Origin: Candidatus Nanoarchaeia archaeon
GTDB lineage: Archaea > Nanobdellota > Nanobdellia > Woesearchaeales > WJIZ01
NCBI GenBank assembly: GCA_028279765.1
Contig: JANQND010000017.1
Coordinates: 1 to 64,000 of the forward strand
DNA: 64,000 nucleotides
Reading direction: 5' to 3'
The notes under the pieces were generated by a model. It saw only the letters and a program-made list of their open reading frames with translations, ran no database searches and had not been told where the DNA came from. Position 1 is the stretch's first letter; the number at the start of each line of letters is the position of its first letter. The position numbers and the translations under genes were made by a program. Shown one piece after another: positions 1-64,000 of this stretch.

Positions 1-15
1 AAAATAAGTCCAAAC

Positions 16-1284
16 GGTGCGTGAACACCGAGAGGACGGAGAAGAACCAAAATGTCCCGAGAAGAACAAGTTGGCTTCGTTAAGAAGAAAAAGGAAAGCA
101 AGTATATAAAATTTTCTGAGGCAAACGCCTCAGAGCAGATGCGTATGGTAAGAGGTTACGCAATTATCTCAAAAGGAGATATTCCTCGACGAATAGACAA
201 CAAAACATTTTCTATTTCCTCTCAGAATGGGAATGGAGAGTACATTGTCAAAACTGACAGGAAATGCTCTTGCACTTGTCCCGACTATGAGAGTAGGAAA
301 AAAGAGTGTAAGCACATTCACGCAGTAAGGTTTTTTCTCGACTTCAATAAGAAGGTAAAAACCGAGAATAAGGGAATAGTGAAGAAAAAGCAAAGCTGTC
401 CGTATTGCCAATCTAACGATACCATAGGATGGGGAAAAAGACATACTAAATGCGGGCAAAAGCAAAGATACCGATGCCGAAACTGTAAGAGGAATTTTAT
501 TGAGGAAAAGGATTTTCAGCGATACAAAGGAAATGGAAAAATAACAACTTTAATCCTCGACCTTTACTTCAAGGGTATTTCATTAAGAGGAATACAAGAT
601 CACCTTAAACAGTTCTATGACATGAGCCTAGATCACAGTAACGTTCTAAGACGAATACAAAAGTTTTCCAAAGTGATAGACAACTACGTGCAAACGCTAA
701 AGCCTGATATTGCAGAAGTATGGCATCATGATGAAATGAAGATACAGGCAGGCGGTAAATGGAAATGGCTTTGGAATATCATGGATGAAGATACGAAGTT
801 TCTTATCACTACCCAAGTATCAACGTATGCAAGAGTAAAAGAAACAAGAAAATTCTTTAATTCTGCAAGAGAGCAAGCAAAAACTGAGCCTAAATTTTTA
901 GTTACAGATGGACGACATAGTTATACTCAAAGCATCAAAAAAGAAATGCCTTCTGCTCTTCATGTCCGATTAGTTACTATTGCAGACAAAAGGGCAAATA
1001 ACCAAAATATAGAGAGGCTTAATGGAACTGTGAGGGACAGAGTAAAGCCTATGCGTGGCTTTGGAAGTGAAGAGAGCGCAGAATTAATGACCTCTGCTTT
1101 CAGAAATTATTATAATTTCATTAAGCCACATAATGCTCTTGATGGCTTAACCCCTGCTTTAAAGGCAGGAATAGGAGTAAATTTGGAAGGCAATAGGTGG
1201 ATGGCATTGCTCAAAAAGAGCATGGAAAACCAACCGCAACACACCGAAGAAGCAACAATCGCCTAAACCAACTCAATACGCACC
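16..1284 (+). mobile_element. IS6-like insertion sequence (ends tentative)
   Basis: A single transposase gene fills this segment. GGTGCGT at 16-22 is matched by its inverse ACGCACC at 1278-1284, which may be terminal or subterminal inverted repeats. The true left end could lie before the window. No target-site duplication could be fixed because the left flank is missing. The right flank at 1290-1530 looks like decayed coding sequence, consistent with insertion into or beside a gene. Confidence 0.5.
52..1266 (+). CDS. IS6-like DDE transposase with SWIM zinc finger
   Basis: This is a 404-residue transposase that would cut and join the ends of its own element. Seen in order: a SWIM-type zinc motif (CxC...CxH) at about residues 72-90, a zinc ribbon of CxxC pairs at about 116-144, an HTH-like stretch, and a DDE catalytic core. 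The likely triad is D227 (WHHDE), D286 (TDG) and E321 (IERLNGT). The 34-residue gap between the second D and the E is typical of the IS6/IS240 group. A SWIM finger in front of the usual zinc ribbon is known in archaeal elements of this type. The frame is intact, so the element may be active. The start is the first ATG after the left inverted repeat. Confidence 0.88.
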   Translation: MSREEQVGFVKKKKESKYIKFSEANASEQMRMVRGYAIISKGDIPRRIDNKTFSISSQNGNGEYIVKTDRKCSCTCPDYESRKKECKHIHAVRFFLDFNKKVKTENKGIVKKKQSCPYCQSNDTIGWGKRHTKCGQKQRYRCRNCKRNFIEEKDFQRYKGNGKITTLILDLYFKGISLRGIQDHLKQFYDMSLDHSNVLRRIQKFSKVIDNYVQTLKPDIAEVWHHDEMKIQAGGKWKWLWNIMDEDTKFLITTQVSTYARVKETRKFFNSAREQAKTEPKFLVTDGRHSYTQSIKKEMPSALHVRLVTIADKRANNQNIERLNGTVRDRVKPMRGFGSEESAELMTSAFRNYYNFIKPHNALDGLTPALKAGIGVNLEGNRWMALLKKSMENQPQHTEEATIA

Positions 1285-1536
1285 ACAACCCTGAAAAGAG
1301 AAAGGGTAAAGAATGATTTAGTTAGTATTTCTATCACCTTCTTCTCAACTTCTTTTGCTTTTGAGCAATCATCTCTATCTATTATAGGTGCTGTAAGCGC
1401 TTTGTCCGACTCTTCTGGAAGTTATCCTAAATCTCTCGTCAGGTTTAATTAAGTCTATTGTTAATAACGTCATTGTTGATGTTGACATTATTGTTAATGA
1501 TAACATTGTTGTTGAGGTTGTTAACAATACCAAAAA
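1285..1536. other. decayed sequence between the IS and the surface locus
   Basis: No intact gene is visible. One + frame stays open from about 1291 to the TAA at 1450-1452 with a hydrophobic then Ser-rich translation but has no start codon, which suggests a fragment of an exported protein cut by the IS. From 1455 to 1530 the DNA is made of repeated GTT/ATT/GAT words and contains ATTGTTAA near 1490 with TTAACAAT near 1519-1527 as an 8-bp inverted repeat. No convincing TATA box is visible before the gene at 1537. Confidence 0.4.
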
Positions 1537-1746
1537 ATGGTGGAAAAAGAAATCATTAGCATTTTAGAAAAGGATCCTCAGAGTGGATTTACCATAACTG
1601 AGCTGGTTACTGTTTCTCAATTGCCCCGCTCTGCGGTAAGAATTGCACTTGCCAAGCTGGAAGGGGCAGAAAAGGTTTCTATTAGAAAAGCAGGGATGGC
1701 AAAAATTTATTTTCTAAAAAAGAATCAGAAAAAAACAACCAGGTGA
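1537..1746 (+). CDS. small winged-helix DNA-binding protein
   Basis: This 69-residue protein looks like a stand-alone winged helix: an N-terminal helix ending in DPQSG, a helix-turn-helix at about 18-45 (ITELV...LPRSAVRIALAKLE) and a basic beta wing ending in YFLKK. It resembles MarR/TrmB-type DNA-binding domains without an effector domain. Its stop overlaps the GTG start of the next gene (GTGA), so it leads a set of overlapping surface-protein genes and may regulate them; that role is inference. The ATG at 1537 has no clear Shine-Dalgarno motif. Confidence 0.6.
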   Translation: MVEKEIISILEKDPQSGFTITELVTVSQLPRSAVRIALAKLEGAEKVSIRKAGMAKIYFLKKNQKKTTR

Positions 1747-2474
1747 GAAGGGCAGGGGGGTACAAAATAAAAAAAGGAGTGCTGATTGTAATAAGTGTAC
1801 TTTTTTTGCTCCTTGCTATAGTTCTTGCATCTGCCGCAAGACTTCCTACTGTTGGAGGGGACGAAGACTCCTGGGGAGCGGTGCTGAATGAATTTCTGAA
1901 TGTTTCTTTGAATGAGTCCGGAGGAATCAGGCCTGCTAACCTTACTTTTGCTCAGAGGGTTACTTTTTCTCTTGGCGCTATTATTGATAATGCTGTTAGC
2001 GGCTTGGTTAGAGTTGATTCCAATCTGGATGTTACCGGAAATGTTACTATCCAGGGAAGCTCTTTAAGGGTTAATGGGAAAGAGGTTTGCTTAAAAGACG
2101 GAACGAATTGTCATGGTTTTTTTGTTAATTATACTTTGACTAAAACAACGGGCAATATTACCAACGGTACTCTTCAGGGATATTTAGCTGCCAATGAAAT
2201 TTGCAGGATTGAAGTTCCGGGTTCTACTCATATGTGCCAGATTCATGAGGTTTTAAGCACGATAAACAGCAATAGGAGCCTGTCAAATTTTACTGCTACG
2301 TTCCGAGTTTCTGAAGGGGCTCCCGGCTTTACCGCAAATGCTAATGATTGTGCTGGATGGAAGAGTGCTGAGAGCAGTGCTCTTGGAAGTATATGGATAG
2401 GAGATACAACTAATGGAGGATCAGGCTCGCTTGTTGCGTGCAATGCACTTAGAGCGATAGGCTGCTGCAAATGA
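1743..2474 (+). CDS. exported short fibre-like surface protein
   Basis: This 243-residue protein starts with GTG overlapping the previous stop. A basic N-terminus is followed by a hydrophobic segment (residues about 11-30) acting as signal peptide or anchor. Next comes LPTVGGDEDSWGAVLNEFLN, a motif met in phage-tail-fibre-like proteins, then a segment (LTFAQR...GAIIDNAVSG...LDVTGNV) that is clearly paralogous to part of the giant protein downstream. The C-terminal 110 residues hold several cysteines and end in GCC. Many NxS/T sequons suggest N-glycosylation. Its stop overlaps the next ATG (ATGA). Cell-surface location is inferred from the leader. Confidence 0.6.
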   Translation: MRRAGGYKIKKGVLIVISVLFLLLAIVLASAARLPTVGGDEDSWGAVLNEFLNVSLNESGGIRPANLTFAQRVTFSLGAIIDNAVSGLVRVDSNLDVTGNVTIQGSSLRVNGKEVCLKDGTNCHGFFVNYTLTKTTGNITNGTLQGYLAANEICRIEVPGSTHMCQIHEVLSTINSNRSLSNFTATFRVSEGAPGFTANANDCAGWKSAESSALGSIWIGDTTNGGSGSLVACNALRAIGCCK

Positions 2475-3568
2475 AACAAACTGACCGTAAGAGACTGGAT
2501 GCTGCGTACAAAAAACTTCGTCGGCTAAAAACCACTTTTTTAGGATACCCGTGTGATGCTGAATTTAACTATGAGCCGCTCTACAGATTTTTGTCCTTTC
2601 CCATCAATAATGTAGGGGACCCGTTCGAGCAGTCAAATTACCAGCTACAAACGAAATCCTTTGAGCGCGAAGTATTACGCTTTTTTTCAAAGCTTTTTCA
2701 TATCAAGGACTACTGGGGATATATTACTAATGGAGGAACGGAAGGTAATTTGTATGGGCTTTATGCTGCACGAGAGCAATTTCCAAAAGCGCGGGTTTTT
2801 TTCTCAGAGCATACCCACTACAGCATTAAAAAAAATGTGCACCTGCTAGGAATGAAGTATACGAGTGTTAAAGCGCAGAAAAACGGAGAGATTGATTATG
2901 CTGATTTCGAAAAGAAAGTTTCCAAACAAAAGCAGGCAATTGTTGTGGCAAATATTGGAAGTACCCTTACCGGTGCGATTGATAATAGCAGCAAACTGCA
3001 TCGAATCCTCAAAAAGCATGGTGTTGAGAGATATATTCATGCAGATGCAGCGCTCTATGGGATGGTGCTCCCTTTTATTTCTGATATTTTATTTGATTTT
3101 AGAGTGCCTATCAAAAGCATCGTAGTAAGCGGCCATAAGTTTATGGGATCGCCTATTCCCTGCGGCGTTGTTCTTACACGAAAATCAGTAGCTAATACGC
3201 TACAGAATTATATTGAATATGTCGGAGCACATGATACTACCCTGTCCGGGTCAAGAGATGCATTTACTCCCCTTATCATGTGGTATCGGATAAAGTGCAT
3301 AGGCATACGGGGATTTAGAAAGCAAGTTGCCTACTCATGTGATCTTGCCCAGTATCTGGTTAAAAAATTACGCAGAATGGGGTGGAAGGATGTTCATTCA
3401 AGCTATATCACGGTAAGCTTTAAGCGGCCATCTGAGAGAGTGGTTAAGAAGTGGGAACTTGCTGTGCAGGGAGATATTGCGCATGCGATATGCCTTCCGC
3501 ACGATACCAAAAAGCAGCTAGATCTCTTTATCAAAGAACTGGAGGAAGAGTGCAATGAGGCACCTTAG
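2471..3568 (+). CDS. hdc: PLP-dependent histidine decarboxylase homologue (group II)
   Basis: This 365-residue protein matches the pyridoxal-phosphate group II decarboxylases, closest in pattern to bacterial PLP-type histidine decarboxylase, which makes histamine from histidine. Visible family motifs are NGGTEGN (phosphate binding), a histidine stacking over the ring (SEHTHYS), HADAAL with the PLP-nitrogen aspartate, SGHKF with the Schiff-base lysine K223, and TLSGSRDA. There is no signal peptide, so it is cytosolic. It overlaps the upstream stop by ATGA and the downstream ATG by 14 nt, so it is co-translated with two exported fibre-like proteins, an odd partnership. Substrate could be another amino acid. 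Confidence 0.8.
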   Translation: MKQTDRKRLDAAYKKLRRLKTTFLGYPCDAEFNYEPLYRFLSFPINNVGDPFEQSNYQLQTKSFEREVLRFFSKLFHIKDYWGYITNGGTEGNLYGLYAAREQFPKARVFFSEHTHYSIKKNVHLLGMKYTSVKAQKNGEIDYADFEKKVSKQKQAIVVANIGSTLTGAIDNSSKLHRILKKHGVERYIHADAALYGMVLPFISDILFDFRVPIKSIVVSGHKFMGSPIPCGVVLTRKSVANTLQNYIEYVGAHDTTLSGSRDAFTPLIMWYRIKCIGIRGFRKQVAYSCDLAQYLVKKLRRMGWKDVHSSYITVSFKRPSERVVKKWELAVQGDIAHAICLPHDTKKQLDLFIKELEEECNEAP

Positions 3569-6500
3569 ACCTGTACTCTTCTTTGTACTGTTTAGTGCTC
3601 TTCTGCCGGGTATCTTTGCTGCAGAGTACTGGGTGAACAACCCCGCAGACTGCCCTTCCCAGGACCAGGGTAATTTTTCCGGGCAAAATTGTGCCCCTGA
3701 AGATATTTGCGGAGACAGTTCAGGAATCGCACAGTGCTTCGATACCAGTACTATCACTGCTCCAACTTCTAATGCCACTTCTTCTTCTAATGCTGATGAC
3801 GGCAGTTTTGATGGTGGCTATGTCCTTAATTGTTTTGCAACTGCTGACAGCGCTGCTCCTTTTTGTGATAATAGCGGGAGCTTTTGGTGTGATGCAAACT
3901 CAACCCTGACTAATTCTCCTATCTATAGGCAAACTATTTGTCTAGGGACCGATTCTGCAGGAGGCTTTGGAGCTACTAGCGCTGGCTCCTGTATTAGCGG
4001 AAGGTTTGATTGCTTTGGCGATACCGACTGCGAATCAACGTCAAGTTCTGCCTGTTCTCAGGGAGGCTCTAATAATGCCTATAATACAGGTACCTGCACT
4101 ACCGGCCTTGGTGGAGGCAGCGGTACCTGTATTTGCACTGGCACTGCGTTTGCCTGCGATGGAGGAATTGACGATACAGATGGCTGCGAGTTTGTTGGAG
4201 GGGCTAGCTGCGGCAGCAGCACGGGTACGTATGTTGAAGACCAGTGTATAAGCGGGTCTGCGGCTAACTGTACTTCCTCATCTAATGCTGATTGTGATAA
4301 TGATGATTCCGACGGAAATCTGCTGACCTGCAATGGTGCAAATGGCTGCGAGATTACTTCAGGAGGGTCTTGCGGTTCCGGAACAGGGACTTATGCATCA
4401 AGCCAGTGTGTGGGAAGTTCGGGAAATTGTACGAGCAGCGGAACTAATTTAGATTGTGATAATGATGACAGTGATAGTAATGAGTTAACGTGCAATGGGG
4501 CGAATGGCTGTGAGATTACGGTTGGAGGGGCGTGCAGCGTTGGGTCGTTGTCCGGAACCTATTCAAGCTGTTCTGGTGGGGCTGGAGTTTGTGTTGTTAC
4601 TCAATCTGATTTTAGAACTGGAAATGAAACTTCTTATTCTTCCAGTGATCCTTTATTGTGGGGCTCACAGTATGGTTCCGGTTACCTGATTAATATGAGC
4701 AATGGAACGGAGTTACGGTTTGGTGTTAATAAGACCGGCTGTATTGTGTTTAGTGATGGGACCACTCAGTGCACTTCTGGTGATAATGCAAGTGCAGATA
4801 CCTCCGGCCTTGTGCCGTATAGTGGAGCTACTCAAAATATTAATTTGACAGATAAGAATGTGACGACTACTGGGACTGGCTTTTTTACTTTCTTAGGAGG
4901 TTTAGTTAGCAGAATTACTACCTTATTTGTTGTGAATATTGATGCTTCTGGGAATATTAATGCCAGTAACTATACCCTGAACGGAACAACAATAGATGAT
5001 TGGAGCGATGTTGATACGGATACTCAGAAGACCACTTTTGAAAACCAAAGCTATATTTATAATGATACCACTATTATTTATTTTAATGAAACTCATCTTA
5101 ACCGGACAATTGACCTCAGAGAAAACGACACTACTTATACCGCAGGAGAAGGAGTAGTTATTAGCGGAACAGAAATTAATGCCACTTTAGGAACCTCTAT
5201 TAGTAGTAGTGAGATTGAAGCCGGTGCGGTGAATACGACGCATATTCTGGATGGGAATGTGACCGATGCTAAGATCAGTTCACTTAACTGGACGAAGCTT
5301 AGCGGTGTTCCGGCCGGATTTAGTGACAACGTGGATAATAATACCCTTTATTTTGCTGGAGGGGTTTATGTGTATAATAATGGCAGTGATTATTTCTTTT
5401 TGAACGAGACAAGGTTGAATGCTACTGTAAGGAGCCTGATTTTGCTGAACAGAACTAATGGGGTGTATATTTATGTGGTTAATAAGAGTATCATCCTGAA
5501 TGAAACGAAGTTGAATGAAACAATTAATGCCATAGGGAATCATAGTGCAGGGGACGGCATAACGATTGTGAGCAAGCAGATTAATGCTACACTTGGAACC
5601 TCAATCAGTAATGCCGAGGTTGAGGCCAATACAGTGAATACAACTCAAATTATTGATGGGGCCGTTCAGGCAGTTGATTTGGCTAATGAGGCTGTGACCA
5701 ATCCGAAGATAGCTGCTGATGCAGTTAATACTACCCAAATTATTGACGGTCAAGTTACCAATGTTGATATTGCTGCGAACGCTGTGAATACTACTCAGAT
5801 TGTTGATGGGACAATCATCGCTGATGATTTGAGTGCCAGCTCAGTTAATACGACACACATAGTAGACTCGACGATTACCGATGCGGATATTTCCGATACA
5901 ACTAATTTAACTTTGGGACAGAGAATCGTGTTTGCTCTTGGTGGGTTTATTCAGAATATGGTGAGTGGACAAGTTGATGTAAATGGGACTCTGAATGTTA
6001 CTGGAGGCTTGATTGTTGATTCAGGAACTTTGTTTGTTAATGAAACAAATAACAGAGTTGGTATTGGCACTTCAAGCCCTACAACTGCTCTTGAAGTGAG
6101 TGGTAATACAACCATCGTTGGTAACTTGAATGTAACAGGAACTTCTTACCTCGGTGATGTAACTTTAACAAGCGATAATATTACCGTGAATAATGTCTTG
6201 AGCAAGGATGGGAATATTACCTTCTATAATAATACTGGTGGAGAGAGTGTTAGGATTACTCAAGAGGGGAGTGTTGGTATTGGAACAACTTCGCCAAGTC
6301 AGACGCTTACACTTGCAGCAGGCGGATTTCTTCAAACTCCAGGGAACCCAACTCATGTGGGTAACATCAGTGATAGTGTAACGACAGAACTTAATGGTGC
6401 ATCTGGCATCTATATCTCTGGAAAGTATGCGTATGTTGCAAGCCTTAATGACGATGGTGTGGAAATCTTGGATATTTCTGATCCTGCTAATCCTACGCAT

Positions 6501-9500
6501 GTGGGGGCTATTAGTGATGATGGCACTACCGAACTTAATGGTGCAATTGGTATTTATGTCTCCGGGAAATATGCGTATGTTGCAGCTCGTGACGACGATG
6601 GTGTGGAAATCTTAGACATTTCTGACCCAACAAATCCAACACATGTTGGTGCCATTACAGATGATGCTACAACAGAGCTTGACGGCGCAAACGGCATTTA
6701 CGTCTCTGGAAAGTATGCGTATGTTGCAGCTCGTGACGACGATGGCGTGGAAATCTTGGATATTTCTGACCCTACTAACCCCACGCATGTTGGGGCTATT
6801 ACTGATAATGCAACAACTGCACTTAATGGTTCACGTAATATTTATGTTTCCGGGAAATATGCATATGTGACGGCCTTTGATGATAATGGTGTTGAGATTT
6901 TGGATATTTCTGACCCTACTAATCCCACGCATGTTGGAGCTATTACTGATAATGCAACAACTGAACTGCTTGGCGCAGGAGATATTTATGTTTCAGGGAA
7001 ATATGCGTATGTGACTGCTGAGACAGATGATGGCCTGGAAATCTTAGACATCTCCAATAAGAGCAATCCTACCCATGTTGGAGCTATCACCGATGATGGC
7101 ACTACTGAACTTAACGGCGCAATTGGTGTGCAGGTTTCCGGCGATTATGCGTATGTTTCAAGTGTTAGTGCTGGTGTTCAGATTTTAGATATTTCTGATC
7201 CTACCAATCCTACGCATGTGGGGGCTATTAGTGATGATACGACAACAGATCTCAATGGTGCTTTTGATGTCGCTATTTCGGGGAAATATGCATACATTGC
7301 GGCTGCTCTTGATGATGGTGTTGCAATTTTAGATATTGGTGGCATTGATGCGCCTTCTACAAGCGTCGGGGATGTTTCTGCTTCAACAATAGATGTGACA
7401 GAGAATGTTGATGTTGGAAATAATCTTTATGTAAGGAATGGAATTAATGTTGGGCCTGGAGGGATTTTGTCAGATGGCCCGATAGGTTTTGATAATGGTA
7501 CTTTATCGAGCGGGAATGGGACTGTTGCTGTTAAAGGAGATTTGAATGTTTCAGAGGTTGTTTATGGGAATGGTTCTGGGCTGACAGGTATTGGAGCAGG
7601 TAGTTTGAATTCTGGTTCGATTAATACAACACATATTTTGGATGGGACAATTAGCGCTGCTGATATTGCAGCTGATTCAATTAATACTTCTCATATTTTA
7701 GATGGAAATGTGACATCTGCGAAAATAGCAGATAATACAATCACTGCTGCTGACATTGCTCCTGATAGTATTAACGGAACAGAGCTTGCTGATACCTTGA
7801 CTCTTGATGCCAATCTAAATATTGGTGGAGGATTTAACTTCAGTGTGAACAATTCTAATTTATTTGTTGATGTTAGTAGTGGAAGAGTTGGGATTGGGAC
7901 AACAAGCCCAGGACAAAAGTTAGTGGTTGTCGGAGACTTGAACGTCACAGGAACTTCTTATTTAGGAGACGCTATAATTGATTCTGATAATATTACTATT
8001 AATGATATCTTTCCAAAAGATGGAGGGATCGTTACTGTTGAGGGGGATTTGAATGTGACTGGAGATGCAATTTATAGTGGGGATATTGAGCGATGGAATA
8101 CAGGTGCAGCGCTTAATCGTAAATATTGGGATATTGCCCATTTTTCTAATACAATTAACTTTCGTACAATCAATGACGGACGTTCTGCTGCATATTCATT
8201 TATTACTGTTGCTCAAGAAAGTGGAAGCCATGTGCCTGCAGAGCTACAGTTAACTGGAAAAACTGTTACCCTAGAATCTTCAGGAGATGATAATTCTGCA
8301 GTTATTGATTCCTCTTTAACGTTGAATAGTTCTGGAATTATTGTTTCTGGGAATGCAACTGTTCTTGGTAATTTGAATGTTACCGGGACTTCGTATCTTG
8401 GCGATGTGACTTTGACAAGCGATAATATTACGGTGAATAATGTCTTGAGTAAGGATGGAAATATTAGTTTTTATAATGATTCGGGAAGTGAAAAGGTTAG
8501 GATAACTCAAGATGGGAAGGTTGGGATTGGAACAACAGACCCAGGTAATTCTGATCTTATGGTTTCGGGAGGCATAAGTAATGGAGCAGGTCAAGGTGAC
8601 TCTGATGTTTGGGTAGGAGAAAGTCTTTCAAGAAACCTGGTATTGGCTTGGAAAGATGCTGCTACTGATTATGCAGTAGTTGAAACTTTTGGTGGTTCGG
8701 GAGCCTTGGCTCTTCAAACAGCAGGAGGTAATGTTGGTATTGGAACAGCAAGTCCCGCTGCAAAATTAGATGTTCTGACTGGTTCAACAAATAATGATAT
8801 GAACATTGTATTTAACGAAACAGGAACAGATCAGCAAAAAATTCTTTTCCAAGAAGCAGATCTTAATTATTTTGGAATCTTTCACAACGGTAGTGCCTCA
8901 AATCCAAATAATAAATTAACTTTCCAGGCAGCTGATGGAAATGATGGCAAGTTAGATGTAAACGCATTAACCATCTTGCAAAGTGGTAATGTTGGGATAG
9001 GGACAACAAATCCTGAAAAAAAGGTAGTTATAGATGTAGGAAATGCTGCAGTGGACGGATTACAAATTATAGGTAGCGATACCCCCTATTTTATGATTGG
9101 AAATTCTACTTCTAGTCAGAATTTGGTTCTTGGTAAAGTTGGTGAAGACGGCGATTACAGTAATTTTGCCACTTCTGGAGATGGTGTAGTCAGAGCGTCA
9201 CAAGGAGATCTGATTTTAACGGCCAGAAACACGAATGGAAATATTCTATTTGGAACAAACAATAGCGATACAGAAAAAATGCGTATTGATACTTCTGGCA
9301 GGGTGGGTATTGGAACAGCGAGCCCAGCAACAACGCTTGACATCAATGGGACCTTGACAGTGGGTAATATCGGAGACAATTCTCATATTATTATCAATGC
9401 TGCAAACAATAAAAGTGCAATCATTGGCGTACAAGATGATGGTGATCAAGGTTTTTATGTTCAAACTAATGGTTCATATAGGGTTAGTGTTAATCAAAAT

Positions 9501-12107
9501 GGAAGGGTGGGTATTGGAACTACAAGTGCAACACAAAAACTTGATGTTGAAGGAAGTGTTCGAGCGTCTGACGCGTTAGAGCTTGGAGATGGTAGTACCC
9601 TTGCATTCGCTAGTCAAACACAAACATTTACGTGGGACAGTAACTCAGCAAACTATCGCTCGGTAAGTGGTTCCACTTCAGACAATTCAAACAATCGAGA
9701 TATCTACTTTCGACCAGATGGGCTCAAAGCATACATTGTGGGGTTGGGAAGCAGTAGTAACGAAGTAAATGAGTATGATCTCACTACTGCATGGAATATT
9801 TCTACGATCACTTTCAATGACAGATTTGATACGGGCACCCAAGAAACATCCCCACGTGGTATTTTCTTCAAGCCAGATGGTACCAAGATGTATGTGCTTG
9901 GAGCATCTGGAGACGATGTAAATGAATACATGCTTTCGACTCCCTGGGATATAACCACGGCATCATTTGTGGGAATAGGCGATCTTGATTCCAGTGAAGC
10001 TTTACCGGAAGGATTGTTTTTGAGTCCTGACGGAACAAAAGTCTATCACGCTGGAGATACTAATAACTTCGTATACCAATATACACTTTCTACTGCTTGG
10101 GACATCACTTCTATCGGGTCGGCAAGCACATTCAATGTCACTTCCCAAGATGCTAATCCACGTTCAGTCTATATTTCTCCTGATGGATCTAATATGTATG
10201 TTTCTGGTCAGGCAGGCGATTCGATATTTGAGTACATACTTACTACTCCATGGAGCATCACAACTGCTGTTTATGAGACAACTCTTGATGTTTCTAGTGT
10301 GACAACAGATCCAGAATCTATGTTCTTCAGTTACAACGGAGATTCTATGTTTGTACTTAGTTCAGGCGGTACTGTTTATGATTACGACATGGGTCTAATT
10401 GTTGGAGGAAACGTTGGAATTGGAACAACAGATCCTTCTGGCCCTTTACATGTTGTTGAGAGTAGTGGTTCTGGAAACTTCTACTTTGATGGAGAACATT
10501 TTGCTACTCTAATCCTTCGCTCCGATACTGACAGTGATAGTAGTGGTGCAGACCCTTCGCTGCGTTTCTTTACTGATGGTGGCACCTTTAAAGGAGAGAT
10601 AGGAATTGATGACAGCGATAGTGATAAACTCAAACTCCACAATGGTGGTTCAGCTGGATTTTCAGGGAGTGATGGCATCACTATAGAAACTTCAGGCGAT
10701 GTTGGTATTGGTGCAACAAGCCCTGCAACAGCACTCCATGTGCATGATACTGGTGACACCAACATTTTCCGTCTTGAAGACGACGATGGAACGTGTAATT
10801 ATAATCCGGAGTCAGGTTCTGTTACGGTTTCTTGTTCTTCTGATGAGGAATTAAAAGAAGATATTCATGAAGCTGAATCTGTTTTAGATGATTTTGAGAA
10901 GATACAAGTTAGGGATTATACTATTAAGGCAAGTGGGGATGAGACAACTGGTGTTGTTGCACAGGAAATTCAGGAGACAAATCCTGATATGGTTCACAGT
11001 GTTGAAATTATTGATAAGTCCACTAATGAAACTGAGGAGCTTTTGTTTGTTGAACAGCCTAACCCTTGGAGGTTATTGAAAGGTATTCAAGAGCTAGATG
11101 AGAAAATTGATAGTCTGGCTGGTGGGAATTATTCTGCTAAGGCTAAACCAACTTTTAATGAAGATAGTGTTGGTGTTGCTACAGTTTCAGTTAATGAAAC
11201 GGAAGTTACTATCGAATTTAGTGAGGAATATGCTGCTAATCCTATTGTTACGGTAACTCCTGTCGGCTTGCCTACTTTCTTTTACGGTGTTGATAATATC
11301 AGCACAAAGGGCTTTACTATTTTGATTAGTGAGGCTCAGGAGAAAGAATTTACGTTTAACTGGCATGCGTTTGCGCAAGACAGTGCAGCAAGCGAACCAA
11401 AGGAAGAGAAAGAGAGTAATAAAACTATAAGCATAAATGAGTCCCTCCTTCAGAACAGGACCCTGGAGCCTGCTTTAGAGAACCTATCAGAGGATCTCAA
11501 GATAGTGCCGATCAATGATACCCTTCTAAATCAAACGAATGAAACGATCACTCCTATAGAGGAAAATGTAATTATTAATAATTTAACGTACCAATCGGGT
11601 ACATCATTTGATGCAGATGATGATGGCGTTGAAATGCCGGGAGGAGTCATTGATTTTAGCGTTGATACTACTCAATTTAACTGGGATGTTAATGAGAGCA
11701 ATGTCTGTACCTGGTGGAATGTCTATAGCGTAGATAATGAAGAATCTGCTGCACTTTGCTACGGCTCTGAAAAATGCTGCCAATTTTTAGGGATGTCTTC
11801 TTCAAAAAATTCCTGGAAAGAGCCGTTTTATCTCACCGATGAGTATGGGTTGAATACTATCATTAGCACCCAGGTTTCCTATGTGGATTATAGTGTCGAT
11901 CCCGAAAACCCTTATTCTACTATTCATTATAGTGATTGGGAAAGTGCAAGCGGCACCTTTTACGAAGAAATAAATAGTACTGAGAAGGAAACTTCCGGCA
12001 ACCAGACTGGTTTAAGCCTGATTTCTGTGGCAGGAAATATTATTTCAGAGATAGAAAATTTGCTGAACCCTGCTAAAGGACTGGATAAGAGCTCTCTTTA
12101 TTCATGA
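3555..12107 (+). CDS. giant exported fibre/propeller protein with S74 chaperone domain
   Basis: This 2850-residue protein begins with a signal peptide (about 1-22). In order it shows Cys-rich modules (about 200-330), tail-fibre-like NTTHILDG/AxxIxDG repeats (about 554-785), ten VGIGT-type repeats between about 835 and 2385, seven LVIVD-like propeller blades of 47-48 residues (931-1262), a second five-blade propeller-like set (about 2045-2280), and an S74 intramolecular chaperone domain (SDEELK with S2429 and K2434, then GVVAQEI). About 416 residues follow, with a beta domain near 2550-2610 and a Cys-bearing domain from about 2717. No C-terminal membrane anchor is seen. Sequons are abundant. 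It is probably a secreted trimeric fibre; that is inference from phage S74 proteins. Confidence 0.85.
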   Translation: MRHLRPVLFFVLFSALLPGIFAAEYWVNNPADCPSQDQGNFSGQNCAPEDICGDSSGIAQCFDTSTITAPTSNATSSSNADDGSFDGGYVLNCFATADSAAPFCDNSGSFWCDANSTLTNSPIYRQTICLGTDSAGGFGATSAGSCISGRFDCFGDTDCESTSSSACSQGGSNNAYNTGTCTTGLGGGSGTCICTGTAFACDGGIDDTDGCEFVGGASCGSSTGTYVEDQCISGSAANCTSSSNADCDNDDSDGNLLTCNGANGCEITSGGSCGSGTGTYASSQCVGSSGNCTSSGTNLDCDNDDSDSNELTCNGANGCEITVGGACSVGSLSGTYSSCSGGAGVCVVTQSDFRTGNETSYSSSDPLLWGSQYGSGYLINMSNGTELRFGVNKTGCIVFSDGTTQCTSGDNASADTSGLVPYSGATQNINLTDKNVTTTGTGFFTFLGGLVSRITTLFVVNIDASGNINASNYTLNGTTIDDWSDVDTDTQKTTFENQSYIYNDTTIIYFNETHLNRTIDLRENDTTYTAGEGVVISGTEINATLGTSISSSEIEAGAVNTTHILDGNVTDAKISSLNWTKLSGVPAGFSDNVDNNTLYFAGGVYVYNNGSDYFFLNETRLNATVRSLILLNRTNGVYIYVVNKSIILNETKLNETINAIGNHSAGDGITIVSKQINATLGTSISNAEVEANTVNTTQIIDGAVQAVDLANEAVTNPKIAADAVNTTQIIDGQVTNVDIAANAVNTTQIVDGTIIADDLSASSVNTTHIVDSTITDADISDTTNLTLGQRIVFALGGFIQNMVSGQVDVNGTLNVTGGLIVDSGTLFVNETNNRVGIGTSSPTTALEVSGNTTIVGNLNVTGTSYLGDVTLTSDNITVNNVLSKDGNITFYNNTGGESVRITQEGSVGIGTTSPSQTLTLAAGGFLQTPGNPTHVGNISDSVTTELNGASGIYISGKYAYVASLNDDGVEILDISDPANPTHVGAISDDGTTELNGAIGIYVSGKYAYVAARDDDGVEILDISDPTNPTHVGAITDDATTELDGANGIYVSGKYAYVAARDDDGVEILDISDPTNPTHVGAITDNATTALNGSRNIYVSGKYAYVTAFDDNGVEILDISDPTNPTHVGAITDNATTELLGAGDIYVSGKYAYVTAETDDGLEILDISNKSNPTHVGAITDDGTTELNGAIGVQVSGDYAYVSSVSAGVQILDISDPTNPTHVGAISDDTTTDLNGAFDVAISGKYAYIAAALDDGVAILDIGGIDAPSTSVGDVSASTIDVTENVDVGNNLYVRNGINVGPGGILSDGPIGFDNGTLSSGNGTVAVKGDLNVSEVVYGNGSGLTGIGAGSLNSGSINTTHILDGTISAADIAADSINTSHILDGNVTSAKIADNTITAADIAPDSINGTELADTLTLDANLNIGGGFNFSVNNSNLFVDVSSGRVGIGTTSPGQKLVVVGDLNVTGTSYLGDAIIDSDNITINDIFPKDGGIVTVEGDLNVTGDAIYSGDIERWNTGAALNRKYWDIAHFSNTINFRTINDGRSAAYSFITVAQESGSHVPAELQLTGKTVTLESSGDDNSAVIDSSLTLNSSGIIVSGNATVLGNLNVTGTSYLGDVTLTSDNITVNNVLSKDGNISFYNDSGSEKVRITQDGKVGIGTTDPGNSDLMVSGGISNGAGQGDSDVWVGESLSRNLVLAWKDAATDYAVVETFGGSGALALQTAGGNVGIGTASPAAKLDVLTGSTNNDMNIVFNETGTDQQKILFQEADLNYFGIFHNGSASNPNNKLTFQAADGNDGKLDVNALTILQSGNVGIGTTNPEKKVVIDVGNAAVDGLQIIGSDTPYFMIGNSTSSQNLVLGKVGEDGDYSNFATSGDGVVRASQGDLILTARNTNGNILFGTNNSDTEKMRIDTSGRVGIGTASPATTLDINGTLTVGNIGDNSHIIINAANNKSAIIGVQDDGDQGFYVQTNGSYRVSVNQNGRVGIGTTSATQKLDVEGSVRASDALELGDGSTLAFASQTQTFTWDSNSANYRSVSGSTSDNSNNRDIYFRPDGLKAYIVGLGSSSNEVNEYDLTTAWNISTITFNDRFDTGTQETSPRGIFFKPDGTKMYVLGASGDDVNEYMLSTPWDITTASFVGIGDLDSSEALPEGLFLSPDGTKVYHAGDTNNFVYQYTLSTAWDITSIGSASTFNVTSQDANPRSVYISPDGSNMYVSGQAGDSIFEYILTTPWSITTAVYETTLDVSSVTTDPESMFFSYNGDSMFVLSSGGTVYDYDMGLIVGGNVGIGTTDPSGPLHVVESSGSGNFYFDGEHFATLILRSDTDSDSSGADPSLRFFTDGGTFKGEIGIDDSDSDKLKLHNGGSAGFSGSDGITIETSGDVGIGATSPATALHVHDTGDTNIFRLEDDDGTCNYNPESGSVTVSCSSDEELKEDIHEAESVLDDFEKIQVRDYTIKASGDETTGVVAQEIQETNPDMVHSVEIIDKSTNETEELLFVEQPNPWRLLKGIQELDEKIDSLAGGNYSAKAKPTFNEDSVGVATVSVNETEVTIEFSEEYAANPIVTVTPVGLPTFFYGVDNISTKGFTILISEAQEKEFTFNWHAFAQDSAASEPKEEKESNKTISINESLLQNRTLEPALENLSEDLKIVPINDTLLNQTNETITPIEENVIINNLTYQSGTSFDADDDGVEMPGGVIDFSVDTTQFNWDVNESNVCTWWNVYSVDNEESAALCYGSEKCCQFLGMSSSKNSWKEPFYLTDEYGLNTIISTQVSYVDYSVDPENPYSTIHYSDWESASGTFYEEINSTEKETSGNQTGLSLISVAGNIISEIENLLNPAKGLDKSSLYS

Positions 12108-12117
12108 TTCATGGGAG

Positions 12118-12189
12118 ATGAAAAAAGTGAAACCAATACTGCCTGAAAGGGCTTTAGGGCATGCAGGATTTTTACGGGAGGGAGAGTGA
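12118..12189 (+). CDS. possible 23-residue coupling ORF
   Basis: A short ORF (MKKVKPILPERALGH...) starts 11 nt after the giant gene and its TGA overlaps the GTG start of the next gene as GTGA, the same overlap used twice upstream. It could allow ribosomes to reach the GTG by termination-reinitiation. A GGAGGGAG Shine-Dalgarno-like stretch lies within it just before the GTG. It may instead be chance. Confidence 0.3.
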   Translation: MKKVKPILPERALGHAGFLREGE

Positions 12190-13505
12190 AAAAGGCCTTT
12201 TCTTTTGTGCTTTGCGCGGCATTCGCGCTCTTGTACTTAGCTTTTGCTCAGGCAGCAACATACGGCTCGGGGACCTATGGCTCGGGATTCTATTCTCTAG
12301 GGGCGGCAAATGATACCAGTGAAGAGACCAGTAGCGGTACTGAAAGTGGTGGAGGCTCAGCTGGTGGCGGCGGCGGTGGAGGATTATCCCTTGTTGGGGT
12401 ATCTTCGAGGCTACAGTTTGATATTAAGATCATTGATTTTGAATCCCCGATAGCCCTGGGAAAATCCTTTAATTTTACGTATTTTGTTAAGGGAGTGGGA
12501 GATATTAATCATGATGTTGTTATAGATTTCTGGGTTGAAAAGGATGGGGAAATTCTCAGTTCCGGCTCTGATGTGGTCTTTATGGGAAGCAATGAGGAGA
12601 AAACAGAAACCGCTACTTTATACTTATCCAGGGATATAGAGCCGGGAGTGTATCAGTTCAATATGCGGGTGCATTATCAGTCCATCAGTGCTGAGGCTCA
12701 CCGAACCGTTGAGCTGATCGTCAGTGAAGGCCAGGCACTGATAGAACAGCTGTTTGACGTTCGGTTTTCTTTAGAAGATGCCGTGGTTGGAGATTCCGAT
12801 CAGCTGGTGGCTGTCGTGGTGCTGGAAAACTTTGCAGCAGAGCCTATCCCTATTGATCTGTCCTTTATTATTCTGAATGAAAACGGTGAAATGGTCCATA
12901 GCGAGGAGGATAAGGCCACGGTTAAGACAGAGAATGTTTTGAGGAGATCTTTTCAGGGATTGTATCTGAGTGAAGGTACATACACGCTTGTTCTGAAAAC
13001 CCTGTATAAGGGAGATGTTTCTGATGAGTTCAGGCATGATTTTGAAATAAATGTCAAGAAAGCAGCATCACCGCAAAACAGGTTGTTGTATTCTGTTATA
13101 GGCGTTCTTGTAGCCCTGGTGGCCGTATTATTCTGCCTCTTGCTGCTGAGAAGAGGCCGCAAGAGAGATGTTCCGGATTCAGTGCGGCAGTATGTCCGCT
13201 CTGCGCTTGCCTGGGGTATGAGAGCAGAGGATACCTATACAAAGTTAATAATAGCGGGCTGGCCAGCGGAGATAGTGCGTGAGTCCTTTGAAGAAATACG
13301 CAGAGCCAAACCAAAGAGCCCCGAGAGAGGGGATAACCTGGATAAAGTCCGATCATATATTCTATCAGCCCTTGCGCATAATATGAAGAAGAAGGATATC
13401 TCTGAGATACTTATACGGGAAGGATGGCAGAGAAGAATAGTTAAAAAATTATTCAAAGAAATGGAAAGCAGGAGAACAAGAGTTCCCAAGAATATCAATA
13501 AATAG
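12186..13505 (+). CDS. membrane-anchored Ig-like surface protein with cytoplasmic helical repeats
   Basis: This 439-residue protein has a signal peptide (about 1-22), a Gly/Ser-rich linker near residues 50-70, and two Ig-like beta domains (about 78-175 and 185-285). A transmembrane segment (about 301-322) is followed by a basic stop-transfer stretch and two copies of a 45-residue helical module (Vxx Y...AL..G......I..GW....V...F.E). The same module appears in two other proteins here. The start is GTG behind a strong GGAGGGAG Shine-Dalgarno. As last gene of the surface locus it may tether or export the fibres; that is inference. Confidence 0.65.
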   Translation: MKKAFSFVLCAAFALLYLAFAQAATYGSGTYGSGFYSLGAANDTSEETSSGTESGGGSAGGGGGGGLSLVGVSSRLQFDIKIIDFESPIALGKSFNFTYFVKGVGDINHDVVIDFWVEKDGEILSSGSDVVFMGSNEEKTETATLYLSRDIEPGVYQFNMRVHYQSISAEAHRTVELIVSEGQALIEQLFDVRFSLEDAVVGDSDQLVAVVVLENFAAEPIPIDLSFIILNENGEMVHSEEDKATVKTENVLRRSFQGLYLSEGTYTLVLKTLYKGDVSDEFRHDFEINVKKAASPQNRLLYSVIGVLVALVAVLFCLLLLRRGRKRDVPDSVRQYVRSALAWGMRAEDTYTKLIIAGWPAEIVRESFEEIRRAKPKSPERGDNLDKVRSYILSALAHNMKKKDISEILIREGWQRRIVKKLFKEMESRRTRVPKNINK

Positions 13506-13536
13506 AAAAAGAGCTTTTGCAGAGCCTGCAAACCAG

Positions 13537-14169
13537 TTAGGATACCATTGAGAACAAGGAACGAAAGAAGTGAAATCCGTCGAACCCAGGAATAGGGAGC
13601 ATGTTGAAGACCCCAAGGAATAAGTTGATTTTTGCAAAGGGCACGGCATAGGCATAGTATTTTTTTTTGATAAGGTTATGCTTTACTGCAAGTATTGCCA
13701 GGTACCACAATAAGAAATTTGTAGCTGGTCCTGCTATTGATACTAAGGCACTTGGCAGCGCTGGCAGCGGTGAGTGAGCGACGAATCCTCCCACGAAGAA
13801 AAGAAAGGGAAACCCTATTGCTTTAAGAATAATTACCAGAAGATAAAACCCGTAGGGTGCGTAAAGAATAGCGGTTGCACCGAAACCCATGGCTACAAAT
13901 TTATGCGCTAGCTCATGCAAAACTACTGCGGGGCCTGCGACTAATGCTGCAAATTTAACATTCTCCCAGGTTTGGTTTTTCTTTATTGTTGTTAATGGAT
14001 CGTAATTATCCCCTGCCGGCTTTCTGATATATCCTGAGAAGATGTATCCTATAGCTAGAGACATAATTATCATGTCAATGATTTCAAAGAGGAAGGTAAA
14101 GGATAGTGCAGAGAGTCCAAAAGGAGTTAAGAGGTCTGTTCTGGTGAAATCTAAGAGCGAGAATACCAT
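13537..14169 (-). CDS. site-2-type intramembrane zinc metalloprotease (M50)
   Basis: This 210-residue polytopic protein belongs to the S2P/M50 family, which cuts substrates within the membrane. The zinc site is H85-E86-L-A-H89, with the third ligand expected in the distal motif NMLPIPGFDG (about 189-198). Four to six hydrophobic segments are visible and there is no PDZ domain, so it is a minimal form. The ATG sits about 25 nt after a TTAATAAA-like box, consistent with a leaderless transcript. It is convergent with the preceding gene, 31 nt apart. The substrate is unknown. Confidence 0.85.
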   Translation of the reverse strand: MVFSLLDFTRTDLLTPFGLSALSFTFLFEIIDMIIMSLAIGYIFSGYIRKPAGDNYDPLTTIKKNQTWENVKFAALVAGPAVVLHELAHKFVAMGFGATAILYAPYGFYLLVIILKAIGFPFLFFVGGFVAHSPLPALPSALVSIAGPATNFLLWYLAILAVKHNLIKKKYYAYAVPFAKINLFLGVFNMLPIPGFDGFHFFRSLFSMVS

Positions 14170-14214
14170 TCTTTATCGAAGAATTGAAGGGTTTATTAAG
14201 CTTTTTGTGAGAGA

Positions 14215-14292
14215 TTACTCACTTCTCTCTTCTAACTCTTTTTTTCGCTCTTTTTCTTCGATAATGTCTTCGATTTCGGCTTCGTAGGGCAT
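14215..14292 (-). CDS. possible 25-residue charged peptide
   Basis: A minus-strand ORF encodes MPYEAEIEDIIEEKERKKE plus six more residues, almost all charged and probably one helix. A clear TATA box (TTATATAAA, about 14326-14335) lies 35-40 nt upstream of the ATG, so a short transcript is likely. It ends 45 nt before the site-2 protease gene on the same strand. Function unknown; coding status rests on the promoter and uniform composition only. Confidence 0.4.
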   Translation of the reverse strand: MPYEAEIEDIIEEKERKKELEERSE

Positions 14293-14362
14293 TTTTGCTA
14301 AGTGTACTGTATTTATTGATTTAGGGGTTTATATAACTGACTTCTATTTTGGGATATTTTTG

Positions 14363-14662
14363 TCAGGGGTTTAGTACATGAAGATACTCCGGAGGTATCT
14401 TCGGGGGGAGGATAGTCAGATGCAGGATCTTGGTTATTGCGATAATTGCGAAAAGAGTTATGAGAAAAACAAGAAAGAGCCTGATGATTTCTATCCTTTC
14501 TTCTCTTTTTTTCTGGTTTTGTTCTCTTTGCAGCTGTATGAATGCCTGGTCAATGTCTAAGGGGTTTGCTCCTGCTGCAATTAAGTGGTACTTGATAGAT
14601 TGATAGTCATAGCCCTGCTCAAGATAGTTTTGCAGTGTTTTGATGATGATGTGCTGATTCAT
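14363..14662 (-). CDS. single-pass membrane protein with N-terminal helical module
   Basis: This 99-residue protein starts at the ATG that overlaps the rhomboid stop (ATGA), so the two are co-translated. Residues 1-50 form the helical module seen in two other membrane proteins of this window (Ixx LQNYLEQGYDYQSIKYHLIxAG...). A basic stretch (51-57) precedes a transmembrane helix (about 60-80) and a short proline-rich tail. The upstream in-frame extension lies inside the rhomboid gene and is rejected. It may act with the rhomboid protease; that is inference from coupling. Confidence 0.65.
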   Translation of the reverse strand: MNQHIIIKTLQNYLEQGYDYQSIKYHLIAAGANPLDIDQAFIQLQREQNQKKREERIEIIRLFLVFLITLFAIIAITKILHLTILPPKIPPEYLHVLNP

Positions 14663-15342
14663 AGTTCTTTGTCTTCGATTATTCCTCTGGTTTCTTTGTT
14701 TTTCATGAGCAGTTGAATGCCAATATATCCTGTTATGAATCCTCCTACATGTGCCCAGACCGCAATTCCCGGTGAAGTGCCTTCTATTCCTGCGAGTACT
14801 TGTCCTACAAACCATGCGATAATGAGTATGTATGCAGGAATATTGAAGGAGTATCTGCCTAGTCTTTCAAAGACTTCCGAGAAAATGATGATGAGACTTA
14901 ATGGCACAAACTTGAGTTTTGATTGCGGATAGAGATAGAGGTAGGCACCCATCATGCCAGCTATTGCACCTGACGCTCCTATGGCAGGGACAGGTGAGTT
15001 AAAGTGAGTGAACACATGAGCACCTGCAGCGACTATTGCACAAAGAAAATAGAAGAGGATGAATTTTGTTTTTCCCAGGTTGTCCTCAATGTTGTCTGCA
15101 AAGATCCACAGGCCAAGCATGTTGAATAAGAGATGCATGATGCTACCGTGGAGAAAAGCGTGGGTGATAAGAGTGTGGATTGTCGCAAAGTCCAGTGTGA
15201 GAGGAATGAGGCTGAAGGCAAGGTAGGTTTCTTTTCTGATACCAAGGAAAAATACTGCTAAGTGAATGAAGATATTTGCAGTAAGAAGATAGTAGGTCAC
15301 CCAGGGAGTATTCTCGCATTTGACATAGTCTCTGAGGATCAT
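14659..15342 (-). CDS. rhomboid family intramembrane serine protease
   Basis: This 227-residue protein has six or seven membrane segments and the rhomboid signature. The nucleophile is S125 in GASGAIAG, the catalytic histidine is H198 in AHVGG, and the HGSIMHLLFNM stretch (about 65-75) matches the HxxxHxxxN region of transmembrane helix 2. It cleaves transmembrane substrates. It begins 5 nt after purF ends and overlaps the next gene by 4 nt, so it belongs to an operon with the haem-oxygenase-like gene and purF. Confidence 0.92.
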   Translation of the reverse strand: MILRDYVKCENTPWVTYYLLTANIFIHLAVFFLGIRKETYLAFSLIPLTLDFATIHTLITHAFLHGSIMHLLFNMLGLWIFADNIEDNLGKTKFILFYFLCAIVAAGAHVFTHFNSPVPAIGASGAIAGMMGAYLYLYPQSKLKFVPLSLIIIFSEVFERLGRYSFNIPAYILIIAWFVGQVLAGIEGTSPGIAVWAHVGGFITGYIGIQLLMKNKETRGIIEDKEL

Positions 15343-15347
15343 TTGTA

Positions 15348-16892
15348 TTATCCGATCTGGGTTGCTTTTTCGTAGGTCCTGCTGGACTGCTGTTTTCCTG
15401 TCTGAAAATCATCAAGTGCTTTTGCGAACAGGGTGCTGCCAAGAGGAGTGGGGTATTTTCGATTAATACAGGCAAGGCAGAGGTCTTTTTTGGGAAGGCC
15501 GATACTTCGGATAAGGCCGGGAATGGTTTGGTAGATGATGCTGTCTGCATGAAGAAACCGTGCTATTTTTTGTGCTGATTCTTTTGGGGTGCTGTCGTGG
15601 CATTTTTTCATGAAGTGCGGTGCGAGAAGCTCGGTTACGGTACTCATATCAATTCCATAGAAGCAGGGACCCATGATAGGAGGACAGCTTACCCTGAGGT
15701 GGACCTCTTTTGCCTGGGCTTTTTCTTTGATGGCTTTTACGAGATATTTTGTGGTTGCTCCCCGCACTATGCTGTCGTCTACCAGGAATACTCTTTTTCC
15801 TTTGAGCACTTCCTTGACAAGGGTGTACTTGTTTGCTATTCTTTGCTCCCTGCCTGCTGATTCGATAAAGGTCCTGCCTACGAACCTGTTTCTGATAAGG
15901 CCTTCTTTTAGCGGAATGCCCAGTTTGAAAGCGTAGGAGTCTGCTGCTGCTTTTGCGCTGTCCGGGACCGGAACGACGATACAGTCCTGGTTGATTGCTT
16001 GTGTTTCTAGTTTTGCAAGTTCTTCTCCGAGTCTTGTTCTGGTAAGGTAGACTGATCTTCCTTCCAGGGCTGAGGAGACATGAGCAAAGTATACCCATTC
16101 AAACATGCAGTGTGCTTTTTTGGAAGGTTTTGCATAAGCCTTTACTGATATGGCATTGTTTTTTACCTGGATTAATTCGCCGGGCCGCAGGTCGTGTATT
16201 TTTGCTTTGCTGATAGCCCTGATGGCGTTTGATTCTGATGCTACGAAGAGGTCCCCGTTGTCGATAGCGTAACACATAGGCCTGATGCCCAGGGGGTCTC
16301 TTGTTACGGCGAGGTCTCCTTTTGCACTCATGAGGGCAAGGTTGTAGGAGCCTTCGAGCTTTTTGGAGAGATTTTTGAAGAGTTCATGGAATGTGAGGTT
16401 TTCTTTGTTTGCTAATTCTCTGCTGATGTAGTGCATGATTATTTCGGTGTCGTTTTCCAGCAAGAAGTGGTAGTCTTTTTCGAGCTCTTTTCTGAGGTCA
16501 TAGTAATTGATGATGTTTCCGTTGAAGCAGAACGAAAACCATTTGCTGAGTTTTCCGTGGTATCGCTCGAAGGGCTGGGCGTATTGTTTTTCGTTTTTTC
16601 CAAAGGTGGCATAGCGCAGGTGCCCGATTCCCCTGTCGGCTGCATACGTATCGAACAGGTCTTTGCTTTTTTGCGTGCTGCTGGTCCTGAATACTTCGTT
16701 TACGGTTCCTATGTCCTTGAATGTTCTGAGTGGCTTTTTTCTTTTGGTGCTGAAGGTAGAGATGCCCGTGCTTAATTGGCCGCGATGCTGCAGGTGAAGG
16801 AGAAGGCTGTATAATAAGAAGAGGGCTTTGTGGCTGTTGTTTTTGAGATAGACCGCAGCAACACCGCACTCTTCATGGATCTCGCCTGGCAT
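15348..16892 (-). CDS. purF: amidophosphoribosyltransferase
   Basis: PurF transfers the amide nitrogen of glutamine to PRPP, the first step of de novo purine synthesis. The 514-residue length fits. The N-terminal glutaminase starts at C9 (HEECGVAAV) after an eight-residue propeptide that is normally removed. The PRPP loop VFLVDDSIVRGATT is present in the C-terminal phosphoribosyltransferase domain, followed by the CPPIMGPCFYG region. No other purine gene lies here. It is 2 nt downstream of the haem-oxygenase-like gene and 5 nt upstream of the rhomboid gene. Confidence 0.95.
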   Translation of the reverse strand: MPGEIHEECGVAAVYLKNNSHKALFLLYSLLLHLQHRGQLSTGISTFSTKRKKPLRTFKDIGTVNEVFRTSSTQKSKDLFDTYAADRGIGHLRYATFGKNEKQYAQPFERYHGKLSKWFSFCFNGNIINYYDLRKELEKDYHFLLENDTEIIMHYISRELANKENLTFHELFKNLSKKLEGSYNLALMSAKGDLAVTRDPLGIRPMCYAIDNGDLFVASESNAIRAISKAKIHDLRPGELIQVKNNAISVKAYAKPSKKAHCMFEWVYFAHVSSALEGRSVYLTRTRLGEELAKLETQAINQDCIVVPVPDSAKAAADSYAFKLGIPLKEGLIRNRFVGRTFIESAGREQRIANKYTLVKEVLKGKRVFLVDDSIVRGATTKYLVKAIKEKAQAKEVHLRVSCPPIMGPCFYGIDMSTVTELLAPHFMKKCHDSTPKESAQKIARFLHADSIIYQTIPGLIRSIGLPKKDLCLACINRKYPTPLGSTLFAKALDDFQTGKQQSSRTYEKATQIG

Positions 16893-16894
16893 TC

Positions 16895-17563
16895 TCAGCT
16901 GGCCAGCGCCCTCCAGAATGCTGCGCTTTGTGTTATGGCGTTTTTTGCTTCTTTTTCTATTTCGTGTGCGTGTTCTTTCGCGTAGGGGATAAGCGCTTTT
17001 TTTATGGCCTCATAGTGGTCTTCTTCTACGCCGTCAATATGCACGCGAAAGAACTGCAGTGCTTCTTCGGGGAGATGGTAGTGGGTTTTGAGGGCTTCGT
17101 ACATGAGATGGAGCCTTTGGTCTGTTGCCAACTCATTTCCCGGCCCCAGTGCAGCAAGAACCCCTATGGGATTGTTTCCTTTTTTGAATCGTTCACAGAA
17201 CCAGTTGATTTGCTCTTTCGTTTGTTTGGTGGGCTCTTGCGGGGTTGCGCTTAGTGCTTTGAGAAAGTCCTCGAAGTATTCACGGTGGTTCTTGGCTCCG
17301 AATTTTTCATCAATGCCTGCCTCGGTCATGAGATTCTCTACGCAGGATTTCCAGTGCGAGACTTCTACGGTGTTGTAGATAGCAATGCCAAACCATTGAT
17401 GAAAGTGATTTCGGAAATGATAATACTGGCCCATGGCAAACTGGAGCTGCTTTTTTGAGAGGGTTCCTTCTTTGAGTTTTGTAAAGAAGGGGTTTTGCAG
17501 TATTTCTTTTTGTATATGTTGCTGTATTCGCTTTTCTATTTTGTTGTAGTTGTTTTCGCTCAT
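16895..17563 (-). CDS. haem-oxygenase-like iron-containing redox enzyme
   Basis: This 222-residue all-helical protein matches the PqqC/TENA/CADD-like fold, often called iron-containing redox enzymes. Metal-binding candidates are E142-region acids, the GIAIYNTVEV and HWKSCVENLMTEAG helices, and the FFRVHIDGVEEDHYEA motif near the C-terminus. Family members are di-iron or non-haem iron oxidases; the substrate cannot be told from sequence. It is the first gene of the purF-rhomboid operon, only 2 nt before purF, so a role near purine or one-carbon metabolism is possible but unproven. The upstream region carries long direct repeats. Confidence 0.75.
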   Translation of the reverse strand: MSENNYNKIEKRIQQHIQKEILQNPFFTKLKEGTLSKKQLQFAMGQYYHFRNHFHQWFGIAIYNTVEVSHWKSCVENLMTEAGIDEKFGAKNHREYFEDFLKALSATPQEPTKQTKEQINWFCERFKKGNNPIGVLAALGPGNELATDQRLHLMYEALKTHYHLPEEALQFFRVHIDGVEEDHYEAIKKALIPYAKEHAHEIEKEAKNAITQSAAFWRALAS

Positions 17564-17574
17564 TTTGGTTTTTC

Positions 17575-17683
17575 CTTTTTTGGTATTGATTTAGTAGTTA
17601 TTCAGTGGTTTTATTTAAGTGTTTTGGAGAAGTATACACATATATTATGGTTTCTTTTTTTGGTAGTGATTCGGTGGTAATCC
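17575..17683. repeat. pair of 28-bp imperfect direct repeats
   Basis: About 28 bp at 17576-17603 (T-run then GGTATTGATTTAGTAG...) recur at 17656-17683 with about six mismatches, spaced by 80 bp. They lie between the divergent haem-oxygenase-like gene and the first MNT-HEPN pair and may be protein-binding sites or remnants of a duplication. Confidence 0.55.
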
Positions 17684-17718
17684 CTATTGCATAGCGCCTT
17701 TTATAATAGTATAAAAAA

Positions 17719-17760
17719 ATACCATAAGGGATAGAAAGATACCACAAAGTTTAAATAGTA
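17719..17760 (+). promoter_or_regulatory. TATA promoter and candidate operator of the first MNT-HEPN pair
   Basis: A TTTAAATA box at about 17749-17756 lies about 25-30 nt before the ATG at 17781, giving a leaderless message. Just upstream, ATACCATAA (17719-17727) and ATACCACAA (17739-17747) form a direct repeat with a 20-bp period, two helical turns, as expected for an autoregulatory site of the winged-helix antitoxin. Confidence 0.55.
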
Positions 17761-17780
17761 TATCTGAGTTATACTAATTT

Positions 17781-18332
17781 ATGGCAAGTCCAAGCAAAGA
17801 AGAAAAGGTGCTTAAACTCATATTAGAGAACAGTCCATTGAGAGAGTGGCATTTCGAAGAAATTGTGAGAAAGGCAAGGGTAACAAGAGCTGTTGCCAAT
17901 AAATGGCTAAAAAAGTATGTTAGTGAAGGTTTGCTGAAAAAAGTGAAGAGTGAGGGTTCCTTTCCATTTTTCACTGCCGGAAGCAACAACTACACGTATT
18001 ATTCTCTCAAAAGAATATATGCGCTTAAGCAGCTTCATAAGAGCGGCTTGATTTCTAAGCTCATGTCACTGCACCGTGCAAAGACAGTCATTTTTTTTGG
18101 AAGCATAATAAAAGGAGACTGGTACGAACATTCAGATATTGATATTTTTGTTTTCGGAGATGCTTCAGATTTTGATAAAACTGCCTATGAACAGGAACTA
18201 AAAAAGCATATAGAGCTGCATATCTTTGAGAATAAGAAAGAGATTGAGGAAATAAAAACGGGGCTTATGAAGAATGTCATCAATGGCTATATTGTTAAAG
18301 GCCAAATTCAGGATATTGTTGAGGTTGCATAA
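17781..18332 (+). CDS. winged-helix MNT nucleotidyltransferase (antitoxin-type)
   Basis: This 183-residue protein joins an N-terminal winged helix (about 6-65, DNA binding) to a minimal nucleotidyltransferase domain (about 88-183). The active site is GSxxxGxxxxxSDID (FFGSIIKGDWYEHSDIDIF) with the paired aspartates. In MntA-HepT systems such enzymes modify the HEPN toxin with AMP and neutralise it. Its last base overlaps the start of the HEPN gene (TAATG), a typical toxin-antitoxin arrangement. The DNA-binding domain suggests it also represses its own promoter. Confidence 0.85.
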   Translation: MASPSKEEKVLKLILENSPLREWHFEEIVRKARVTRAVANKWLKKYVSEGLLKKVKSEGSFPFFTAGSNNYTYYSLKRIYALKQLHKSGLISKLMSLHRAKTVIFFGSIIKGDWYEHSDIDIFVFGDASDFDKTAYEQELKKHIELHIFENKKEIEEIKTGLMKNVINGYIVKGQIQDIVEVA

Positions 18333-18796
18333 TGAAAGCTTACATTGACGATCCAGGTAAAGTATACAAATTGTGTATGAGTACAGGAAACATAAAGGAG
18401 AAGCAGCCAGATATTGAACTGATTAAATCAATAAAAAATGTTGCAGAGCGAGGCCTTGAATTCATTAAAGACAAAGCAAAGAGCGTTTCCAAAGATAGCT
18501 ATGAATGGACTTTCGTGTTTAGAGATTATTATGAATCTTTAAGAGGATTAGTTGAGGCATATCTATTGTTTGAAGGAATAACTGCAGATAGCCATCAGTG
18601 CAAATATGCCTATCTTTGCTTTACATACAAAGAACTTGAACTAAACTGGGAATTTCTAGAAACCATCAGATTGAAAAGAAATGCAATAAACTATAGGGGA
18701 CAACTGCTCAACTATACTGATTGGAAAGCACTTCAACTACATTTCGAATTGCATATCAATACTCTCAAGAAGGAGATCGAGAGAAAAATTGCTTAG
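18332..18796 (+). CDS. HEPN-domain protein (toxin-type partner of MNT)
   Basis: This 154-residue helical protein is the partner of the upstream MNT enzyme, whose stop overlaps its ATG. HEPN domains are often ribonucleases with an Rx4-6H motif. Here the matching place reads RNAINYRG, so the usual histidine is replaced by tyrosine; the second HEPN protein in this window has RNEISYRG. This may be a subfamily with a different catalytic or regulated residue. Conserved length and charge pattern otherwise fit the family. Confidence 0.75.
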   Translation: MKAYIDDPGKVYKLCMSTGNIKEKQPDIELIKSIKNVAERGLEFIKDKAKSVSKDSYEWTFVFRDYYESLRGLVEAYLLFEGITADSHQCKYAYLCFTYKELELNWEFLETIRLKRNAINYRGQLLNYTDWKALQLHFELHINTLKKEIERKIA

Positions 18797-18901
18797 AAAA
18801 GATGAAATTCCGTTACCTTTTTATGCTATCAGGGTTTTTTGTACCTAGAATCATTCATTGCTGACATTAACTTTTTTACTGAAGAGTAGTAAAAAAATAG
18901 A

Positions 18902-18949
18902 AACATTTATATATGAGATATGTTATATACTGTTTTGAGGTGATATAGA
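18902..18949 (+). promoter_or_regulatory. TATA box and strong Shine-Dalgarno before the PEP-CTERM-like gene
   Basis: TTTATATATG at about 18905-18914 is a good TATA box, and GAGGTGAT at about 18935-18942 is a near-perfect complement of the 16S rRNA 3' end, placed about 7 nt before the ATG at 18950. Most neighbours look leaderless, so this initiation signal is unusual. Confidence 0.65.
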
Positions 18950-20290
18950 ATGGAAACTTCAAATGCTATAGTAATTGATGACAAATTACCTAAGATACAT
19001 AATTCAGATGCTTATAATAATCTCAATGATCTTTTTGTAGATGCTCGCGCTTTGAAAGAAGCAGGATTCTCTAAGGCGCAGCGTGGGGAAATTCTAGGAT
19101 TAAATTCTCAGACACTTACTGAGGGTGCACTTTCTTATGCAACAGGCGTTGAGTCGAAACTTGAATTACAGGGCATTGTTCAAGAATTAGGAGAACAATC
19201 AATGGCACGTTACCATAGAAATGAATTTTCAACAACTAACTACGACCAAGGCCAAATTCAAGTAGAATCTTTGGAACCAGCCAAGCTTAAATGGGTTGCA
19301 AGTTCTGGAAACGCCCTTCTTAGTTCACTGAGTTCTCCTAAAGTTCAGAAAGGTATGAAGATACTATTAACAGGCGCTGGCGTTGCGGGAATTGGTTATG
19401 CTACTGCCGGAGACGGGATTGATAGTGCCAGTGGTGCTGTAATAAACCCTGAACCTCAGGATGCGTCTGGGAATCCCATTAATTATAGCTTATCTAATGC
19501 TTCAATGCCTTCATTAGATGATGTTTTGGCAGCATCCCACTCTATTATTACTTTCTTTCCAAATCCTGAACCACTAAATGGTCCAATTACAGGTTTTGAT
19601 GGATTAGGTGGAAAGTATGGACTTGTTTGGGAGAACGGAGATGTAAAAGAGTACAATGAAAGCCATAGTGTTATCAACCAGTTTGGGACAGATTTTTCCG
19701 CGACTGCATTGTCCTATGTAAAACCTGGTGCCGGAATATTAGGCGATATTGCTGTAGCTAATAGCTCAAGCTTCGCCTCATTCTTGCTTGGAGGCACTGA
19801 AGTTCAAACATATGGTGTCACAAGCCCTCATGATATTACAGATCTAGATATTGAGAATGGTAAAGTAGCAATATCTACTACTGGAAACATGGGATACTGG
19901 AATGGGACCGGAGTAGATCAGATATTGAGTGGAGGCGTGGACGCTATCCTCCTGCAAGGAGACCTTATTGGCGGAGAGCCTGATCGGTTGCATACGTCTA
20001 ACTCTCTAGGAAATGCTGTTACAAAACTAAACCCTGATGGTACCCCAATAGGAGGCTCAGCGTTCGCTACAGATTATTTTGCGGACCAAGGATTCGCCCT
20101 TACAAATAATTACCTGATGACGGTAGTCAATGACCACGTGGTAGTTTATGACAACCCTTACACAGCATTTATACCTGAGCCAGCTACCGGAATTTTATTA
20201 TTGGCAGGGGCTGGGCTAACTGGAATAGGAAGAAAAAGATTAAAGCAGTATAGTAATAATGCTGACTTGACCCATTCTACGACAACATAA
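18950..20290 (+). CDS. surface-type protein with PEP-CTERM-like sorting tail
   Basis: This 446-residue protein has no N-terminal signal peptide. The first 130 residues are polar and helical, a weakly hydrophobic Gly/Ala stretch lies at about 138-160, and the rest is beta-rich with propeller-like repeats. The C-terminus reads IPEPATGILLLAGAG, then a short hydrophobic run and RKRLKQ: the PEP motif, membrane helix and basic cluster of PEP-CTERM proteins, which exosortases process in bacteria. Here 13-16 extra residues follow the basic cluster, longer than usual. No exosortase or archaeosortase is in the window. Its strong Shine-Dalgarno and odd tail may point to transfer. Otherwise unrecognised. 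Confidence 0.6.
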   Translation: METSNAIVIDDKLPKIHNSDAYNNLNDLFVDARALKEAGFSKAQRGEILGLNSQTLTEGALSYATGVESKLELQGIVQELGEQSMARYHRNEFSTTNYDQGQIQVESLEPAKLKWVASSGNALLSSLSSPKVQKGMKILLTGAGVAGIGYATAGDGIDSASGAVINPEPQDASGNPINYSLSNASMPSLDDVLAASHSIITFFPNPEPLNGPITGFDGLGGKYGLVWENGDVKEYNESHSVINQFGTDFSATALSYVKPGAGILGDIAVANSSSFASFLLGGTEVQTYGVTSPHDITDLDIENGKVAISTTGNMGYWNGTGVDQILSGGVDAILLQGDLIGGEPDRLHTSNSLGNAVTKLNPDGTPIGGSAFATDYFADQGFALTNNYLMTVVNDHVVVYDNPYTAFIPEPATGILLLAGAGLTGIGRKRLKQYSNNADLTHSTTT

Positions 20291-20356
20291 TTTTCTTCTT
20301 CTTTTTTTATTCTTTTAGATTAGTTTTATATATATTAAGCTTCTTTTTGTCCTGCA

Positions 20357-20857
20357 ATGAAAAAAAGCCAGGCTGCTATGGAATTCCTTATGACGTATGG
20401 TTGGGCAATATTAGTGGTGCTTACAGCGATTAGTGCTCTTGCATATTTTGGTGTACTTGACCCTCAGCGGTTTTTCCCTTCTAAATGTATTATTGATTCT
20501 CCTGAATTGTTTTGTAGGGATCAACAGGTTAGCTATGAGAGGTACCCTCTTGTTTTTTCCCCTTATGAAAATATTGTGAGATTGGATATTAAAAACAATG
20601 CTGGTGTTTCTGTTCAACTAAGTAGATTCAGGATAATAGAGTCTCAGGATTTTAGCTCTCAGGCTTGGGGAAATGTACCTGGAACACCGATTGTTCAGAA
20701 TGGAGATACACATCTAATCGAGAAAAATTTAAACAAAGCCCCTCCTTATGATCCACAGAAACAAAATGTCTATGTAAATTTTGAGTTAGAGGTTATCAAT
20801 ACTGAGACTTCTTTGACGCATGTCTATCAGGGTAGGATTCGCTCCTCAATCACTTAG
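20357..20857 (+). CDS. type IV pilin-like protein with class III signal peptide
   Basis: This 166-residue protein begins MKKSQAAMEFLMTYGWAIL, the archaeal class III leader cut by the prepilin peptidase just before the glutamine, leaving a hydrophobic helix (about residues 5-27) with the conserved glutamate for filament packing. The remaining 130 residues form a beta-rich head with two cysteines. A TATA-like TTTTATATATA at about 20325-20335 precedes the gene. It may form pili or sit in the membrane as a minor pilin; no assembly ATPase is nearby. Confidence 0.8.
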   Translation: MKKSQAAMEFLMTYGWAILVVLTAISALAYFGVLDPQRFFPSKCIIDSPELFCRDQQVSYERYPLVFSPYENIVRLDIKNNAGVSVQLSRFRIIESQDFSSQAWGNVPGTPIVQNGDTHLIEKNLNKAPPYDPQKQNVYVNFELEVINTETSLTHVYQGRIRSSIT

Positions 20858-20908
20858 CTTGGTTCTACGCAAGATTTAAATAAAAAAATAGTAGATTTAG
20901 GAGTATTC

Positions 20909-23900
20909 ATGAAAAAAAGAGCAGATTTTTCTATTCGTCGGTATATTAGACAGAATCTCAAGAAGGGTTTTTCTGAATCGCATATCAAAAGGTACCTGAC
21001 TGATTATGGGTATAGTAGTCAGTATATAAGAAAAGAGTTTGATGTAGTAAACAGGCAGCGTGTGCTTGCCTACTCTGTCTTTTTCATTGCACTATTTGCT
21101 TCTCTATTTTTTCTTGTTAAGCCTACGACGGTAGGATATGCAGTGTATGATGCAAGCTATCCTGCTGTATACTTTGCTTCAGGTGATTTCAGCTCTCAAA
21201 AAGGAATTGTCTACCAAGGGAGAACGGCTGATAATGAACAAAAAGCCTATCAGGGAAAGTCGGCACTTTCTATTCAAGGAAAGCAACACGGTTCTGTTAA
21301 TATAGTTGACTACAACAAAGATGGAAATGATGATCTGTTTACCACAGGATATTATACTAATTCTGAGGGAGATGAAATTGCTGCAACAAACCTCTATGAT
21401 AACTTTCAGAGTAATGTGGGGAGTTTTATCAATCTAAGAAACTCTGACTCCTGCTGGGGTGATTTTGATAATAATGGCTTTGAAGAACCTGCTATTATTG
21501 GAAGAGATGACGATAACAATAGGTACTTTCAAGTGTATAAGAATACTAATGGGCAAATTAGTAGCGACTATTCCCTAGGAGGATTAAAGTTCGGTTCCAT
21601 TGAATGCTTTGATTCCAATGGTGATGGGTATGATGACTTAGTAGTTTGTGGAGAAGATACCAATGGAGAAAAGTACTCTGCGTTTTACAGAAGTAATAAC
21701 GGAGTACTTACTGAAACGCAAACATTTAGTGGAATGAAAGATTGCTCTATTACTGTCAATGATTTCACTGATGATGGATTTGCTGACATCATCATTGCGG
21801 GAGAAAATACTAATTTTGATAAAGTTGTTCTTTTATTACAGTCTGATGGCTCAAGTTTTTCAGGAAGAGAGATATTGGATTCTCTCAGCCTAACTTTACC
21901 TTCTGTATCCTCGGGAGACTATGATGGAGATGGATGGGTGGATTTTGCTATTTCTGGAAGCTCGGGGGGAAGTCAGTCCTACATATACAGCAACATTAAT
22001 GGTGATTTCCAGCAAGAAAGTTTAGATCTCACTAAACTAAGACATAGTTTTCATTCATTTGCAGATATTGATGGGGATACGGTATTAGACTTTTTTATTG
22101 TGGGAGAAGATAAGCCCTCTGTGGGAGGAGGCACACCCAAAACCCAACTTATTACAGAATTCGCTTCTCCTGTAGAAGAAGAACCAGAACCAGATGTTGA
22201 AAACGAAACCATCGAAGAGCCAACCCTAGAAGAAGAACCCATAAACGAAACCATCACGCCTATTCTCAACCCCTTCCCGGAAACGGATGTGGAAGATGAA
22301 ACCAGATGGACGGAAACCAGGAATTTCAACCATATCAAGTATTTTGCGCAGTATCAGCATGTGAACGGCTATACCTTAGTTGAGGAAATCATCCTTAACG
22401 AAGATATTTATGCGCATGATGAGGTCTACATTTTCCATAATAATAGATACAGAATTGATGAGCCGGGAGAATACAGCATAAAAGACGATAAAATTGACTT
22501 CAATATAGGCTTATTAAACCCGGGAGAAGGGGAAAAACTTATTTTCCTCTTAAGCGGTGAGGTTCCTTTCGAGAATATCATCCCCACACAAATTCGATCC
22601 AAACGATTCATCCCGCCAAAGCCAGTAGTAAAAGAAATACTCAATATCACCGAAGATATAACAATAGAAGAAAACAAAACGATTATCCCTATTAACCTTA
22701 CGCTCAATGAGTCAATATTAGCAGAAGAGGGAGTGTGTGTCAATGTGCATATTCCTGAATGCCTCAGTGAAACCATAAACGAACTGAGCTTCGAATCCAA
22801 TAGAGAATTTAGCGTGGTTGGAGAGAGTATCAGGTTCTGCTTTGAAAATATTGTTGAGCAGGAATCTTTCTCGCTGCAGGTGAATTCCATTGCTGATGAG
22901 CAATGCCTTAATGAAATCAGGGCGGAAAAGCTGGCAAAAAACATCCTGGTACAAAAGGATAAATTCAAGCCAGCAAATGCACTAGTACTCTTAGTAACCG
23001 TCATCTTTCTGACTATTCCCACCTACCTTTTCATCAATAATGCGAAGAAACAGCAAAGAAACGTTGCCTTAATCGTTTTTGCAATTGGGTTCATCATCTT
23101 AAATATATTCGATACCGCAGGACTGTTACCGGAAAGCCTGGATTTCCTCAAAAAACTGTTCTCCTGGGTTCTGATGATTTCTTTACTCTACCATGTTTCG
23201 TTAAGGCACACTCTTCTCAGCGGACATGAAGACCAAAGGAAGGGAATACTCTTCAACGTATTACTCCTCTCTGCGTTTATCATGCTGTCCATGAAAAACC
23301 TGATCTATGTTGCGTTTAAGACGTATGCGAAAGAAAAATGGTTTAGTGATCTATTAATGCCTATCATTAAGTTTTCTCCACTTTTACTCACCTATTCTTC
23401 CTTCATTGGGTTAGTCATTATTCTGCTAGCAACGCTCTATGTCGTGCATAAGATAATGCTTGCCGGGCCGTCGTTTGCCTCACTCATTCATAAAACCGAA
23501 TATAGTTTTATTACGGGTGCCTGGAAAAAACCCCTCTACGTGCTATTAATCTTCCTGGGCTTTTACATGACGTTCTTCAATTTCCTGTTTGGGTGGTTTT
23601 CTATTGCTTTTGACGGACCCTTCCTTATTCTTGTCCTGCTAGTAGTGGGATATTCTACCATGGTACAAAAAAAAGGAGGGATCAGGGAGATACCTGATAA
23701 AGCAGATACCCTGATCGAGAAATTTATGAAGCTCTTCACACATGAGAAAAATGTGTTTATTGCTTTTAGTGCATTTCCCCTGGTTATTTTTGTGGTAGTG
23801 ATGTACAGTTACCTGGTGTACATGCTCTTTGGCGTGCGGAATATTTATTTTGAGGGTATTGAGGTTGTCATGCCTATACTTGACCATTTATCATTATCAC

Positions 23901-24940
23901 TGAATCTTTGGCCCTTGTATCTTTTACAATTATCCGGGCTAGTGTGTGCTTTAGTTCTGGCATTCCTGTTCTGGTGGCATTTTTTCATGCAAAGAGAGCA
24001 CGCTAACTCCATCATTAAAGATCGGCCAGATCATCCCCTCTTATTTTCTTTATTTGTTACTGCGTTTGTTTCCTTCATCATAAGGCCTATTTTCAGGATT
24101 GCTACCCTGGATAATGAAAACCTTGGAATACTCATCACCCTCAAGGAGACTGTTCCTGCCGATATGCTCACTCCTCTCTATGTTGGCCTTTCTGTGCTGT
24201 TTATTGTTTGCTATCTTTTCTTTAGGGATAGCAAGAAAACAAACATTATTCCTTATGCAATGGTGCTCTTTACGGTGGTGTATGTGAATGTGCTATACAT
24301 GAAGAGTATTTTTTCTTTTGTCGATCTTGATGTGATTGATTCGTTTGGCATCTCTGAGTTTATTGTGTTCATGACGAGCGTGAATTCTGCTTTTTTCATT
24401 TTCATGACGCTGCTCTATCTTGTTATCCTTGCGTTTTCCCTGTATGCGCTTGCAGGAGAGTTCCTGCATCTGGTGAAAGAAGAGTTCTCAGATAACAAAT
24501 TCTACCGTAAACTAATGGTGAGGCTATTTGCCCACAAAGTAGTTATTCCGGAGCATCAAAAACATCAGATCAAGAAATACATGGAAGATCTCTTAGAAAA
24601 AGGAGAAGAAGATTATCTGGTGATTGAGCATATCCATAAGCATACCCATCTACCGCTGAAAGAGATTTCTCTCATGCTTCGAGAACTAGAGGAAGATGAC
24701 GAGCAAAAGCAGCGCTATCATCATATCAATCATTATCACCATAATTTAGGCTATATCAAAATGCTCTATAAGTCTATCAAAAAGCAATATTATAAGATGG
24801 GTATTGATGCCGAGACAATTATTGATAACTGCCTCAAAAAAGGCGTGAGCCAGGATGATATTGCCGCTGCAATGATGCATATTCACTATAAGAAGAAGGA
24901 TAGGGAGCTTTTTGCTGCTATGCGGCAGGTAAATTTGTAA
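20909..24940 (+). CDS. large polytopic membrane protein with FG-GAP ectodomain
   Basis: This 1343-residue protein has a cytosolic N-terminal helical module (about 5-50), one membrane helix (51-72), and an ectodomain with at least six FG-GAP/VCBS-like repeats carrying Ca-binding motifs such as DYNKDGNDD, DSNGDGYDD and DYDGDGWVD (about 120-405), an integrin-like propeller. A Glu/Pro-rich linker with sequons (about 418-465) and a beta domain (470-685) follow, then about 13 membrane helices (691-1185). The C-terminal 150 residues are helical and His-rich, and end in another copy of the helical module. It resembles a receptor or transporter with a sensor domain; no known family was recognised. Confidence 0.7.
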   Translation: MKKRADFSIRRYIRQNLKKGFSESHIKRYLTDYGYSSQYIRKEFDVVNRQRVLAYSVFFIALFASLFFLVKPTTVGYAVYDASYPAVYFASGDFSSQKGIVYQGRTADNEQKAYQGKSALSIQGKQHGSVNIVDYNKDGNDDLFTTGYYTNSEGDEIAATNLYDNFQSNVGSFINLRNSDSCWGDFDNNGFEEPAIIGRDDDNNRYFQVYKNTNGQISSDYSLGGLKFGSIECFDSNGDGYDDLVVCGEDTNGEKYSAFYRSNNGVLTETQTFSGMKDCSITVNDFTDDGFADIIIAGENTNFDKVVLLLQSDGSSFSGREILDSLSLTLPSVSSGDYDGDGWVDFAISGSSGGSQSYIYSNINGDFQQESLDLTKLRHSFHSFADIDGDTVLDFFIVGEDKPSVGGGTPKTQLITEFASPVEEEPEPDVENETIEEPTLEEEPINETITPILNPFPETDVEDETRWTETRNFNHIKYFAQYQHVNGYTLVEEIILNEDIYAHDEVYIFHNNRYRIDEPGEYSIKDDKIDFNIGLLNPGEGEKLIFLLSGEVPFENIIPTQIRSKRFIPPKPVVKEILNITEDITIEENKTIIPINLTLNESILAEEGVCVNVHIPECLSETINELSFESNREFSVVGESIRFCFENIVEQESFSLQVNSIADEQCLNEIRAEKLAKNILVQKDKFKPANALVLLVTVIFLTIPTYLFINNAKKQQRNVALIVFAIGFIILNIFDTAGLLPESLDFLKKLFSWVLMISLLYHVSLRHTLLSGHEDQRKGILFNVLLLSAFIMLSMKNLIYVAFKTYAKEKWFSDLLMPIIKFSPLLLTYSSFIGLVIILLATLYVVHKIMLAGPSFASLIHKTEYSFITGAWKKPLYVLLIFLGFYMTFFNFLFGWFSIAFDGPFLILVLLVVGYSTMVQKKGGIREIPDKADTLIEKFMKLFTHEKNVFIAFSAFPLVIFVVVMYSYLVYMLFGVRNIYFEGIEVVMPILDHLSLSLNLWPLYLLQLSGLVCALVLAFLFWWHFFMQREHANSIIKDRPDHPLLFSLFVTAFVSFIIRPIFRIATLDNENLGILITLKETVPADMLTPLYVGLSVLFIVCYLFFRDSKKTNIIPYAMVLFTVVYVNVLYMKSIFSFVDLDVIDSFGISEFIVFMTSVNSAFFIFMTLLYLVILAFSLYALAGEFLHLVKEEFSDNKFYRKLMVRLFAHKVVIPEHQKHQIKKYMEDLLEKGEEDYLVIEHIHKHTHLPLKEISLMLRELEEDDEQKQRYHHINHYHHNLGYIKMLYKSIKKQYYKMGIDAETIIDNCLKKGVSQDDIAAAMMHIHYKKKDRELFAAMRQVNL

Positions 24941-24962
24941 GGAGACTAAATTAGAAGAGGCT

Positions 24963-25073
24963 ATGATGAGTATTGCACACTTAAAAGGTGCTGCGAAGAA
25001 AAAAATATCTGACAAAGAGTATGAGAAAATTAGGGAAAGATCGTTTGCGGAAATTGAAAAGAGAACTAAGTGA
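24963..25073 (+). CDS. possible 36-residue peptide
   Basis: A short ORF (MMSIAHLKGAAKKKISDKE...) begins 22 nt after the large membrane protein ends and precedes the second MNT-HEPN promoter. Its composition (Lys/Glu-rich, helical) looks natural, and an AAGGAG stretch lies near 24940, somewhat far from the start. It could be the end of an antitoxin or chance. Function unknown. Confidence 0.3.
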   Translation: MMSIAHLKGAAKKKISDKEYEKIRERSFAEIEKRTK

Positions 25074-25109
25074 TTTCTTCATGCTTGTAATACGATAAAT
25101 TTGTAGAAA

Positions 25110-25162
25110 CATTTATATAGTTTTGGTCAGTTTTTTAACCAACTGGACAAAATATCATCCAG
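25110..25162 (+). promoter_or_regulatory. promoter with two palindromes before the second MNT-HEPN pair
   Basis: TTTATATAG at about 25111-25119 is the TATA box. Two inverted repeats follow around the predicted transcript start: TTGGT (25123-25127) with ACCAA (25138-25142), and CTGGA (25143-25147) with TCCAG (25158-25162). They abut each other and end 8 nt before the chosen ATG, as expected for operators bound by the winged-helix antitoxin. Confidence 0.6.
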
Positions 25163-25170
25163 ATGGTCAA

Positions 25171-25698
25171 ATGAATAACCAATTTAAAAATACCTCCTAT
25201 AGGATATTAGAGCTTTTCATGAATGAGCCAGAGAGAGATTTTTCTGCCAGAGGTATTTCAAGAGAGCTGCACATGAGCCATGCTACTGTTCTCAATCATA
25301 TTATGGTTTTGCGTAAACTTGACCTCATCCATCAAAAAAACAAAACACTGTATCCCACTTACTATGCAAATACTGAAAGCAAGGTGTTGAAATTTCATAA
25401 AAAGAACGCCATTGTTTTTTTATTAGAGCAATCAGGGCTGATTGAAGCTATCCGAGAAGCTACGCTGCCCTCATCAGTTATCCTCTTTGGAAGCTGTGCT
25501 AAAGGAGTTTACACTAAGGGGAGTGATATTGATATTTTTGTAGAGGCAAAAGAGGCAACAATAGATGTAAGTAAATACGAGAGAAAGCTGAAAAGAAAAA
25601 TTAATCTCCTCTTTGAGAGTAGCATAAGCAGCCTCTCAAGAGAGCTGCGAAATAACATTATAAATGGAAAAATCCTTCATGGTTTTATCAAGATTTGA
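25171..25698 (+). CDS. winged-helix MNT nucleotidyltransferase (second copy)
   Basis: The 175-residue protein carries a winged helix at about 5-70 and an MNT nucleotidyltransferase domain from about 85, with the active site FGSCAKGVYTKGSDIDIF. The start at 25171 is chosen because the TATA box predicts a transcript start near 25140, after an upstream in-frame GTG/ATG-like start at 25123. It probably adenylylates its HEPN partner and represses its own promoter, by analogy with MntA-HepT. It is only a distant relative of the copy at 17781. Confidence 0.85.
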   Translation: MNNQFKNTSYRILELFMNEPERDFSARGISRELHMSHATVLNHIMVLRKLDLIHQKNKTLYPTYYANTESKVLKFHKKNAIVFLLEQSGLIEAIREATLPSSVILFGSCAKGVYTKGSDIDIFVEAKEATIDVSKYERKLKRKINLLFESSISSLSRELRNNIINGKILHGFIKI

Positions 25699-25703
25699 TT
25701 ACG

Positions 25704-26129
25704 ATGGCAAAGAAAATGAGCTGGAAGGAATGCCTTGACCAAGGCATTGTTACAAAAGGAGAAGTTGATATTGAACGCTCAAAGCAGATGGTAGCTATGG
25801 CGAGCACACGCTTTGATTTTTGGAATAGAGCGGTCGAAGATAAGTACCTCTCATTGAAAGTTGAGGGATACTACGAAGTGATTAAAGAGCTCATTTTTGC
25901 GCATATGTATCTACAAGGCTTTAATTGTACTAACCATTTATGCCTTATTTCCTACCTACGAAAAAATATTGCAAACTTTGATTATGAGTGTGACAAAATA
26001 GATGAGTTGAGGCAAGTGCGAAATGAAATAAGTTATAGGGGATTTTCTGCCAGAAAAGATTACCTCGAACGAAACGAGAGGGAATTTTTGGATATTATCG
26101 AAAAACTTAAGAAAGAACTTCCTGATTAG
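25704..26129 (+). CDS. HEPN-domain protein (second copy)
   Basis: The 141-residue protein begins at the ATG 5 nt after the MNT gene stops. Helical HEPN fold is suggested by the pattern FDFWNRAVEDKYLSLKVEGYYEVIKEL and the motif VRNEISYRGF. The usual catalytic histidine of Rx4-6H is again tyrosine, as in the first pair. A Gln-Gly-Phe-Asn-Cys stretch in mid-protein resembles the place occupied in the first copy by FEGITADSHQCKY. Its role is probably a toxin or a regulated RNA-binding partner. Confidence 0.75.
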   Translation: MAKKMSWKECLDQGIVTKGEVDIERSKQMVAMASTRFDFWNRAVEDKYLSLKVEGYYEVIKELIFAHMYLQGFNCTNHLCLISYLRKNIANFDYECDKIDELRQVRNEISYRGFSARKDYLERNEREFLDIIEKLKKELPD

Positions 26130-26164
26130 TTCATTTTAAATAATACCTTTCTTTCCCCCAGCGT

Positions 26165-26521
26165 ATGACTGATCTTATTGCATTGTTATCCTCTGAAAAA
26201 GCTGCAGTGCAGCACGTGCAGAAAGTTATTGAAGGAGAAGAGTGGGAGACTATTTTTATTTTGAAAGATAAGGATTGCAATGAGCAGATTCCTAGTGCTA
26301 ACAGTGTCCATCCCATTACCATAGATACTAGCAAGGTTCTGAGCGAGCTCATTGAAGATATTGTTTCGGCATTGAAAGATAAAGTGAGAATCATGGATAC
26401 GGCCGTTAATATCATCTGCGGCAGTGGCAAAGAACACATGGCACTGATGAGCGCTTTATTGCGCTTAGGTGTGGGTATTCGTTTTGTTGCGTATACCAGA
26501 GAAGGCGTTAAGGAGATTTGA
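26165..26521 (+). CDS. small Rossmann-like protein, CARF-like pattern
   Basis: This 118-residue protein is alternately hydrophobic and charged, consistent with a small alpha/beta fold. The stretch VNIICGSGKEHMALMSALLRLGVGIRFV resembles the strand-loop-helix of CARF domains (usual form TGGTKxM), which bind cyclic oligoadenylates. Only that pattern supports the link, so it is tentative. The gene follows the second MNT-HEPN pair by 35 nt on the same strand and may have its own TATA (TTTAAATAATA, about 26134-26144). Function unknown. Confidence 0.5.
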   Translation: MTDLIALLSSEKAAVQHVQKVIEGEEWETIFILKDKDCNEQIPSANSVHPITIDTSKVLSELIEDIVSALKDKVRIMDTAVNIICGSGKEHMALMSALLRLGVGIRFVAYTREGVKEI

Positions 26522-26652
26522 TTATGCTAGGATTTTTTTTGAACCATATGGATCAATTATGAACCAAGAGACACTTGTGAGCTAGAAATATTTAAATACC
26601 TTTCTTTAAAATATTCTTTGTAATGCCTACATTCAAAAAAGGGGACGATCAG

Positions 26653-27243
26653 TTACTTCTTGACACTTTTATACACCTGAAATCCCGATTTTCGGGCAAT
26701 GGTTTCGACATTGCCATAGGTTTCTTTCATTTTTTTTGCTAGTTCTTTTCCGCCTTTTTGATGACGGGCTACTAGTTGGAGTGATCCCTTGTCTTTCACA
26801 TACTCAATGGATTCTTCGATTAATTGGAAGCACACTTGCTTTCCTGCATGCTGCGGCGGATTAGAGAGGATGACATCGAATGTTTTGTCGATATTCCCAA
26901 AGAGATTACTTTTGATGATTTCAGCTGCTACTTCGTTTTTTTCACAATTCTTTTTGGATAATGATAATGCGCGCTCGTTGATGTCAGTCATGGTTATGCT
27001 TGATTTTGGATGCAGCTTTGATACTATGATTCCTACTGCTCCATATCCACAGCCAATGTCCAAGATCGCTGCTTTTTCTGGGATCTGAGATTCTTTAATC
27101 AGGAGCTCCGATCCTTTGTCCACATGGCCTCGGGAGAACACAGAAGATGAAGTCGTAAAGGTAAACTGATTCATGCCCAAAGAATACGTAATTGTAGAAG
27201 GCCTGGGATTTGCTGCCGGCTTTTCAGAGTAGTAATGATCCAT
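26653..27243 (-). CDS. RsmC-like class I SAM methyltransferase
   Basis: This 196-residue enzyme matches the archaeal MJ0882/RsmC-C family that methylates guanine in rRNA or tRNA. The SAM site is DIGCGYGAVG, the acidic ribose contact is in TDINERAL, and the catalytic motif is SNPPQHAG. The start at MDHYYSEKP is chosen because a TTTTTTATA box (about 27265-27273) lies 25 nt upstream of that ATG; an upstream ATG at 27264 falls too close to the box. Length suits the single-domain archaeal form. Confidence 0.85.
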   Translation of the reverse strand: MDHYYSEKPAANPRPSTITYSLGMNQFTFTTSSSVFSRGHVDKGSELLIKESQIPEKAAILDIGCGYGAVGIIVSKLHPKSSITMTDINERALSLSKKNCEKNEVAAEIIKSNLFGNIDKTFDVILSNPPQHAGKQVCFQLIEESIEYVKDKGSLQLVARHQKGGKELAKKMKETYGNVETIARKSGFQVYKSVKK

Positions 27244-27322
27244 GAAAAAGAAAGTGCCTGCCACGTATAAAAAAGTATTGTATCATTTTTTACTTTAGTC
27301 TATCAATAATATAAAAGAACAG

Positions 27323-28099
27323 TTATGGAATAATCCCGAGCAAATCAAATAACATCCGATCAGTTGCCTTGAATAATTCCTCACCTTTCCCGGAGATAAT
27401 TGCACAGTTGTCCAGGTAAATAACATTGGTTTCATCCTCAGAAGAGAAATAGAATACGGGTGCATCGGTAGAATTGCACTGCACAATAGGCCTTCCGGTG
27501 CAACCTGAAGATTCATTGGTTGTGCAGGAGCCGATTACTCCTTTACCGAATGCCTGGGTGAAGACTGAGTTTGCCTCAGCAGTGGATGCGGCGATATACC
27601 CTAAATCATCATCTAAGGGATAGAACGTATTAAAAAAATTGCTGTATCTGTCTAAATTAGACCTATTTAATGTTCCTACTGGAGTAATATGCTCTACTTC
27701 CCTTGGTCCATAATGGAAGGGGATGCTAAATATTTTTTCTATTCTGGCGCTTGGGATTAAGCCATACCAGAGGCCGTCAAAGAAGACGAAGCTGTATTGC
27801 TGGTTGTATACATATCCTTTTTTGGGATCCAGTTTTCCCTGCATGTTTCTTTCGTGCAGTTCATCTAATGAAAGATTCTCCTCAGTTACTACTAATTTCG
27901 GAACAACAAGCATAGCGCCTACTGCAAGAAAGAGTACTATGATAGCATAGAGAAGAACCGTATCTTTGGATTTCTTTTGAGGCTTTTTAGGAGACTCTGC
28001 TTCTTTCTGTTCTTGTTTTTTTTGCGTGCCAGCATTTGCAAGCTCAGGTGAAAGTAGTTCTTCCTCCTTCTTCTCCTGCTGCTTTTCTTCTTCCGCCAT
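27323..28099 (-). CDS. membrane-anchored protein, paralogue of its upstream neighbour
   Basis: This 258-residue protein has a Lys/Glu-rich cytosolic N-terminus (1-48), one transmembrane helix (about 50-70) and an exported domain that ends in a motif FYFSSEDETNVIYLDNCAII...LGI shared with the neighbour's C-terminus (VHFKEGNETRILHEDNCIIL...LGI). Several cysteines and sequons are present, as usual for exported domains. It begins immediately after the upstream gene's stop codon with no gap, so the two are co-translated and probably form a complex. No family was recognised. Confidence 0.6.
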   Translation of the reverse strand: MAEEEKQQEKKEEELLSPELANAGTQKKQEQKEAESPKKPQKKSKDTVLLYAIIVLFLAVGAMLVVPKLVVTEENLSLDELHERNMQGKLDPKKGYVYNQQYSFVFFDGLWYGLIPSARIEKIFSIPFHYGPREVEHITPVGTLNRSNLDRYSNFFNTFYPLDDDLGYIAASTAEANSVFTQAFGKGVIGSCTTNESSGCTGRPIVQCNSTDAPVFYFSSEDETNVIYLDNCAIISGKGEELFKATDRMLFDLLGIIP

Positions 28100-28669
28100 T
28101 TAGAGTATCCCTAGTATTTTATAGGCAAGTGCATCTGCAAGGGGAAGGAACGTATGCTCGTTTGCTGCCTCAAGAATGATGCAGTTGTCTTCATGAAGTA
28201 TTCTGGTTTCATTTCCTTCTTTAAAGTGTACGACAGGCACAAATTCTGTGGCATCAGCGCAGGTTATTACCGGAAGGTTAAAGGAATTATTTCCTGTGAA
28301 TCCCTGAGTGACAAATATTCCCCTATTTGAGAGGACGGAACCCAGCTCAAAGACTGCCTGGGCAATCTGCTGCTTTGCAGAGGAATTATCATAGGAGGTT
28401 ATGCTCAGCTGCGGTGCATTGATAGTGTTGAGGCTTTCCGGAAATTCCACGAAATTTACTTCTGAGGGGATAAAGGCAAACTGATAGATTTTGCCGTCAA
28501 TTTTTGCCTGCCAGCCTAAAGGGGTTGAAGAGAACTTGATTCCGTTAAAGCGGGTAGTGGGGGAAGAATGCCCTGAAAAGATAAAGCCTGCAACGGATGT
28601 AACCATAATAAAAATAATCAGTAATGAGACGAAGATTGCTGAATAGTTTCTTTCCTTTTTTCTTCTCAT
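28100..28669 (-). CDS. membrane-anchored protein, first of a paralogous pair
   Basis: This 189-residue protein has a short basic N-terminus (MRRKKERN), one transmembrane helix (about 11-31) and an exported domain of about 155 residues. Its C-terminal 45 residues match those of the downstream gene, including a conserved DNC motif and the final LGI. The paralogues differ in their cytosolic tails: this one is short and basic, the other long and acidic. The genes abut without spacing. Function unknown. Confidence 0.6.
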   Translation of the reverse strand: MRRKKERNYSAIFVSLLIIFIMVTSVAGFIFSGHSSPTTRFNGIKFSSTPLGWQAKIDGKIYQFAFIPSEVNFVEFPESLNTINAPQLSITSYDNSSAKQQIAQAVFELGSVLSNRGIFVTQGFTGNNSFNLPVITCADATEFVPVVHFKEGNETRILHEDNCIILEAANEHTFLPLADALAYKILGIL

Positions 28670-28783
28670 CCTTCCTAGAAGCGGTGTTACGTTTTTAAGC
28701 TTTTTCCTAGGATTGGCTATGGACGATCGTCTCAGTACATTTAGTATCTCTCTCTTGCGTCATAATCTATGACTAGTAGATTT

Positions 28784-29176
28784 TCACTGGTATTCACAGA
28801 AATACACTACTTCCTTTTCTTCAACCTCTAACCCTAATGTCTTTTCAGGAGGAATAGTCCTGGAGTCTCCTTTCTGCAGCATTTGCTCATTTCCATCTAC
28901 TGAGGTTACTAGGATCCCTTCAAGTACAGTTACAATTTCAGTGTACTCTGTTGGAAACTGATAAGAGCCAGGAGGAATCATCCCAATTGTTGGGTTCTTA
29001 GGTTTTCCCTGTTCAAGATTCCAGCTCACGACTGTTCCTTCATCTAATTCGTAGATGTTAGGATCTTTGGCAAAGGCACCATACAGTTTATCCTCCAAAC
29101 CCGGATGCTGTCTTTTGAGAGAGCCCAAGTCAGGTGAATTCATCTGAAATTCTTCAATAGGTCTTGTTTGTCCCAT
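28784..29176 (-). CDS. ppnP: PpnP-like cupin (pyrimidine/purine nucleoside phosphorylase family)
   Basis: PpnP proteins split nucleosides with phosphate into base and ribose 1-phosphate. Residues about 48-130 match the DUF1255 cupin: GMIPPGSYQFPTEYTEIVTVLEG, GDSRTIPPEKTLGLEV and the terminal YFCEY. Bacterial members are about 94 residues long; this one has an extra N-terminal 40 residues of unknown role. It lies divergent from a TrmB-type regulator across a 97-bp gap, so it may be that regulator's target. Confidence 0.75.
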   Translation of the reverse strand: MGQTRPIEEFQMNSPDLGSLKRQHPGLEDKLYGAFAKDPNIYELDEGTVVSWNLEQGKPKNPTIGMIPPGSYQFPTEYTEIVTVLEGILVTSVDGNEQMLQKGDSRTIPPEKTLGLEVEEKEVVYFCEYQ

Positions 29177-29273
29177 AGTATCACCTTCAAAAAGGAATCG
29201 TTTTCCCTATATCAATTTATGTTGTCTTATAATAAAACGACAATATTATATACTAGCAGGACAAGCTAATTGT

Positions 29274-30389
29274 ATGAAAAAAGAAGATGTGCTGCAGAAT
29301 TTTGGATTAACAGAAGCCGAAGTGAAGCTCTACATCGAACTGCTCAGAACGGGTGAATCTACTGCTGCTACACTATCAAACAAGACTAATACGAATCGAA
29401 CCTTCACCTACGACAGATTAAAAAAACTGCTGGATATAGGATTAATAAGTTCGATAATAAAAGACAATAAGAAGTATTTTAAGGCAGCAGAGCCAAACCA
29501 GCTGTTGCAGCTTCTTAAAGAAAAAGAAGAGCAGGTAAGATCCGTTCTTCCGGACTTAGAGCAATTAAAGAGTCCCCAAAAAGAAGGGCCAAAGGTCGAA
29601 CTCTTCTCTTCAAAAAAGGGAGTTCGTACTGCATTGAACCTTGTTCTCAGGGAAAGAAAAGAAGTTTTGATTCATGGCTCACTATCCCCTTTCATGAAAA
29701 CTATGGAATCCTACTTTACTATTTGGAATCAGAGAAGAACAAAGGAGAAAATCAAAGCGAAGATTCTTACCAGTGAACATGTTGAGGTCCCATTTGCTGA
29801 GATTGATATCCTTAGTGAAGAAGAGAAGTCCGCAACCACGACCTTTACTTTTGGAGATAAGATAATAATTGCTGTGTGGTCTGATATTCCCGTTGCTATC
29901 CTCATTGAGGATAAGGATATCGCTAAAGAGAACAGTGCTTTTTTTAACAATCAATGGGACAGAGAAATCAAGATTTATTCCGGAGTCGAGGGTATTCGCA
30001 GGGCATGGATGGAACTAGTATCAAAGCGCTCAAAAGAGCTTGTGGGGTTTGGCTTCTCCTGGGATTTAGCGAATATCTATGGAAGAGAATTTAGTGATAA
30101 GTGGCATGGGAAAAGAATAGAAAATAATATCCCAACACGGTTAATAGCGTACTCAGATAAAAACTCAAGAAAGTACTTTGATGTAAGAATGATGGAGTGG
30201 AAAGACTTTACTGTCCAATTTTTGGGCAAGGAATTTTGCGGCCCTGCCTGTACTACTCTTTCAGATAGTTTAGTCGTTCATTTTCTCTATACGGAAAAGA
30301 AATTTCGTGTAGTAGTGAGCAAGAATAAAGAGATGATTGCTGTCTATAAAAAGCACTTTGAGCTGCTGTGGAAAAAATCCAGGAAATAG
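29274..30389 (+). CDS. TrmB-family transcriptional regulator
   Basis: This 371-residue protein starts with the TrmB winged helix (about 5-75: FGLTEAEVKLYIELLRTG...TNRTFTYDRLKKLLDIGLI). A coiled segment (76-100) is followed by two related alpha/beta domains (about 105-225 and 235-370), each with the pattern of the TrmB effector domain (LFSSKKGVRTAL... and IYSGVEGIRRAW...). TrmB proteins usually sense sugars or other metabolites and control transport or metabolism. A TATTATATAC box (about 29240-29250) precedes the ATG by about 25 nt. Confidence 0.8.
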   Translation: MKKEDVLQNFGLTEAEVKLYIELLRTGESTAATLSNKTNTNRTFTYDRLKKLLDIGLISSIIKDNKKYFKAAEPNQLLQLLKEKEEQVRSVLPDLEQLKSPQKEGPKVELFSSKKGVRTALNLVLRERKEVLIHGSLSPFMKTMESYFTIWNQRRTKEKIKAKILTSEHVEVPFAEIDILSEEEKSATTTFTFGDKIIIAVWSDIPVAILIEDKDIAKENSAFFNNQWDREIKIYSGVEGIRRAWMELVSKRSKELVGFGFSWDLANIYGREFSDKWHGKRIENNIPTRLIAYSDKNSRKYFDVRMMEWKDFTVQFLGKEFCGPACTTLSDSLVVHFLYTEKKFRVVVSKNKEMIAVYKKHFELLWKKSRK

Positions 30390-30472
30390 ACTTAGTTACG
30401 CTCGATACAAGAGAAAAAGAAACATTTATATACTATTTCTTTAATTTTTAATAAATACTGAAAATTGTGAAA

Positions 30473-30961
30473 ATGGGAGAAATAGATAAGAAATTCGTGC
30501 GGATGTATCAGACATTCGGTGAGCGTGTTGGCGCTGATACTCTTTTTGTGACTATTTGGTCTTCTTTGCTTATTGAACCAGGAGACCTTTCTTTAGAAGA
30601 TCTTTCCAGAAGGACAGGCTATAGCCTTGCGTCGATCAGCAGTAAGGCGAAGGTATTGGTTTCCATGGGCATTGTGGATAAAAAAAGAAAGCCGGGAAGC
30701 AAAAAGGTTTATTTGCACATGGATAAGAACTTTGCCAGTATTTTCAAGCGTATGCTTATCAGTAAGGAAGAGAGAGGGGTTGCTTTTGTAAAAGAGACTA
30801 TCCCTGGCATTATTGAAGAAGGAAAGAAATCTGCAAAGACCGAGCGGGACAAGAAGCAGCTCAAGATATTGGAAGATTACCACCGCCAGATATTAAGAGT
30901 GGAAAAAATCATGAAAAAGATGATCGTTGAGCTGGAGAGCATTGCAAATGAAAGCGAATAA
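30473..30961 (+). CDS. GbsR/MarR-like winged-helix regulator of the ABC operon
   Basis: This 162-residue protein has a winged helix (about 25-85, LSLEDLSRRTGYSLASISSKAKVLVSMGIV) and a long C-terminal coiled helix for dimerisation, as in GbsR-type MarR relatives. It is the first gene of a five-gene transporter operon and its 3' end overlaps the ATPase gene by 14 nt. A TTTATATAC box at about 30426-30434 lies 40 nt upstream. The ATG at 30473 is preferred to a GTG two codons earlier. It likely controls its own operon. Confidence 0.75.
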   Translation: MGEIDKKFVRMYQTFGERVGADTLFVTIWSSLLIEPGDLSLEDLSRRTGYSLASISSKAKVLVSMGIVDKKRKPGSKKVYLHMDKNFASIFKRMLISKEERGVAFVKETIPGIIEEGKKSAKTERDKKQLKILEDYHRQILRVEKIMKKMIVELESIANESE

Positions 30962-31652
30962 TCTTCTGGAAATCTCAGATGTGTGGAAAATCTATAAAAT
31001 GGGTGATGTAGAGGTCCCGGCACTAAGCGGGCTTAATTTTTCTGTTAAAAAAGGAGAATTTGTTGCGATCATGGGACCGTCCGGTTCGGGAAAGAGCACT
31101 GCGATGAACATGATCGGGTGTCTTGATGTGCCCACGAAGGGTCAGGTGTACCTGGACGGGAAAGATATTTCCCAGCTGAGCGAATCTGATCTTGCGCAGG
31201 TGCGTGGGAAAAAAATCGGTTTCATTTTTCAGCAGTTTAATCTTATTCCTACCCTCAGTGCGCTCGAAAATATCACTTTGCCTATGATTTTTCAGAATGT
31301 TTCCAAAGAAGAGAGAGTACAGAAAGCAAGAGAACTGCTCAAGCTCGTCGAACTGGATCAGCGTATGGATCATAAGCCAACAGAGTTATCCGGAGGGCAG
31401 CAGCAGAGAGTAGCGATTGCCCGATCATTGTGCAATGATCCGGACATACTGCTTGCTGATGAGCCTACCGGCAATCTGGATTCCAGCACCGGGCATAATG
31501 TGATGGATTTTCTCAAGAAATTGCACAAGGATGAGGGGAAAACTATTATTATGGTCACTCATGACGAGCATGTGGCACGCCATGCCGATCGCATGGAATG
31601 GCTCAAAGATGGTAAAATAATTAAATCTACAAAAAATAATAAAACGAGGTAA
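30948..31652 (+). CDS. LolD/MacB-type ABC transporter ATPase
   Basis: This 234-residue ATPase drives the two MacB-like permeases downstream. It has Walker A GPSGSGKST, Q-loop FIFQQFNLIP, signature LSGGQQQRVAIARS, Walker B ILLADEPTGNLD and H-loop VTHD. The EPTGNLD and QQQRVAIAR words are typical of the MacB/LolD/FtsE group. The start inside the regulator gene at 30948 is chosen because it begins the conserved ISDVWKIYKMGDVEVPAL region. It is in the order regulator, ATPase, exported partner, permease, permease. Confidence 0.93.
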   Translation: MKANNLLEISDVWKIYKMGDVEVPALSGLNFSVKKGEFVAIMGPSGSGKSTAMNMIGCLDVPTKGQVYLDGKDISQLSESDLAQVRGKKIGFIFQQFNLIPTLSALENITLPMIFQNVSKEERVQKARELLKLVELDQRMDHKPTELSGGQQQRVAIARSLCNDPDILLADEPTGNLDSSTGHNVMDFLKKLHKDEGKTIIMVTHDEHVARHADRMEWLKDGKIIKSTKNNKTR

Positions 31653-31657
31653 GCACC

Positions 31658-32926
31658 ATGAAACAAACAGTTGTAATCGTAATGTCCCTTTTATTAGTAA
31701 GTATGGCCCATGGCCTGGTAACAGAGAGCATCGCAGGCACGGAGAAAATCCAGGTTACGCTTATCAACCAGGAACCGGATCCTGTTGCTCCCGGAAATAT
31801 TGTTGATCTGCGATTTCGGATCGAGAATATAGGATCAGAGCCTGCTGAAAACGTGCAGGTAAAACTAGAGACAAAGTTCCCTTTCTCGGTTTATTGGTCT
31901 GAGGAAAAAGTAAAGAGCATTGGTACTATTGCAGGCGGCCAGCGTGATGAGATTGGGGTTCGTGAGAAGTTTCGGTTAAGTGTTGACCCTGATGCAACAG
32001 AGGGAAGTAATATCGTTGAATTCTGGTATAAAAGAGATAATGGTCCCTGGGTTAAGGCTGACGAATTTGAAATTGATGTACGATCCCGGGATGCTGTTCT
32101 TGCTATTAATGAAGTACAAACTGAACCTGAAAAGATTTTTCCCGGAACACTTACGAAAGTAACCTTTAAGCTGGAAAACCTTGCAGAGAGCATCTTAAAG
32201 GATGTAAAGCTTCGATTGGATGTGTATACTTCAGTCGTCACCACTTCTTCTATTCAGACTGTCGAGCTTCCGTTTACTCCTATTGGGTCCGGGAATGAGA
32301 AAACCATCAAGAGTATCGAGCCAAAGCAAAGCAAAGATATTACTTTTGATCTGTTCACTGATGCTGATGCTGCATCAAAAGTATACAAAGTTCCCTACAC
32401 CCTGATATACGAAGACCAATTAGGCACAAATTTTACCCGGGAGGGAGTTGTCGGCCTCATTGTTGATGCGCAGCCGGAGCTTACGGTTAGCCTGGAAAAT
32501 ACTGAGATTCTTAGTGCAGGGCAGAAAGGAACAGTAAGCATACAATTTGTCAATAAGGGATTTAGTGATATTAAGTTCCTGGATGTAACGCTGGAAGAAA
32601 CCTCTGATTTTGATGTGCTTTCAAACACTGAGGTGTATATTGGTAATCTGGACTCCGATGATTTTGAGACTGCTGATTATACCTTGCTTATGAATGGCAA
32701 TGGGAAAGATCAGGTCTCCCTGCCTCTCACTTATACCTATCGGGATGCAAACGGACAGCTTTTTACGAAAACGTACGCTGCGAATCTTCCGCTTTATTCA
32801 GGCAATGAACTCAAAAAGAGAAGTAATGGCGGTGGAGGATCCCCTGTTGGACTTATTATCATTGTAGTGATTGTTGTCGTAGGTATTATCATCTACAGAA
32901 GGCGCAAGAAAAAAAATAAGCAATGA
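31658..32926 (+). CDS. exported COG1361/CARDB-like partner of the MacB-type transporter
   Basis: This 422-residue protein has a signal peptide (about 1-19), three Ig-like CARDB/COG1361 domains (about 28-145, 148-265 and 270-375), a Gly-rich linker and a C-terminal transmembrane helix with a basic tail (about 395-415, RRRKKKNK). Such proteins accompany MacB-like transporters in many archaea and may take the place of the bacterial adaptor. The gene overlaps the first permease by 4 nt. The substrate is unknown. Confidence 0.8.
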   Translation: MKQTVVIVMSLLLVSMAHGLVTESIAGTEKIQVTLINQEPDPVAPGNIVDLRFRIENIGSEPAENVQVKLETKFPFSVYWSEEKVKSIGTIAGGQRDEIGVREKFRLSVDPDATEGSNIVEFWYKRDNGPWVKADEFEIDVRSRDAVLAINEVQTEPEKIFPGTLTKVTFKLENLAESILKDVKLRLDVYTSVVTTSSIQTVELPFTPIGSGNEKTIKSIEPKQSKDITFDLFTDADAASKVYKVPYTLIYEDQLGTNFTREGVVGLIVDAQPELTVSLENTEILSAGQKGTVSIQFVNKGFSDIKFLDVTLEETSDFDVLSNTEVYIGNLDSDDFETADYTLLMNGNGKDQVSLPLTYTYRDANGQLFTKTYAANLPLYSGNELKKRSNGGGGSPVGLIIIVVIVVVGIIIYRRRKKKNKQ

Positions 32927-34140
32927 TTCGGGACTATTTTTTTCTTGCATTTAATAGCCTGATCCATAAAAAAGTTCGATCATGGCTTACCTTGCTAGGA
33001 ATACTGATAGGAGTGCTGGCCGTGGTTGCGTTGATCGGCCTTGGAGAGGGGCTGCGCACTGCTATTACCTCGCAGTTTGGTATCAGCTCCACTGAAGTAC
33101 TCAGTGTTCAGGCAGGAGGATTGTCCGGTGCAGGACCTCCCGGAACCGGTGTAGTTAATAAGCTTACTGAAGATGATGTTGATGCTATCGAGAAACTGAG
33201 CACTGTCGAGGCTGCTATTCCGCGTATTATCCAGTCCGGGAAACTGGAATTTAATGATATTACGATTTTTGGTTTTGCAATGAGCATTCCAGATAAAGAT
33301 AAGCGGGATATTGTGTATGAAATTCTTGATGTGGAGCCTGAGAGGGGCAGGATGCTCAAGGATGGGGATTCTAATAAAGTTGTTATGGGACATAACTTCA
33401 TTGATGATAATCTCGGCCTGGGAAAGCCTGTCTTTCCGGGAAACACGGTGCTTATCCAGGACAAAAAATTCCAGGTTGTGGGAATTACCAAGAAGAAAGG
33501 AAGCTTCATTTTTGATAATGTAGTGCATATGCAGGAAGATGAGCTAAAAAATCTCTTTGATATTGATAAGCGTGTTGATGTCATCGCCGTAAAAGTAAAG
33601 AATAAGGATTTGATGGAACAGGCCCAGAAAGATGTTGAGCGGGTGATGAGAAAACAGCGGGACGTTAAGGAAGGAGAGGAGGATTTTGAAGTGCAGTCTC
33701 CGCAGCAGGCGCTTGCGGACCTGGATTCGATTTTAGTGGGTGTTCAGGCATTTATTGTTATCATCGCCAGTATTTCGATCATTATTGGGAGTATTGGCAT
33801 TGCTAATACGATGTTTACCTCGGTTACCGAGCGCAGAAAGCAAATTGGCGTGATGAAATCCATTGGAGCGCGAAATGGAGACATTTTTTTTCTGTTTTTA
33901 ATTGAAGCTGGGCTAATGGGACTTATCGGTGGGTTTTTAGGAACGGTGATAGGGACCGCTATTTCGTTTGTCGGAACGTTTGGGATTAATAGCTGGATTG
34001 GGTCGACAGTACTTCCACAGATTAATGTGGGACTTGTGTTTGGAGCGCTTTTTGGAAGCTTTGCTATTGGCGCAATATCCGGAGTGCTTCCTGCAATGAG
34101 TGCTGCGCGCCAGCACCCTGTAGAGTCATTAAGAGGATAG
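32923..34140 (+). CDS. MacB-like ABC permease, first subunit
   Basis: This 405-residue permease has an N-terminal membrane helix (about 18-40), an extracytoplasmic MacB core domain (about 45-270) and three C-terminal helices with the FtsX signature (TERRKQIGVMKSIGAR). This layout is the type VII ABC fold, which moves substrates or transmits force on the outer side of the membrane. It probably pairs with the next permease as a heterodimer driven by the shared ATPase. The start overlaps the previous stop by ATGA. Confidence 0.92.
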   Translation: MIRDYFFLAFNSLIHKKVRSWLTLLGILIGVLAVVALIGLGEGLRTAITSQFGISSTEVLSVQAGGLSGAGPPGTGVVNKLTEDDVDAIEKLSTVEAAIPRIIQSGKLEFNDITIFGFAMSIPDKDKRDIVYEILDVEPERGRMLKDGDSNKVVMGHNFIDDNLGLGKPVFPGNTVLIQDKKFQVVGITKKKGSFIFDNVVHMQEDELKNLFDIDKRVDVIAVKVKNKDLMEQAQKDVERVMRKQRDVKEGEEDFEVQSPQQALADLDSILVGVQAFIVIIASISIIIGSIGIANTMFTSVTERRKQIGVMKSIGARNGDIFFLFLIEAGLMGLIGGFLGTVIGTAISFVGTFGINSWIGSTVLPQINVGLVFGALFGSFAIGAISGVLPAMSAARQHPVESLRG

Positions 34141-34143
34141 AAC

Positions 34144-35355
34144 ATGATTGAGATCATTAAATATTCGTTTAAGAACATCATGGCACGCAAGACAAGAAGT
34201 CTACTCACTATTCTCTCTATTTTCATTGGTATTTCCGCTATATTCATCTTTGCCAGTTTCGGTATCGGTCTGTATGCCTATGTTCAGGAAGTTGCGGAGA
34301 GTTCCGGGCTGGATAAATTCATGGTACAGGCTCAGGGAATGGGCGCTCCCGGCCTTGATGATACGTTTAAGCTTGAAGAGTCTGATCTGAAGGAAGTGGA
34401 GCGAACAAAGGGAGTCTCAGAAGTCACGGTATGGTACCTGAAGGCAGGGGAGATCGAGAAAGATAAGGCGAAGAAGTTTGTGTATGTTGCCGGAATCCTG
34501 CCTGAAAAAAAAGATATTCGCCTTGTTGAGGCAGTGATGGGTGTTGAGATCATTAAGGGAAGGAACCTGAAGAAAGGAGATTCAAAAAAGGCAGTTCTGG
34601 GATATAATTATTTGCTTGCTGATAAGATCTTTGAAGACCCTTATGTGCTCGGAGAGAAGATCAACATTAACGGGGAGCGATTTGAGATCGTGGGCTTTTA
34701 TGATGCGATTGGCAATCCCAGTGATGATGCTAATGTTTATTTATTGGAAGAGGATATGCAAAATCTGTTTGGGGAGGATATTTCGTATTCGATTATCATG
34801 GGCCAGGTTATTGATGCTAATACGATAAATCAAGTGACTGAAAGAGTAGAAAAAAACCTTCGAAAAAACCGTGGCCTTGATGAAGGGGAAGAGGATTTTT
34901 TTGTCCAGTCGTTTGCTGATGCTTTTGAGACGTTTACTAATGTGATTAATATCGTGGTAGGGTTTATTTTCATCATTGTCGTTATTTCTGCAATCGTCGC
35001 TTCGGTGAATACGGCAAATACCATGGTTACCTCCGTGCTGGAGAGAATCAAGGAAATCGGTGTGATGAAATCCATGGGAGCAAGAAATTCAACAATTCAG
35101 GTCATCTTTCTTTTTGAATCAGGTATTCTTGGATTGATAGCCGGGCTTGTAGGTGTTGGAGTGGGATGGCTCTTTTCTTCTGCTGCAGGCCAGCTGCTCG
35201 ATAACCTGGGCTGGGGATTTTTGTCGCCTGTGTTCTATTGGTGGCTCTTTGCGCTATGCATATCGCTTGCAGTTGTGGTTGGAGCAGTGTCGGGTATGTT
35301 CCCTGCGGTGTTTGCCTCTAAGCAGAAACCCGTGGATGCTTTGAGATATGAGTGA
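34144..35355 (+). CDS. MacB-like ABC permease, second subunit
   Basis: This 403-residue paralogue of the previous gene begins 3 nt after it. It has the same layout: one N-terminal helix, an exported core (about 45-265) and three C-terminal helices with ERIKEIGVMKSMGAR. The exported cores of the two differ more than the membrane parts, which fits a heterodimer. It closes the operon. Confidence 0.92.
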   Translation: MIEIIKYSFKNIMARKTRSLLTILSIFIGISAIFIFASFGIGLYAYVQEVAESSGLDKFMVQAQGMGAPGLDDTFKLEESDLKEVERTKGVSEVTVWYLKAGEIEKDKAKKFVYVAGILPEKKDIRLVEAVMGVEIIKGRNLKKGDSKKAVLGYNYLLADKIFEDPYVLGEKININGERFEIVGFYDAIGNPSDDANVYLLEEDMQNLFGEDISYSIIMGQVIDANTINQVTERVEKNLRKNRGLDEGEEDFFVQSFADAFETFTNVINIVVGFIFIIVVISAIVASVNTANTMVTSVLERIKEIGVMKSMGARNSTIQVIFLFESGILGLIAGLVGVGVGWLFSSAAGQLLDNLGWGFLSPVFYWWLFALCISLAVVVGAVSGMFPAVFASKQKPVDALRYE

Positions 35356-35513
35356 GTAAAGCTAGGAACGCAGTGACTATGCCTTACGTTACGAGTAGTA
35401 GAGTAAGGCCAGGAATGAAATGACTATGCTTTGCGGTATGAGTGATACAAGATTATGTATTTAGCAACAGATTCCCCTACCAAAGCTTTTTATAACGTTT
35501 CTTTGTCCCTGTA
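35356..35513 (+). repeat. imperfect repeat behind the transporter operon
   Basis: Two related units (GTAAAGCTAGGAACGCAGTG near 35355 and GTAAGGCCAGGAATGAAATG near 35402, each followed by ACTATGC) repeat the end of the permease gene region. A TTTTTATAAC box at about 35486-35495 serves the MATE gene. Confidence 0.45.
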
Positions 35514-35516
35514 GTG

Positions 35517-36869
35517 ATGAAAAGAGATCTTGGCAGCGGAAGTATTACAAAAAATCTGCTTTCCCTAGGCTGGCCTATGATGCTGGCCTTTTTCCTGCAT
35601 ACCGGCTTTAATATCATTGATGCGATGTTCGTTGGCCGCATTAGTTCACTTGCTCTTGCTGCAGTATCGCTTTCTTTTCCGGTCATGTTCGTGATGATTG
35701 CGCTAGGTATTGGAGTAGGGGTCGGTACGACTTCTCTGATTGCCAGGCGTTTTGGAGAGAAAAAAGAATCAGAGGCAAGCAATATTGCAGAACATGCGTA
35801 TATGATTAGTATTATTCTTGCGGTATTTTTTACGTCTGTAGGTTTATTGTTTGGGAAACAGCTTTTTTCCTTTCTGACATCCAATGAGCAATTGATTGAA
35901 CTTTCCCTGGATTATATGAATATCATATTCATGGGAAGTATTTTTACGTTCCTTATCTTTATTAGCAATAGTATTCTTCGCGGCGAGGGAGACATGAAGA
36001 CTCCCATGAAAGTGATGATTATCGGGGCATTGCTTAATGTTGTGTTTGATCCTCTTCTCATCTTTGGGTGGTGGATCTTTCCTGAGCTAGGGGTAAAGGG
36101 TGCTGCCCTTGCAACAGTCCTCTCTGGTGCAATTGCCTGCATTATTGCCCTTGAGCATGTTTTTATGAATAAGTCCTCGTTTCGCATTAAACTGAGGGAT
36201 TTTCATTATGATCCTCAAATCATAAAAGATATTTTCAGTGTCGGACTCCCTACTTTTCTTGCACAAGGTGCCGGAGCGCTTGCTTTGTTTTTCATGAATA
36301 AAATAGTAGGATTCTTTGGTCCCAGCGCTCTTGCAGTGTATGGAGCTGGATTTCGGCTTGATTCTGTTGCCTTCATGCCTGCGGTTGGAATTTCCACTGC
36401 ATTGGTTACTATCGTGGGGTATAATGTCGGCGCGAAGAATTTTAAGAGAGCAGAGAAGACCGTGTGGGTTGCGCTAGGACTCTCTTTTCTGTTCATGCAA
36501 GTTATTGGACTACTTTTCTTTTTGTTTCCGACTACTTTTATTAGGCTTTTTAGTAGTGATCCGCAGGTATTGCGGCTAGGAGTGGACTATCTACGCATTG
36601 TTCCTCTGTGTTATGGTTTTATCGGCATGAATGTACTTATTGGATCTGCATTCCAGGGAGCAGGAAAAGGGTATCCTGCGTTCGTGCTTACGTTCTTGCG
36701 ATTTTTTGTGATGGCGATTCCGCTCTCTCTCTTTTTTACCAGTGTTTTGCACTGGGGAATTAACAGCATCTGGTGGGCACTATTCATCAGTATGACAATC
36801 AGCGCTTTTATTTCTGTGCTCTGGTTTCGATCCGGAACCTGGAAAAAAGGAGCACGGCCTACTGAATAG
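35517..36869 (+). CDS. MATE-family efflux transporter
   Basis: This 450-residue protein has twelve predicted membrane helices in two related halves, as in MATE antiporters that export drugs or metabolites using Na+ or H+. Visible signatures include GWPMMLAFFLHTGFNIID near the N-terminus, FVGRISS, and the second-half counterpart VGLPTFLAQGAGALALFFMNK. The ATG at 35517 sits about 25 nt after a TATA box, so the transcript is probably leaderless; a GTG one codon earlier is possible. Its end overlaps the convergent radical SAM gene by 11 nt. Confidence 0.9.
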   Translation: MKRDLGSGSITKNLLSLGWPMMLAFFLHTGFNIIDAMFVGRISSLALAAVSLSFPVMFVMIALGIGVGVGTTSLIARRFGEKKESEASNIAEHAYMISIILAVFFTSVGLLFGKQLFSFLTSNEQLIELSLDYMNIIFMGSIFTFLIFISNSILRGEGDMKTPMKVMIIGALLNVVFDPLLIFGWWIFPELGVKGAALATVLSGAIACIIALEHVFMNKSSFRIKLRDFHYDPQIIKDIFSVGLPTFLAQGAGALALFFMNKIVGFFGPSALAVYGAGFRLDSVAFMPAVGISTALVTIVGYNVGAKNFKRAEKTVWVALGLSFLFMQVIGLLFFLFPTTFIRLFSSDPQVLRLGVDYLRIVPLCYGFIGMNVLIGSAFQGAGKGYPAFVLTFLRFFVMAIPLSLFFTSVLHWGINSIWWALFISMTISAFISVLWFRSGTWKKGARPTE

Positions 36870-37824
36870 ATTTCAAGTATACATTCAACTTTTCAAGAAT
36901 TCTTTTTTTAAGATTGTCATCAAAGGGGAGCTTGTTTACTTCTTCTTCGGCGTTTATCTTTGGATATTCAGTGAAGTTACTTTTGAATTCTGCATCAGCT
37001 TTTTCTACTGCCTCTATGATTTGTTTTGCTTGTGGAGAGTTGAATTTTTTGATGGCAGGAAATTTTGTCATGGCTTCTGCTCCTGCTTCTATGAGCTGAG
37101 TGTATTCGTCAAAATGTTCTGCCCATGATCCTGCGATGATTTTAAGGTGCGGAAATTCCTGCTTTGTTTTACTAATCCAGCCTGCATAATAATCAGAGCT
37201 CATTGGCTCTGTGTGCTCAAACTCTGTTCCTTTCACTGGTTTTAACCGATAGAAAGTCACCTGATCTATATGGTGCTTTTTGATGAAACTGCTTAGGTGC
37301 TCATAGTCGTCTTCTGTTTCTCCCACTCCTATAATAATGGTAATTGCTTTTTTTACATTATATTTATCACATAAGTCAAACATATCTTCAAACCATTTGA
37401 GTGGTTTTGAGGGGCAGATTTTATCCCGGATACCTGGTGCCAGGGTCTCTATCGATCCTGAGACTCCCTTGATATAGGGGAGGAGTTGCTTGAGAAGTGG
37501 CTCTTTTAATGCTCCAATGTTGAGCCAGACTTTTTCCCCATAGGTTGCTGAAATGTCTCTGATGAGTTCTACAAGATTAGGAACCTGATAGGATCCATAC
37601 CCTGCTGAAATGAATTCAATTTTCCAATCCAGTATTTTGCAGAGTAATATTTCGGCTAAGATGGATTCCTTTTTCCTTTTTGCCATTAGGGGATCTTTGA
37701 TCTTATCTTTTTGGGTAGACATGTAGCAAAAGGTGCAGTCACCTACGCTGCAGTACCAGGTGATGAACACTCCCCGCTCGAAGTAGATTTGTTTTTTTGT
37801 TTGGGTTATGGATTGTTGTTGCAT
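36859..37824 (-). CDS. radical SAM enzyme with CX4CX2C cluster motif
   Basis: This 321-residue protein has a full radical SAM barrel. The cluster motif near residue 25 reads CSVGDCTFC, that is CX4CX2C, one residue longer than the standard CX3CX2C. Later motifs (SAGYGSYQVP, SIETLAPGIRDKIC, IIGVGETEDDYEHL, RLKPVKGTEFEH) match the BioB/HydE/PylB-like group. Such enzymes make biotin, maturate hydrogenase or rearrange lysine, but the product here cannot be assigned. It is followed on the same strand by the tRNA-Thr gene. Confidence 0.8.
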   Translation of the reverse strand: MQQQSITQTKKQIYFERGVFITWYCSVGDCTFCYMSTQKDKIKDPLMAKRKKESILAEILLCKILDWKIEFISAGYGSYQVPNLVELIRDISATYGEKVWLNIGALKEPLLKQLLPYIKGVSGSIETLAPGIRDKICPSKPLKWFEDMFDLCDKYNVKKAITIIIGVGETEDDYEHLSSFIKKHHIDQVTFYRLKPVKGTEFEHTEPMSSDYYAGWISKTKQEFPHLKIIAGSWAEHFDEYTQLIEAGAEAMTKFPAIKKFNSPQAKQIIEAVEKADAEFKSNFTEYPKINAEEEVNKLPFDDNLKKRILEKLNVYLKSIQ

Positions 37825-37842
37825 TTTTTACTAATAGTGAAA

Positions 37843-37915
37843 AGCCCCTGGAGGGAGTTGCACCCCCGACCTGCGGCTTACGAAGCCGCCGCAATAGCTA
37901 CTATGCTACAGAGGC
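37843..37915 (-). tRNA. tRNA-Thr (CGU)
   Basis: A 73-nt cloverleaf is read on the minus strand: acceptor GCCTCTG pairs with CAGGGGC, the anticodon stem GCGGC/GCCGC encloses the loop TTCGTAA with anticodon CGT, and the T-arm stem GGGGG/CCCTC encloses TGCAACT. Discriminator U73 and G1-C72/C2-G71 fit archaeal threonine identity. No intron is present and CCA is not encoded. Position 55 reads G rather than the usual U, which is odd. Confidence 0.85.
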
Positions 37916-37954
37916 ATATATGGGCTGAAAGAATAAATATACTCTTAAAAAGCT

Positions 37955-38113
37955 TTACTTTAGGTTTGCTAATATCTCTTCCTTTTTAGGGAATTTCTTT
38001 TGGCATTCAAAGCAGATCGCGTGCCTTTTTCCTTTCTCATCTTTTACGTGAGTTCCCACTATCTTGCTAAGGAAGGTTTCCTGAATTTTGGATGAGCAGA
38101 TTTCGCATTTCAT
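37955..38113 (-). CDS. 52-residue zinc-ribbon protein
   Basis: A short gene encodes a protein with two CxxC knuckles: CEIC at residues 3-6 and CFEC at about 34-37, separated by KIQETFLSKIVGTHV and a basic KGKRH stretch. This spacing is that of a small treble-clef or zinc ribbon protein widely present in archaea, likely RNA- or protein-binding. A TATA-like TATATAAAG (38140-38148) lies about 30 nt upstream. It is 40 nt upstream of the tRNA-Thr gene on the same strand. Confidence 0.7.
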   Translation of the reverse strand: MKCEICSSKIQETFLSKIVGTHVKDEKGKRHAICFECQKKFPKKEEILANLK

Positions 38114-38181
38114 GGTTTAGACTGAAAGAGGATAGCCTATATAAAGCTAATCTTTAAAAAAGCAGAATGATTCTGAGTACC

Positions 38182-38321
38182 TGTGCCAAGAGTGGCAGGA
38201 GCTAAAGAATAAAATGCCAAGAATAGCGGTAGTGGATAGGGAACGGTTCGAATCGAGCTTTTTCGAAAACCTCGGAAAAGAGCAGGACGAACGCTACGCT
38301 AGTCCTGCGAGTGGGATATAA
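38182..38321 (+). other. duplicated 5' end of the ABCE1 gene with hairpin insert
   Basis: The ORF at 38214-38321 begins with the same 12 codons as the ABCE1 gene (MPRIAVVDRERF) and then diverges, stopping 2 nt before the real ATG. The three base differences in these codons (GCG/GCA, GAT/GAC, AGG/AGA) are all silent. The divergent part holds two hairpins: TTCGA/TCGAA around 38246-38265 and GCAGGAC (38282-38288) with GTCCTGC (38302-38308). A smaller hairpin TGCCA/TGGCA lies near 38182-38196. It could be a duplication scar or a leader ORF that controls ABCE1. Confidence 0.6.
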
Positions 38322-38323
38322 AA

Positions 38324-40075
38324 ATGCCAAGAATAGCAGTAGTGGACAGAGAACGGTTCAATCCGGAAAACAGTCAGCTCATGATGGATTTATGTCCAGT
38401 TAATCGGGCAGGTACTGAGTGCATCAGTATTGCAGAGGACAAAAAAATTGCCATTGATGAGAAGACCTGCATAGGGTGCGGAATATGCGTTAACCGTGAC
38501 CCTGCAAAATCTATTACTATCCTCAATCTTCCTGATGAGCTTGCCTCGCAGCCGATTCATCGCTATGGCCAAAATGGGTTTCATTTGTATAATCTTCCTG
38601 TTCCCCAATTTGGAAAAGTAGTTGGCCTTCTGGGAAGAAATGGTATAGGTAAGTCTACTGCTTTAAAGGTGCTTTCCGGTCAATTGAGTGCAAATCTTGG
38701 TGATGTGGAGAAGGAAGCAACACCTGATGACCTCATTGCATTCTTCAAAGGAAAGGAAGCACAGGCTTTTTTTGAACAACTTAAAGCGGGTAATATTACC
38801 GTAAGCTATAAACCACAGCAGGTTGATTTGATCCCTAAGTCTGTTTCCGGTTTGGTAAAGGATGTTCTTATGAAAGTCGACGAGCGCGGTGCGATGGATT
38901 CGGTTGTTAAGGAGCTGGAGATTGAGAATATCTTAGATAATGATATCAGTAACATTTCCGGCGGAGAATTGCAGCGCGTAGCGATTGCGGCCTGCGTTCT
39001 GAAAAAAGCAAATGTGTATTTTTTTGATGAGCCCAGTAGTTTTCTGGACATTAAGCAGCGCATTAAGATCAGCAAATTCATCAGAAACCTTGCCGATGAG
39101 CATACTGCTGTTATGGTAGTGGAGCACGATTTGATTATTCTGGATTATATGACAGATATTACTCATATTATGTATGGGAAAGAAGGAGTGTATGGTATTG
39201 TGTCCAGTGTGAAGACGACAAGAAATGCTATCAATACGTATCTTTCAGGATATTTGCGCGAAGAAAACATGCGCTTCAGAGACAAGCCTATTCAATTTAT
39301 CGAGAAAACTGAGGAGAGAAAGGCCGCCGGCGAGCTGCAGGTGAGCTGGAAAGGAATTGGTGCAACGCTTGGCAAGTTCAAGCTTGATGCTAAGGATGGC
39401 GAGATTCATAAGGATGACGTCATCGGTATTCTTGGTGAAAACGGAATTGGTAAGACCAGTTTTGTGAAGCTTCTTGCTGGCGTGGACAAGCCTGAGAAAG
39501 GTGAAGTTGATGAGAACATTACGGTCAGTTATAAGCCGCAGTATATTGATACGGATTCCGAGCTTACGGTTGCTGAAGTTTTAGTGGATGCTATTTCAAA
39601 ATACAGTACTACGTTAATTGCTCCTCTTCAATTGGAGCCGTTGTTTGAACGTAAGATCAAGGAGTTATCTGGTGGTGAGCTCCAACGAGTTGCCATCGCC
39701 CGCTGTTTATCCCAGAAAGCAGGACTATACCTTATGGATGAGCCTTCCGCATATCTTGATGTCGAGCAGCGGCTCTCTGTTTCGAAATTGATAGGAGATA
39801 TTATTCGCGAGCGAGGAGCAAGCTCCCTGATTGTCGATCATGATTTGCTTTTTTTAGATTATTTGAGCGAGAAACTGATGGTGTTTGAAGGAAAGCCTGC
39901 GATCAATGGAACTGCAGTTGGCCCGCTGGAGATGGCTGAAGGGATGAATATGTTTCTTGATGATCTGAAAATTACGTTTAGGCGGGACCCTGATTCTCAC
40001 CGGCCTCGAATCAATAAAGAAGACTCTGTAAAAGATAGAGAACAGAAAAAAGCCGGTAAGCTCTATTATTCTTAG
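38324..40075 (+). CDS. rli1: ABCE1/Rli1 ribosome-recycling ATPase with a reduced FeS domain
   Basis: ABCE1 splits ribosomes after termination. The 583-residue protein has an N-terminal FeS domain, then two ATPase domains with Walker A GRNGIGKST and GENGIGKTS, signatures SGGELQRVAIAAC and SGGELQRVAIARC, and Walker B motifs FFDEPSSFLD and LMDEPSAYLD. Of the eight conserved cysteines, the ferredoxin-like set (CP...CIGCGIC) is intact, but the ABCE1-type set CxPx2Cx3C...CP reads FxPx2Sx3M...DP. Exactly one cluster is therefore lost. The helix-loop-helix insert in the first ATPase domain appears reduced or diverged. The start is 2 nt after the duplicated leader ORF. Confidence 0.92.
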   Translation: MPRIAVVDRERFNPENSQLMMDLCPVNRAGTECISIAEDKKIAIDEKTCIGCGICVNRDPAKSITILNLPDELASQPIHRYGQNGFHLYNLPVPQFGKVVGLLGRNGIGKSTALKVLSGQLSANLGDVEKEATPDDLIAFFKGKEAQAFFEQLKAGNITVSYKPQQVDLIPKSVSGLVKDVLMKVDERGAMDSVVKELEIENILDNDISNISGGELQRVAIAACVLKKANVYFFDEPSSFLDIKQRIKISKFIRNLADEHTAVMVVEHDLIILDYMTDITHIMYGKEGVYGIVSSVKTTRNAINTYLSGYLREENMRFRDKPIQFIEKTEERKAAGELQVSWKGIGATLGKFKLDAKDGEIHKDDVIGILGENGIGKTSFVKLLAGVDKPEKGEVDENITVSYKPQYIDTDSELTVAEVLVDAISKYSTTLIAPLQLEPLFERKIKELSGGELQRVAIARCLSQKAGLYLMDEPSAYLDVEQRLSVSKLIGDIIRERGASSLIVDHDLLFLDYLSEKLMVFEGKPAINGTAVGPLEMAEGMNMFLDDLKITFRRDPDSHRPRINKEDSVKDREQKKAGKLYYS

Positions 40076-40142
40076 GGTAACTGTGTTACAGAAGGCAGAG
40101 TATCCCAAAATCCTTATAAAGGAATTCTCTCTTCATTTACTT

Positions 40143-41972
40143 ATGTGTGGAATAGTTGGAATGATTTCCTATCGCAAGGTGAGTTCGCTTCTTTTAGAGG
40201 CTATTAAGAAGCTCGAATACCGTGGGTATGATTCGGTTGGCATGGCTTGTCTTCATGAAGGAAGCCTTGAAATTCGAAAAGATATTGGCAAAATTGCAGA
40301 TGTTGATTCAAAAGTTGATTTTACTTCTATGGAGGGAACCTCTGGCCTTGCTCATTCCCGGTGGAGCACGCATGGTGCTGCCACAAAGATTAATGCTCAC
40401 CCTCATAGCAATATGGAGAAGAGTATTTCTTTAGTGCATAATGGAATTATTGAGAATCATCACGAACTTCGTGAGATGCTGGTGAAGAAAGGATACCAGT
40501 TTTCTTCTCAGACAGACACTGAAGTGATTGTTCATCTGATCGATTCTTATTATAGGGGAGACCTCAGAGAAGCGGTATCTCTTGCTTTAAAAAAAATTGA
40601 CGGATCGTATTCTATTGGTCTGCTCTGCAGCCAGCATCCTGATATATTAATTGCTGCAAGAAAAGATAGTCCCCTGATTATTGGTATTGGGAAAAAAGAG
40701 AATTTCATAGCGTCTGATGTTCCCGCGATTTTATCATATACAAAGAAGGTTATCTATCTTGAGAATGAAGAGATTGCTGTGGTAAAGCGGGATAGTGCTC
40801 AGGTATTTGATCTGGATGGAAAGGAGAGGAAAAAGGAAGTTCACATGATAAAATGGAGTACTGAAAAGGCCGAGAAGAGAGGATACGATCATTTCATGCT
40901 TAAAGAGATTTATGAGCAGCCTGATGTCATCTCTGAGACTGTCGAGGGAAGAATCGGGGATGAGAGCATTGATCTTAGTTCCGAGATGAAGATGAGTGCT
41001 GCTGATATTAAAGGCATTAAGAGAATCATCATCGTTGCCTGTGGAACCAGCTGGCATGCTGGATTAATCGGAGAGTTCATGATTGAGGAGCTTGCAAAGA
41101 TTCCTGTTGAAGTAGAGTATGCCTCAGAGTTTCGATACAGAGATCCTATTTTAGAGAGGGAGACCCTTGTGGTTGCTATTTCCCAAAGCGGAGAGACTGC
41201 TGACACTTTAGCTGCTATTCGAGAAGCCAAAAAGAAAAAGGCGAAGATCCTCAGTATTGTGAATGTAGTGGGATCGTCTATTGCCCGGGAATCTGATATG
41301 GTTTTGTATACGAAAGCTGGTCCTGAGATCGGTGTTGCTTCTACTAAAGCATTTACTTCGCAGTTAGTTGTTCTGTATTTGATGACGGTGTATATTGGTG
41401 CAGTCAATGGAAGCATTGTTACAGATCAGGTAAAGAATAGAGTTCGGGATATTCGGTTAATTCCCATGCAGATTCGCAGTATCCTTGAAGAAGCCGATCA
41501 TGTCGAGCTTCATGCTAAGAAGTTTTTTACGAAAGAGAACGCATTATATTTGGGAAGAGGTATTAACTACCCTATTGCTCTTGAAGGTGCTCTCAAACTA
41601 AAAGAAGTGAGTTATATTCATGCAGAAGGCTATCCTGCCGCAGAAATGAAGCACGGGCCTATTGCACTGATTGACAAGAATATGCCTGTTGTCGTTGTTG
41701 CAACACAGGATAATCGAACCTATAAGAAAGTATTGAGCAATATTCAGGAAGTGAAAGCACGCGGCGGCGTTGTTATTGCGATCGAAACAAAAGGCGATAC
41801 CGAAACAAAGAAGTATGTGGATCATAATATTTATGTTCCCAAAAATTCGTATATACTCAGTCCTTTGCTTGCTTCGATACCTTTACAGCTCTTTGCGTAC
41901 TATATTGCATTGCTTCGAAAGCATGATCCTGATATGCCAAAGAATCTTGCGAAATCGGTTACGGTAGAGTAG
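40143..41972 (+). CDS. glmS: glutamine-fructose-6-phosphate aminotransferase
   Basis: GlmS makes glucosamine 6-phosphate from fructose 6-phosphate and glutamine, feeding UDP-GlcNAc for surface glycans. The 609-residue protein begins MCGIVG, with the cysteine nucleophile exposed after removal of Met; this fixes the start, 60 nt after an upstream in-frame TTG. Two SIS sugar-isomerase domains follow (ACGTSWHAG, ISQSGETADT and the second pair SQLVVLYLM, LGRGINYPIALEGALKLKE), ending in the family tail MPKNLAKSVTVE. A TTATAAAGG box lies about 25 nt upstream, giving a leaderless transcript. Confidence 0.95.
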   Translation: MCGIVGMISYRKVSSLLLEAIKKLEYRGYDSVGMACLHEGSLEIRKDIGKIADVDSKVDFTSMEGTSGLAHSRWSTHGAATKINAHPHSNMEKSISLVHNGIIENHHELREMLVKKGYQFSSQTDTEVIVHLIDSYYRGDLREAVSLALKKIDGSYSIGLLCSQHPDILIAARKDSPLIIGIGKKENFIASDVPAILSYTKKVIYLENEEIAVVKRDSAQVFDLDGKERKKEVHMIKWSTEKAEKRGYDHFMLKEIYEQPDVISETVEGRIGDESIDLSSEMKMSAADIKGIKRIIIVACGTSWHAGLIGEFMIEELAKIPVEVEYASEFRYRDPILERETLVVAISQSGETADTLAAIREAKKKKAKILSIVNVVGSSIARESDMVLYTKAGPEIGVASTKAFTSQLVVLYLMTVYIGAVNGSIVTDQVKNRVRDIRLIPMQIRSILEEADHVELHAKKFFTKENALYLGRGINYPIALEGALKLKEVSYIHAEGYPAAEMKHGPIALIDKNMPVVVVATQDNRTYKKVLSNIQEVKARGGVVIAIETKGDTETKKYVDHNIYVPKNSYILSPLLASIPLQLFAYYIALLRKHDPDMPKNLAKSVTVE

Positions 41973-41990
41973 AGGAGTAATTCGTATAAA

Positions 41991-42458
41991 ATGAATATCA
42001 GAAAAGCAGCCCAAGAAGATGCTAAGGAAATTGGAACTGTCCTGAAAGAGAGTTACAATATTGACACTGTTGAGGAAGGCTCTTCGGTTTTTTTGAGTGA
42101 GCTGAAGAAAGAGATTCACTATATTGTTGCTGAGGAAGATGAAAAAATAATTGGTTTGGCTACCTGGTACATGCATGGTTTGACTAAGCATGGGCTTGCT
42201 GAGCTTGATCGTATTGCGGTACTGCCTGATTTTCGTGGGAAGGGTGTTTCTAAAGTATTATTTGATGCCTTGCTCTCAGATGCGAAGAAAGTGTATGAGG
42301 GTGATGGGAAGAAATTGCGTAAATTGTATCTGCTTACTCATGCTTCGAATGATCGGGCGCATGCATTTTATGAAAAGCTTGGCATGAAGCACGAGACCAC
42401 GCTCAAGAATCATTATTATAAGGATGAGGATGAGTGGGTGTATAGTATTTTTGTGTAG
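41991..42458 (+). CDS. GNAT-family N-acetyltransferase
   Basis: This 155-residue protein has the GNAT fold. The acetyl-CoA loop reads VLPDFRGKGVSKVL (R/Q-x-x-G-x-G form), the N-terminal MNIRKAAQEDAKEI is typical, and ASNDRAHAFYEKLGM matches motif B. The substrate is not evident. It starts 18 nt after glmS on the same strand, so it may acetylate glucosamine 6-phosphate on the way to UDP-GlcNAc; this is inference from position alone. Confidence 0.8.
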   Translation: MNIRKAAQEDAKEIGTVLKESYNIDTVEEGSSVFLSELKKEIHYIVAEEDEKIIGLATWYMHGLTKHGLAELDRIAVLPDFRGKGVSKVLFDALLSDAKKVYEGDGKKLRKLYLLTHASNDRAHAFYEKLGMKHETTLKNHYYKDEDEWVYSIFV

Positions 42459-42464
42459 AGTCTT

Positions 42465-43190
42465 CTACTTTATTTTTCTTACAAAGGAGAGAAACCCTGA
42501 ATGGCCTATCTGCTGAGAGCGTGGGCGCACTTTTCTCTCGTTTATTTCCCATTGGCGTTCTATAATTTCAATAGTTTCCAGGTAAAGAAATTCATCTTCC
42601 TTTTTTATTGCTGCTACAAAGTCCATGACTTGCGGGATTGTTGGCGAGTAGGATACGACGAATCCTCCGCTTTTGAGTGCTTTTTTTGCCGGCTCGATTG
42701 CGTCCCACGGGGAAGGAAGGTCTAAGGTTATGAGATCAACATTTTTTTCATCGATTCCTTTTGTTATGTCTTTATTTTTGATAGAGATATTTTTTAGTCC
42801 CAGTTTTTCGATGTTCTTCTTGACCAGTTTATAGAAATCTTCACGAATTTCATAGGTTGTTACCTGTTTTGTGATGTTTGCAAGCATCAGTGAGAGGGAG
42901 CCGGAGCCTGCCCCAGCATCAACTATTTTTGAGTTCTTTCCTATTCCTGTTTTTGTGATAATAGTACCAATGTCTTTGAGGGGGATAACCTGGGCTGATC
43001 GCTGGATTTTTTCATGCTGATCGATGAAGGAAGGGTCAATAACTGAGAATTCTTTGTTCGTGTTTGTGATTGCCTTGGATTTCCTGAGATCTTCTGCTTT
43101 GACGACACCGAACTGGCAGTGATAATCCTTAGCGCTGTCCCTCACAGAGAATTTTTTTCCATCTTTCGTATAGAGGATTTTGTCAATCAT
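42465..43190 (-). CDS. trmI: tRNA (adenine-57/58-N1) methyltransferase
   Basis: TrmI adds the N1-methyl group to A57/A58 in the T-loop of tRNA. The 241-residue form has the small N-terminal beta domain followed by a class I SAM fold with VDAGAGSGSLSLMLA, the family motif LDLPSPWDAI and a C-terminal RQWEINERKVRPRSQQIGHSGFL. The ATG at MIDKILYTK is chosen because a TATATATAT box at about 43211-43219 lies 25 nt upstream of it; an earlier in-frame start falls beyond the box. It is divergent from the tRNA-Arg gene. Confidence 0.92.
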   Translation of the reverse strand: MIDKILYTKDGKKFSVRDSAKDYHCQFGVVKAEDLRKSKAITNTNKEFSVIDPSFIDQHEKIQRSAQVIPLKDIGTIITKTGIGKNSKIVDAGAGSGSLSLMLANITKQVTTYEIREDFYKLVKKNIEKLGLKNISIKNKDITKGIDEKNVDLITLDLPSPWDAIEPAKKALKSGGFVVSYSPTIPQVMDFVAAIKKEDEFLYLETIEIIERQWEINERKVRPRSQQIGHSGFLSFVRKIK

Positions 43191-43270
43191 ATGATTGAGA
43201 TCGTATTTTTGTATATATATCTTTGTAATTCCGACACTTTTAAAAAACAAGTAAGAATCTTATAGAGTAA

Positions 43271-43406
43271 GGCCCTATAGCCCAGTCTGGATAAGGCGAC
43301 TATGGGATGCATTGCATCTTATCGCTAGAGCCTTCTAAGCTGAGAAGTTTAGGAAGTTATCCTGACTTCGCTGAATAGATCCTGGGTTCGAATCCCAGTA
43401 GGGCCA
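43271..43406 (+). tRNA. tRNA-Arg (UCU) with two introns in the anticodon stem
   Basis: The mature 75-nt tRNA comes from three exons: 43271-43300, 43329-43342 and 43376-43406. Acceptor GGCCCTA/TAGGGCC, T-arm CTGGG/CCCAG with TTCGAAT, and variable loop AGATC are canonical. Joining the exons gives the anticodon stem ACAGC/GCTGT around loop CTTCTAA, anticodon TCT. Intron 1 (28 nt, 43301-43328, between positions 28 and 29) shows a bulge-helix-bulge: central helix GGCG/CGCT, three-base bulges and a 9-bp intron stem. Intron 2 (33 nt, 43343-43375, between 42 and 43) shows a 5-bp stem GAAGT/ACTTC and a weaker central helix AGC/GCT. A TTTTAAAA box at about 43237-43244 precedes the gene. Confidence 0.88.
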
Positions 43407-43425
43407 TTCTTTCCTTCTAATTGCC

Positions 43426-44526
43426 TCAAGGCAGCCAAGTCTTTTGATCCTTAATCTTCTGTGGAAGATATTTCTCAACTACAAAGTTGAGTCCCCACTT
43501 AGCTAATGCCTGCTGCTCTGCCCTTACTTTCATGGTTGCCATTTGCTTCATGGCTTTTTGCCAGGGCTTGTGGTGAATCATGAATGGATCATTCTTGACC
43601 GCATCCTTGATACGCTTAATGTCCACATCCTTCAGAGGATGGGTCGGGAGCTTGTAGTCAATGATATCCTGCGGTGTGACTCCAATAAACTTTGCGTTGG
43701 GAACACAAAAGAACTCATTGATATGTGCTGCATTTCCTGATCCTACCTTGAGCGTTCTATAGATATTTGCGAATCCATAGGGATCACCGTCAGTGAATAC
43801 ATAGACCGGTAGCTTCATCTCGTCACTGAGTTTTCGGATAAATCGCCTGCATGCCCTGGTTGGCACTCCGCCCAGACTGATAAGAATGCAATTTGCTTTT
43901 TTCCAGTAATTATGCTTTACCAGCCTTTGAAACATACCCGCGGTTTCAATGGCAAGAATGAATTTTGCATTGGTTTGGAATTTAAGCTCTTCTACAGAGC
44001 TAGGTATGGAATATGCTCCTGATCCAAACTTGGTGCAATCAATCTTGATTTCTTTTCCTGTTTCCGGATCCTTGTCGATAACGATTAGTTTTCCTGCAAT
44101 GTCTCCCCCTTTTTCTTCAGGAATGAAGCCAATCTGCTCACGGTTGACCTGAATCATTGCCTCAACATCATCCATGACGGTATCGGACTCCGGCTGGGAA
44201 TCGAATCGTGCATCTCCCCAGTTCTTGCTCACATAGTATGCTTCTCTCTTGGTTGCAATATCATCGGTATCTACTAACTCTTTTGAGAGTCCCATCATTC
44301 TGAGAGTCTGGGCAAAGGTTTTCACCGAAGAGGCAGTCAGTGTTCGCTCCTTCATTTTTCCGGTGAGTTCGAAGTATCCGTCCTTAGGATCATACTTTAC
44401 GTTAGATAAGGCCCTGAGAGGCATATCAACGGTGGGCTGTTTTTTCTTGAGAATGGATTTATAGATATTGTCAGCAATAGTTTTGATGCCATCCACAGCG
44501 CCTTGTCGTTTCTTTTTTGCAGCCAT
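43426..44526 (-). CDS. top6A: DNA topoisomerase VI subunit A
   Basis: Top6A is the DNA-cleaving subunit of the archaeal type IIB topoisomerase and a relative of Spo11. The 366-residue protein has a CAP-like domain with the tyrosine pair in TKREAYYVSKNW (about Y97/Y98) and a Toprim domain with E in AIETAGMF and the metal motif YVFTDGDPYGF (DxD). It is adjacent to top6B, 1 nt apart, in the order KH protein, top6B, top6A. Together with top6B it relaxes and decatenates DNA. Confidence 0.95.
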   Translation of the reverse strand: MAAKKKRQGAVDGIKTIADNIYKSILKKKQPTVDMPLRALSNVKYDPKDGYFELTGKMKERTLTASSVKTFAQTLRMMGLSKELVDTDDIATKREAYYVSKNWGDARFDSQPESDTVMDDVEAMIQVNREQIGFIPEEKGGDIAGKLIVIDKDPETGKEIKIDCTKFGSGAYSIPSSVEELKFQTNAKFILAIETAGMFQRLVKHNYWKKANCILISLGGVPTRACRRFIRKLSDEMKLPVYVFTDGDPYGFANIYRTLKVGSGNAAHINEFFCVPNAKFIGVTPQDIIDYKLPTHPLKDVDIKRIKDAVKNDPFMIHHKPWQKAMKQMATMKVRAEQQALAKWGLNFVVEKYLPQKIKDQKTWLP

Positions 44527-44527
44527 T

Positions 44528-46285
44528 TTATTTGTCCTCCGTCAGCTTCTGCTGCTTGTCCGATTGTTCCTTTGGTTCAGATTTGGATTTGGATTTCTTT
44601 TCCTTGGTTTTTTCCTGCTTTTCTTCTTTGCTTTCTGATTCGCCTGATTCTTCCTCTCCTTTTTCGTCTTTTCCGATAGCAGCAAGCTCTGGATCGTAAT
44701 CGGGATTGTCAACCCCGATTTTCTCGAGCTCTCCTCCTCTGCTGGACTGCAAAATTATGTGAAGATGCTCTTTTATTTTCTCTTCATCTTTTACTCCCAG
44801 GATTTCCTTTAATGATTCTACAATGTGCGGAATAAAAATCTGGATGTAATCGCGTTTTTTGGATTCTGCAAGGATTCTTTTCTTTTTTCCTACGTAGGAC
44901 ATTAATTTTCTTCCTACTTCCTGCAGGGCAAGCTTGATTTCCTTGATAATTTCCGGATAGTGTGCCAAAGCCTCCTTACTCTCTGAGGTAAAGGGAACCC
45001 ATACCGATGCGATACTGATAACAACGGTAGCAGGCCCTACCGGTAGAGCACCTTTGCTTTGATTTAATCCGTAATTTCGCCAGGTTGTTGAGAGCATGGA
45101 TTTTGTGGTTGCGCATGCGCCCTGCTGATAGAGCAGAGGAACCCTGTTTGCATATCGCAGCAGTCGAATAGTGCCATCTGCAGGCTGCTCTCCACCATAG
45201 GCAATACCTGCCTCGACGATGAAAGGATTTCCCCGATAGACTGATGGCGGCCTTGTGGTAGTGCAGTAAAATTCTGCGTTGATCTCTTTTCTGAGGCCTT
45301 TTTCCAGTAGATCTGCTCCAATCGGCGAGATGCAGTCTGTGGGAGGTGCAATGATTTTGGTTTTCTTTATTCCCTCTACGAGCTGTTCTACCATCTCTCT
45401 GGTCATGGCTGCTGGCTTGGTGTTTGAAAGCAGGGCAGCATTTTCGCAGACTTGCTTTGCTGTTCCCGAGCCTACCCTTGAGAATTCATTGGTAAGAAAG
45501 GACTGCAATGTTTTGTTCTCAGTAAATTTAAGCATTCTTTGGAGAACCCCGAGTTCTACTCCGTAAGGGTGCGGCTTGATTTCTACAGGCTTTGGAGGAT
45601 GCTTATCCGTTACCCTCGTAAAGACGAACTGTTCTGCTTTCGGGTTCGTATAGATAATGGTTACATGGGGATTGACAATTGCCGTTTCTTTGAGGTACTC
45701 ATCAATCGATTGAGAGCCCTGCTGATAAGACCCTTCTAATTCCAGCTCGATCTTTGTTCCGTGATCCTTTTTCCATTCCTTGTCTGTTTCTTTAAGAATA
45801 TCCGGCTTGTTTTTAGTAGTGTCTATGTGCAACTCATAGTAGTGGGCTGGCTCATTGGGATGAATCTTAGAGGTGATCCTTGCCGGCTTTCCGGTGGTGA
45901 GCTGCGCATACATTGCTGCTGCAGAGATACCGATTCCCTGTTGTCCTCTGGTTTGAGAGAGCTTGAAGAATTTGCTTCCGTATAATAGTTTTGCAAAAAT
46001 CTTTGGGACCTGGGATTTAATGATTCCCGGCCCGTTGTCTTCAATGGATACCTTGAAGCGATCATTTCCTAAGTCTACAATGTCTACCACAATTTCCGGC
46101 AGAATATCTGCTTCTTCACAGGCATCCAGGCTATTGTCCACTGCTTCTTTGATCGTGGTCATGAGTGACTTTCTTTTATTGTCAAAACCAAGCAAGTGCC
46201 GATTTCGTGCAAAAAATTCTGCAACGCCGATGTCTCTATGTTTTTTTGCTAATTGATGTGCTTTTGTTGAACTCTCTTTAGCCAT
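44528..46285 (-). CDS. top6B: DNA topoisomerase VI subunit B
   Basis: Top6B is the ATPase subunit. The 585-residue protein has the GHKL nucleotide-binding domain (N-box ILMTT.KEAVDNSLDACEE, DNGPGI, and GQQGIGISAAAMYAQLTTGK), an H2TH-like middle domain and a transducer domain with the switch lysine region (QSKGALPVGPATV). The C-terminal 60 residues are a highly charged Lys/Glu/Ser tail. The ATG at 46285 is preferred to a GTG 12 nt upstream that would overlap the KH gene. It lies 1 nt after the KH gene's stop. Confidence 0.95.
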   Translation of the reverse strand: MAKESSTKAHQLAKKHRDIGVAEFFARNRHLLGFDNKRKSLMTTIKEAVDNSLDACEEADILPEIVVDIVDLGNDRFKVSIEDNGPGIIKSQVPKIFAKLLYGSKFFKLSQTRGQQGIGISAAAMYAQLTTGKPARITSKIHPNEPAHYYELHIDTTKNKPDILKETDKEWKKDHGTKIELELEGSYQQGSQSIDEYLKETAIVNPHVTIIYTNPKAEQFVFTRVTDKHPPKPVEIKPHPYGVELGVLQRMLKFTENKTLQSFLTNEFSRVGSGTAKQVCENAALLSNTKPAAMTREMVEQLVEGIKKTKIIAPPTDCISPIGADLLEKGLRKEINAEFYCTTTRPPSVYRGNPFIVEAGIAYGGEQPADGTIRLLRYANRVPLLYQQGACATTKSMLSTTWRNYGLNQSKGALPVGPATVVISIASVWVPFTSESKEALAHYPEIIKEIKLALQEVGRKLMSYVGKKKRILAESKKRDYIQIFIPHIVESLKEILGVKDEEKIKEHLHIILQSSRGGELEKIGVDNPDYDPELAAIGKDEKGEEESGESESKEEKQEKTKEKKSKSKSEPKEQSDKQQKLTEDK

Positions 46286-46286
46286 G

Positions 46287-46835
46287 TTATTCTTCACCTT
46301 TCAACTCTTTTATTTTCATTGCTCTTCTTCGTTTTTCCAGCCATTTGTAGACTGATGAGTGTGTGGATCCCTCAATAATCATTTCTACTGCTTTTCTGGC
46401 AATACCTACGTTTTCTGTCTCTCCAATGATAGCGACGGTTTTTCCGTATACGGAAAGATAGGTTTCGGTGAGATCTTCAATGATTTTTCTCGTTTTTCCT
46501 TCTTTTCCGATAATTCTTCCCTTAACTCTTAACTGTGAATTTTTTGATTTTCCTATTTCATCAGTTAAACTGATCAATTCGAAGGAATAGTCTACTTTTA
46601 GTAAGAGGGTAGCGATTTCCGGGTTGAATCCCCTGCCGACTGCGGTGATGACTTCTTTTGCCGTATAGATGCCTAGTCCATCCTCTCCCTGGATGGTGAT
46701 ATCTCCCTCGTGAGAATCTATTTCGAGAACCGTTTTCGTCGCAGTTTCTATTTCTTTTTTGGTTTCTCCTGCTTTTCCAATGAGTACTGCGATTCTCTCT
46801 TTTGGAATTTTTAACTCGTATTGCAGCTCTTCCAT
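46287..46835 (-). CDS. KH-domain rRNA-processing protein (aDim2/Pno1-like)
   Basis: This 182-residue protein has two KH domains: the first with IAVLIGKAGETKKEIE (about 13-30) and the second with VKGRIIGKEGKTRKIIEDLT (about 100-125), plus the conserved region YGKTVAIIGETENVGIARKAVEMI. It matches archaeal Dim2, which binds the 3' end of pre-16S rRNA during small-subunit maturation. Rio1, its functional partner, is the next gene upstream on the same strand, separated by an inverted-repeat element. It leads the top6B-top6A operon. Confidence 0.88.
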   Translation of the reverse strand: MEELQYELKIPKERIAVLIGKAGETKKEIETATKTVLEIDSHEGDITIQGEDGLGIYTAKEVITAVGRGFNPEIATLLLKVDYSFELISLTDEIGKSKNSQLRVKGRIIGKEGKTRKIIEDLTETYLSVYGKTVAIIGETENVGIARKAVEMIIEGSTHSSVYKWLEKRRRAMKIKELKGEE

Positions 46836-46891
46836 GTTTTTTTGAAACTTTGGTTTTGTTTTTATAAGTTATTATTTGCTGTGCATTGTTT

Positions 46892-47026
46892 TAGCAACAA
46901 TAATGAGGGTAGACGCTCAAGCTTTGCTTGAGCTATGGCTTACCCCGACGGGGGCTGAATTTGCTAAAGTAAATTCAACTTCGCCCGAGCGAAGTTGCCC
47001 CTAAGCCATCTACGTCATTGTTGCTA
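46892..47026. repeat. inverted-repeat element with four hairpins, copy 1
   Basis: TAGCAACAATAATG (46892-46905) is answered by CATTGTTGCTA (47016-47026). Inside lie four consecutive hairpins: GCTCAAGC/GCTTGAGC (46915-46933), CCCC/GGGG (46943-46953), TGAATTT/AAATTCA (46956-46977) and CAACTTCGC/GCGAAGTTG (46976-46997). Further short copies of the end word flank it on both sides. It lies between the KH and rio1 genes, in transcribed or terminator space. No ORF is present. A second element with the same ends is at 57680-57876. Confidence 0.65.
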
Positions 47027-47060
47027 GATGCCTACGCCATTGTTTTGCTAATGGTATTTA

Positions 47061-47762
47061 TTATTTCATAATATATTCCTTAACTTCTTTGAGATCCTTT
47101 TTAAGTCCTATCTTCTTGAAAAACTGAATACAGTTTTTAATGTCTCGCTCAAGGAACTCATCTGATCTTGAGATTGACGTAGGAGAGCATTGTGAAAAGT
47201 CGATAAACACCGGATGCTCGTTGTGATTGAGAATGTTGAAGGGTGAGAGGTCTGCGTGAACAAGGCCTGCTTTGTAGAGTTTCTTGATATAGTCCATTGT
47301 TTCCTGAAAGAATTTTTCGGGATTTTTTGGGGGACTGTCCTTGAGCTTTGGAGCAGCTGCTGCCTCACCAATATGCTCCATTAAAAGAATGTTATTGGTG
47401 AAATGCAGGGGTGTGGGGACGTTGATTTGTGCCTGGCGCGCTTTCAGCAGGTTTCGGAATTCTCTTTGTACCCAGGCAAAGATGATTTTTCGCTTTTTTC
47501 CTTTTAGATGAACATATCTTGGGTCTTCTTTGATGTAATCATACATTTTGTTGAAATCGCACGTCTCCAGGCGATAGATCTTTACCATTATCTTTCCTTC
47601 TTCTGTTTTAGCAGAGAATACATTTGCTTCTTTGCCGATTGAGATGGGTGATTCCAACCCGAGAAACTGGCCCTGGGAGATTAATCTAAAGAGATTACGA
47701 TTGGTAAACTCATCAAATACGTTATGCATCGTCTTGAATTTTTCCCTGGTTTTTTTTGCCAT
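47061..47762 (-). CDS. rio1: Rio1-type atypical protein kinase/ATPase
   Basis: Rio1 acts in the last steps of small ribosomal subunit maturation. The 233-residue protein contains the RIO core: a nucleotide loop near SIGKEANVFSA, the lysine in KIMVKIYRLETCDF, hinge region LLMEHIGE, the catalytic loop GLVHADLSPFNIL with the catalytic Asp, and the metal-binding Asp in VFIDFSQ. It is shorter than average, with a minimal N-terminal domain. Its neighbour the KH/aDim2-like protein belongs to the same pathway. A TTTATAAAAC box (about 47783-47792) lies 25 nt upstream. Confidence 0.93.
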   Translation of the reverse strand: MAKKTREKFKTMHNVFDEFTNRNLFRLISQGQFLGLESPISIGKEANVFSAKTEEGKIMVKIYRLETCDFNKMYDYIKEDPRYVHLKGKKRKIIFAWVQREFRNLLKARQAQINVPTPLHFTNNILLMEHIGEAAAAPKLKDSPPKNPEKFFQETMDYIKKLYKAGLVHADLSPFNILNHNEHPVFIDFSQCSPTSISRSDEFLERDIKNCIQFFKKIGLKKDLKEVKEYIMK

Positions 47763-48141
47763 TGGGTTTGCTAAGTGATGCGGAGTTTATAAAACTGCGT
47801 GAGATTTTGTCAAGGACTTATGGGTTCTTGAACACTACTCATATCGCCAGCTACTGAGCTGGCGACATTCTTAGTATTAACTACTCTGGAATAGTTATAA
47901 AATCAAAACCTTTAAATAGTCCGTTATCTTTCTGATAATTCACCTCTTTTTCCCTAGCGAGGCTTCTTCGGAGGTCTTGCCAGGGTTTTTTCCTATCGTT
48001 TTTCTGGCTTTATTGCAGTAAACCAATATCTTTTTAAATTTGAAATGTATCCTTTTATTTAGCATATTAGTAGACAAATAATACTTATATGGGCTTAAAA
48101 AGGCCTATTTTGCCTTAAATTTAGATTATATTTGCAAAATA
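47763..48141. other. intergenic region with two strong hairpins
   Basis: This 379-nt gap between divergently transcribed rio1 and the 5S rRNA gene holds no plausible protein gene. It contains a perfect 8-bp hairpin TCGCCAGC/GCTGGCGA (47844-47865), a TATA-like CTTTAAATAG (about 47910-47919) followed by a long UUCG-capped hairpin with a T tract (47952-47991), and the TATA box of the 5S gene (GATTATATTT, about 48124-48133). A palindromic GGCTTAAAAAGGCC lies near 48092-48105. Confidence 0.5.
47935..47991 (+). ncRNA. candidate small RNA ending in a UUCG-capped hairpin
   Basis: A TATA-like CTTTAAATAG lies about 25 nt before position 47935. The hairpin at 47952-47985 has 15 positions per arm with a single A-C mismatch and a few G-U pairs, and is capped by C(TTCG)G. 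It is followed at once by six T residues, as in an intrinsic terminator. No + strand gene precedes it, so an independent RNA of about 57 nt is the simplest reading. Near its 5' end lies CACCTC, complementary to Shine-Dalgarno sequences. Confidence 0.4.
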
Positions 48142-48254
48142 CGGCCCGTCACGAGAGTACTCAATGGAACCACGCTAAAATCTCCGAAAGGGGACGTTTA
48201 AGCTTCTGCTTGAATGGCAACGTGATGAGCTTGGGAGTTAGTGCTGCGGGCCTC
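48142..48254 (+). rRNA. rrf: 5S ribosomal RNA
   Basis: Helix I is GGCCCG (48143-48148) with CGGGCC (48247-48252). The loop C region CTCCGAA and helix III with its two-base bulge (GG-AC-GTT, then TAAGC) match the conserved 5S core (CCGAAC...GG-AA-GTTAAGC). The 3' part GGGAGTTAGTGCTGCGGGCC matches the usual GGGAGAGTAGG...GCC end. A TATA box (about 48124-48133) predicts a transcript start at 48142-48143. It is isolated from 16S and 23S genes in this window, as in many small archaeal genomes. Confidence 0.8.
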
Positions 48255-48267
48255 AATTTATTTTAGA

Positions 48268-48369
48268 GCAATGTGGGATTGCACCAAATCATATTTATTA
48301 TTCATGTGTAATGAGGGATTTTTCCTCTTAGTATTAAAGTACAGTGCGGGTGTGCACTAGGTCCTACTT
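48268..48369 (+). ncRNA. structured region between 5S rRNA and dnaG
   Basis: Three hairpins follow the 5S gene: GCAAT/ATTGC (48268-48282), GAGG/CCTC around 48313-48327, and a nested stem AAGTA-AGTGC/GCACT-TACTT (48337-48369). A TATA-like CCTATAAGG (48380-48388) for dnaG lies downstream, so the structures precede the dnaG transcript. They could be a small RNA, a 5S processing tail or a terminator array. Identity unknown. Confidence 0.35.
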
Positions 48370-48462
48370 GTTCTGAATGCCCTATAAGGAAATTGTTTGT
48401 CTTATACTGAAAGCATCGTTGGAGATGTTTTCAGCAACAACAGAAAACTGGAGGAAAGAAAA

Positions 48463-49734
48463 ATGGGAAAAATAAGCCCCGTATCCGCAAAATATATTGT
48501 TCATGCAAACATCACGATTGAGGGAGTCGTAGATCGACCTGATGTCATTGGAGCTATTTTTGGCCAGACTGAGGGACTCCTTGGCGCTGACCTTGAGCTT
48601 CGAGAGCTTCAGAGAAGTGGAAGAATCGGAAGAATTGAAGTACTGACAGACACTAAAAGTGGTAAGACTGCAGGAAAAATCCTGATTCCGTCTTCACTGG
48701 ACAAGGCTGAGACTGCAATTATTGCCGCTGCCCTTGAGATTATTCAAAGGATCGGCCCTTGCAATGCAAAGATTGTCATTGAGAAGATTGAAGATGTACG
48801 AATCAGTAAGAGAAAATTCGTTATTGATCGGGCAAAGGTACTCCTGAGAGAGTTGATGGATAAGTCCATTCCAGATTCACAGGAGCTTGCAGATGAGGTT
48901 GCGTATTCTGTTCGTGTAATGGAGATTACCGAGTATGGGAAAGAGCGACTTCCTGCCGGACCACAGGTTGATGAATCTGATGAGATTATGGTTGTAGAGG
49001 GAAGAGCTGATGTGATCAATCTTTTGAAGCATGGGTTCAAGAATGCTATTGCCATGAATGGAACGAACATGCCTGAGACTATCGCTCAGCTAAGTAAGAC
49101 AAAAACGGTTACTTTGTTTGTTGATGGTGATAGAGGAGGAAACCTTATCATTAAGGAAGTCACCGAGAGAGCAGAGATTGATTTTGTCTGCCGGGCACCT
49201 GATGGAAAAGAGGTCGAGGAAATTACTAAGAAAGAAATTCATAACTCGATTCGATCCAAGATGTCCGCTGAGCAAGCAAAACTGGAGCTTGCAAGCAAGA
49301 CAGAGTCTGATAATGCCAGGCCATCGCGATCTCAGCAGAATAATTCTAATGCTAGCCGTGGAAACAGATACCAGCAAAACAGCGGGCAGTCACAGCAGCG
49401 ATCTTCAGGATCACCGCGCTTTGCCCGTAAAGTGGAAATGAAGAATGAAGAGAAGAAAGTTTTTTCTCGCATGCTTGAAAACCTTGTTGGTACCCGTGGA
49501 GCTCAGGTGCTGGATAATAAACTCAATGTGCTTGGAAAGGTTCCAATCACTGAACTGGAGTCCAGCATGAAAAGCCTCGGCAAAGGAATCTATGCAATCG
49601 TTTTTGATGGCATCATCGAGAGTAACCTTGCCAAAGCAGCTGAGCGCTCAGAAGTCAAGTTCCTGATTGGTATGGACAGCAAAGTCAAGCCAAACGAGAG
49701 CAAGATCGGTATCTTTACGGTTAATCAGTTGTAA
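48463..49734 (+). CDS. dnaG: archaeal DnaG-type primase/exosome subunit
   Basis: Archaeal DnaG is a Toprim protein linked to primer synthesis and to the RNA exosome. The 423-residue protein has an N-terminal alpha-beta region (VSAKYIVHANITIEGVVDRPDVIGAIFGQTEGLLG), the Toprim motifs MVVEGRADV and LFVDGDRGG (about 185-235), a Gln/Ser/Asn-rich low-complexity linker (about 285-325) and a conserved C-terminal domain. The ATG at 48463 follows a GGAGG Shine-Dalgarno at about 48450-48454. With a TATA at 48380-48388 this gives a 50-nt leader, unlike the leaderless neighbours. An in-frame TTG at 48397 is rejected. Confidence 0.95.
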   Translation: MGKISPVSAKYIVHANITIEGVVDRPDVIGAIFGQTEGLLGADLELRELQRSGRIGRIEVLTDTKSGKTAGKILIPSSLDKAETAIIAAALEIIQRIGPCNAKIVIEKIEDVRISKRKFVIDRAKVLLRELMDKSIPDSQELADEVAYSVRVMEITEYGKERLPAGPQVDESDEIMVVEGRADVINLLKHGFKNAIAMNGTNMPETIAQLSKTKTVTLFVDGDRGGNLIIKEVTERAEIDFVCRAPDGKEVEEITKKEIHNSIRSKMSAEQAKLELASKTESDNARPSRSQQNNSNASRGNRYQQNSGQSQQRSSGSPRFARKVEMKNEEKKVFSRMLENLVGTRGAQVLDNKLNVLGKVPITELESSMKSLGKGIYAIVFDGIIESNLAKAAERSEVKFLIGMDSKVKPNESKIGIFTVNQL

Positions 49735-49736
49735 TT

Positions 49737-50408
49737 TTATTTATTTTTAATTTGTTTAACTATTTTCTTGAATTCATTAATATATTTTGGAACCAATGTC
49801 TTAACATCTTCAGTATATCGTTCTGAATTGTTTCTTAATTCAGCAATTATCTCATCAGGATAATAAATTTCAATTCCGGAAGTTTCACCATCTTTAAATT
49901 TTACAGGCCCATCAAAAACTCCTATAAATACTGTCGTTATTTGTGGAAATTCTGAGAAGGTACCATTCTTATACTTGTACTTTGCAATGAATCCATTAAG
50001 GGTTTCGATTTTTTTGAATATCCCAACTATTTTCAGATTTGTCTCAGATAGAGAAGTAACAAACTCAGAATCTGTTAGAGCAGCTGCCGGGAATCCTAGC
50101 TCCTCTGCTGCTTCCCTAAGAACGGTAAACTCAGAGGATTCAGTCCCCCTTATGTGGCCCCCTATTGTTTTATCGTAGAGAAGGGTGTTTTCTTTCTTTA
50201 ACTTACTTCTTTTTGCTAAGTATATTCCACCATTGGCATTCATTAAGAAAAGCCTAATGGTATGCACTTGCCTCGTAACTTTTCCTGTTTTCTTGTACTC
50301 TTTTCTAATTTCGTCGTAGAATTGAGACCTGCTCTGCATGCCTAGTAGTTTACCAGATAAGTCAAAGACCTGTACTTTCTCGCCAGTTATTTCATCTTCA
50401 TTTGTCAT
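49737..50408 (-). CDS. Nudix hydrolase
   Basis: This 223-residue protein carries the Nudix box GHIRGTESSEFTVLREAAEELGF, fitting Gx5Ex7REUxEExGU, which binds Mg and hydrolyses nucleoside diphosphate-linked compounds. The N-terminal part (VQVFDLSGKLLGMQSRSQFYDEI...TRQVHTIRLFLMNANGGIYLAKRS) resembles IPP isomerase-like Nudix proteins. The C-terminal 60 residues are charged and helical. It is convergent with dnaG, 2 nt apart. The substrate is unknown. Confidence 0.85.
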   Translation of the reverse strand: MTNEDEITGEKVQVFDLSGKLLGMQSRSQFYDEIRKEYKKTGKVTRQVHTIRLFLMNANGGIYLAKRSKLKKENTLLYDKTIGGHIRGTESSEFTVLREAAEELGFPAAALTDSEFVTSLSETNLKIVGIFKKIETLNGFIAKYKYKNGTFSEFPQITTVFIGVFDGPVKFKDGETSGIEIYYPDEIIAELRNNSERYTEDVKTLVPKYINEFKKIVKQIKNK

Positions 50409-50469
50409 AACACTCTCAGAAAACTAAAATCAATAAAAAACTTTCTCTACACAAGCCTAACTAAAGATA

Positions 50470-51771
50470 TTAGCACGCATTAACCTGACAATACACACTT
50501 TCTAACAAATCAACAGAGAGCGAACCGCCCTTTTTGTACTGGTTATTGATAATATACACTGGTACCGTGTTGATGCCAAAAGAAGATGCTGCTTTCAGAT
50601 CTGACTCTAACAATTTTTCTGCAGGACCCTGCATGCAGGAGGTGATTTGATCTTCGGTTATCGACTGCTCAGCTAAGCATTCCTGCGCGCTTTTTTGCAA
50701 TCTGCAGGTACTATATGATAGCAAGTTTGCCCGGGTGTTTTCCCGCACGCAAACCTGGCGAAGAATTTCCTCATCGGAGGCCTGCTTCGTCACGTACCTC
50801 AAACTGACATCCATCTGTTTTTTACTTGCTAGTGCATTAAGGTTTTCTACTGCTTTCTTTGAGGAAGGAAGGGAAGGGTCAAAATAGAGTTCAATCATGT
50901 TTGGTTTTCGGATATTGGAGAAGAAATAGGGTGATCCTGAGGCGATTTGCTTTACCACATACAGGTCTCCATTTGGGATAAGAATGGAATTGGTCTTTTC
51001 GAACCGGACAGTATTCTCTACTTCTTTTCCCACTATATACGCTGGAAGTACATCAATATCAAGACGCTCAATATACCCTTGAGCTTCAGCAGAGAAGCGA
51101 TCGATTAAGGAATATTTTGCGCCGGGATACAGCTGCTTTAGCGTATTCTGCATCCGTGATGTATCACAAAGAGGACAGTTTTCATCATCAATAATGATGA
51201 TGTCAACTACTGATGCTGCGGTAAAACTGCAGGAAGCTTCTTTTGATGCAGGGTTAAGACAGGTTCCCACGCTGCCTTCTCTTTGGCAATCCAGGTCTGT
51301 TTCGCAGACAGGAATAAATTCTTCCTGCTGGAGCTTATCTAATGGAGTTTGCTCTATTTGTGGCAGTGTCTGTGACGGCCAGAAGATAACAAGTAAGAGA
51401 ATTACTGCAATACCAAGCAATACATAGATTTTCTTTGATGAGAGAATATTGTTTCCGTACGTTTCCAGCCGAATCTTTTCCGTGTCAGCTTTGTCGTCTT
51501 CTTGGTCTTTGACTGATGCCGACACCTGCGGTGTAAACGATTGCTCTTGAGGTGCTGCTGTCTGAGGCGGTGGAGAGACCTGCTCAATAATGTCATGGGC
51601 TGAGAGCTTTTCTTTTGGCTGGTAGTCGTCTTCGCTTTCTTTTTCTTTAGCGAGCTTGTCTTCAACCCTTGTCTTTGCTACCTGGTATTCACTCTGAGTA
51701 ATTATTCCGGACTTAAAGCTGTCTTCTATGAAGGCTAATTCTTTAAGCAGTTTCTCTCGATCTTGGCTCAT
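50470..51771 (-). CDS. membrane-anchored double thioredoxin-fold protein
   Basis: This 433-residue protein has a cytosolic region with a SHOCT-like segment (GIITQSEYQVAKTRVEDKL, about 18-37) and a Pro/Gln-rich linker, one membrane helix (about 115-133), and an exported part with two thioredoxin-like domains. The first holds CPLC (about residue 200), the second ends in FGINTVPVYIINNQYKKGG, a DsbA-like cis-proline region, with extra cysteines but no clear CxxC. It is co-translated with the upstream PPIase gene (ATGA overlap), suggesting a disulphide role in folding exported proteins. Confidence 0.7.
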   Translation of the reverse strand: MSQDREKLLKELAFIEDSFKSGIITQSEYQVAKTRVEDKLAKEKESEDDYQPKEKLSAHDIIEQVSPPPQTAAPQEQSFTPQVSASVKDQEDDKADTEKIRLETYGNNILSSKKIYVLLGIAVILLLVIFWPSQTLPQIEQTPLDKLQQEEFIPVCETDLDCQREGSVGTCLNPASKEASCSFTAASVVDIIIIDDENCPLCDTSRMQNTLKQLYPGAKYSLIDRFSAEAQGYIERLDIDVLPAYIVGKEVENTVRFEKTNSILIPNGDLYVVKQIASGSPYFFSNIRKPNMIELYFDPSLPSSKKAVENLNALASKKQMDVSLRYVTKQASDEEILRQVCVRENTRANLLSYSTCRLQKSAQECLAEQSITEDQITSCMQGPAEKLLESDLKAASSFGINTVPVYIINNQYKKGGSLSVDLLESVYCQVNAC

Positions 51772-53222
51772 TTTGTAAGTTCGTCAAGTATGGCTCTTAT
51801 GTCACTCTCTTGTGCGTCTGCTCCTGAGCCTACATATTGGCAACCGAAAACATAGAACGGAACAGATCCATGGGGATTGTATTGCTTTAAGACGTTAAAT
51901 TCTTCTTTTGAGATCGTTGTTTCAACCGATGCTGTCACAAGATCATCTCCTGTATCAAGCTCCAGTTCCTTTACTATAACATCATATCCGGAAACTGCCT
52001 CATAGAACTGTGCTTGTGACTGACTGCACTTTTCGCAGTTTGATGAGACATACCTTCTGATGATGGGTTTTTCGTCCTGCATGCAGAGTGCATCTGAAGT
52101 CATAGTAAATTTTTCTGATTTGGCAGCTTGCTTTGCTTGCTGTTCAACTGGAGCAGATTCTTTTTGCATGCTGTCTTCTCCTGAGCTATGGTCTTCATCG
52201 TAGCCCATGTCATCATGATCCATCGTATCCAACTCTGCCTCATGCATATCAGGCTCGCTACTACTACTATCCATACCGTCTTGCTCTTCTCCTACGATCT
52301 GAATGTCTGCCTGCTCCCTGAGCTGTTTGACATAGACCTCAATAGCTATGGCCTGCTGATCACTGATAAGCGCTTCACGAATGTTTTGCTTGATTTCTGC
52401 ATACGCAATCGTATCAGGGAGTCGCTGAATGATATGAAATCCAAACTGAGTCTGCACCGGCTCTGAGATTTCATCTTCTTTCAATGAGAAGGCTACGTCT
52501 TCAAATTCTCCTACCATCTGGCCCCTGCCGAAAAATCCAAGATTTCCTGAGTTTGATGAGACTGAAGGATCAATGGAGTTCTGCAGTGCAAGTTGTTCAA
52601 AGTTTGCTCCTGCGTCAAGAAGCTCTTTTATCTCGTCTGCTTTCTCTGCTGTTTGTAATAGAATATGCCGGGCCCTTACCTGGCCTTGCGGAGCATTAAA
52701 TGCCTGCTCATTTTGATTGTAGTATGCAAGCATTTCTGATTCCTGCACTTCGATAGATGCTACTGCCTGCTCGAATAATTGATCGACCTGCAGGCTTTCA
52801 CCAAGCTGAGCTTTTACTTTTTCCAAAGTGAGATTTTGCTGTGCGATAAGCTCTAGCAACTGCTCTTCTGATTGAAACTGCACTTTTAATTGCTCATATT
52901 GTAGTTCGATTTCCTGAGGTGTAGGATTGATTCCCTGGCTTGCTGCTTGCTGCAGAAGAACTTTCTTAGTTATCAGTTGATCCAAGAAATCCTCTTTTGT
53001 AGTAAGGACTTTGTATTGGTCCGGGAGCCTTGCAAATTCGGTATCAAGCTCTGCCTGAGTGATCGCCTCTCCGTTTACATAGACTAGTTCAACAGACTCC
53101 TGGTGCTGTGGTGCTGGATTTTGCTGCGAAAAATAGTATCCCGCAGCTGCAACAACGATTACTGCAATAGCGATCGTAATGATTTGTGAATTATTCTTTG
53201 ATTTTTTTTTCTTTTTTGCCAA
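51768..53222 (-). CDS. exported PpiC-type PPIase fused to a thioredoxin-like domain
   Basis: This 484-residue protein has a basic N-terminus, a signal anchor (about 14-29), a SurA/PrsA-like N-terminal chaperone helix set (about 45-185), a parvulin rotamase domain (about 187-280: VRARHILLQ...NSGNLGFFGRGQMV...PVQTQFGFHIIQ), an acidic Asp/Met/Glu linker and a C-terminal thioredoxin-like domain with CEKC (about 397-400) and cis-proline GSVPFYVFG. It probably isomerises prolines and handles disulphides in secreted proteins. It is the first gene of a two-gene operon. Confidence 0.82.
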   Translation of the reverse strand: MAKKKKKSKNNSQIITIAIAVIVVAAAGYYFSQQNPAPQHQESVELVYVNGEAITQAELDTEFARLPDQYKVLTTKEDFLDQLITKKVLLQQAASQGINPTPQEIELQYEQLKVQFQSEEQLLELIAQQNLTLEKVKAQLGESLQVDQLFEQAVASIEVQESEMLAYYNQNEQAFNAPQGQVRARHILLQTAEKADEIKELLDAGANFEQLALQNSIDPSVSSNSGNLGFFGRGQMVGEFEDVAFSLKEDEISEPVQTQFGFHIIQRLPDTIAYAEIKQNIREALISDQQAIAIEVYVKQLREQADIQIVGEEQDGMDSSSSEPDMHEAELDTMDHDDMGYDEDHSSGEDSMQKESAPVEQQAKQAAKSEKFTMTSDALCMQDEKPIIRRYVSSNCEKCSQSQAQFYEAVSGYDVIVKELELDTGDDLVTASVETTISKEEFNVLKQYNPHGSVPFYVFGCQYVGSGADAQESDIRAILDELTK

Positions 53223-53413
53223 TTTTGAAACCTCCTCAGATTACTATAGTAGCAGGTAGTGATTGATAGTATACATTATTTTATAATCATCCCCTTTGCT
53301 CTTTGAAATAAACATCATTAATAAATGTTTCTATAGTGTACTACTCCAGAATGGTTTCTAATACTGGTTCTGCCATAACAACTTATTTATACCTCTCTTT
53401 GCCCTGTTTTTGC

Positions 53414-54727
53414 ATGTATGATATTATCATTGGCCGAAGTGAAGAAGACAAAAAGAGGCTTGGTTCTGAAGGAACAATTTTTGTTGGGAAGCATTATGTG
53501 AAGATGGGGCAGACAACGTCTCTTTCTAATCAAATCTATATGGATGTTTCTACAAGCCACGTGGTTTTTATTTGCGGAAAACGTGGCAGCGGAAAATCTT
53601 ACACTATGGGAGTCATAGCCGAAGGCATGAGTGATCTTCCGTCAGAGGTGAAGAATAATATTTCCGTGGTCATGCTGGATACGATGGGGATTTACTGGAC
53701 CATGAAGTATCCCAACAAAAAAGATGAGGGCCTGCTCAAGGAGTGGGACCTTGAGCCAAAGGGGCTGGATGTTCATATTTATACCCCAAAAGGGTATCAT
53801 CAAAAATACAAGGATGAAGGAATTCCTTCTGATTTTCCGTTTTCTATTAAGCCCAGCGAGCTCTCAGCCAGTGATTGGTGCATGAGTTTTGAGATTGCAT
53901 TGAATTCTGATATGGGCGTGATGATTGAGCGTGTTATTAATGATATGCAGGAGCAGAAATCAGATTATGCCATTAAAGAAATTATTGAGAAGATTTCCGC
54001 AGAAGAGGGTGATGCTGCAACGAAAGAGGCTATCAAGAATAGGTTTTTAGCTGCGCAGAAATGGGGGCTTTTTGATAAAGAAGGCACTCCGATCCATGAT
54101 ATTATTCAAGGAGGCCAGGTTTCGGTTCTTGACGTGAGCTGTTATGCAACGATTCCTGGCGCGAGCGGTATTCGCGCCCTGGTGATTGGCTTGGTGAGCC
54201 AGAAATTATTTTTGGATCGCATGGTGGCTCGTAAGAAAGAGGAGCATGATTCTATCAAAACAGGAACCAGCCTGCTTGGTGGTGAGGAAGAGAAGCAGGA
54301 AGATCCGTTAGTGTGGCTTGTTATTGATGAGGCTCACGAATTTTTGCCGAATAAGGGAGAGACAACCGCCACAAAGCCGTTGGTTACGATTCTGCGTGAA
54401 GGACGGCAGCCGGGTATTTCTTTGGTCCTAGCGACTCAGCAGCCTGGAAAAATCCATACGGATGTGATGACGCAGTCTGATATTGTGATTTCTCATCGCA
54501 TTACTGCGAATATGGATGTGCAGGCTTTAGGAATGCTGATGCAAAGTTATATGCGGGAGGGGCTGGATAAGCAACTGAATAATTTGCCCGGCTCTAAGGG
54601 AGCTGCGATTATTTTTGATGATAATAATGAAAAAATGTATCCCATGCGCATGCGGCCCCGGTTAACCTGGCATGGCGGCTCGAGCCCGGTTGCTTTGAAG
54701 GAGAAGAAAGAGATGTTTGATTTTTGA
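53414..54727 (+). CDS. HerA-like FtsK-fold ATPase
   Basis: This 437-residue protein belongs to the HerA/VirB4-like hexameric ATPases. It shows Walker A ICGKRGSGKSYTMG, Walker B LVWLVIDEAHEFLP, and the downstream arginine and QQP motifs (LREGRQPGISLVLATQQPGKI). Helicase HerA moves DNA during end resection with NurA; no nurA lies here, so the role may differ. The start MYDIIIGRSEED is chosen because a TTTATACC box (about 53385-53392) lies 25 nt before it. Confidence 0.85.
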   Translation: MYDIIIGRSEEDKKRLGSEGTIFVGKHYVKMGQTTSLSNQIYMDVSTSHVVFICGKRGSGKSYTMGVIAEGMSDLPSEVKNNISVVMLDTMGIYWTMKYPNKKDEGLLKEWDLEPKGLDVHIYTPKGYHQKYKDEGIPSDFPFSIKPSELSASDWCMSFEIALNSDMGVMIERVINDMQEQKSDYAIKEIIEKISAEEGDAATKEAIKNRFLAAQKWGLFDKEGTPIHDIIQGGQVSVLDVSCYATIPGASGIRALVIGLVSQKLFLDRMVARKKEEHDSIKTGTSLLGGEEEKQEDPLVWLVIDEAHEFLPNKGETTATKPLVTILREGRQPGISLVLATQQPGKIHTDVMTQSDIVISHRITANMDVQALGMLMQSYMREGLDKQLNNLPGSKGAAIIFDDNNEKMYPMRMRPRLTWHGGSSPVALKEKKEMFDF

Positions 54728-54783
54728 CTATTATTATAACGTTCTTCGCAATTTATTTATACCTCTAAAGCATTTCTCTTATC

Positions 54784-55086
54784 ATGGCCTTTTCAAAATC
54801 ATTTCCGCGGACCGTGAAGGGATCTACGTATCCGGTATGGGAAGAGGTTTTTCTGAGTGCTGATGAGGAACTCACTGAAGAGAAGAATGCCAGGGAAGAG
54901 AATAACCGGCTTATGAGTGAGTGCATAGAAGATGCAAAAAGAATCTCATCTGAGAAGCAATTAAAAGATTTTCAAAGTGATGTGGTTTCTCTTGCAATCG
55001 CGCTCTTTGAGAAGCGCGCAAGCCACACCGTCTATTGGAAAGAAAACAAGGCAAAAGAGAAGTTTGATCAGAAAACTATTTCTTAG
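54784..55086 (+). CDS. small conserved-type charged protein
   Basis: This 100-residue protein starts MAFSKSFPRTVKGSTYPVWEEV and continues as long charged helices with a Lys-rich C-terminus. A TTTATACC-like box at about 54755-54762 predicts a leaderless transcript at the ATG, which supports the gene. It follows the HerA-like gene by 56 nt and its last 11 nt overlap the convergent membrane protein gene. No function was recognised. Confidence 0.7.
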   Translation: MAFSKSFPRTVKGSTYPVWEEVFLSADEELTEEKNAREENNRLMSECIEDAKRISSEKQLKDFQSDVVSLAIALFEKRASHTVYWKENKAKEKFDQKTIS

Positions 55087-55303
55087 TTCTCCTGTTTCTC
55101 TCTTTCTTTACATCGAAATGTGCATCAATCGGGGCGAGTGTCATGGAGATAAGTGATGCAATAAACATAAGCACAAAGAGCAAAAAGAATGAGAATCCGA
55201 AGTTACTCGAGATAGGATAAACATAGATTGCTGAGATAATAATTCCCAGAATGCTTGCTAGCATGAATCCTGCTGATAGGGGAACTACACGATAAAACAT
55301 CAT
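55076..55303 (-). CDS. small two-helix membrane protein
   Basis: This 75-residue protein has two transmembrane helices (about 8-28 and 35-55), followed by SMTLAPIDAHFDVKKERNRRTKK, a basic cytosolic tail with a short APID motif. A Shine-Dalgarno-like AGGTGAT lies just upstream of the ATG. It sits 19 nt before the trpS stop side and shares its strand. Function unknown. Confidence 0.65.
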   Translation of the reverse strand: MMFYRVVPLSAGFMLASILGIIISAIYVYPISSNFGFSFFLLFVLMFIASLISMTLAPIDAHFDVKKERNRRTKK

Positions 55304-55322
55304 ATCACCTCTTTTGTAATTT

Positions 55323-56462
55323 TCAAGTTTTTTTAAATATAAATGTATCGATATTTCTTCTTGCTTTTTCTCTTTTTTTCTGATGCTCCTGTAATAAGCT
55401 TGTCAATTTCTCGATCAGTATCGCCTTGATTTCTCCGGAGAGCAGTTTTCCTGATTTGTAGTCCTGATAGATTTTTTCCAGCTTCTTATCATCTTCCTCG
55501 AAAAAGGTTAACCAGATATAGGAGGTATCCACTTGAGGATTACCGCCTTTTTTACGATGTTCTTCAACAGTGGATTGCCCTCCTGAAAAAGCGTACTTAT
55601 TGATTTTTTTCTTAATGGTTTTGGGATCATCAGTAGTATAGATAGTAGTATGGTCGAGTGATGAGGACATTTTGCCATCGCTTTGCATACCTGCAAGACC
55701 AGGAAGGAACCTGCACTGGATTGATGCCGGCTTGTGGTGGCCAATTTTCGGAATGACGTCCCTGCTTACCCGAAAATGCGGATCCTGATCAATTGCGTGC
55801 GGAATGAGGCAGGGGATCTTCTTTTTGTGAATCACGCAGGGAAGGAAAGAGGGTACTGCCTGCATGGCCGTATAAAAAATTGCACCAAGATTCTGGTCAT
55901 TGGTGAATCCAAATGCCGATTTTGCTGTAGAGAAGGTAATCTTTTTTGAGACTTTGAGTGCCTCTTTATACATGAGATCAGCATGCTTGGTATCTACCAG
56001 AAAGAACGTTTTCTTTGGATCGAACCCTAAGGCAATCACATCGAGCATATTTTCCTGTGTAAATTTTTCCGTATCCTCCAACGTGAGGTCTTCTTTGAAG
56101 AGAAATTTTTCTTCATCAGGAAACTGAAACCAAAGCTCTACATCAAAGACCTCCTGCAGCCATTTGGTGAGCATCCAGGGCACTAAATGGCCAATGTGAG
56201 TGTGGCCTGAAGGTGCTCTTCCTGTGTAGAGAAAAAACTTGTTTCCTTTTTCGTATTCGTCAAGAATGAATTTAAGGTCCCTGTGGGCAAAGAAGATGTT
56301 TCTTCTTAGGAGATGGTGGAGTGGCTTATTCTTTTTTTTTGCGTGCTTTTCCAACCGTTCAAGGAGCTTTTGATCTATTTTAGAAACTCCAAACTCCTTG
56401 ATAATTTTTTCATAATCAATATTACCCTGCACTTCCCAAGGAGTTACTTTAGATGCGCTCAT
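55323..56462 (-). CDS. trpS: tryptophanyl-tRNA synthetase
   Basis: This class I synthetase charges tRNA-Trp. The 379-residue length fits the archaeal/eukaryotic type. It has the HIGH-equivalent GHTHIGH (about 87-93), the SAFGF and GQDQDP-like (HAIDQDPHFRVSRD) tryptophan-pocket regions, and the KMSKS-equivalent KMSSS. The N-terminal MSASKVTPWEVQGNIDYEKIIKEFG is typical of archaeal and eukaryal TrpRS. The gene shares the strand with rpe and the exosome-associated gene upstream. Confidence 0.95.
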   Translation of the reverse strand: MSASKVTPWEVQGNIDYEKIIKEFGVSKIDQKLLERLEKHAKKKNKPLHHLLRRNIFFAHRDLKFILDEYEKGNKFFLYTGRAPSGHTHIGHLVPWMLTKWLQEVFDVELWFQFPDEEKFLFKEDLTLEDTEKFTQENMLDVIALGFDPKKTFFLVDTKHADLMYKEALKVSKKITFSTAKSAFGFTNDQNLGAIFYTAMQAVPSFLPCVIHKKKIPCLIPHAIDQDPHFRVSRDVIPKIGHHKPASIQCRFLPGLAGMQSDGKMSSSLDHTTIYTTDDPKTIKKKINKYAFSGGQSTVEEHRKKGGNPQVDTSYIWLTFFEEDDKKLEKIYQDYKSGKLLSGEIKAILIEKLTSLLQEHQKKREKARRNIDTFIFKKT

Positions 56463-56486
56463 AAGTAGACTATTTGACTGCGCTCT

Positions 56487-57137
56487 TTAAATGCTTTGCT
56501 CTGCTGAAGCACGCAATTCCCTGATTGCTGCTATTCTGTCTTCTTTGTCAAAAATAGCTGATGCCGCGACAATCACATTTGCTCCTGCCTGCACTGCTTC
56601 TTTGATCGTTTGCGGGTTGATGCCACCATCAATTTCGATGTCTAATTCAGGCTTGAGTTTTCTTAATTGTTTTATTTTTTCTAATACTTCAGGAATGAAT
56701 TTCTGTCCTGAGTAGCCTGGATTAACAGACATGATAAGAACCATATCCAGTTTTTCAAGGTATAAGAGAATAGTGTCCAAAGAAGTGTCGGGTTTTACGG
56801 TGAGTGCTGCCTTGCATCCTTTTGCTTTAATGTACTTGATGCACTCTAAAATATCGTCTTTGCATTCTGTATGGATGGTGATACTTTGTGCTCCGGCATC
56901 CAGATAATTATCGATGTATCCTTCTGTTAAGGGGTGGTCTACCATCAAATGGACATCTTTGGGAAGAGAAGTGTGGATGTTCTTGATTTCCTCAGGCTTG
57001 AAGGTTGTTGGAGGCACGAATTTTCCGTCCATAATATCTACATGAACTAAATCTGCGTGTGGTTCAATGAGTTCTACTTCTTTTTGCAGGTTATTTCGAT
57101 CTGCTGAAAGAATGGATGGTGCAATTTTGATTTTCAT
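56487..57137 (-). CDS. rpe: ribulose-phosphate 3-epimerase
   Basis: Rpe interconverts ribulose 5-phosphate and xylulose 5-phosphate. The 216-residue TIM barrel shows IAPSILSAD at the start, HVDIMDGKFVPPTTF, HLMVDHPL, MSVNPGYSGQKFIPE and EIDGGINPQTI with the catalytic and zinc-binding His/Asp residues. The ATG at MKIKIAPSIL is chosen; an upstream in-frame ATG would lie inside the preceding gene. Rpe is rare in minimal archaea and may supply pentose phosphates together with PurF. Confidence 0.95.
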   Translation of the reverse strand: MKIKIAPSILSADRNNLQKEVELIEPHADLVHVDIMDGKFVPPTTFKPEEIKNIHTSLPKDVHLMVDHPLTEGYIDNYLDAGAQSITIHTECKDDILECIKYIKAKGCKAALTVKPDTSLDTILLYLEKLDMVLIMSVNPGYSGQKFIPEVLEKIKQLRKLKPELDIEIDGGINPQTIKEAVQAGANVIVAASAIFDKEDRIAAIRELRASAEQSI

Positions 57138-57162
57138 AGGAATAATGGTTAGAGAGTGTTTT

Positions 57163-57618
57163 TTAAAGGTTACTGAACATCTCCTCAACTGCCTTCAATG
57201 AATTCTCTCTTGTTGCAGGATAGGCAGCAATAGTCATTTTGAGATGAAAGCAGTTTCCATCATCGGTGATGAAGTATTCGTTGTTGCTGAGGAGTTTTGG
57301 CTTGTCGAATCGAATAAAGAAGTGATGCTCTGCATCAAGGCGGGATTCTTTTTGTCTTAGCAGGAGTTCTTTTTGCTCATCGGTTAGGATTTGATTGAGA
57401 TGCCTGAGAGAGGCATTCAAATGTTTTGCTTTCTGCAGATGTACCTGAATAACGATAATCTTTTTTTCTTCAAAGCCTATCGCTGTTTTCTTGTTTATCG
57501 TAATTTTTTCTTCTTTGAGATCAAAAGGAAAGAACGTGAGGAGCTTTTCGAGTATTTGCTCTTCATTATCCTCTTCTTTGCAGTAGACTGTGAGCCAGAG
57601 ATGGTGTAAAAGCCTCAT
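57163..57618 (-). CDS. RNA-binding, exosome-associated-type protein (COG1325-like)
   Basis: This 151-residue protein matches the small archaeal family predicted to bind RNA and often linked to exosome genes: N-terminal HHLWLTVYCKEEDNEEQIL, a middle part with ALRHLNQIL-like helices, RLDAEHHFFIRFDKPKLL and the C-terminal HLKMTIAAYPATRENSLKAVEEMF. A short TRAM-like or double-wing fold is likely. It ends 25 nt before rpe. The family link is by pattern and is moderately sure. Confidence 0.7.
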   Translation of the reverse strand: MRLLHHLWLTVYCKEEDNEEQILEKLLTFFPFDLKEEKITINKKTAIGFEEKKIIVIQVHLQKAKHLNASLRHLNQILTDEQKELLLRQKESRLDAEHHFFIRFDKPKLLSNNEYFITDDGNCFHLKMTIAAYPATRENSLKAVEEMFSNL

Positions 57619-57679
57619 AAGGAGGGAATAGTTGGTTTGTTTTTAATGGTTTTTGATAGTGATTGTACTTTAGCTGTAA

Positions 57680-57876
57680 GCAACAACAACAATAATGGCA
57701 GGCATCCTTAAAAATCAGAAATTTTTGGGATCCTGGTAATCTCTTTGAAATTAGAAATTTCTAAGAGATGCAAAAAATCCTAGATTTTCTAGCATCTTTG
57801 ACTTCCATGGGAGCGGCTTTGCTCTGCGTAAAACCTCGAGCTTAAATATTAAGCTCGTCTGCGCCATTGTTGTTGC
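57680..57876. repeat. inverted-repeat element with hairpin array, copy 2
   Basis: GCAACAACAACAATAATGGC (57680-57699) is answered by GCCATTGTTGTTGC (57863-57876), the same end family as the element at 46892. Inside are a 13-bp hairpin with one mismatch (57739-57769, arms ATCTCTT-GAAATT), a hairpin CTAGA/TCTAG nested in GATG/CATC (57767-57796), AAAAAT/ATTTTT near 57709-57726, and a perfect 9-bp hairpin CGAGCTTAA/TTAAGCTCG (57837-57857). No ORF is present. It occupies most of the 336-nt gap before the presenilin-like gene, whose TATA box is at about 57926-57934. Confidence 0.65.
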
Positions 57877-57954
57877 ATAGGATTATTTATTTTCCCCTTA
57901 AATGGATTTATCATTTCCACAAGATATATAAAACTGCCACTGGCAAAGCAGTAT

Positions 57955-58866
57955 ATGAAGCATAATCTCAATATTACTGTTACTTTAGTAGGTATTTTTT
58001 TTCTCAGCCAGATTGTCGGATTGCTCATTGTTAATCAGTATATTGACCATGAGCAACTTATGCAGAGCGGCGAGCTTGGGTTTGCAAACCTTCCGTTTGA
58101 TGTGGAGAGGCCCCCTATTGAGCAGAGTACCTCAGTGTGGTATATCATGGGCGCGATCCTTATAGGAACAGTGCTGCTTCTCATCATTGTGAAATTCAAA
58201 AAGAAAAATTTATGGAGAGTGTGGTATTTTCTGAGTGTGCTCATTACTCTTACTATTGCTCTTGGTGCTTTTATGGATAGCATGTATGCCTTTATTGTCT
58301 CGATCATCGTCAGTTTCTTTAAAGCATTTCGACCTCACGTATGGATCCATAACACTTCGGAACTTTTCATTTATGGAGGGCTTGCTGCTATTTTTGTTCC
58401 GGTTATGAATGTATTTTCTGCTATGATGCTCTTACTACTAATCTCTCTGTATGACATCTATGCAGTATGGAAAAGCAAGCATATGGTCAAGCTTGCGGAG
58501 TTTACTGCTGAGTCGAATGTTTTTGCCGGACTATCCATTCCCTATGAGAAGTCAAGCGGAAAGATCGTGAAGAAGACTTCTAAGGGTTCATCTCTGAAAA
58601 AGTCAACATCTTCGGTCAAGAATGCAATTCTTGGCGGTGGAGATATAGGGTTCCCGCTACTTTTTGCCGGAGTAGTGATGAAGGAGCTGATGAAATCGTT
58701 TAGCGTTATTTCCAGTTTTTGCCTGACGCTTGTTATTGTTGTTGGTGCCAGTATTGCACTGCTTTATCTTCTAATGAAGGGAGAGAAGAATGCGTTTTAT
58801 CCGGCAATGCCTTATTTGAGTGTGGGCTGCTTTGTCGGCTGGGGAGTTGTCTTACTTGTCGTGTAG
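57955..58866 (+). CDS. presenilin-like GxGD intramembrane aspartyl protease
   Basis: This 303-residue protein has nine predicted membrane helices. The two catalytic aspartates are D167 in SLYDIYAVW and D230 in LGGGDIGFPLLF, matching the YD and GxGD motifs of presenilins and signal peptide peptidases. The PAL-like motif appears as AMPYLSVG near the end. A hydrophilic loop of about 40 residues lies between the two active-site helices. Such enzymes cut transmembrane helices, for example remnant signal peptides. A GATATATAAAAC box lies 25 nt upstream (leaderless). Confidence 0.9.
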   Translation: MKHNLNITVTLVGIFFLSQIVGLLIVNQYIDHEQLMQSGELGFANLPFDVERPPIEQSTSVWYIMGAILIGTVLLLIIVKFKKKNLWRVWYFLSVLITLTIALGAFMDSMYAFIVSIIVSFFKAFRPHVWIHNTSELFIYGGLAAIFVPVMNVFSAMMLLLLISLYDIYAVWKSKHMVKLAEFTAESNVFAGLSIPYEKSSGKIVKKTSKGSSLKKSTSSVKNAILGGGDIGFPLLFAGVVMKELMKSFSVISSFCLTLVIVVGASIALLYLLMKGEKNAFYPAMPYLSVGCFVGWGVVLLVV

Positions 58867-58875
58867 AAAGAGTTC

Positions 58876-59712
58876 TTATTGCTTGAACCCCTGAAGAGTT
58901 TTCTGTCCTGAGGATGCTGAATAGGACCCTGGATTGAGAACCATGCCGTCTTTTGCCGCAAGTGTCTGCACCTGCGTTTGTTTTTGCACATCACGGATTT
59001 CATAGAGCGGGTCTGCTTTTATCATGTCATACCCGAAATGGGTCAAAACAGCAAGCCTAGGCTTTACCTTATCAATGATTTTAACTGCATCTGCAATGCA
59101 AAGATTAGATTCTGTTTTTTTCATTGAGGGGACATTGAGAATGAGAATGTGGGATCCTTTGTATTGTTCCACGATGTCTGCGGAGTAGACAGTATCTCCG
59201 GAATAGGTTAGGGTGAAATCAGGAGTAAAAACCTTGAAGCCTAAGCTATTCGGGTCAGAGTGTCTTGCGGTGATGGCATGAATTTCGATGTCGTTGATGC
59301 CGATACGCTGATCTCTGTCCACTACTATGAATCTCTCCAACAGGCTTTTATGGTACTGGGAAATGGAAGGCTCATAGTTGTCCGTTCCGTTAATTACGGT
59401 CTTGTTTGCAATAAGTACTCCTTTCTTATCCAAGCCGGAATAGGACATCGTGTCAATAATCGCGTTTGCATCATTTGTATGGTGCAGGTGTGCATGTGAA
59501 ATCAAAAGAGCAGTATGCTCTCGTATATTCACTCCATATTCTGCTGCCTTGGTCATTGCTCCTACACCAGGATCTATATGGAGCTGGTTATCGCCAGATT
59601 TGAGAATGATGCCACCAGAAGAGCGTATTCCTTTTCCTACTACTGCAGGTCCCGTGCCTGTCCCCAAGAAAATTATCGATGAACTGATTTTTATCCCTGA
59701 AGAGTAAAGCAA
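58876..59712 (-). CDS. metallo-beta-lactamase-fold hydrolase with altered motif
   Basis: This 278-residue protein has the MBL fold: FLGTGTGPAV at the first strand, LHIDPGVGAM, then SHAHLHHTND. The standard motif HxHxDH reads HAHLHH here, with the aspartate replaced by histidine, though a downstream Asp (D in TND) could serve. Later ligands appear in ITARHSD, TYSGDTVY and LTHFGYD. Relatives include RNase Z-like and phosphonate-type hydrolases; the substrate is unknown. It is convergent with the presenilin-like gene. Confidence 0.82.
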   Translation of the reverse strand: MLYSSGIKISSSIIFLGTGTGPAVVGKGIRSSGGIILKSGDNQLHIDPGVGAMTKAAEYGVNIREHTALLISHAHLHHTNDANAIIDTMSYSGLDKKGVLIANKTVINGTDNYEPSISQYHKSLLERFIVVDRDQRIGINDIEIHAITARHSDPNSLGFKVFTPDFTLTYSGDTVYSADIVEQYKGSHILILNVPSMKKTESNLCIADAVKIIDKVKPRLAVLTHFGYDMIKADPLYEIRDVQKQTQVQTLAAKDGMVLNPGSYSASSGQKTLQGFKQ

Positions 59713-59969
59713 TTATTCTTATTAATAAAGGTTTTGATTTAGTTGGTTACGCTCGGTTAACATCGTGAAAACCGTTTTTTCTTGAGTTTTCAGGATACAA
59801 AAAATTCCAAAAAAAAGAATTTTTTAGTACGCAAAAAGGAGCATGAAGTTCCTTGCCACGACCTAAAAAATAAATTGAAAGTCGTGGGAAACAGATGTGA
59901 TTGCAATCCATTCAAGCGTTACTTAGTGATGAGGAACCATGTTTATCGTTACCTTTAAAAGAGATCATC
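59713..59969. other. intergenic region before the SRP RNA gene
   Basis: No gene is visible. Two hairpins occur: TGAAAAC/GTTTTCA (59766-59792) and CCACGAC/GTCGTGG (59856-59887). A CTTTAAAAG box at about 59952-59960 fits the SRP RNA promoter. The MBL gene's own promoter lies at the left edge (TTATTAATAA near 59719-59728). Confidence 0.45.
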
Positions 59970-60240
59970 GACTTTTCCTTCGCAGGCAGACTAGGCCGGT
60001 GCAGTAGTCCTGCATTGTTACCGCAAACGGACTTTATGGCGGGGCTGAAGCCTGGGAAGAGGTATTATGATGAGGATTTGGTCCTTGCCTGGACAATGAG
60101 GCTCTGTCCTTTGGGATTGGTTTTTTCAGGAACCAGGTCACGCTCAAGATGCAGCCTTTTGCGCCTGAGAGGATGGGAACATAGCAGCCTTAACTGATTA
60201 AACCGGTGCTCTTAGGGTAGCGGAGCAGAGAAAAGGCAGG
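59970..60240 (+). ncRNA. ffs: SRP 7S RNA
   Basis: This is the RNA core of the signal recognition particle. Helix 1 is formed by CTTTTC-CTTCGC (59972-59983) and GCGGAG...GAAAAG (60220-60235). The Alu-domain core GACTAGGCCGGTGCAG...TGTTACCGCAAACGG and GGGGCTGAAGCC match archaeal 7S RNAs. The S-domain has the helix 8 region with GGTCA and GCAGCC (about 60130-60155). A TATA-like box 20-25 nt upstream sets the 5' end near 59970-59975. An ORF on this strand (59901-60197) is rejected. The ends are approximate. Confidence 0.85.
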
Positions 60241-60351
60241 GGTTCACCAGTTCTTGTCATGGTATCCATTTTCAGGTGTGTCTGCCTACTCTTTTTTGAT
60301 TTGTTACTACTTCTCCCAAAGACTTTTAAATACCTCCTGCATAGGCAGTTT

Positions 60352-60783
60352 ATGATTGCATGGGTTGTTGCGCATAAGGCGTTTTTTAGCGTATTTTTGA
60401 CAGCAGTCCTCTGTCAGCTCTTTAAATGCCTGTTATCCTGTATCAAGGAGAAGAGAAAGCCTCATTTTCATGACCTTTTTGTTACCGGAGGAATGCCCAG
60501 CACGCACTCAGCATTAGTAAGTTCCCTTTTGGTTGTTCTTTTTTTGCTGACGGGTTTTAGTACTCTTACCGGTATTGCTTTTGTGCTGTTTGTGATCGTT
60601 ATTATTGACTCTATGGGCGTGCGAAGAACAGCAGGGGAAGAGGCACAAATAATCAATAAGATCATTAAGCTGGAGAAATTGAAGATTAGCCCTGTTCATT
60701 TTGCACTGGGCCACAAGCCTAATGAAGTGACGATGGGTGTTCTGATCGGGTCAATGATTAGTATTCTTGTTGGAATGCTATAG
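60352..60783 (+). CDS. DUF212/YuiD-like divergent PAP2-family membrane protein
   Basis: This 143-residue protein matches the DUF212 family: TGGMPSTHSALVSSL (phosphatase-like motif), DSMGVRRTAGEEAQIIN and LGHKPNEVTMGVLIG. Four membrane helices are predicted. Members resemble acid phosphatases of the PAP2 type that act on lipid phosphates, but activity is mostly unproven. The ATG at 60352 lies 25 nt after a TTTTAAATACC box (about 60324-60332), so upstream in-frame codons are rejected. Confidence 0.85.
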   Translation: MIAWVVAHKAFFSVFLTAVLCQLFKCLLSCIKEKRKPHFHDLFVTGGMPSTHSALVSSLLVVLFLLTGFSTLTGIAFVLFVIVIIDSMGVRRTAGEEAQIINKIIKLEKLKISPVHFALGHKPNEVTMGVLIGSMISILVGML

Positions 60784-60793
60784 ACCAGTAGGA

Positions 60794-61699
60794 TTACTCA
60801 TTGAGATAGGTTAGCCAGGATTCGTATTCCTGAAGTCTGCCCTGAACTGCCTTGAGGAATGCTTGTCGAATCTCATTGGTTACGGTTCCTATTGCTCCGG
60901 TTCCTATTTTTGTTTCATCAATGTGCGAGATCCCGGTAATTTCTGCTGCTGTTCCGGTAAAGAACAACTCGTCTGCCTGCTTTGCTTCTTCAAGGGAGAT
61001 TTCTTTTTCCGTGACTTGGTACCCCATATCCCTTGCAATGGTGATCGCTGTTGCTCTGGTTATTCCGGCAAGGATGTTCCCCAGAAGAGGCGTGTAGATT
61101 TTTTTGTCCTTGATGACAAAGATGTTTTCTCCTGGCCCTTCAATAACGTTGTCATTGATGTCGAGCAGGATTGCCTCATCAAAGCCTTTTTTTTTCGCTT
61201 CTCTGGTTGCAAAAATACTATTGAAGTAATGACCGCTAATCTTCGAATCACTAAACGTTGTTTTGGGATGAATGCGCATAAAGCTGGAAACGGTCGTCGT
61301 CACGGTCTCCCGCCCAGAAAACAGCTGCCATGGCCATATTGATATCGCGACATTAACCGGCGCTCCCTGCGGATCAATACCCATTTTCCCGTAGCCATAG
61401 TAGGCTATGGGGCGAACATAACCTGATTGAACTTCATTTCTTCTTGCTGTTTCAATGATTGCCTGATTTATTTGCTCTTGTGAGAACGGCATGTCCATGA
61501 AGGCGTTTTTTGCACCTGAGAATAATCTTCTCGTGTGGTCCTCCATCCTGAATAAGGCAGGCCCTTTTGCAGTCTCATAGATTCTGATTCCTTCAAAAAC
61601 TCCCAGCCCATAGTGAAGAGTATGGGTAAGCACATGAATTTTAGCTTCTTTCCAGGGAACGAGCTTTCCGTCCATCCAGATGAATTTTCCCTCCTGCAT
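60794..61699 (-). CDS. ilvE: branched-chain amino acid aminotransferase
   Basis: IlvE moves amino groups between branched-chain amino acids and 2-oxoglutarate using PLP. The 301-residue fold type IV enzyme has YGLGVFEGIRIY near the N-terminus, the PLP lysine in SKISGHYFNSI, GFDEAILLDINDNVIEGPGENIFVI and FFTGTAAEITGI. Length and motifs are standard. It lies next to an AEC-type transporter on the same strand, 51 nt apart. Confidence 0.93.
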   Translation of the reverse strand: MQEGKFIWMDGKLVPWKEAKIHVLTHTLHYGLGVFEGIRIYETAKGPALFRMEDHTRRLFSGAKNAFMDMPFSQEQINQAIIETARRNEVQSGYVRPIAYYGYGKMGIDPQGAPVNVAISIWPWQLFSGRETVTTTVSSFMRIHPKTTFSDSKISGHYFNSIFATREAKKKGFDEAILLDINDNVIEGPGENIFVIKDKKIYTPLLGNILAGITRATAITIARDMGYQVTEKEISLEEAKQADELFFTGTAAEITGISHIDETKIGTGAIGTVTNEIRQAFLKAVQGRLQEYESWLTYLNE

Positions 61700-61750
61700 T
61701 ACTCTATAAAAATTGAAAATGGTTTAAAAAATTTGTGAAGTGCTTTCTGC

Positions 61751-62623
61751 TTATGCCAGAAATAAAAGCAGGAGTGGTATAGAAACTAAACTAACCAGCA
61801 TCCCTATGGACACTATTGATGAGGTAAGCGCGCTATCGTTGGTATACTTGTGCACCAATACCATGGACATCATGGCAGATGGCATAGATGCCTCGATAAT
61901 AATAATTGCTCTAAAAATGCCTTCAATTTTCAGAAGAGAAGTGACTGCCAAAGCGAGAAGAAACCCTCCCAGCATTTTGTATATGACGATACCGAACGCC
62001 CTGATCGAGAAATCAAATGTTATTTTTGCAAGCTGGTAGCCAAGGACAAGCAGTGCGAAGGGAATAGTAATAGATCCGATCATGTCCATTCCGATAAACA
62101 AAGATTTAGGAATACTGATAGAGAATTGATTGAGTAAAATCCCAACAATAATAGCGTAGAAAAGGGGTATTTTTGCAATTTCCTTGAAGTCCTTTTTCTC
62201 ATGGATAAGGTAGACACCAATACTGAAAATGAAGATTCCAGAGATGATATCATACATAATTGCCGAGGCAAGGCCAACTGTTCCGTAAGCAAAGAGCGAA
62301 ACCGGGTATCCGAGAAATCCTGTATTTCCGAAAACTGCCGGGAGAGTAAGACTTTTGTCTTTCTTTCCTTTGCTGAGAAGTAGGAATATTGATCCCTGAA
62401 TAATGATGATCAGTGCTGCTGCTGCAATAATTGCTGTAAGCTCAATCAAATTGATTTCTGAGCTGCTCAGCTTCGTAATTACGAGTAGTGGCCCAGTTAG
62501 ATAGATGATCATATTAACCATAGAGTCAATGGGAAGAGTGAATTTTTTTCCCATGATGAATCCTATGGCAATGACTAGAAAAATAGGAGTAATGGTCTCT
62601 AATAAAAAAGAGAGAGTGCTCAT
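61751..62623 (-). CDS. AEC-family auxin/malate-type transporter
   Basis: This 290-residue membrane protein has ten predicted helices in two halves and matches the AEC (auxin efflux carrier) family: PIFLVIAIGFIMGKK at the start, FGNTGFLGYPV with the conserved NxGxxG, and IIEASMPSAMMSMVL in the second half. Bacterial relatives move malate, malonate or amino acid-derived acids. It may serve the neighbouring ilvE pathway; that is inference. Confidence 0.88.
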   Translation of the reverse strand: MSTLSFLLETITPIFLVIAIGFIMGKKFTLPIDSMVNMIIYLTGPLLVITKLSSSEINLIELTAIIAAAALIIIIQGSIFLLLSKGKKDKSLTLPAVFGNTGFLGYPVSLFAYGTVGLASAIMYDIISGIFIFSIGVYLIHEKKDFKEIAKIPLFYAIIVGILLNQFSISIPKSLFIGMDMIGSITIPFALLVLGYQLAKITFDFSIRAFGIVIYKMLGGFLLALAVTSLLKIEGIFRAIIIIEASMPSAMMSMVLVHKYTNDSALTSSIVSIGMLVSLVSIPLLLLFLA

Positions 62624-62708
62624 AGCGTTGTTTCTTTTTCTTCGTTATATAAAAGTATGGGAAGACAAAATCATTACCTTTAAGAATAATAAGAATTGAT
62701 TTTTTGTG

Positions 62709-63479
62709 ATGTTAGAAGTCTGCGCATTAGCATCCGGAAGTTCAGGGAACTGTTTTTTTGTAGGATCAGATAAAGGAAGTATACTGGTAGATGCAGGAAT
62801 CAGTGCAAGAGAGATCGAGAGAAGGCTTGCGCAAATTGGAAGGGACGCTGCATCACTGCAGGGTATTTTCATTACTCATGAGCACAGTGATCATATTAGA
62901 GGCGTGGAGACACTTTCGAAGAAGTACAGGATTCCCGTGTATTTAACTGAAAAAACGCTGGAGAATTCGAATATTAATGTGAGTGAGTTTGCCTTCGTTG
63001 AGCGCGATAAGGAGTTTGCGTTCCTTGGCCTGCATATTCTTCCCTTCTCGAAAAGCCATGATGCTGCTGATCCGGTAAGTTATGTGATCAGAAATGGTGA
63101 AAAAACAGCAAGCATCATTACCGATATTGGGTATTGCTGTGAGAACGTAAAAAAGAGCGTTACGCAGAGCAATGTATTAATTCTTGAAAGCAATCATGAT
63201 GGGTTCATGCTTACAAACGGGGCGTACCCTAAGCACCTTAAAGACCGAATAGTCGGAAACAAAGGGCATATATCGAATTATGAGGCTGCGCTGCTGGTCC
63301 TAGAATGTGCAAAGGATTCCTTATCGCATGTTTTCCTCTCGCATCTAAGCGAAGAAAATAATAAAGAGGAGATTGCACTGCGCACCTTCAATTCAATCGT
63401 AAAAGAGAGAGCAGATCTTGCTCACCTGCAAACACTCATGACGTATCGGAATAAGCCAAGTGAACTAGTGAGAATCTGA
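62709..63479 (+). CDS. YycJ/WalJ-like metallo-beta-lactamase-fold protein
   Basis: This 256-residue protein matches the YycJ family of MBL-fold nucleases: ALASGSSGNCFFVGSD, ILVDAGISAREIERRL, the metal motif THEHSDHI (HxHxDH intact), PFSKSHDAADPVSYVI, TDIGYC and LSHLSEENN. Bacterial members are 5'-exonucleases or linked to cell-wall regulation. The ATG at 62709 is preferred to a GTG one codon earlier. It is on the same strand as the TRAM gene, 104 nt apart. Confidence 0.88.
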   Translation: MLEVCALASGSSGNCFFVGSDKGSILVDAGISAREIERRLAQIGRDAASLQGIFITHEHSDHIRGVETLSKKYRIPVYLTEKTLENSNINVSEFAFVERDKEFAFLGLHILPFSKSHDAADPVSYVIRNGEKTASIITDIGYCCENVKKSVTQSNVLILESNHDGFMLTNGAYPKHLKDRIVGNKGHISNYEAALLVLECAKDSLSHVFLSHLSEENNKEEIALRTFNSIVKERADLAHLQTLMTYRNKPSELVRI

Positions 63480-63492
63480 ATTTATACTAATA

Positions 63493-63559
63493 TTTATAAA
63501 GGCGTATTCAAGCCCATCTTCTATTGCACATAAGTGCAATTATGGTGCATGGTGCACCA
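63493..63559 (+). promoter_or_regulatory. promoter and tandem-hairpin leader of the TRAM gene
   Basis: A TTTATAAA box (about 63493-63500) predicts a transcript start at about 63522. The RNA then begins at once with hairpin ATTGCAC/GTGCAAT (63523-63540, 4-nt loop) and, 2 nt later, hairpin TGGTGCA/TGCACCA (63543-63559, 3-nt loop). A GGTGA Shine-Dalgarno follows at about 63571. This looks like a regulated 5' leader, perhaps temperature-sensitive. Confidence 0.65.
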
Positions 63560-63583
63560 ATTAAGAATTAGGTGAAAGAAGAA

Positions 63584-64000
63584 ATGTATGGAAATAATGA
63601 AGGTTTTGGTGGTGGCTATAGAAGGCCCGTAAATGTAGGAGATGAATTAGACGTAAAGATTGAGTCCGTTGGAGCAAAAGGCGACGGCGTGGCTAAGGAG
63701 AAAGGATTCGTACTGTTCGTCCCAGGCGCTAAAGAAGGAGACGAAGTGAGAATCAAAGTTTCCAAGGTTATGAGAAATATGGGCTTTGCTGAAGTTGTTG
63801 GACAAGCTCAAGGTCCAGTATCACAAGATTCACAGGACGCTCCTGCTCAAGAGAGTGAGGAGGCTGCTGAAGAGCCAGCTGCAGACGCACAGGATAGTGA
63901 GAGTTTCGGAGAGGATTCTGAAGATTTTGGTGAGGAAGAAGAAAAACAGGAAGATGCACCTGCTGAGAGTGAGGCTGCTGATGCTCCTGCTGAAACTTCC
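63584..64000 (+). CDS. TRAM-domain RNA-binding protein, cut by the window end
   Basis: The first 139 codons are present and the frame is still open at 64000. A short Gly-rich start (MYGNNEGFGGGYRRP) leads into a TRAM domain (about 16-75: VNVGDELDVKIESVGAKGDG, GFVLFVPGAKEGDEV, VMRNMGFAEVVG), a beta barrel that binds RNA. Stand-alone archaeal TRAM proteins act as RNA chaperones, some induced by cold. Beyond residue 78 the protein is a long Glu/Asp/Ala/Ser tail, absent in most TRAM chaperones. It has a GGTGA Shine-Dalgarno and a hairpin-rich leader. Confidence 0.88.
   Translation, partial: MYGNNEGFGGGYRRPVNVGDELDVKIESVGAKGDGVAKEKGFVLFVPGAKEGDEVRIKVSKVMRNMGFAEVVGQAQGPVSQDSQDAPAQESEEAAEEPAADAQDSESFGEDSEDFGEEEEKQEDAPAESEAADAPAETS

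Follow-up and report, generated by a model that had tools for sequence, protein, structure and literature searches.

Pre-tRNAs with several introns are known from the Thermoproteales, e.g., Pyrobaculum and Thermofilum (PMC4090602, PMC3218864). Efficient removal of relaxed introns has been ascribed only to (alpha-beta)2 and epsilon2 enzymes (PMC6379350), and introns are described as few and canonical where the enzyme is alpha4 or alpha2 (PMC4090602). Among open-licence papers, none on tRNA introns or on the EndA type of Woesearchaeota was found. The locus described here lies in the window, i.e., the whole stretch of 64,000 nucleotides that was analyzed, and belongs to a genome of 1.50 Mb (G000; 31 contigs, 90% complete). 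Sequence comparison strongly supports a tRNA-Arg(UCU) gene with two non-canonical introns: some homologues have the first but not the second, others the second but not the first, at exactly the positions seen here. The following features were assigned:

43271-43300 (+): exon 1 of tRNA-Arg(UCU); acceptor 5' strand and D arm, positions 1-28; matches intronless relatives
43301-43328 (+): intron 1, 28 nt, position 28/29; HBh' motif; homologues at 28/29 known within the family and the order
43329-43342 (+): exon 2 of tRNA-Arg(UCU), 14 nt; positions 29-42, anticodon UCU at 43334-43336
43343-43375 (+): intron 2, 33 nt, position 42/43; near-full BHB; 42/43 introns recur in relatives
43376-43406 (+): exon 3 of tRNA-Arg(UCU); from position 43 through discriminator A73, no encoded CCA
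43426-44526 (-): topoisomerase VI subunit A, neighbour gene; many relatives have a tRNA-Arg(UCU) close to the homologous gene

Mature tRNA and tRNA set of the genome

The joined exons (43271-43300, 43329-43342 and 43376-43406) yielded the 75-nt sequence GGCCCTATAGCCCAGTCTGGATAAGGCGACAGCCTTCTAAGCTGTAGATCCTGGGTTCGAATCCCAGTAGGGCCA, which forms a complete, perfect cloverleaf with the anticodon loop CTTCTAA, the anticodon stem ACAGC/GCTGT and the T arm CTGGG-TTCGAAT-CCCAG. This full cloverleaf with UCU after splicing is conserved in relatives, as expected of a functional tRNA-Arg(UCU), and the letters of exon 2, AGCCTTCTAAGCTG, are kept in homologues. Re-reading and re-splicing of the sequence reproduced the coordinates, mature sequence, anticodon UCU and both intron spans of a preliminary description, together with its 14-nt middle exon, 9-bp hairpin and ACAGC/GCTGT stem. 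The introns had also been described as facing each other at 28/29 and 42/43. Both positions are correct and lie on opposite strands of the anticodon stem, but the sites are not exactly opposite; they are offset by 1 bp, site 28/29 being located between pairs 28-42 and 29-41, and site 42/43 between pairs 27-43 and 28-42.

The gene was missed by Rfam and ARAGORN at default settings. Given the joined exons, ARAGORN returned tRNA-Arg(tct); the unspliced sequence (43271-43406) was called tRNA-His(atg), and the single-intron intermediates tRNA-Pyl. A tRNA-His(AUG), or another tRNA, with one long intron would agree with the call on the unspliced sequence, but a separate tRNA-His(GUG) is present in the genome and the exon homologues across the order are tRNA-Arg (UCU or CCU), so that this reading is contradicted by homology and extremely improbable. 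That general tRNA finders miss or misname the locus would also fit a decayed tRNA pseudogene with insertions, AGA being read by another tRNA. Decay is very unlikely, since the exons are intact and all stems pair, both insertions fit BHB geometry and are position-conserved across genomes with compensatory changes, and the 90%-complete assembly yielded no other tRNA-Arg(UCU). A second, intact gene for this tRNA had been named beforehand as evidence that would speak against the two-intron gene; it was looked for in the assembly and not found. Arg is encoded most often by AGA in the window (179 of 527 Arg codons), so that, with no second gene found, the gene at 43271-43406 is probably essential.

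Introns were present in 20 of the 23 well-scoring parsed tRNA genes, four of which had two. Eight of the 24 introns were non-canonical in this genome-wide parse, which may be in error for some few anticodons or junctions of the other tRNAs. The 14-nt middle exon is not the shortest one, because the tRNA-Phe(GAA) gene (L055, 1376, +), with introns at 30/31 and 37/38, has a middle exon of 7 nt. D-loop introns were observed in other tRNA genes of the genome (L011, L017, L020, L063), and L011 has three intron-bearing tRNA genes at short distances from one another. In L006, L044 and L047, as for the unspliced 43271-43406, ARAGORN gave tRNA-Pyl(CUA) or tRNA-His(AUG) for intron-containing sequences that parse as tRNA-Lys or tRNA-Arg. 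Calls of tRNA-Pyl in such intron-rich genomes should be distrusted, and common tRNA finders overlook or misname genes of this kind. Elsewhere in the window, a 2850-aa open reading frame (3555-12107, +), a 1343-aa protein with FG-GAP repeats (20909-24940, +) and an archaeal SRP RNA (59984-60287, +) were noted.

Intron motifs and junctions

Intron 1 is of the BHB class. Its helix H is formed by exon GGCG (43295-43298) and intron CGCT (43323-43326) with 4 of 4 pairs, the 5' cut lies at a 3-nt bulge (ACT, cut after AC), the 3' cut follows AG in AGA, and the inner hairpin h' comprises 9 bp (43302-43310 with 43314-43322). The strict hBHBh' motif was absent: the outer helix had 0 pairs in 17 of 17 distinct 28/29 introns, that of G000 included. 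The "ideal bulge-helix-bulge" originally attributed to intron 1 was consequently replaced by a relaxed HBh' motif, as the exon bases outside H are unpaired. Compensatory variation was found in the 17 distinct 28/29 introns, h' pairs 1, 2 and 4 being standard in 17, 17 and 16 of them, respectively; none of 500 column shuffles gave pairing as good. G004, a member of the same family, has a 28/29 intron that is also 28 nt long and resembles intron 1 in sequence.

Intron 2 has the fuller motif of the two, and its geometry is hBHBh'. The outer helix h (TCT/AGA, 43334-43336 with 43377-43379) has 3 bp, the inner hairpin h' 6 bp and more, and H (AAGC, 43337-43340, with GCTG, 43370-43373) 3 of 4 pairs, with one A.G mismatch that is common to 4 of 7 introns at 42/43. 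The 3-nt bulges are TGA, cut after TG, and AAT, cut after AA. In the seven 42/43 introns, h' pair 3 was standard in all seven and represented by four pair types, i.e., with compensation. Both BHB elements could in principle form together, because they draw on separate bases.

Junctions were evaluated with a parser written during this analysis, which enumerates 0-2 BHB introns in the region bounded by the acceptor and the T arm. The top model used junctions 28/29 and 42/43 with a score of 43.95, followed by a model with 39.65; the intron-aware prediction proposed in the preliminary description thus returned the same junctions, ranked first. When the interior (43295-43381) was shuffled 600 times, a mean score of 31.5 (sd 2.1, maximum 38.75) was obtained, and none of the 600 shuffles reached the real score. 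Neither junction can slide without altering the mature sequence, as the bases that would need to match differ at each. The parser's next-best models had either a junction at 24/25 or an extended variable arm, and GCTGA is present at both ends of intron 2, as might be seen if the 28/29 intron were the sole real one and accompanied by a long variable arm, or if a junction lay elsewhere, e.g., at 24/25 instead of 28/29. These models scored 4 to 6 units lower, retention of GCTGA breaks pair 27-43, and 42/43 introns with the same ends and complementary hairpins occur in several genomes; such arrangements are therefore considered most unlikely. Upon unconstrained thermodynamic folding of the precursor, the BHB of intron 2 was not favoured (pair probability near 0). 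The cloverleaf of the mature tRNA was also missed, and free-energy folding is not diagnostic for this reason.

The same gene in relatives

A pattern search was performed in 353 genomes of the same archaeal order, with patterns that need near-exact exon sequences, so that further double cases could escape. The 28/29-intron pattern in tRNA-Arg(UCU) was found in 25 of the 353 genomes and the 42/43-intron pattern in 11; G000 was the only genome in both lists. Besides G000, the 42/43 intron was parsed in G011, G255, G295, G296, G364 and G376, and recognized by eye in G168. The 42/43 pattern matches in G172, G248 and G325 could not be parsed as 42/43 introns and seem fortuitous. A 42/43 intron without a 28/29 intron is present in G011, G255, G364, G376 and probably G168. 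Other intron pairs combine a D-loop intron with 28/29 (G446) or with 42/43 (G295, G296). Intronless tRNA-Arg genes (UCU or CCU) of many relatives match across both junctions, that of G022 with 89% over 74 nt. Within genus g245, G364 (L250) carries a 42/43 intron and G365 and G366 (L230, L231) match the 28/29 pattern; the genes are orthologous, and the flanking DNA beside the tRNA is homologous, with 75-77% identity over 1.3-1.4 kb.

In named Woesearchaeota/Nanoarchaeota MAGs, the vicinity of topoisomerase VI A repeatedly contains a tRNA-Arg(UCU), either intronless or with introns at 28/29, 37/38 or 42/43. In the topoisomerase VI A tree, in which most deep forks are weak, intron position requires about 10 changes on 21 tips and is no more clustered than chance. 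In this tree the nearest relatives either share the 28/29 intron or are intronless, and with modest support the 28/29 intron would thus be the older one, the 42/43 intron having arisen later in this lineage. The gene probably represents a double-intron state in a lineage where the intron position of tRNA-Arg(UCU) often changes. The natural series (28/29 only, 42/43 only, both, 37/38, none) is suited for studying gain, movement and loss of tRNA introns.

Taken together, positions 43271-43406 are very probably a working, and probably the only, tRNA-Arg(UCU) gene of a Woesearchaeota-type DPANN archaeon, with two short introns of the BHB class, the 28/29 intron being older and the 42/43 intron probably a later gain. 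Counting against this explanation are the A.G mismatch in H of intron 2 and the published alpha4 enzymes, which are said to prefer strict motifs and for which efficient cutting of HBh' would not be expected.

Splicing enzymes and comparison with known systems

The genome contains one EndA gene (L021, 189 aa) and one RtcB gene. Judging from these genes, EndA would cut the transcript at 28/29 and 42/43, and RtcB would join the exons. The 14-nt middle exon pairs little with the outer exons, so that the introns would probably be removed in turn, ligation at one being completed before the other is cut.

The closest PDB match of EndA was the catalytic subunit of Nanoarchaeum equitans (3iey_A), and the protein aligned nearly full length to the alpha4 enzyme of M. 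jannaschii (1a79). A profile search of the genome with PF01974 gave this one match only and no second EndA subunit to E 10, a limit at which a very divergent partner could escape. EndA accordingly resembles the alpha4 type in gene content, as a single full-length, single-domain catalytic subunit with no second subunit gene detected. Features of enzymes with the crenarchaeal loop (CSL) or the ARMAN loop (ASL), each with a conserved Lys, or with a fused three-unit subunit were absent: no insertion was seen where S. tokodaii 2cv8 has its KPK-containing one, which fits the crenarchaeal loop as described (PMC12397907), and the length of 189 aa shows no fusion. The EndA proteins of relatives across the order are similar in this respect. 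Family f47, which belongs to the same class, gave alpha matches with weak beta matches next to them (most E 4e-5 to 0.007), so that the search is able to pick up beta subunits; weak second PF01974 matches occurred in some genomes (E 0.009 to 2). An endonuclease of broad specificity, which the preliminary description took to be implied, was not established, since the sole EndA, a full-length alpha-type protein, lacks both CSL and ASL, and the search gave no beta subunit.

Reviews link non-canonical relaxed introns to special-loop (alpha-beta)2 or epsilon2 enzymes, whereas the order studied here appears to pair them with one plain-looking EndA. With many non-canonical relaxed introns and an apparently alpha-only EndA, the order appears to break the published enzyme-intron rule. 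Either the alpha-type EndA class would be broader than published, or a partner protein would exist. A wider proposal, tentative and held at somewhat less than even confidence, is that a single-subunit, loopless EndA removes HBh' introns in Woesearchaeota-type archaea, either as a third route to broad specificity or with an undescribed partner, and that the tRNA-Arg(UCU) intron moves among few fixed sites, two of which are occupied here.

The closest counterparts are the introns of relatives (G001, G003, G004, G011, G036, G255, G364 and others), which share the gene, positions and motif types with G000. The relatives carry just one of the 28/29 and 42/43 introns, to which a few add a D-loop intron (G295, G296, G446), whereas G000 has both. 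Compared to the Thermoproteales, the present organism belongs to a DPANN phylum, and its EndA is apparently single-subunit, theirs being (alpha-beta)2 with CSL; 28/29 and 42/43 are absent from the positions named in PMC4090602, which gives an open-ended list. The split and tri-split tRNAs of Nanoarchaeum and Caldivirga likewise have non-canonical junctions and BHB-like motifs, but their pieces are separate transcripts, whereas those of tRNA-Arg(UCU) are contiguous on one strand. Archaeal tRNAs with several introns are already known, and the present gene is a further case, in which the intron type would not have been expected alongside the apparent enzyme type.
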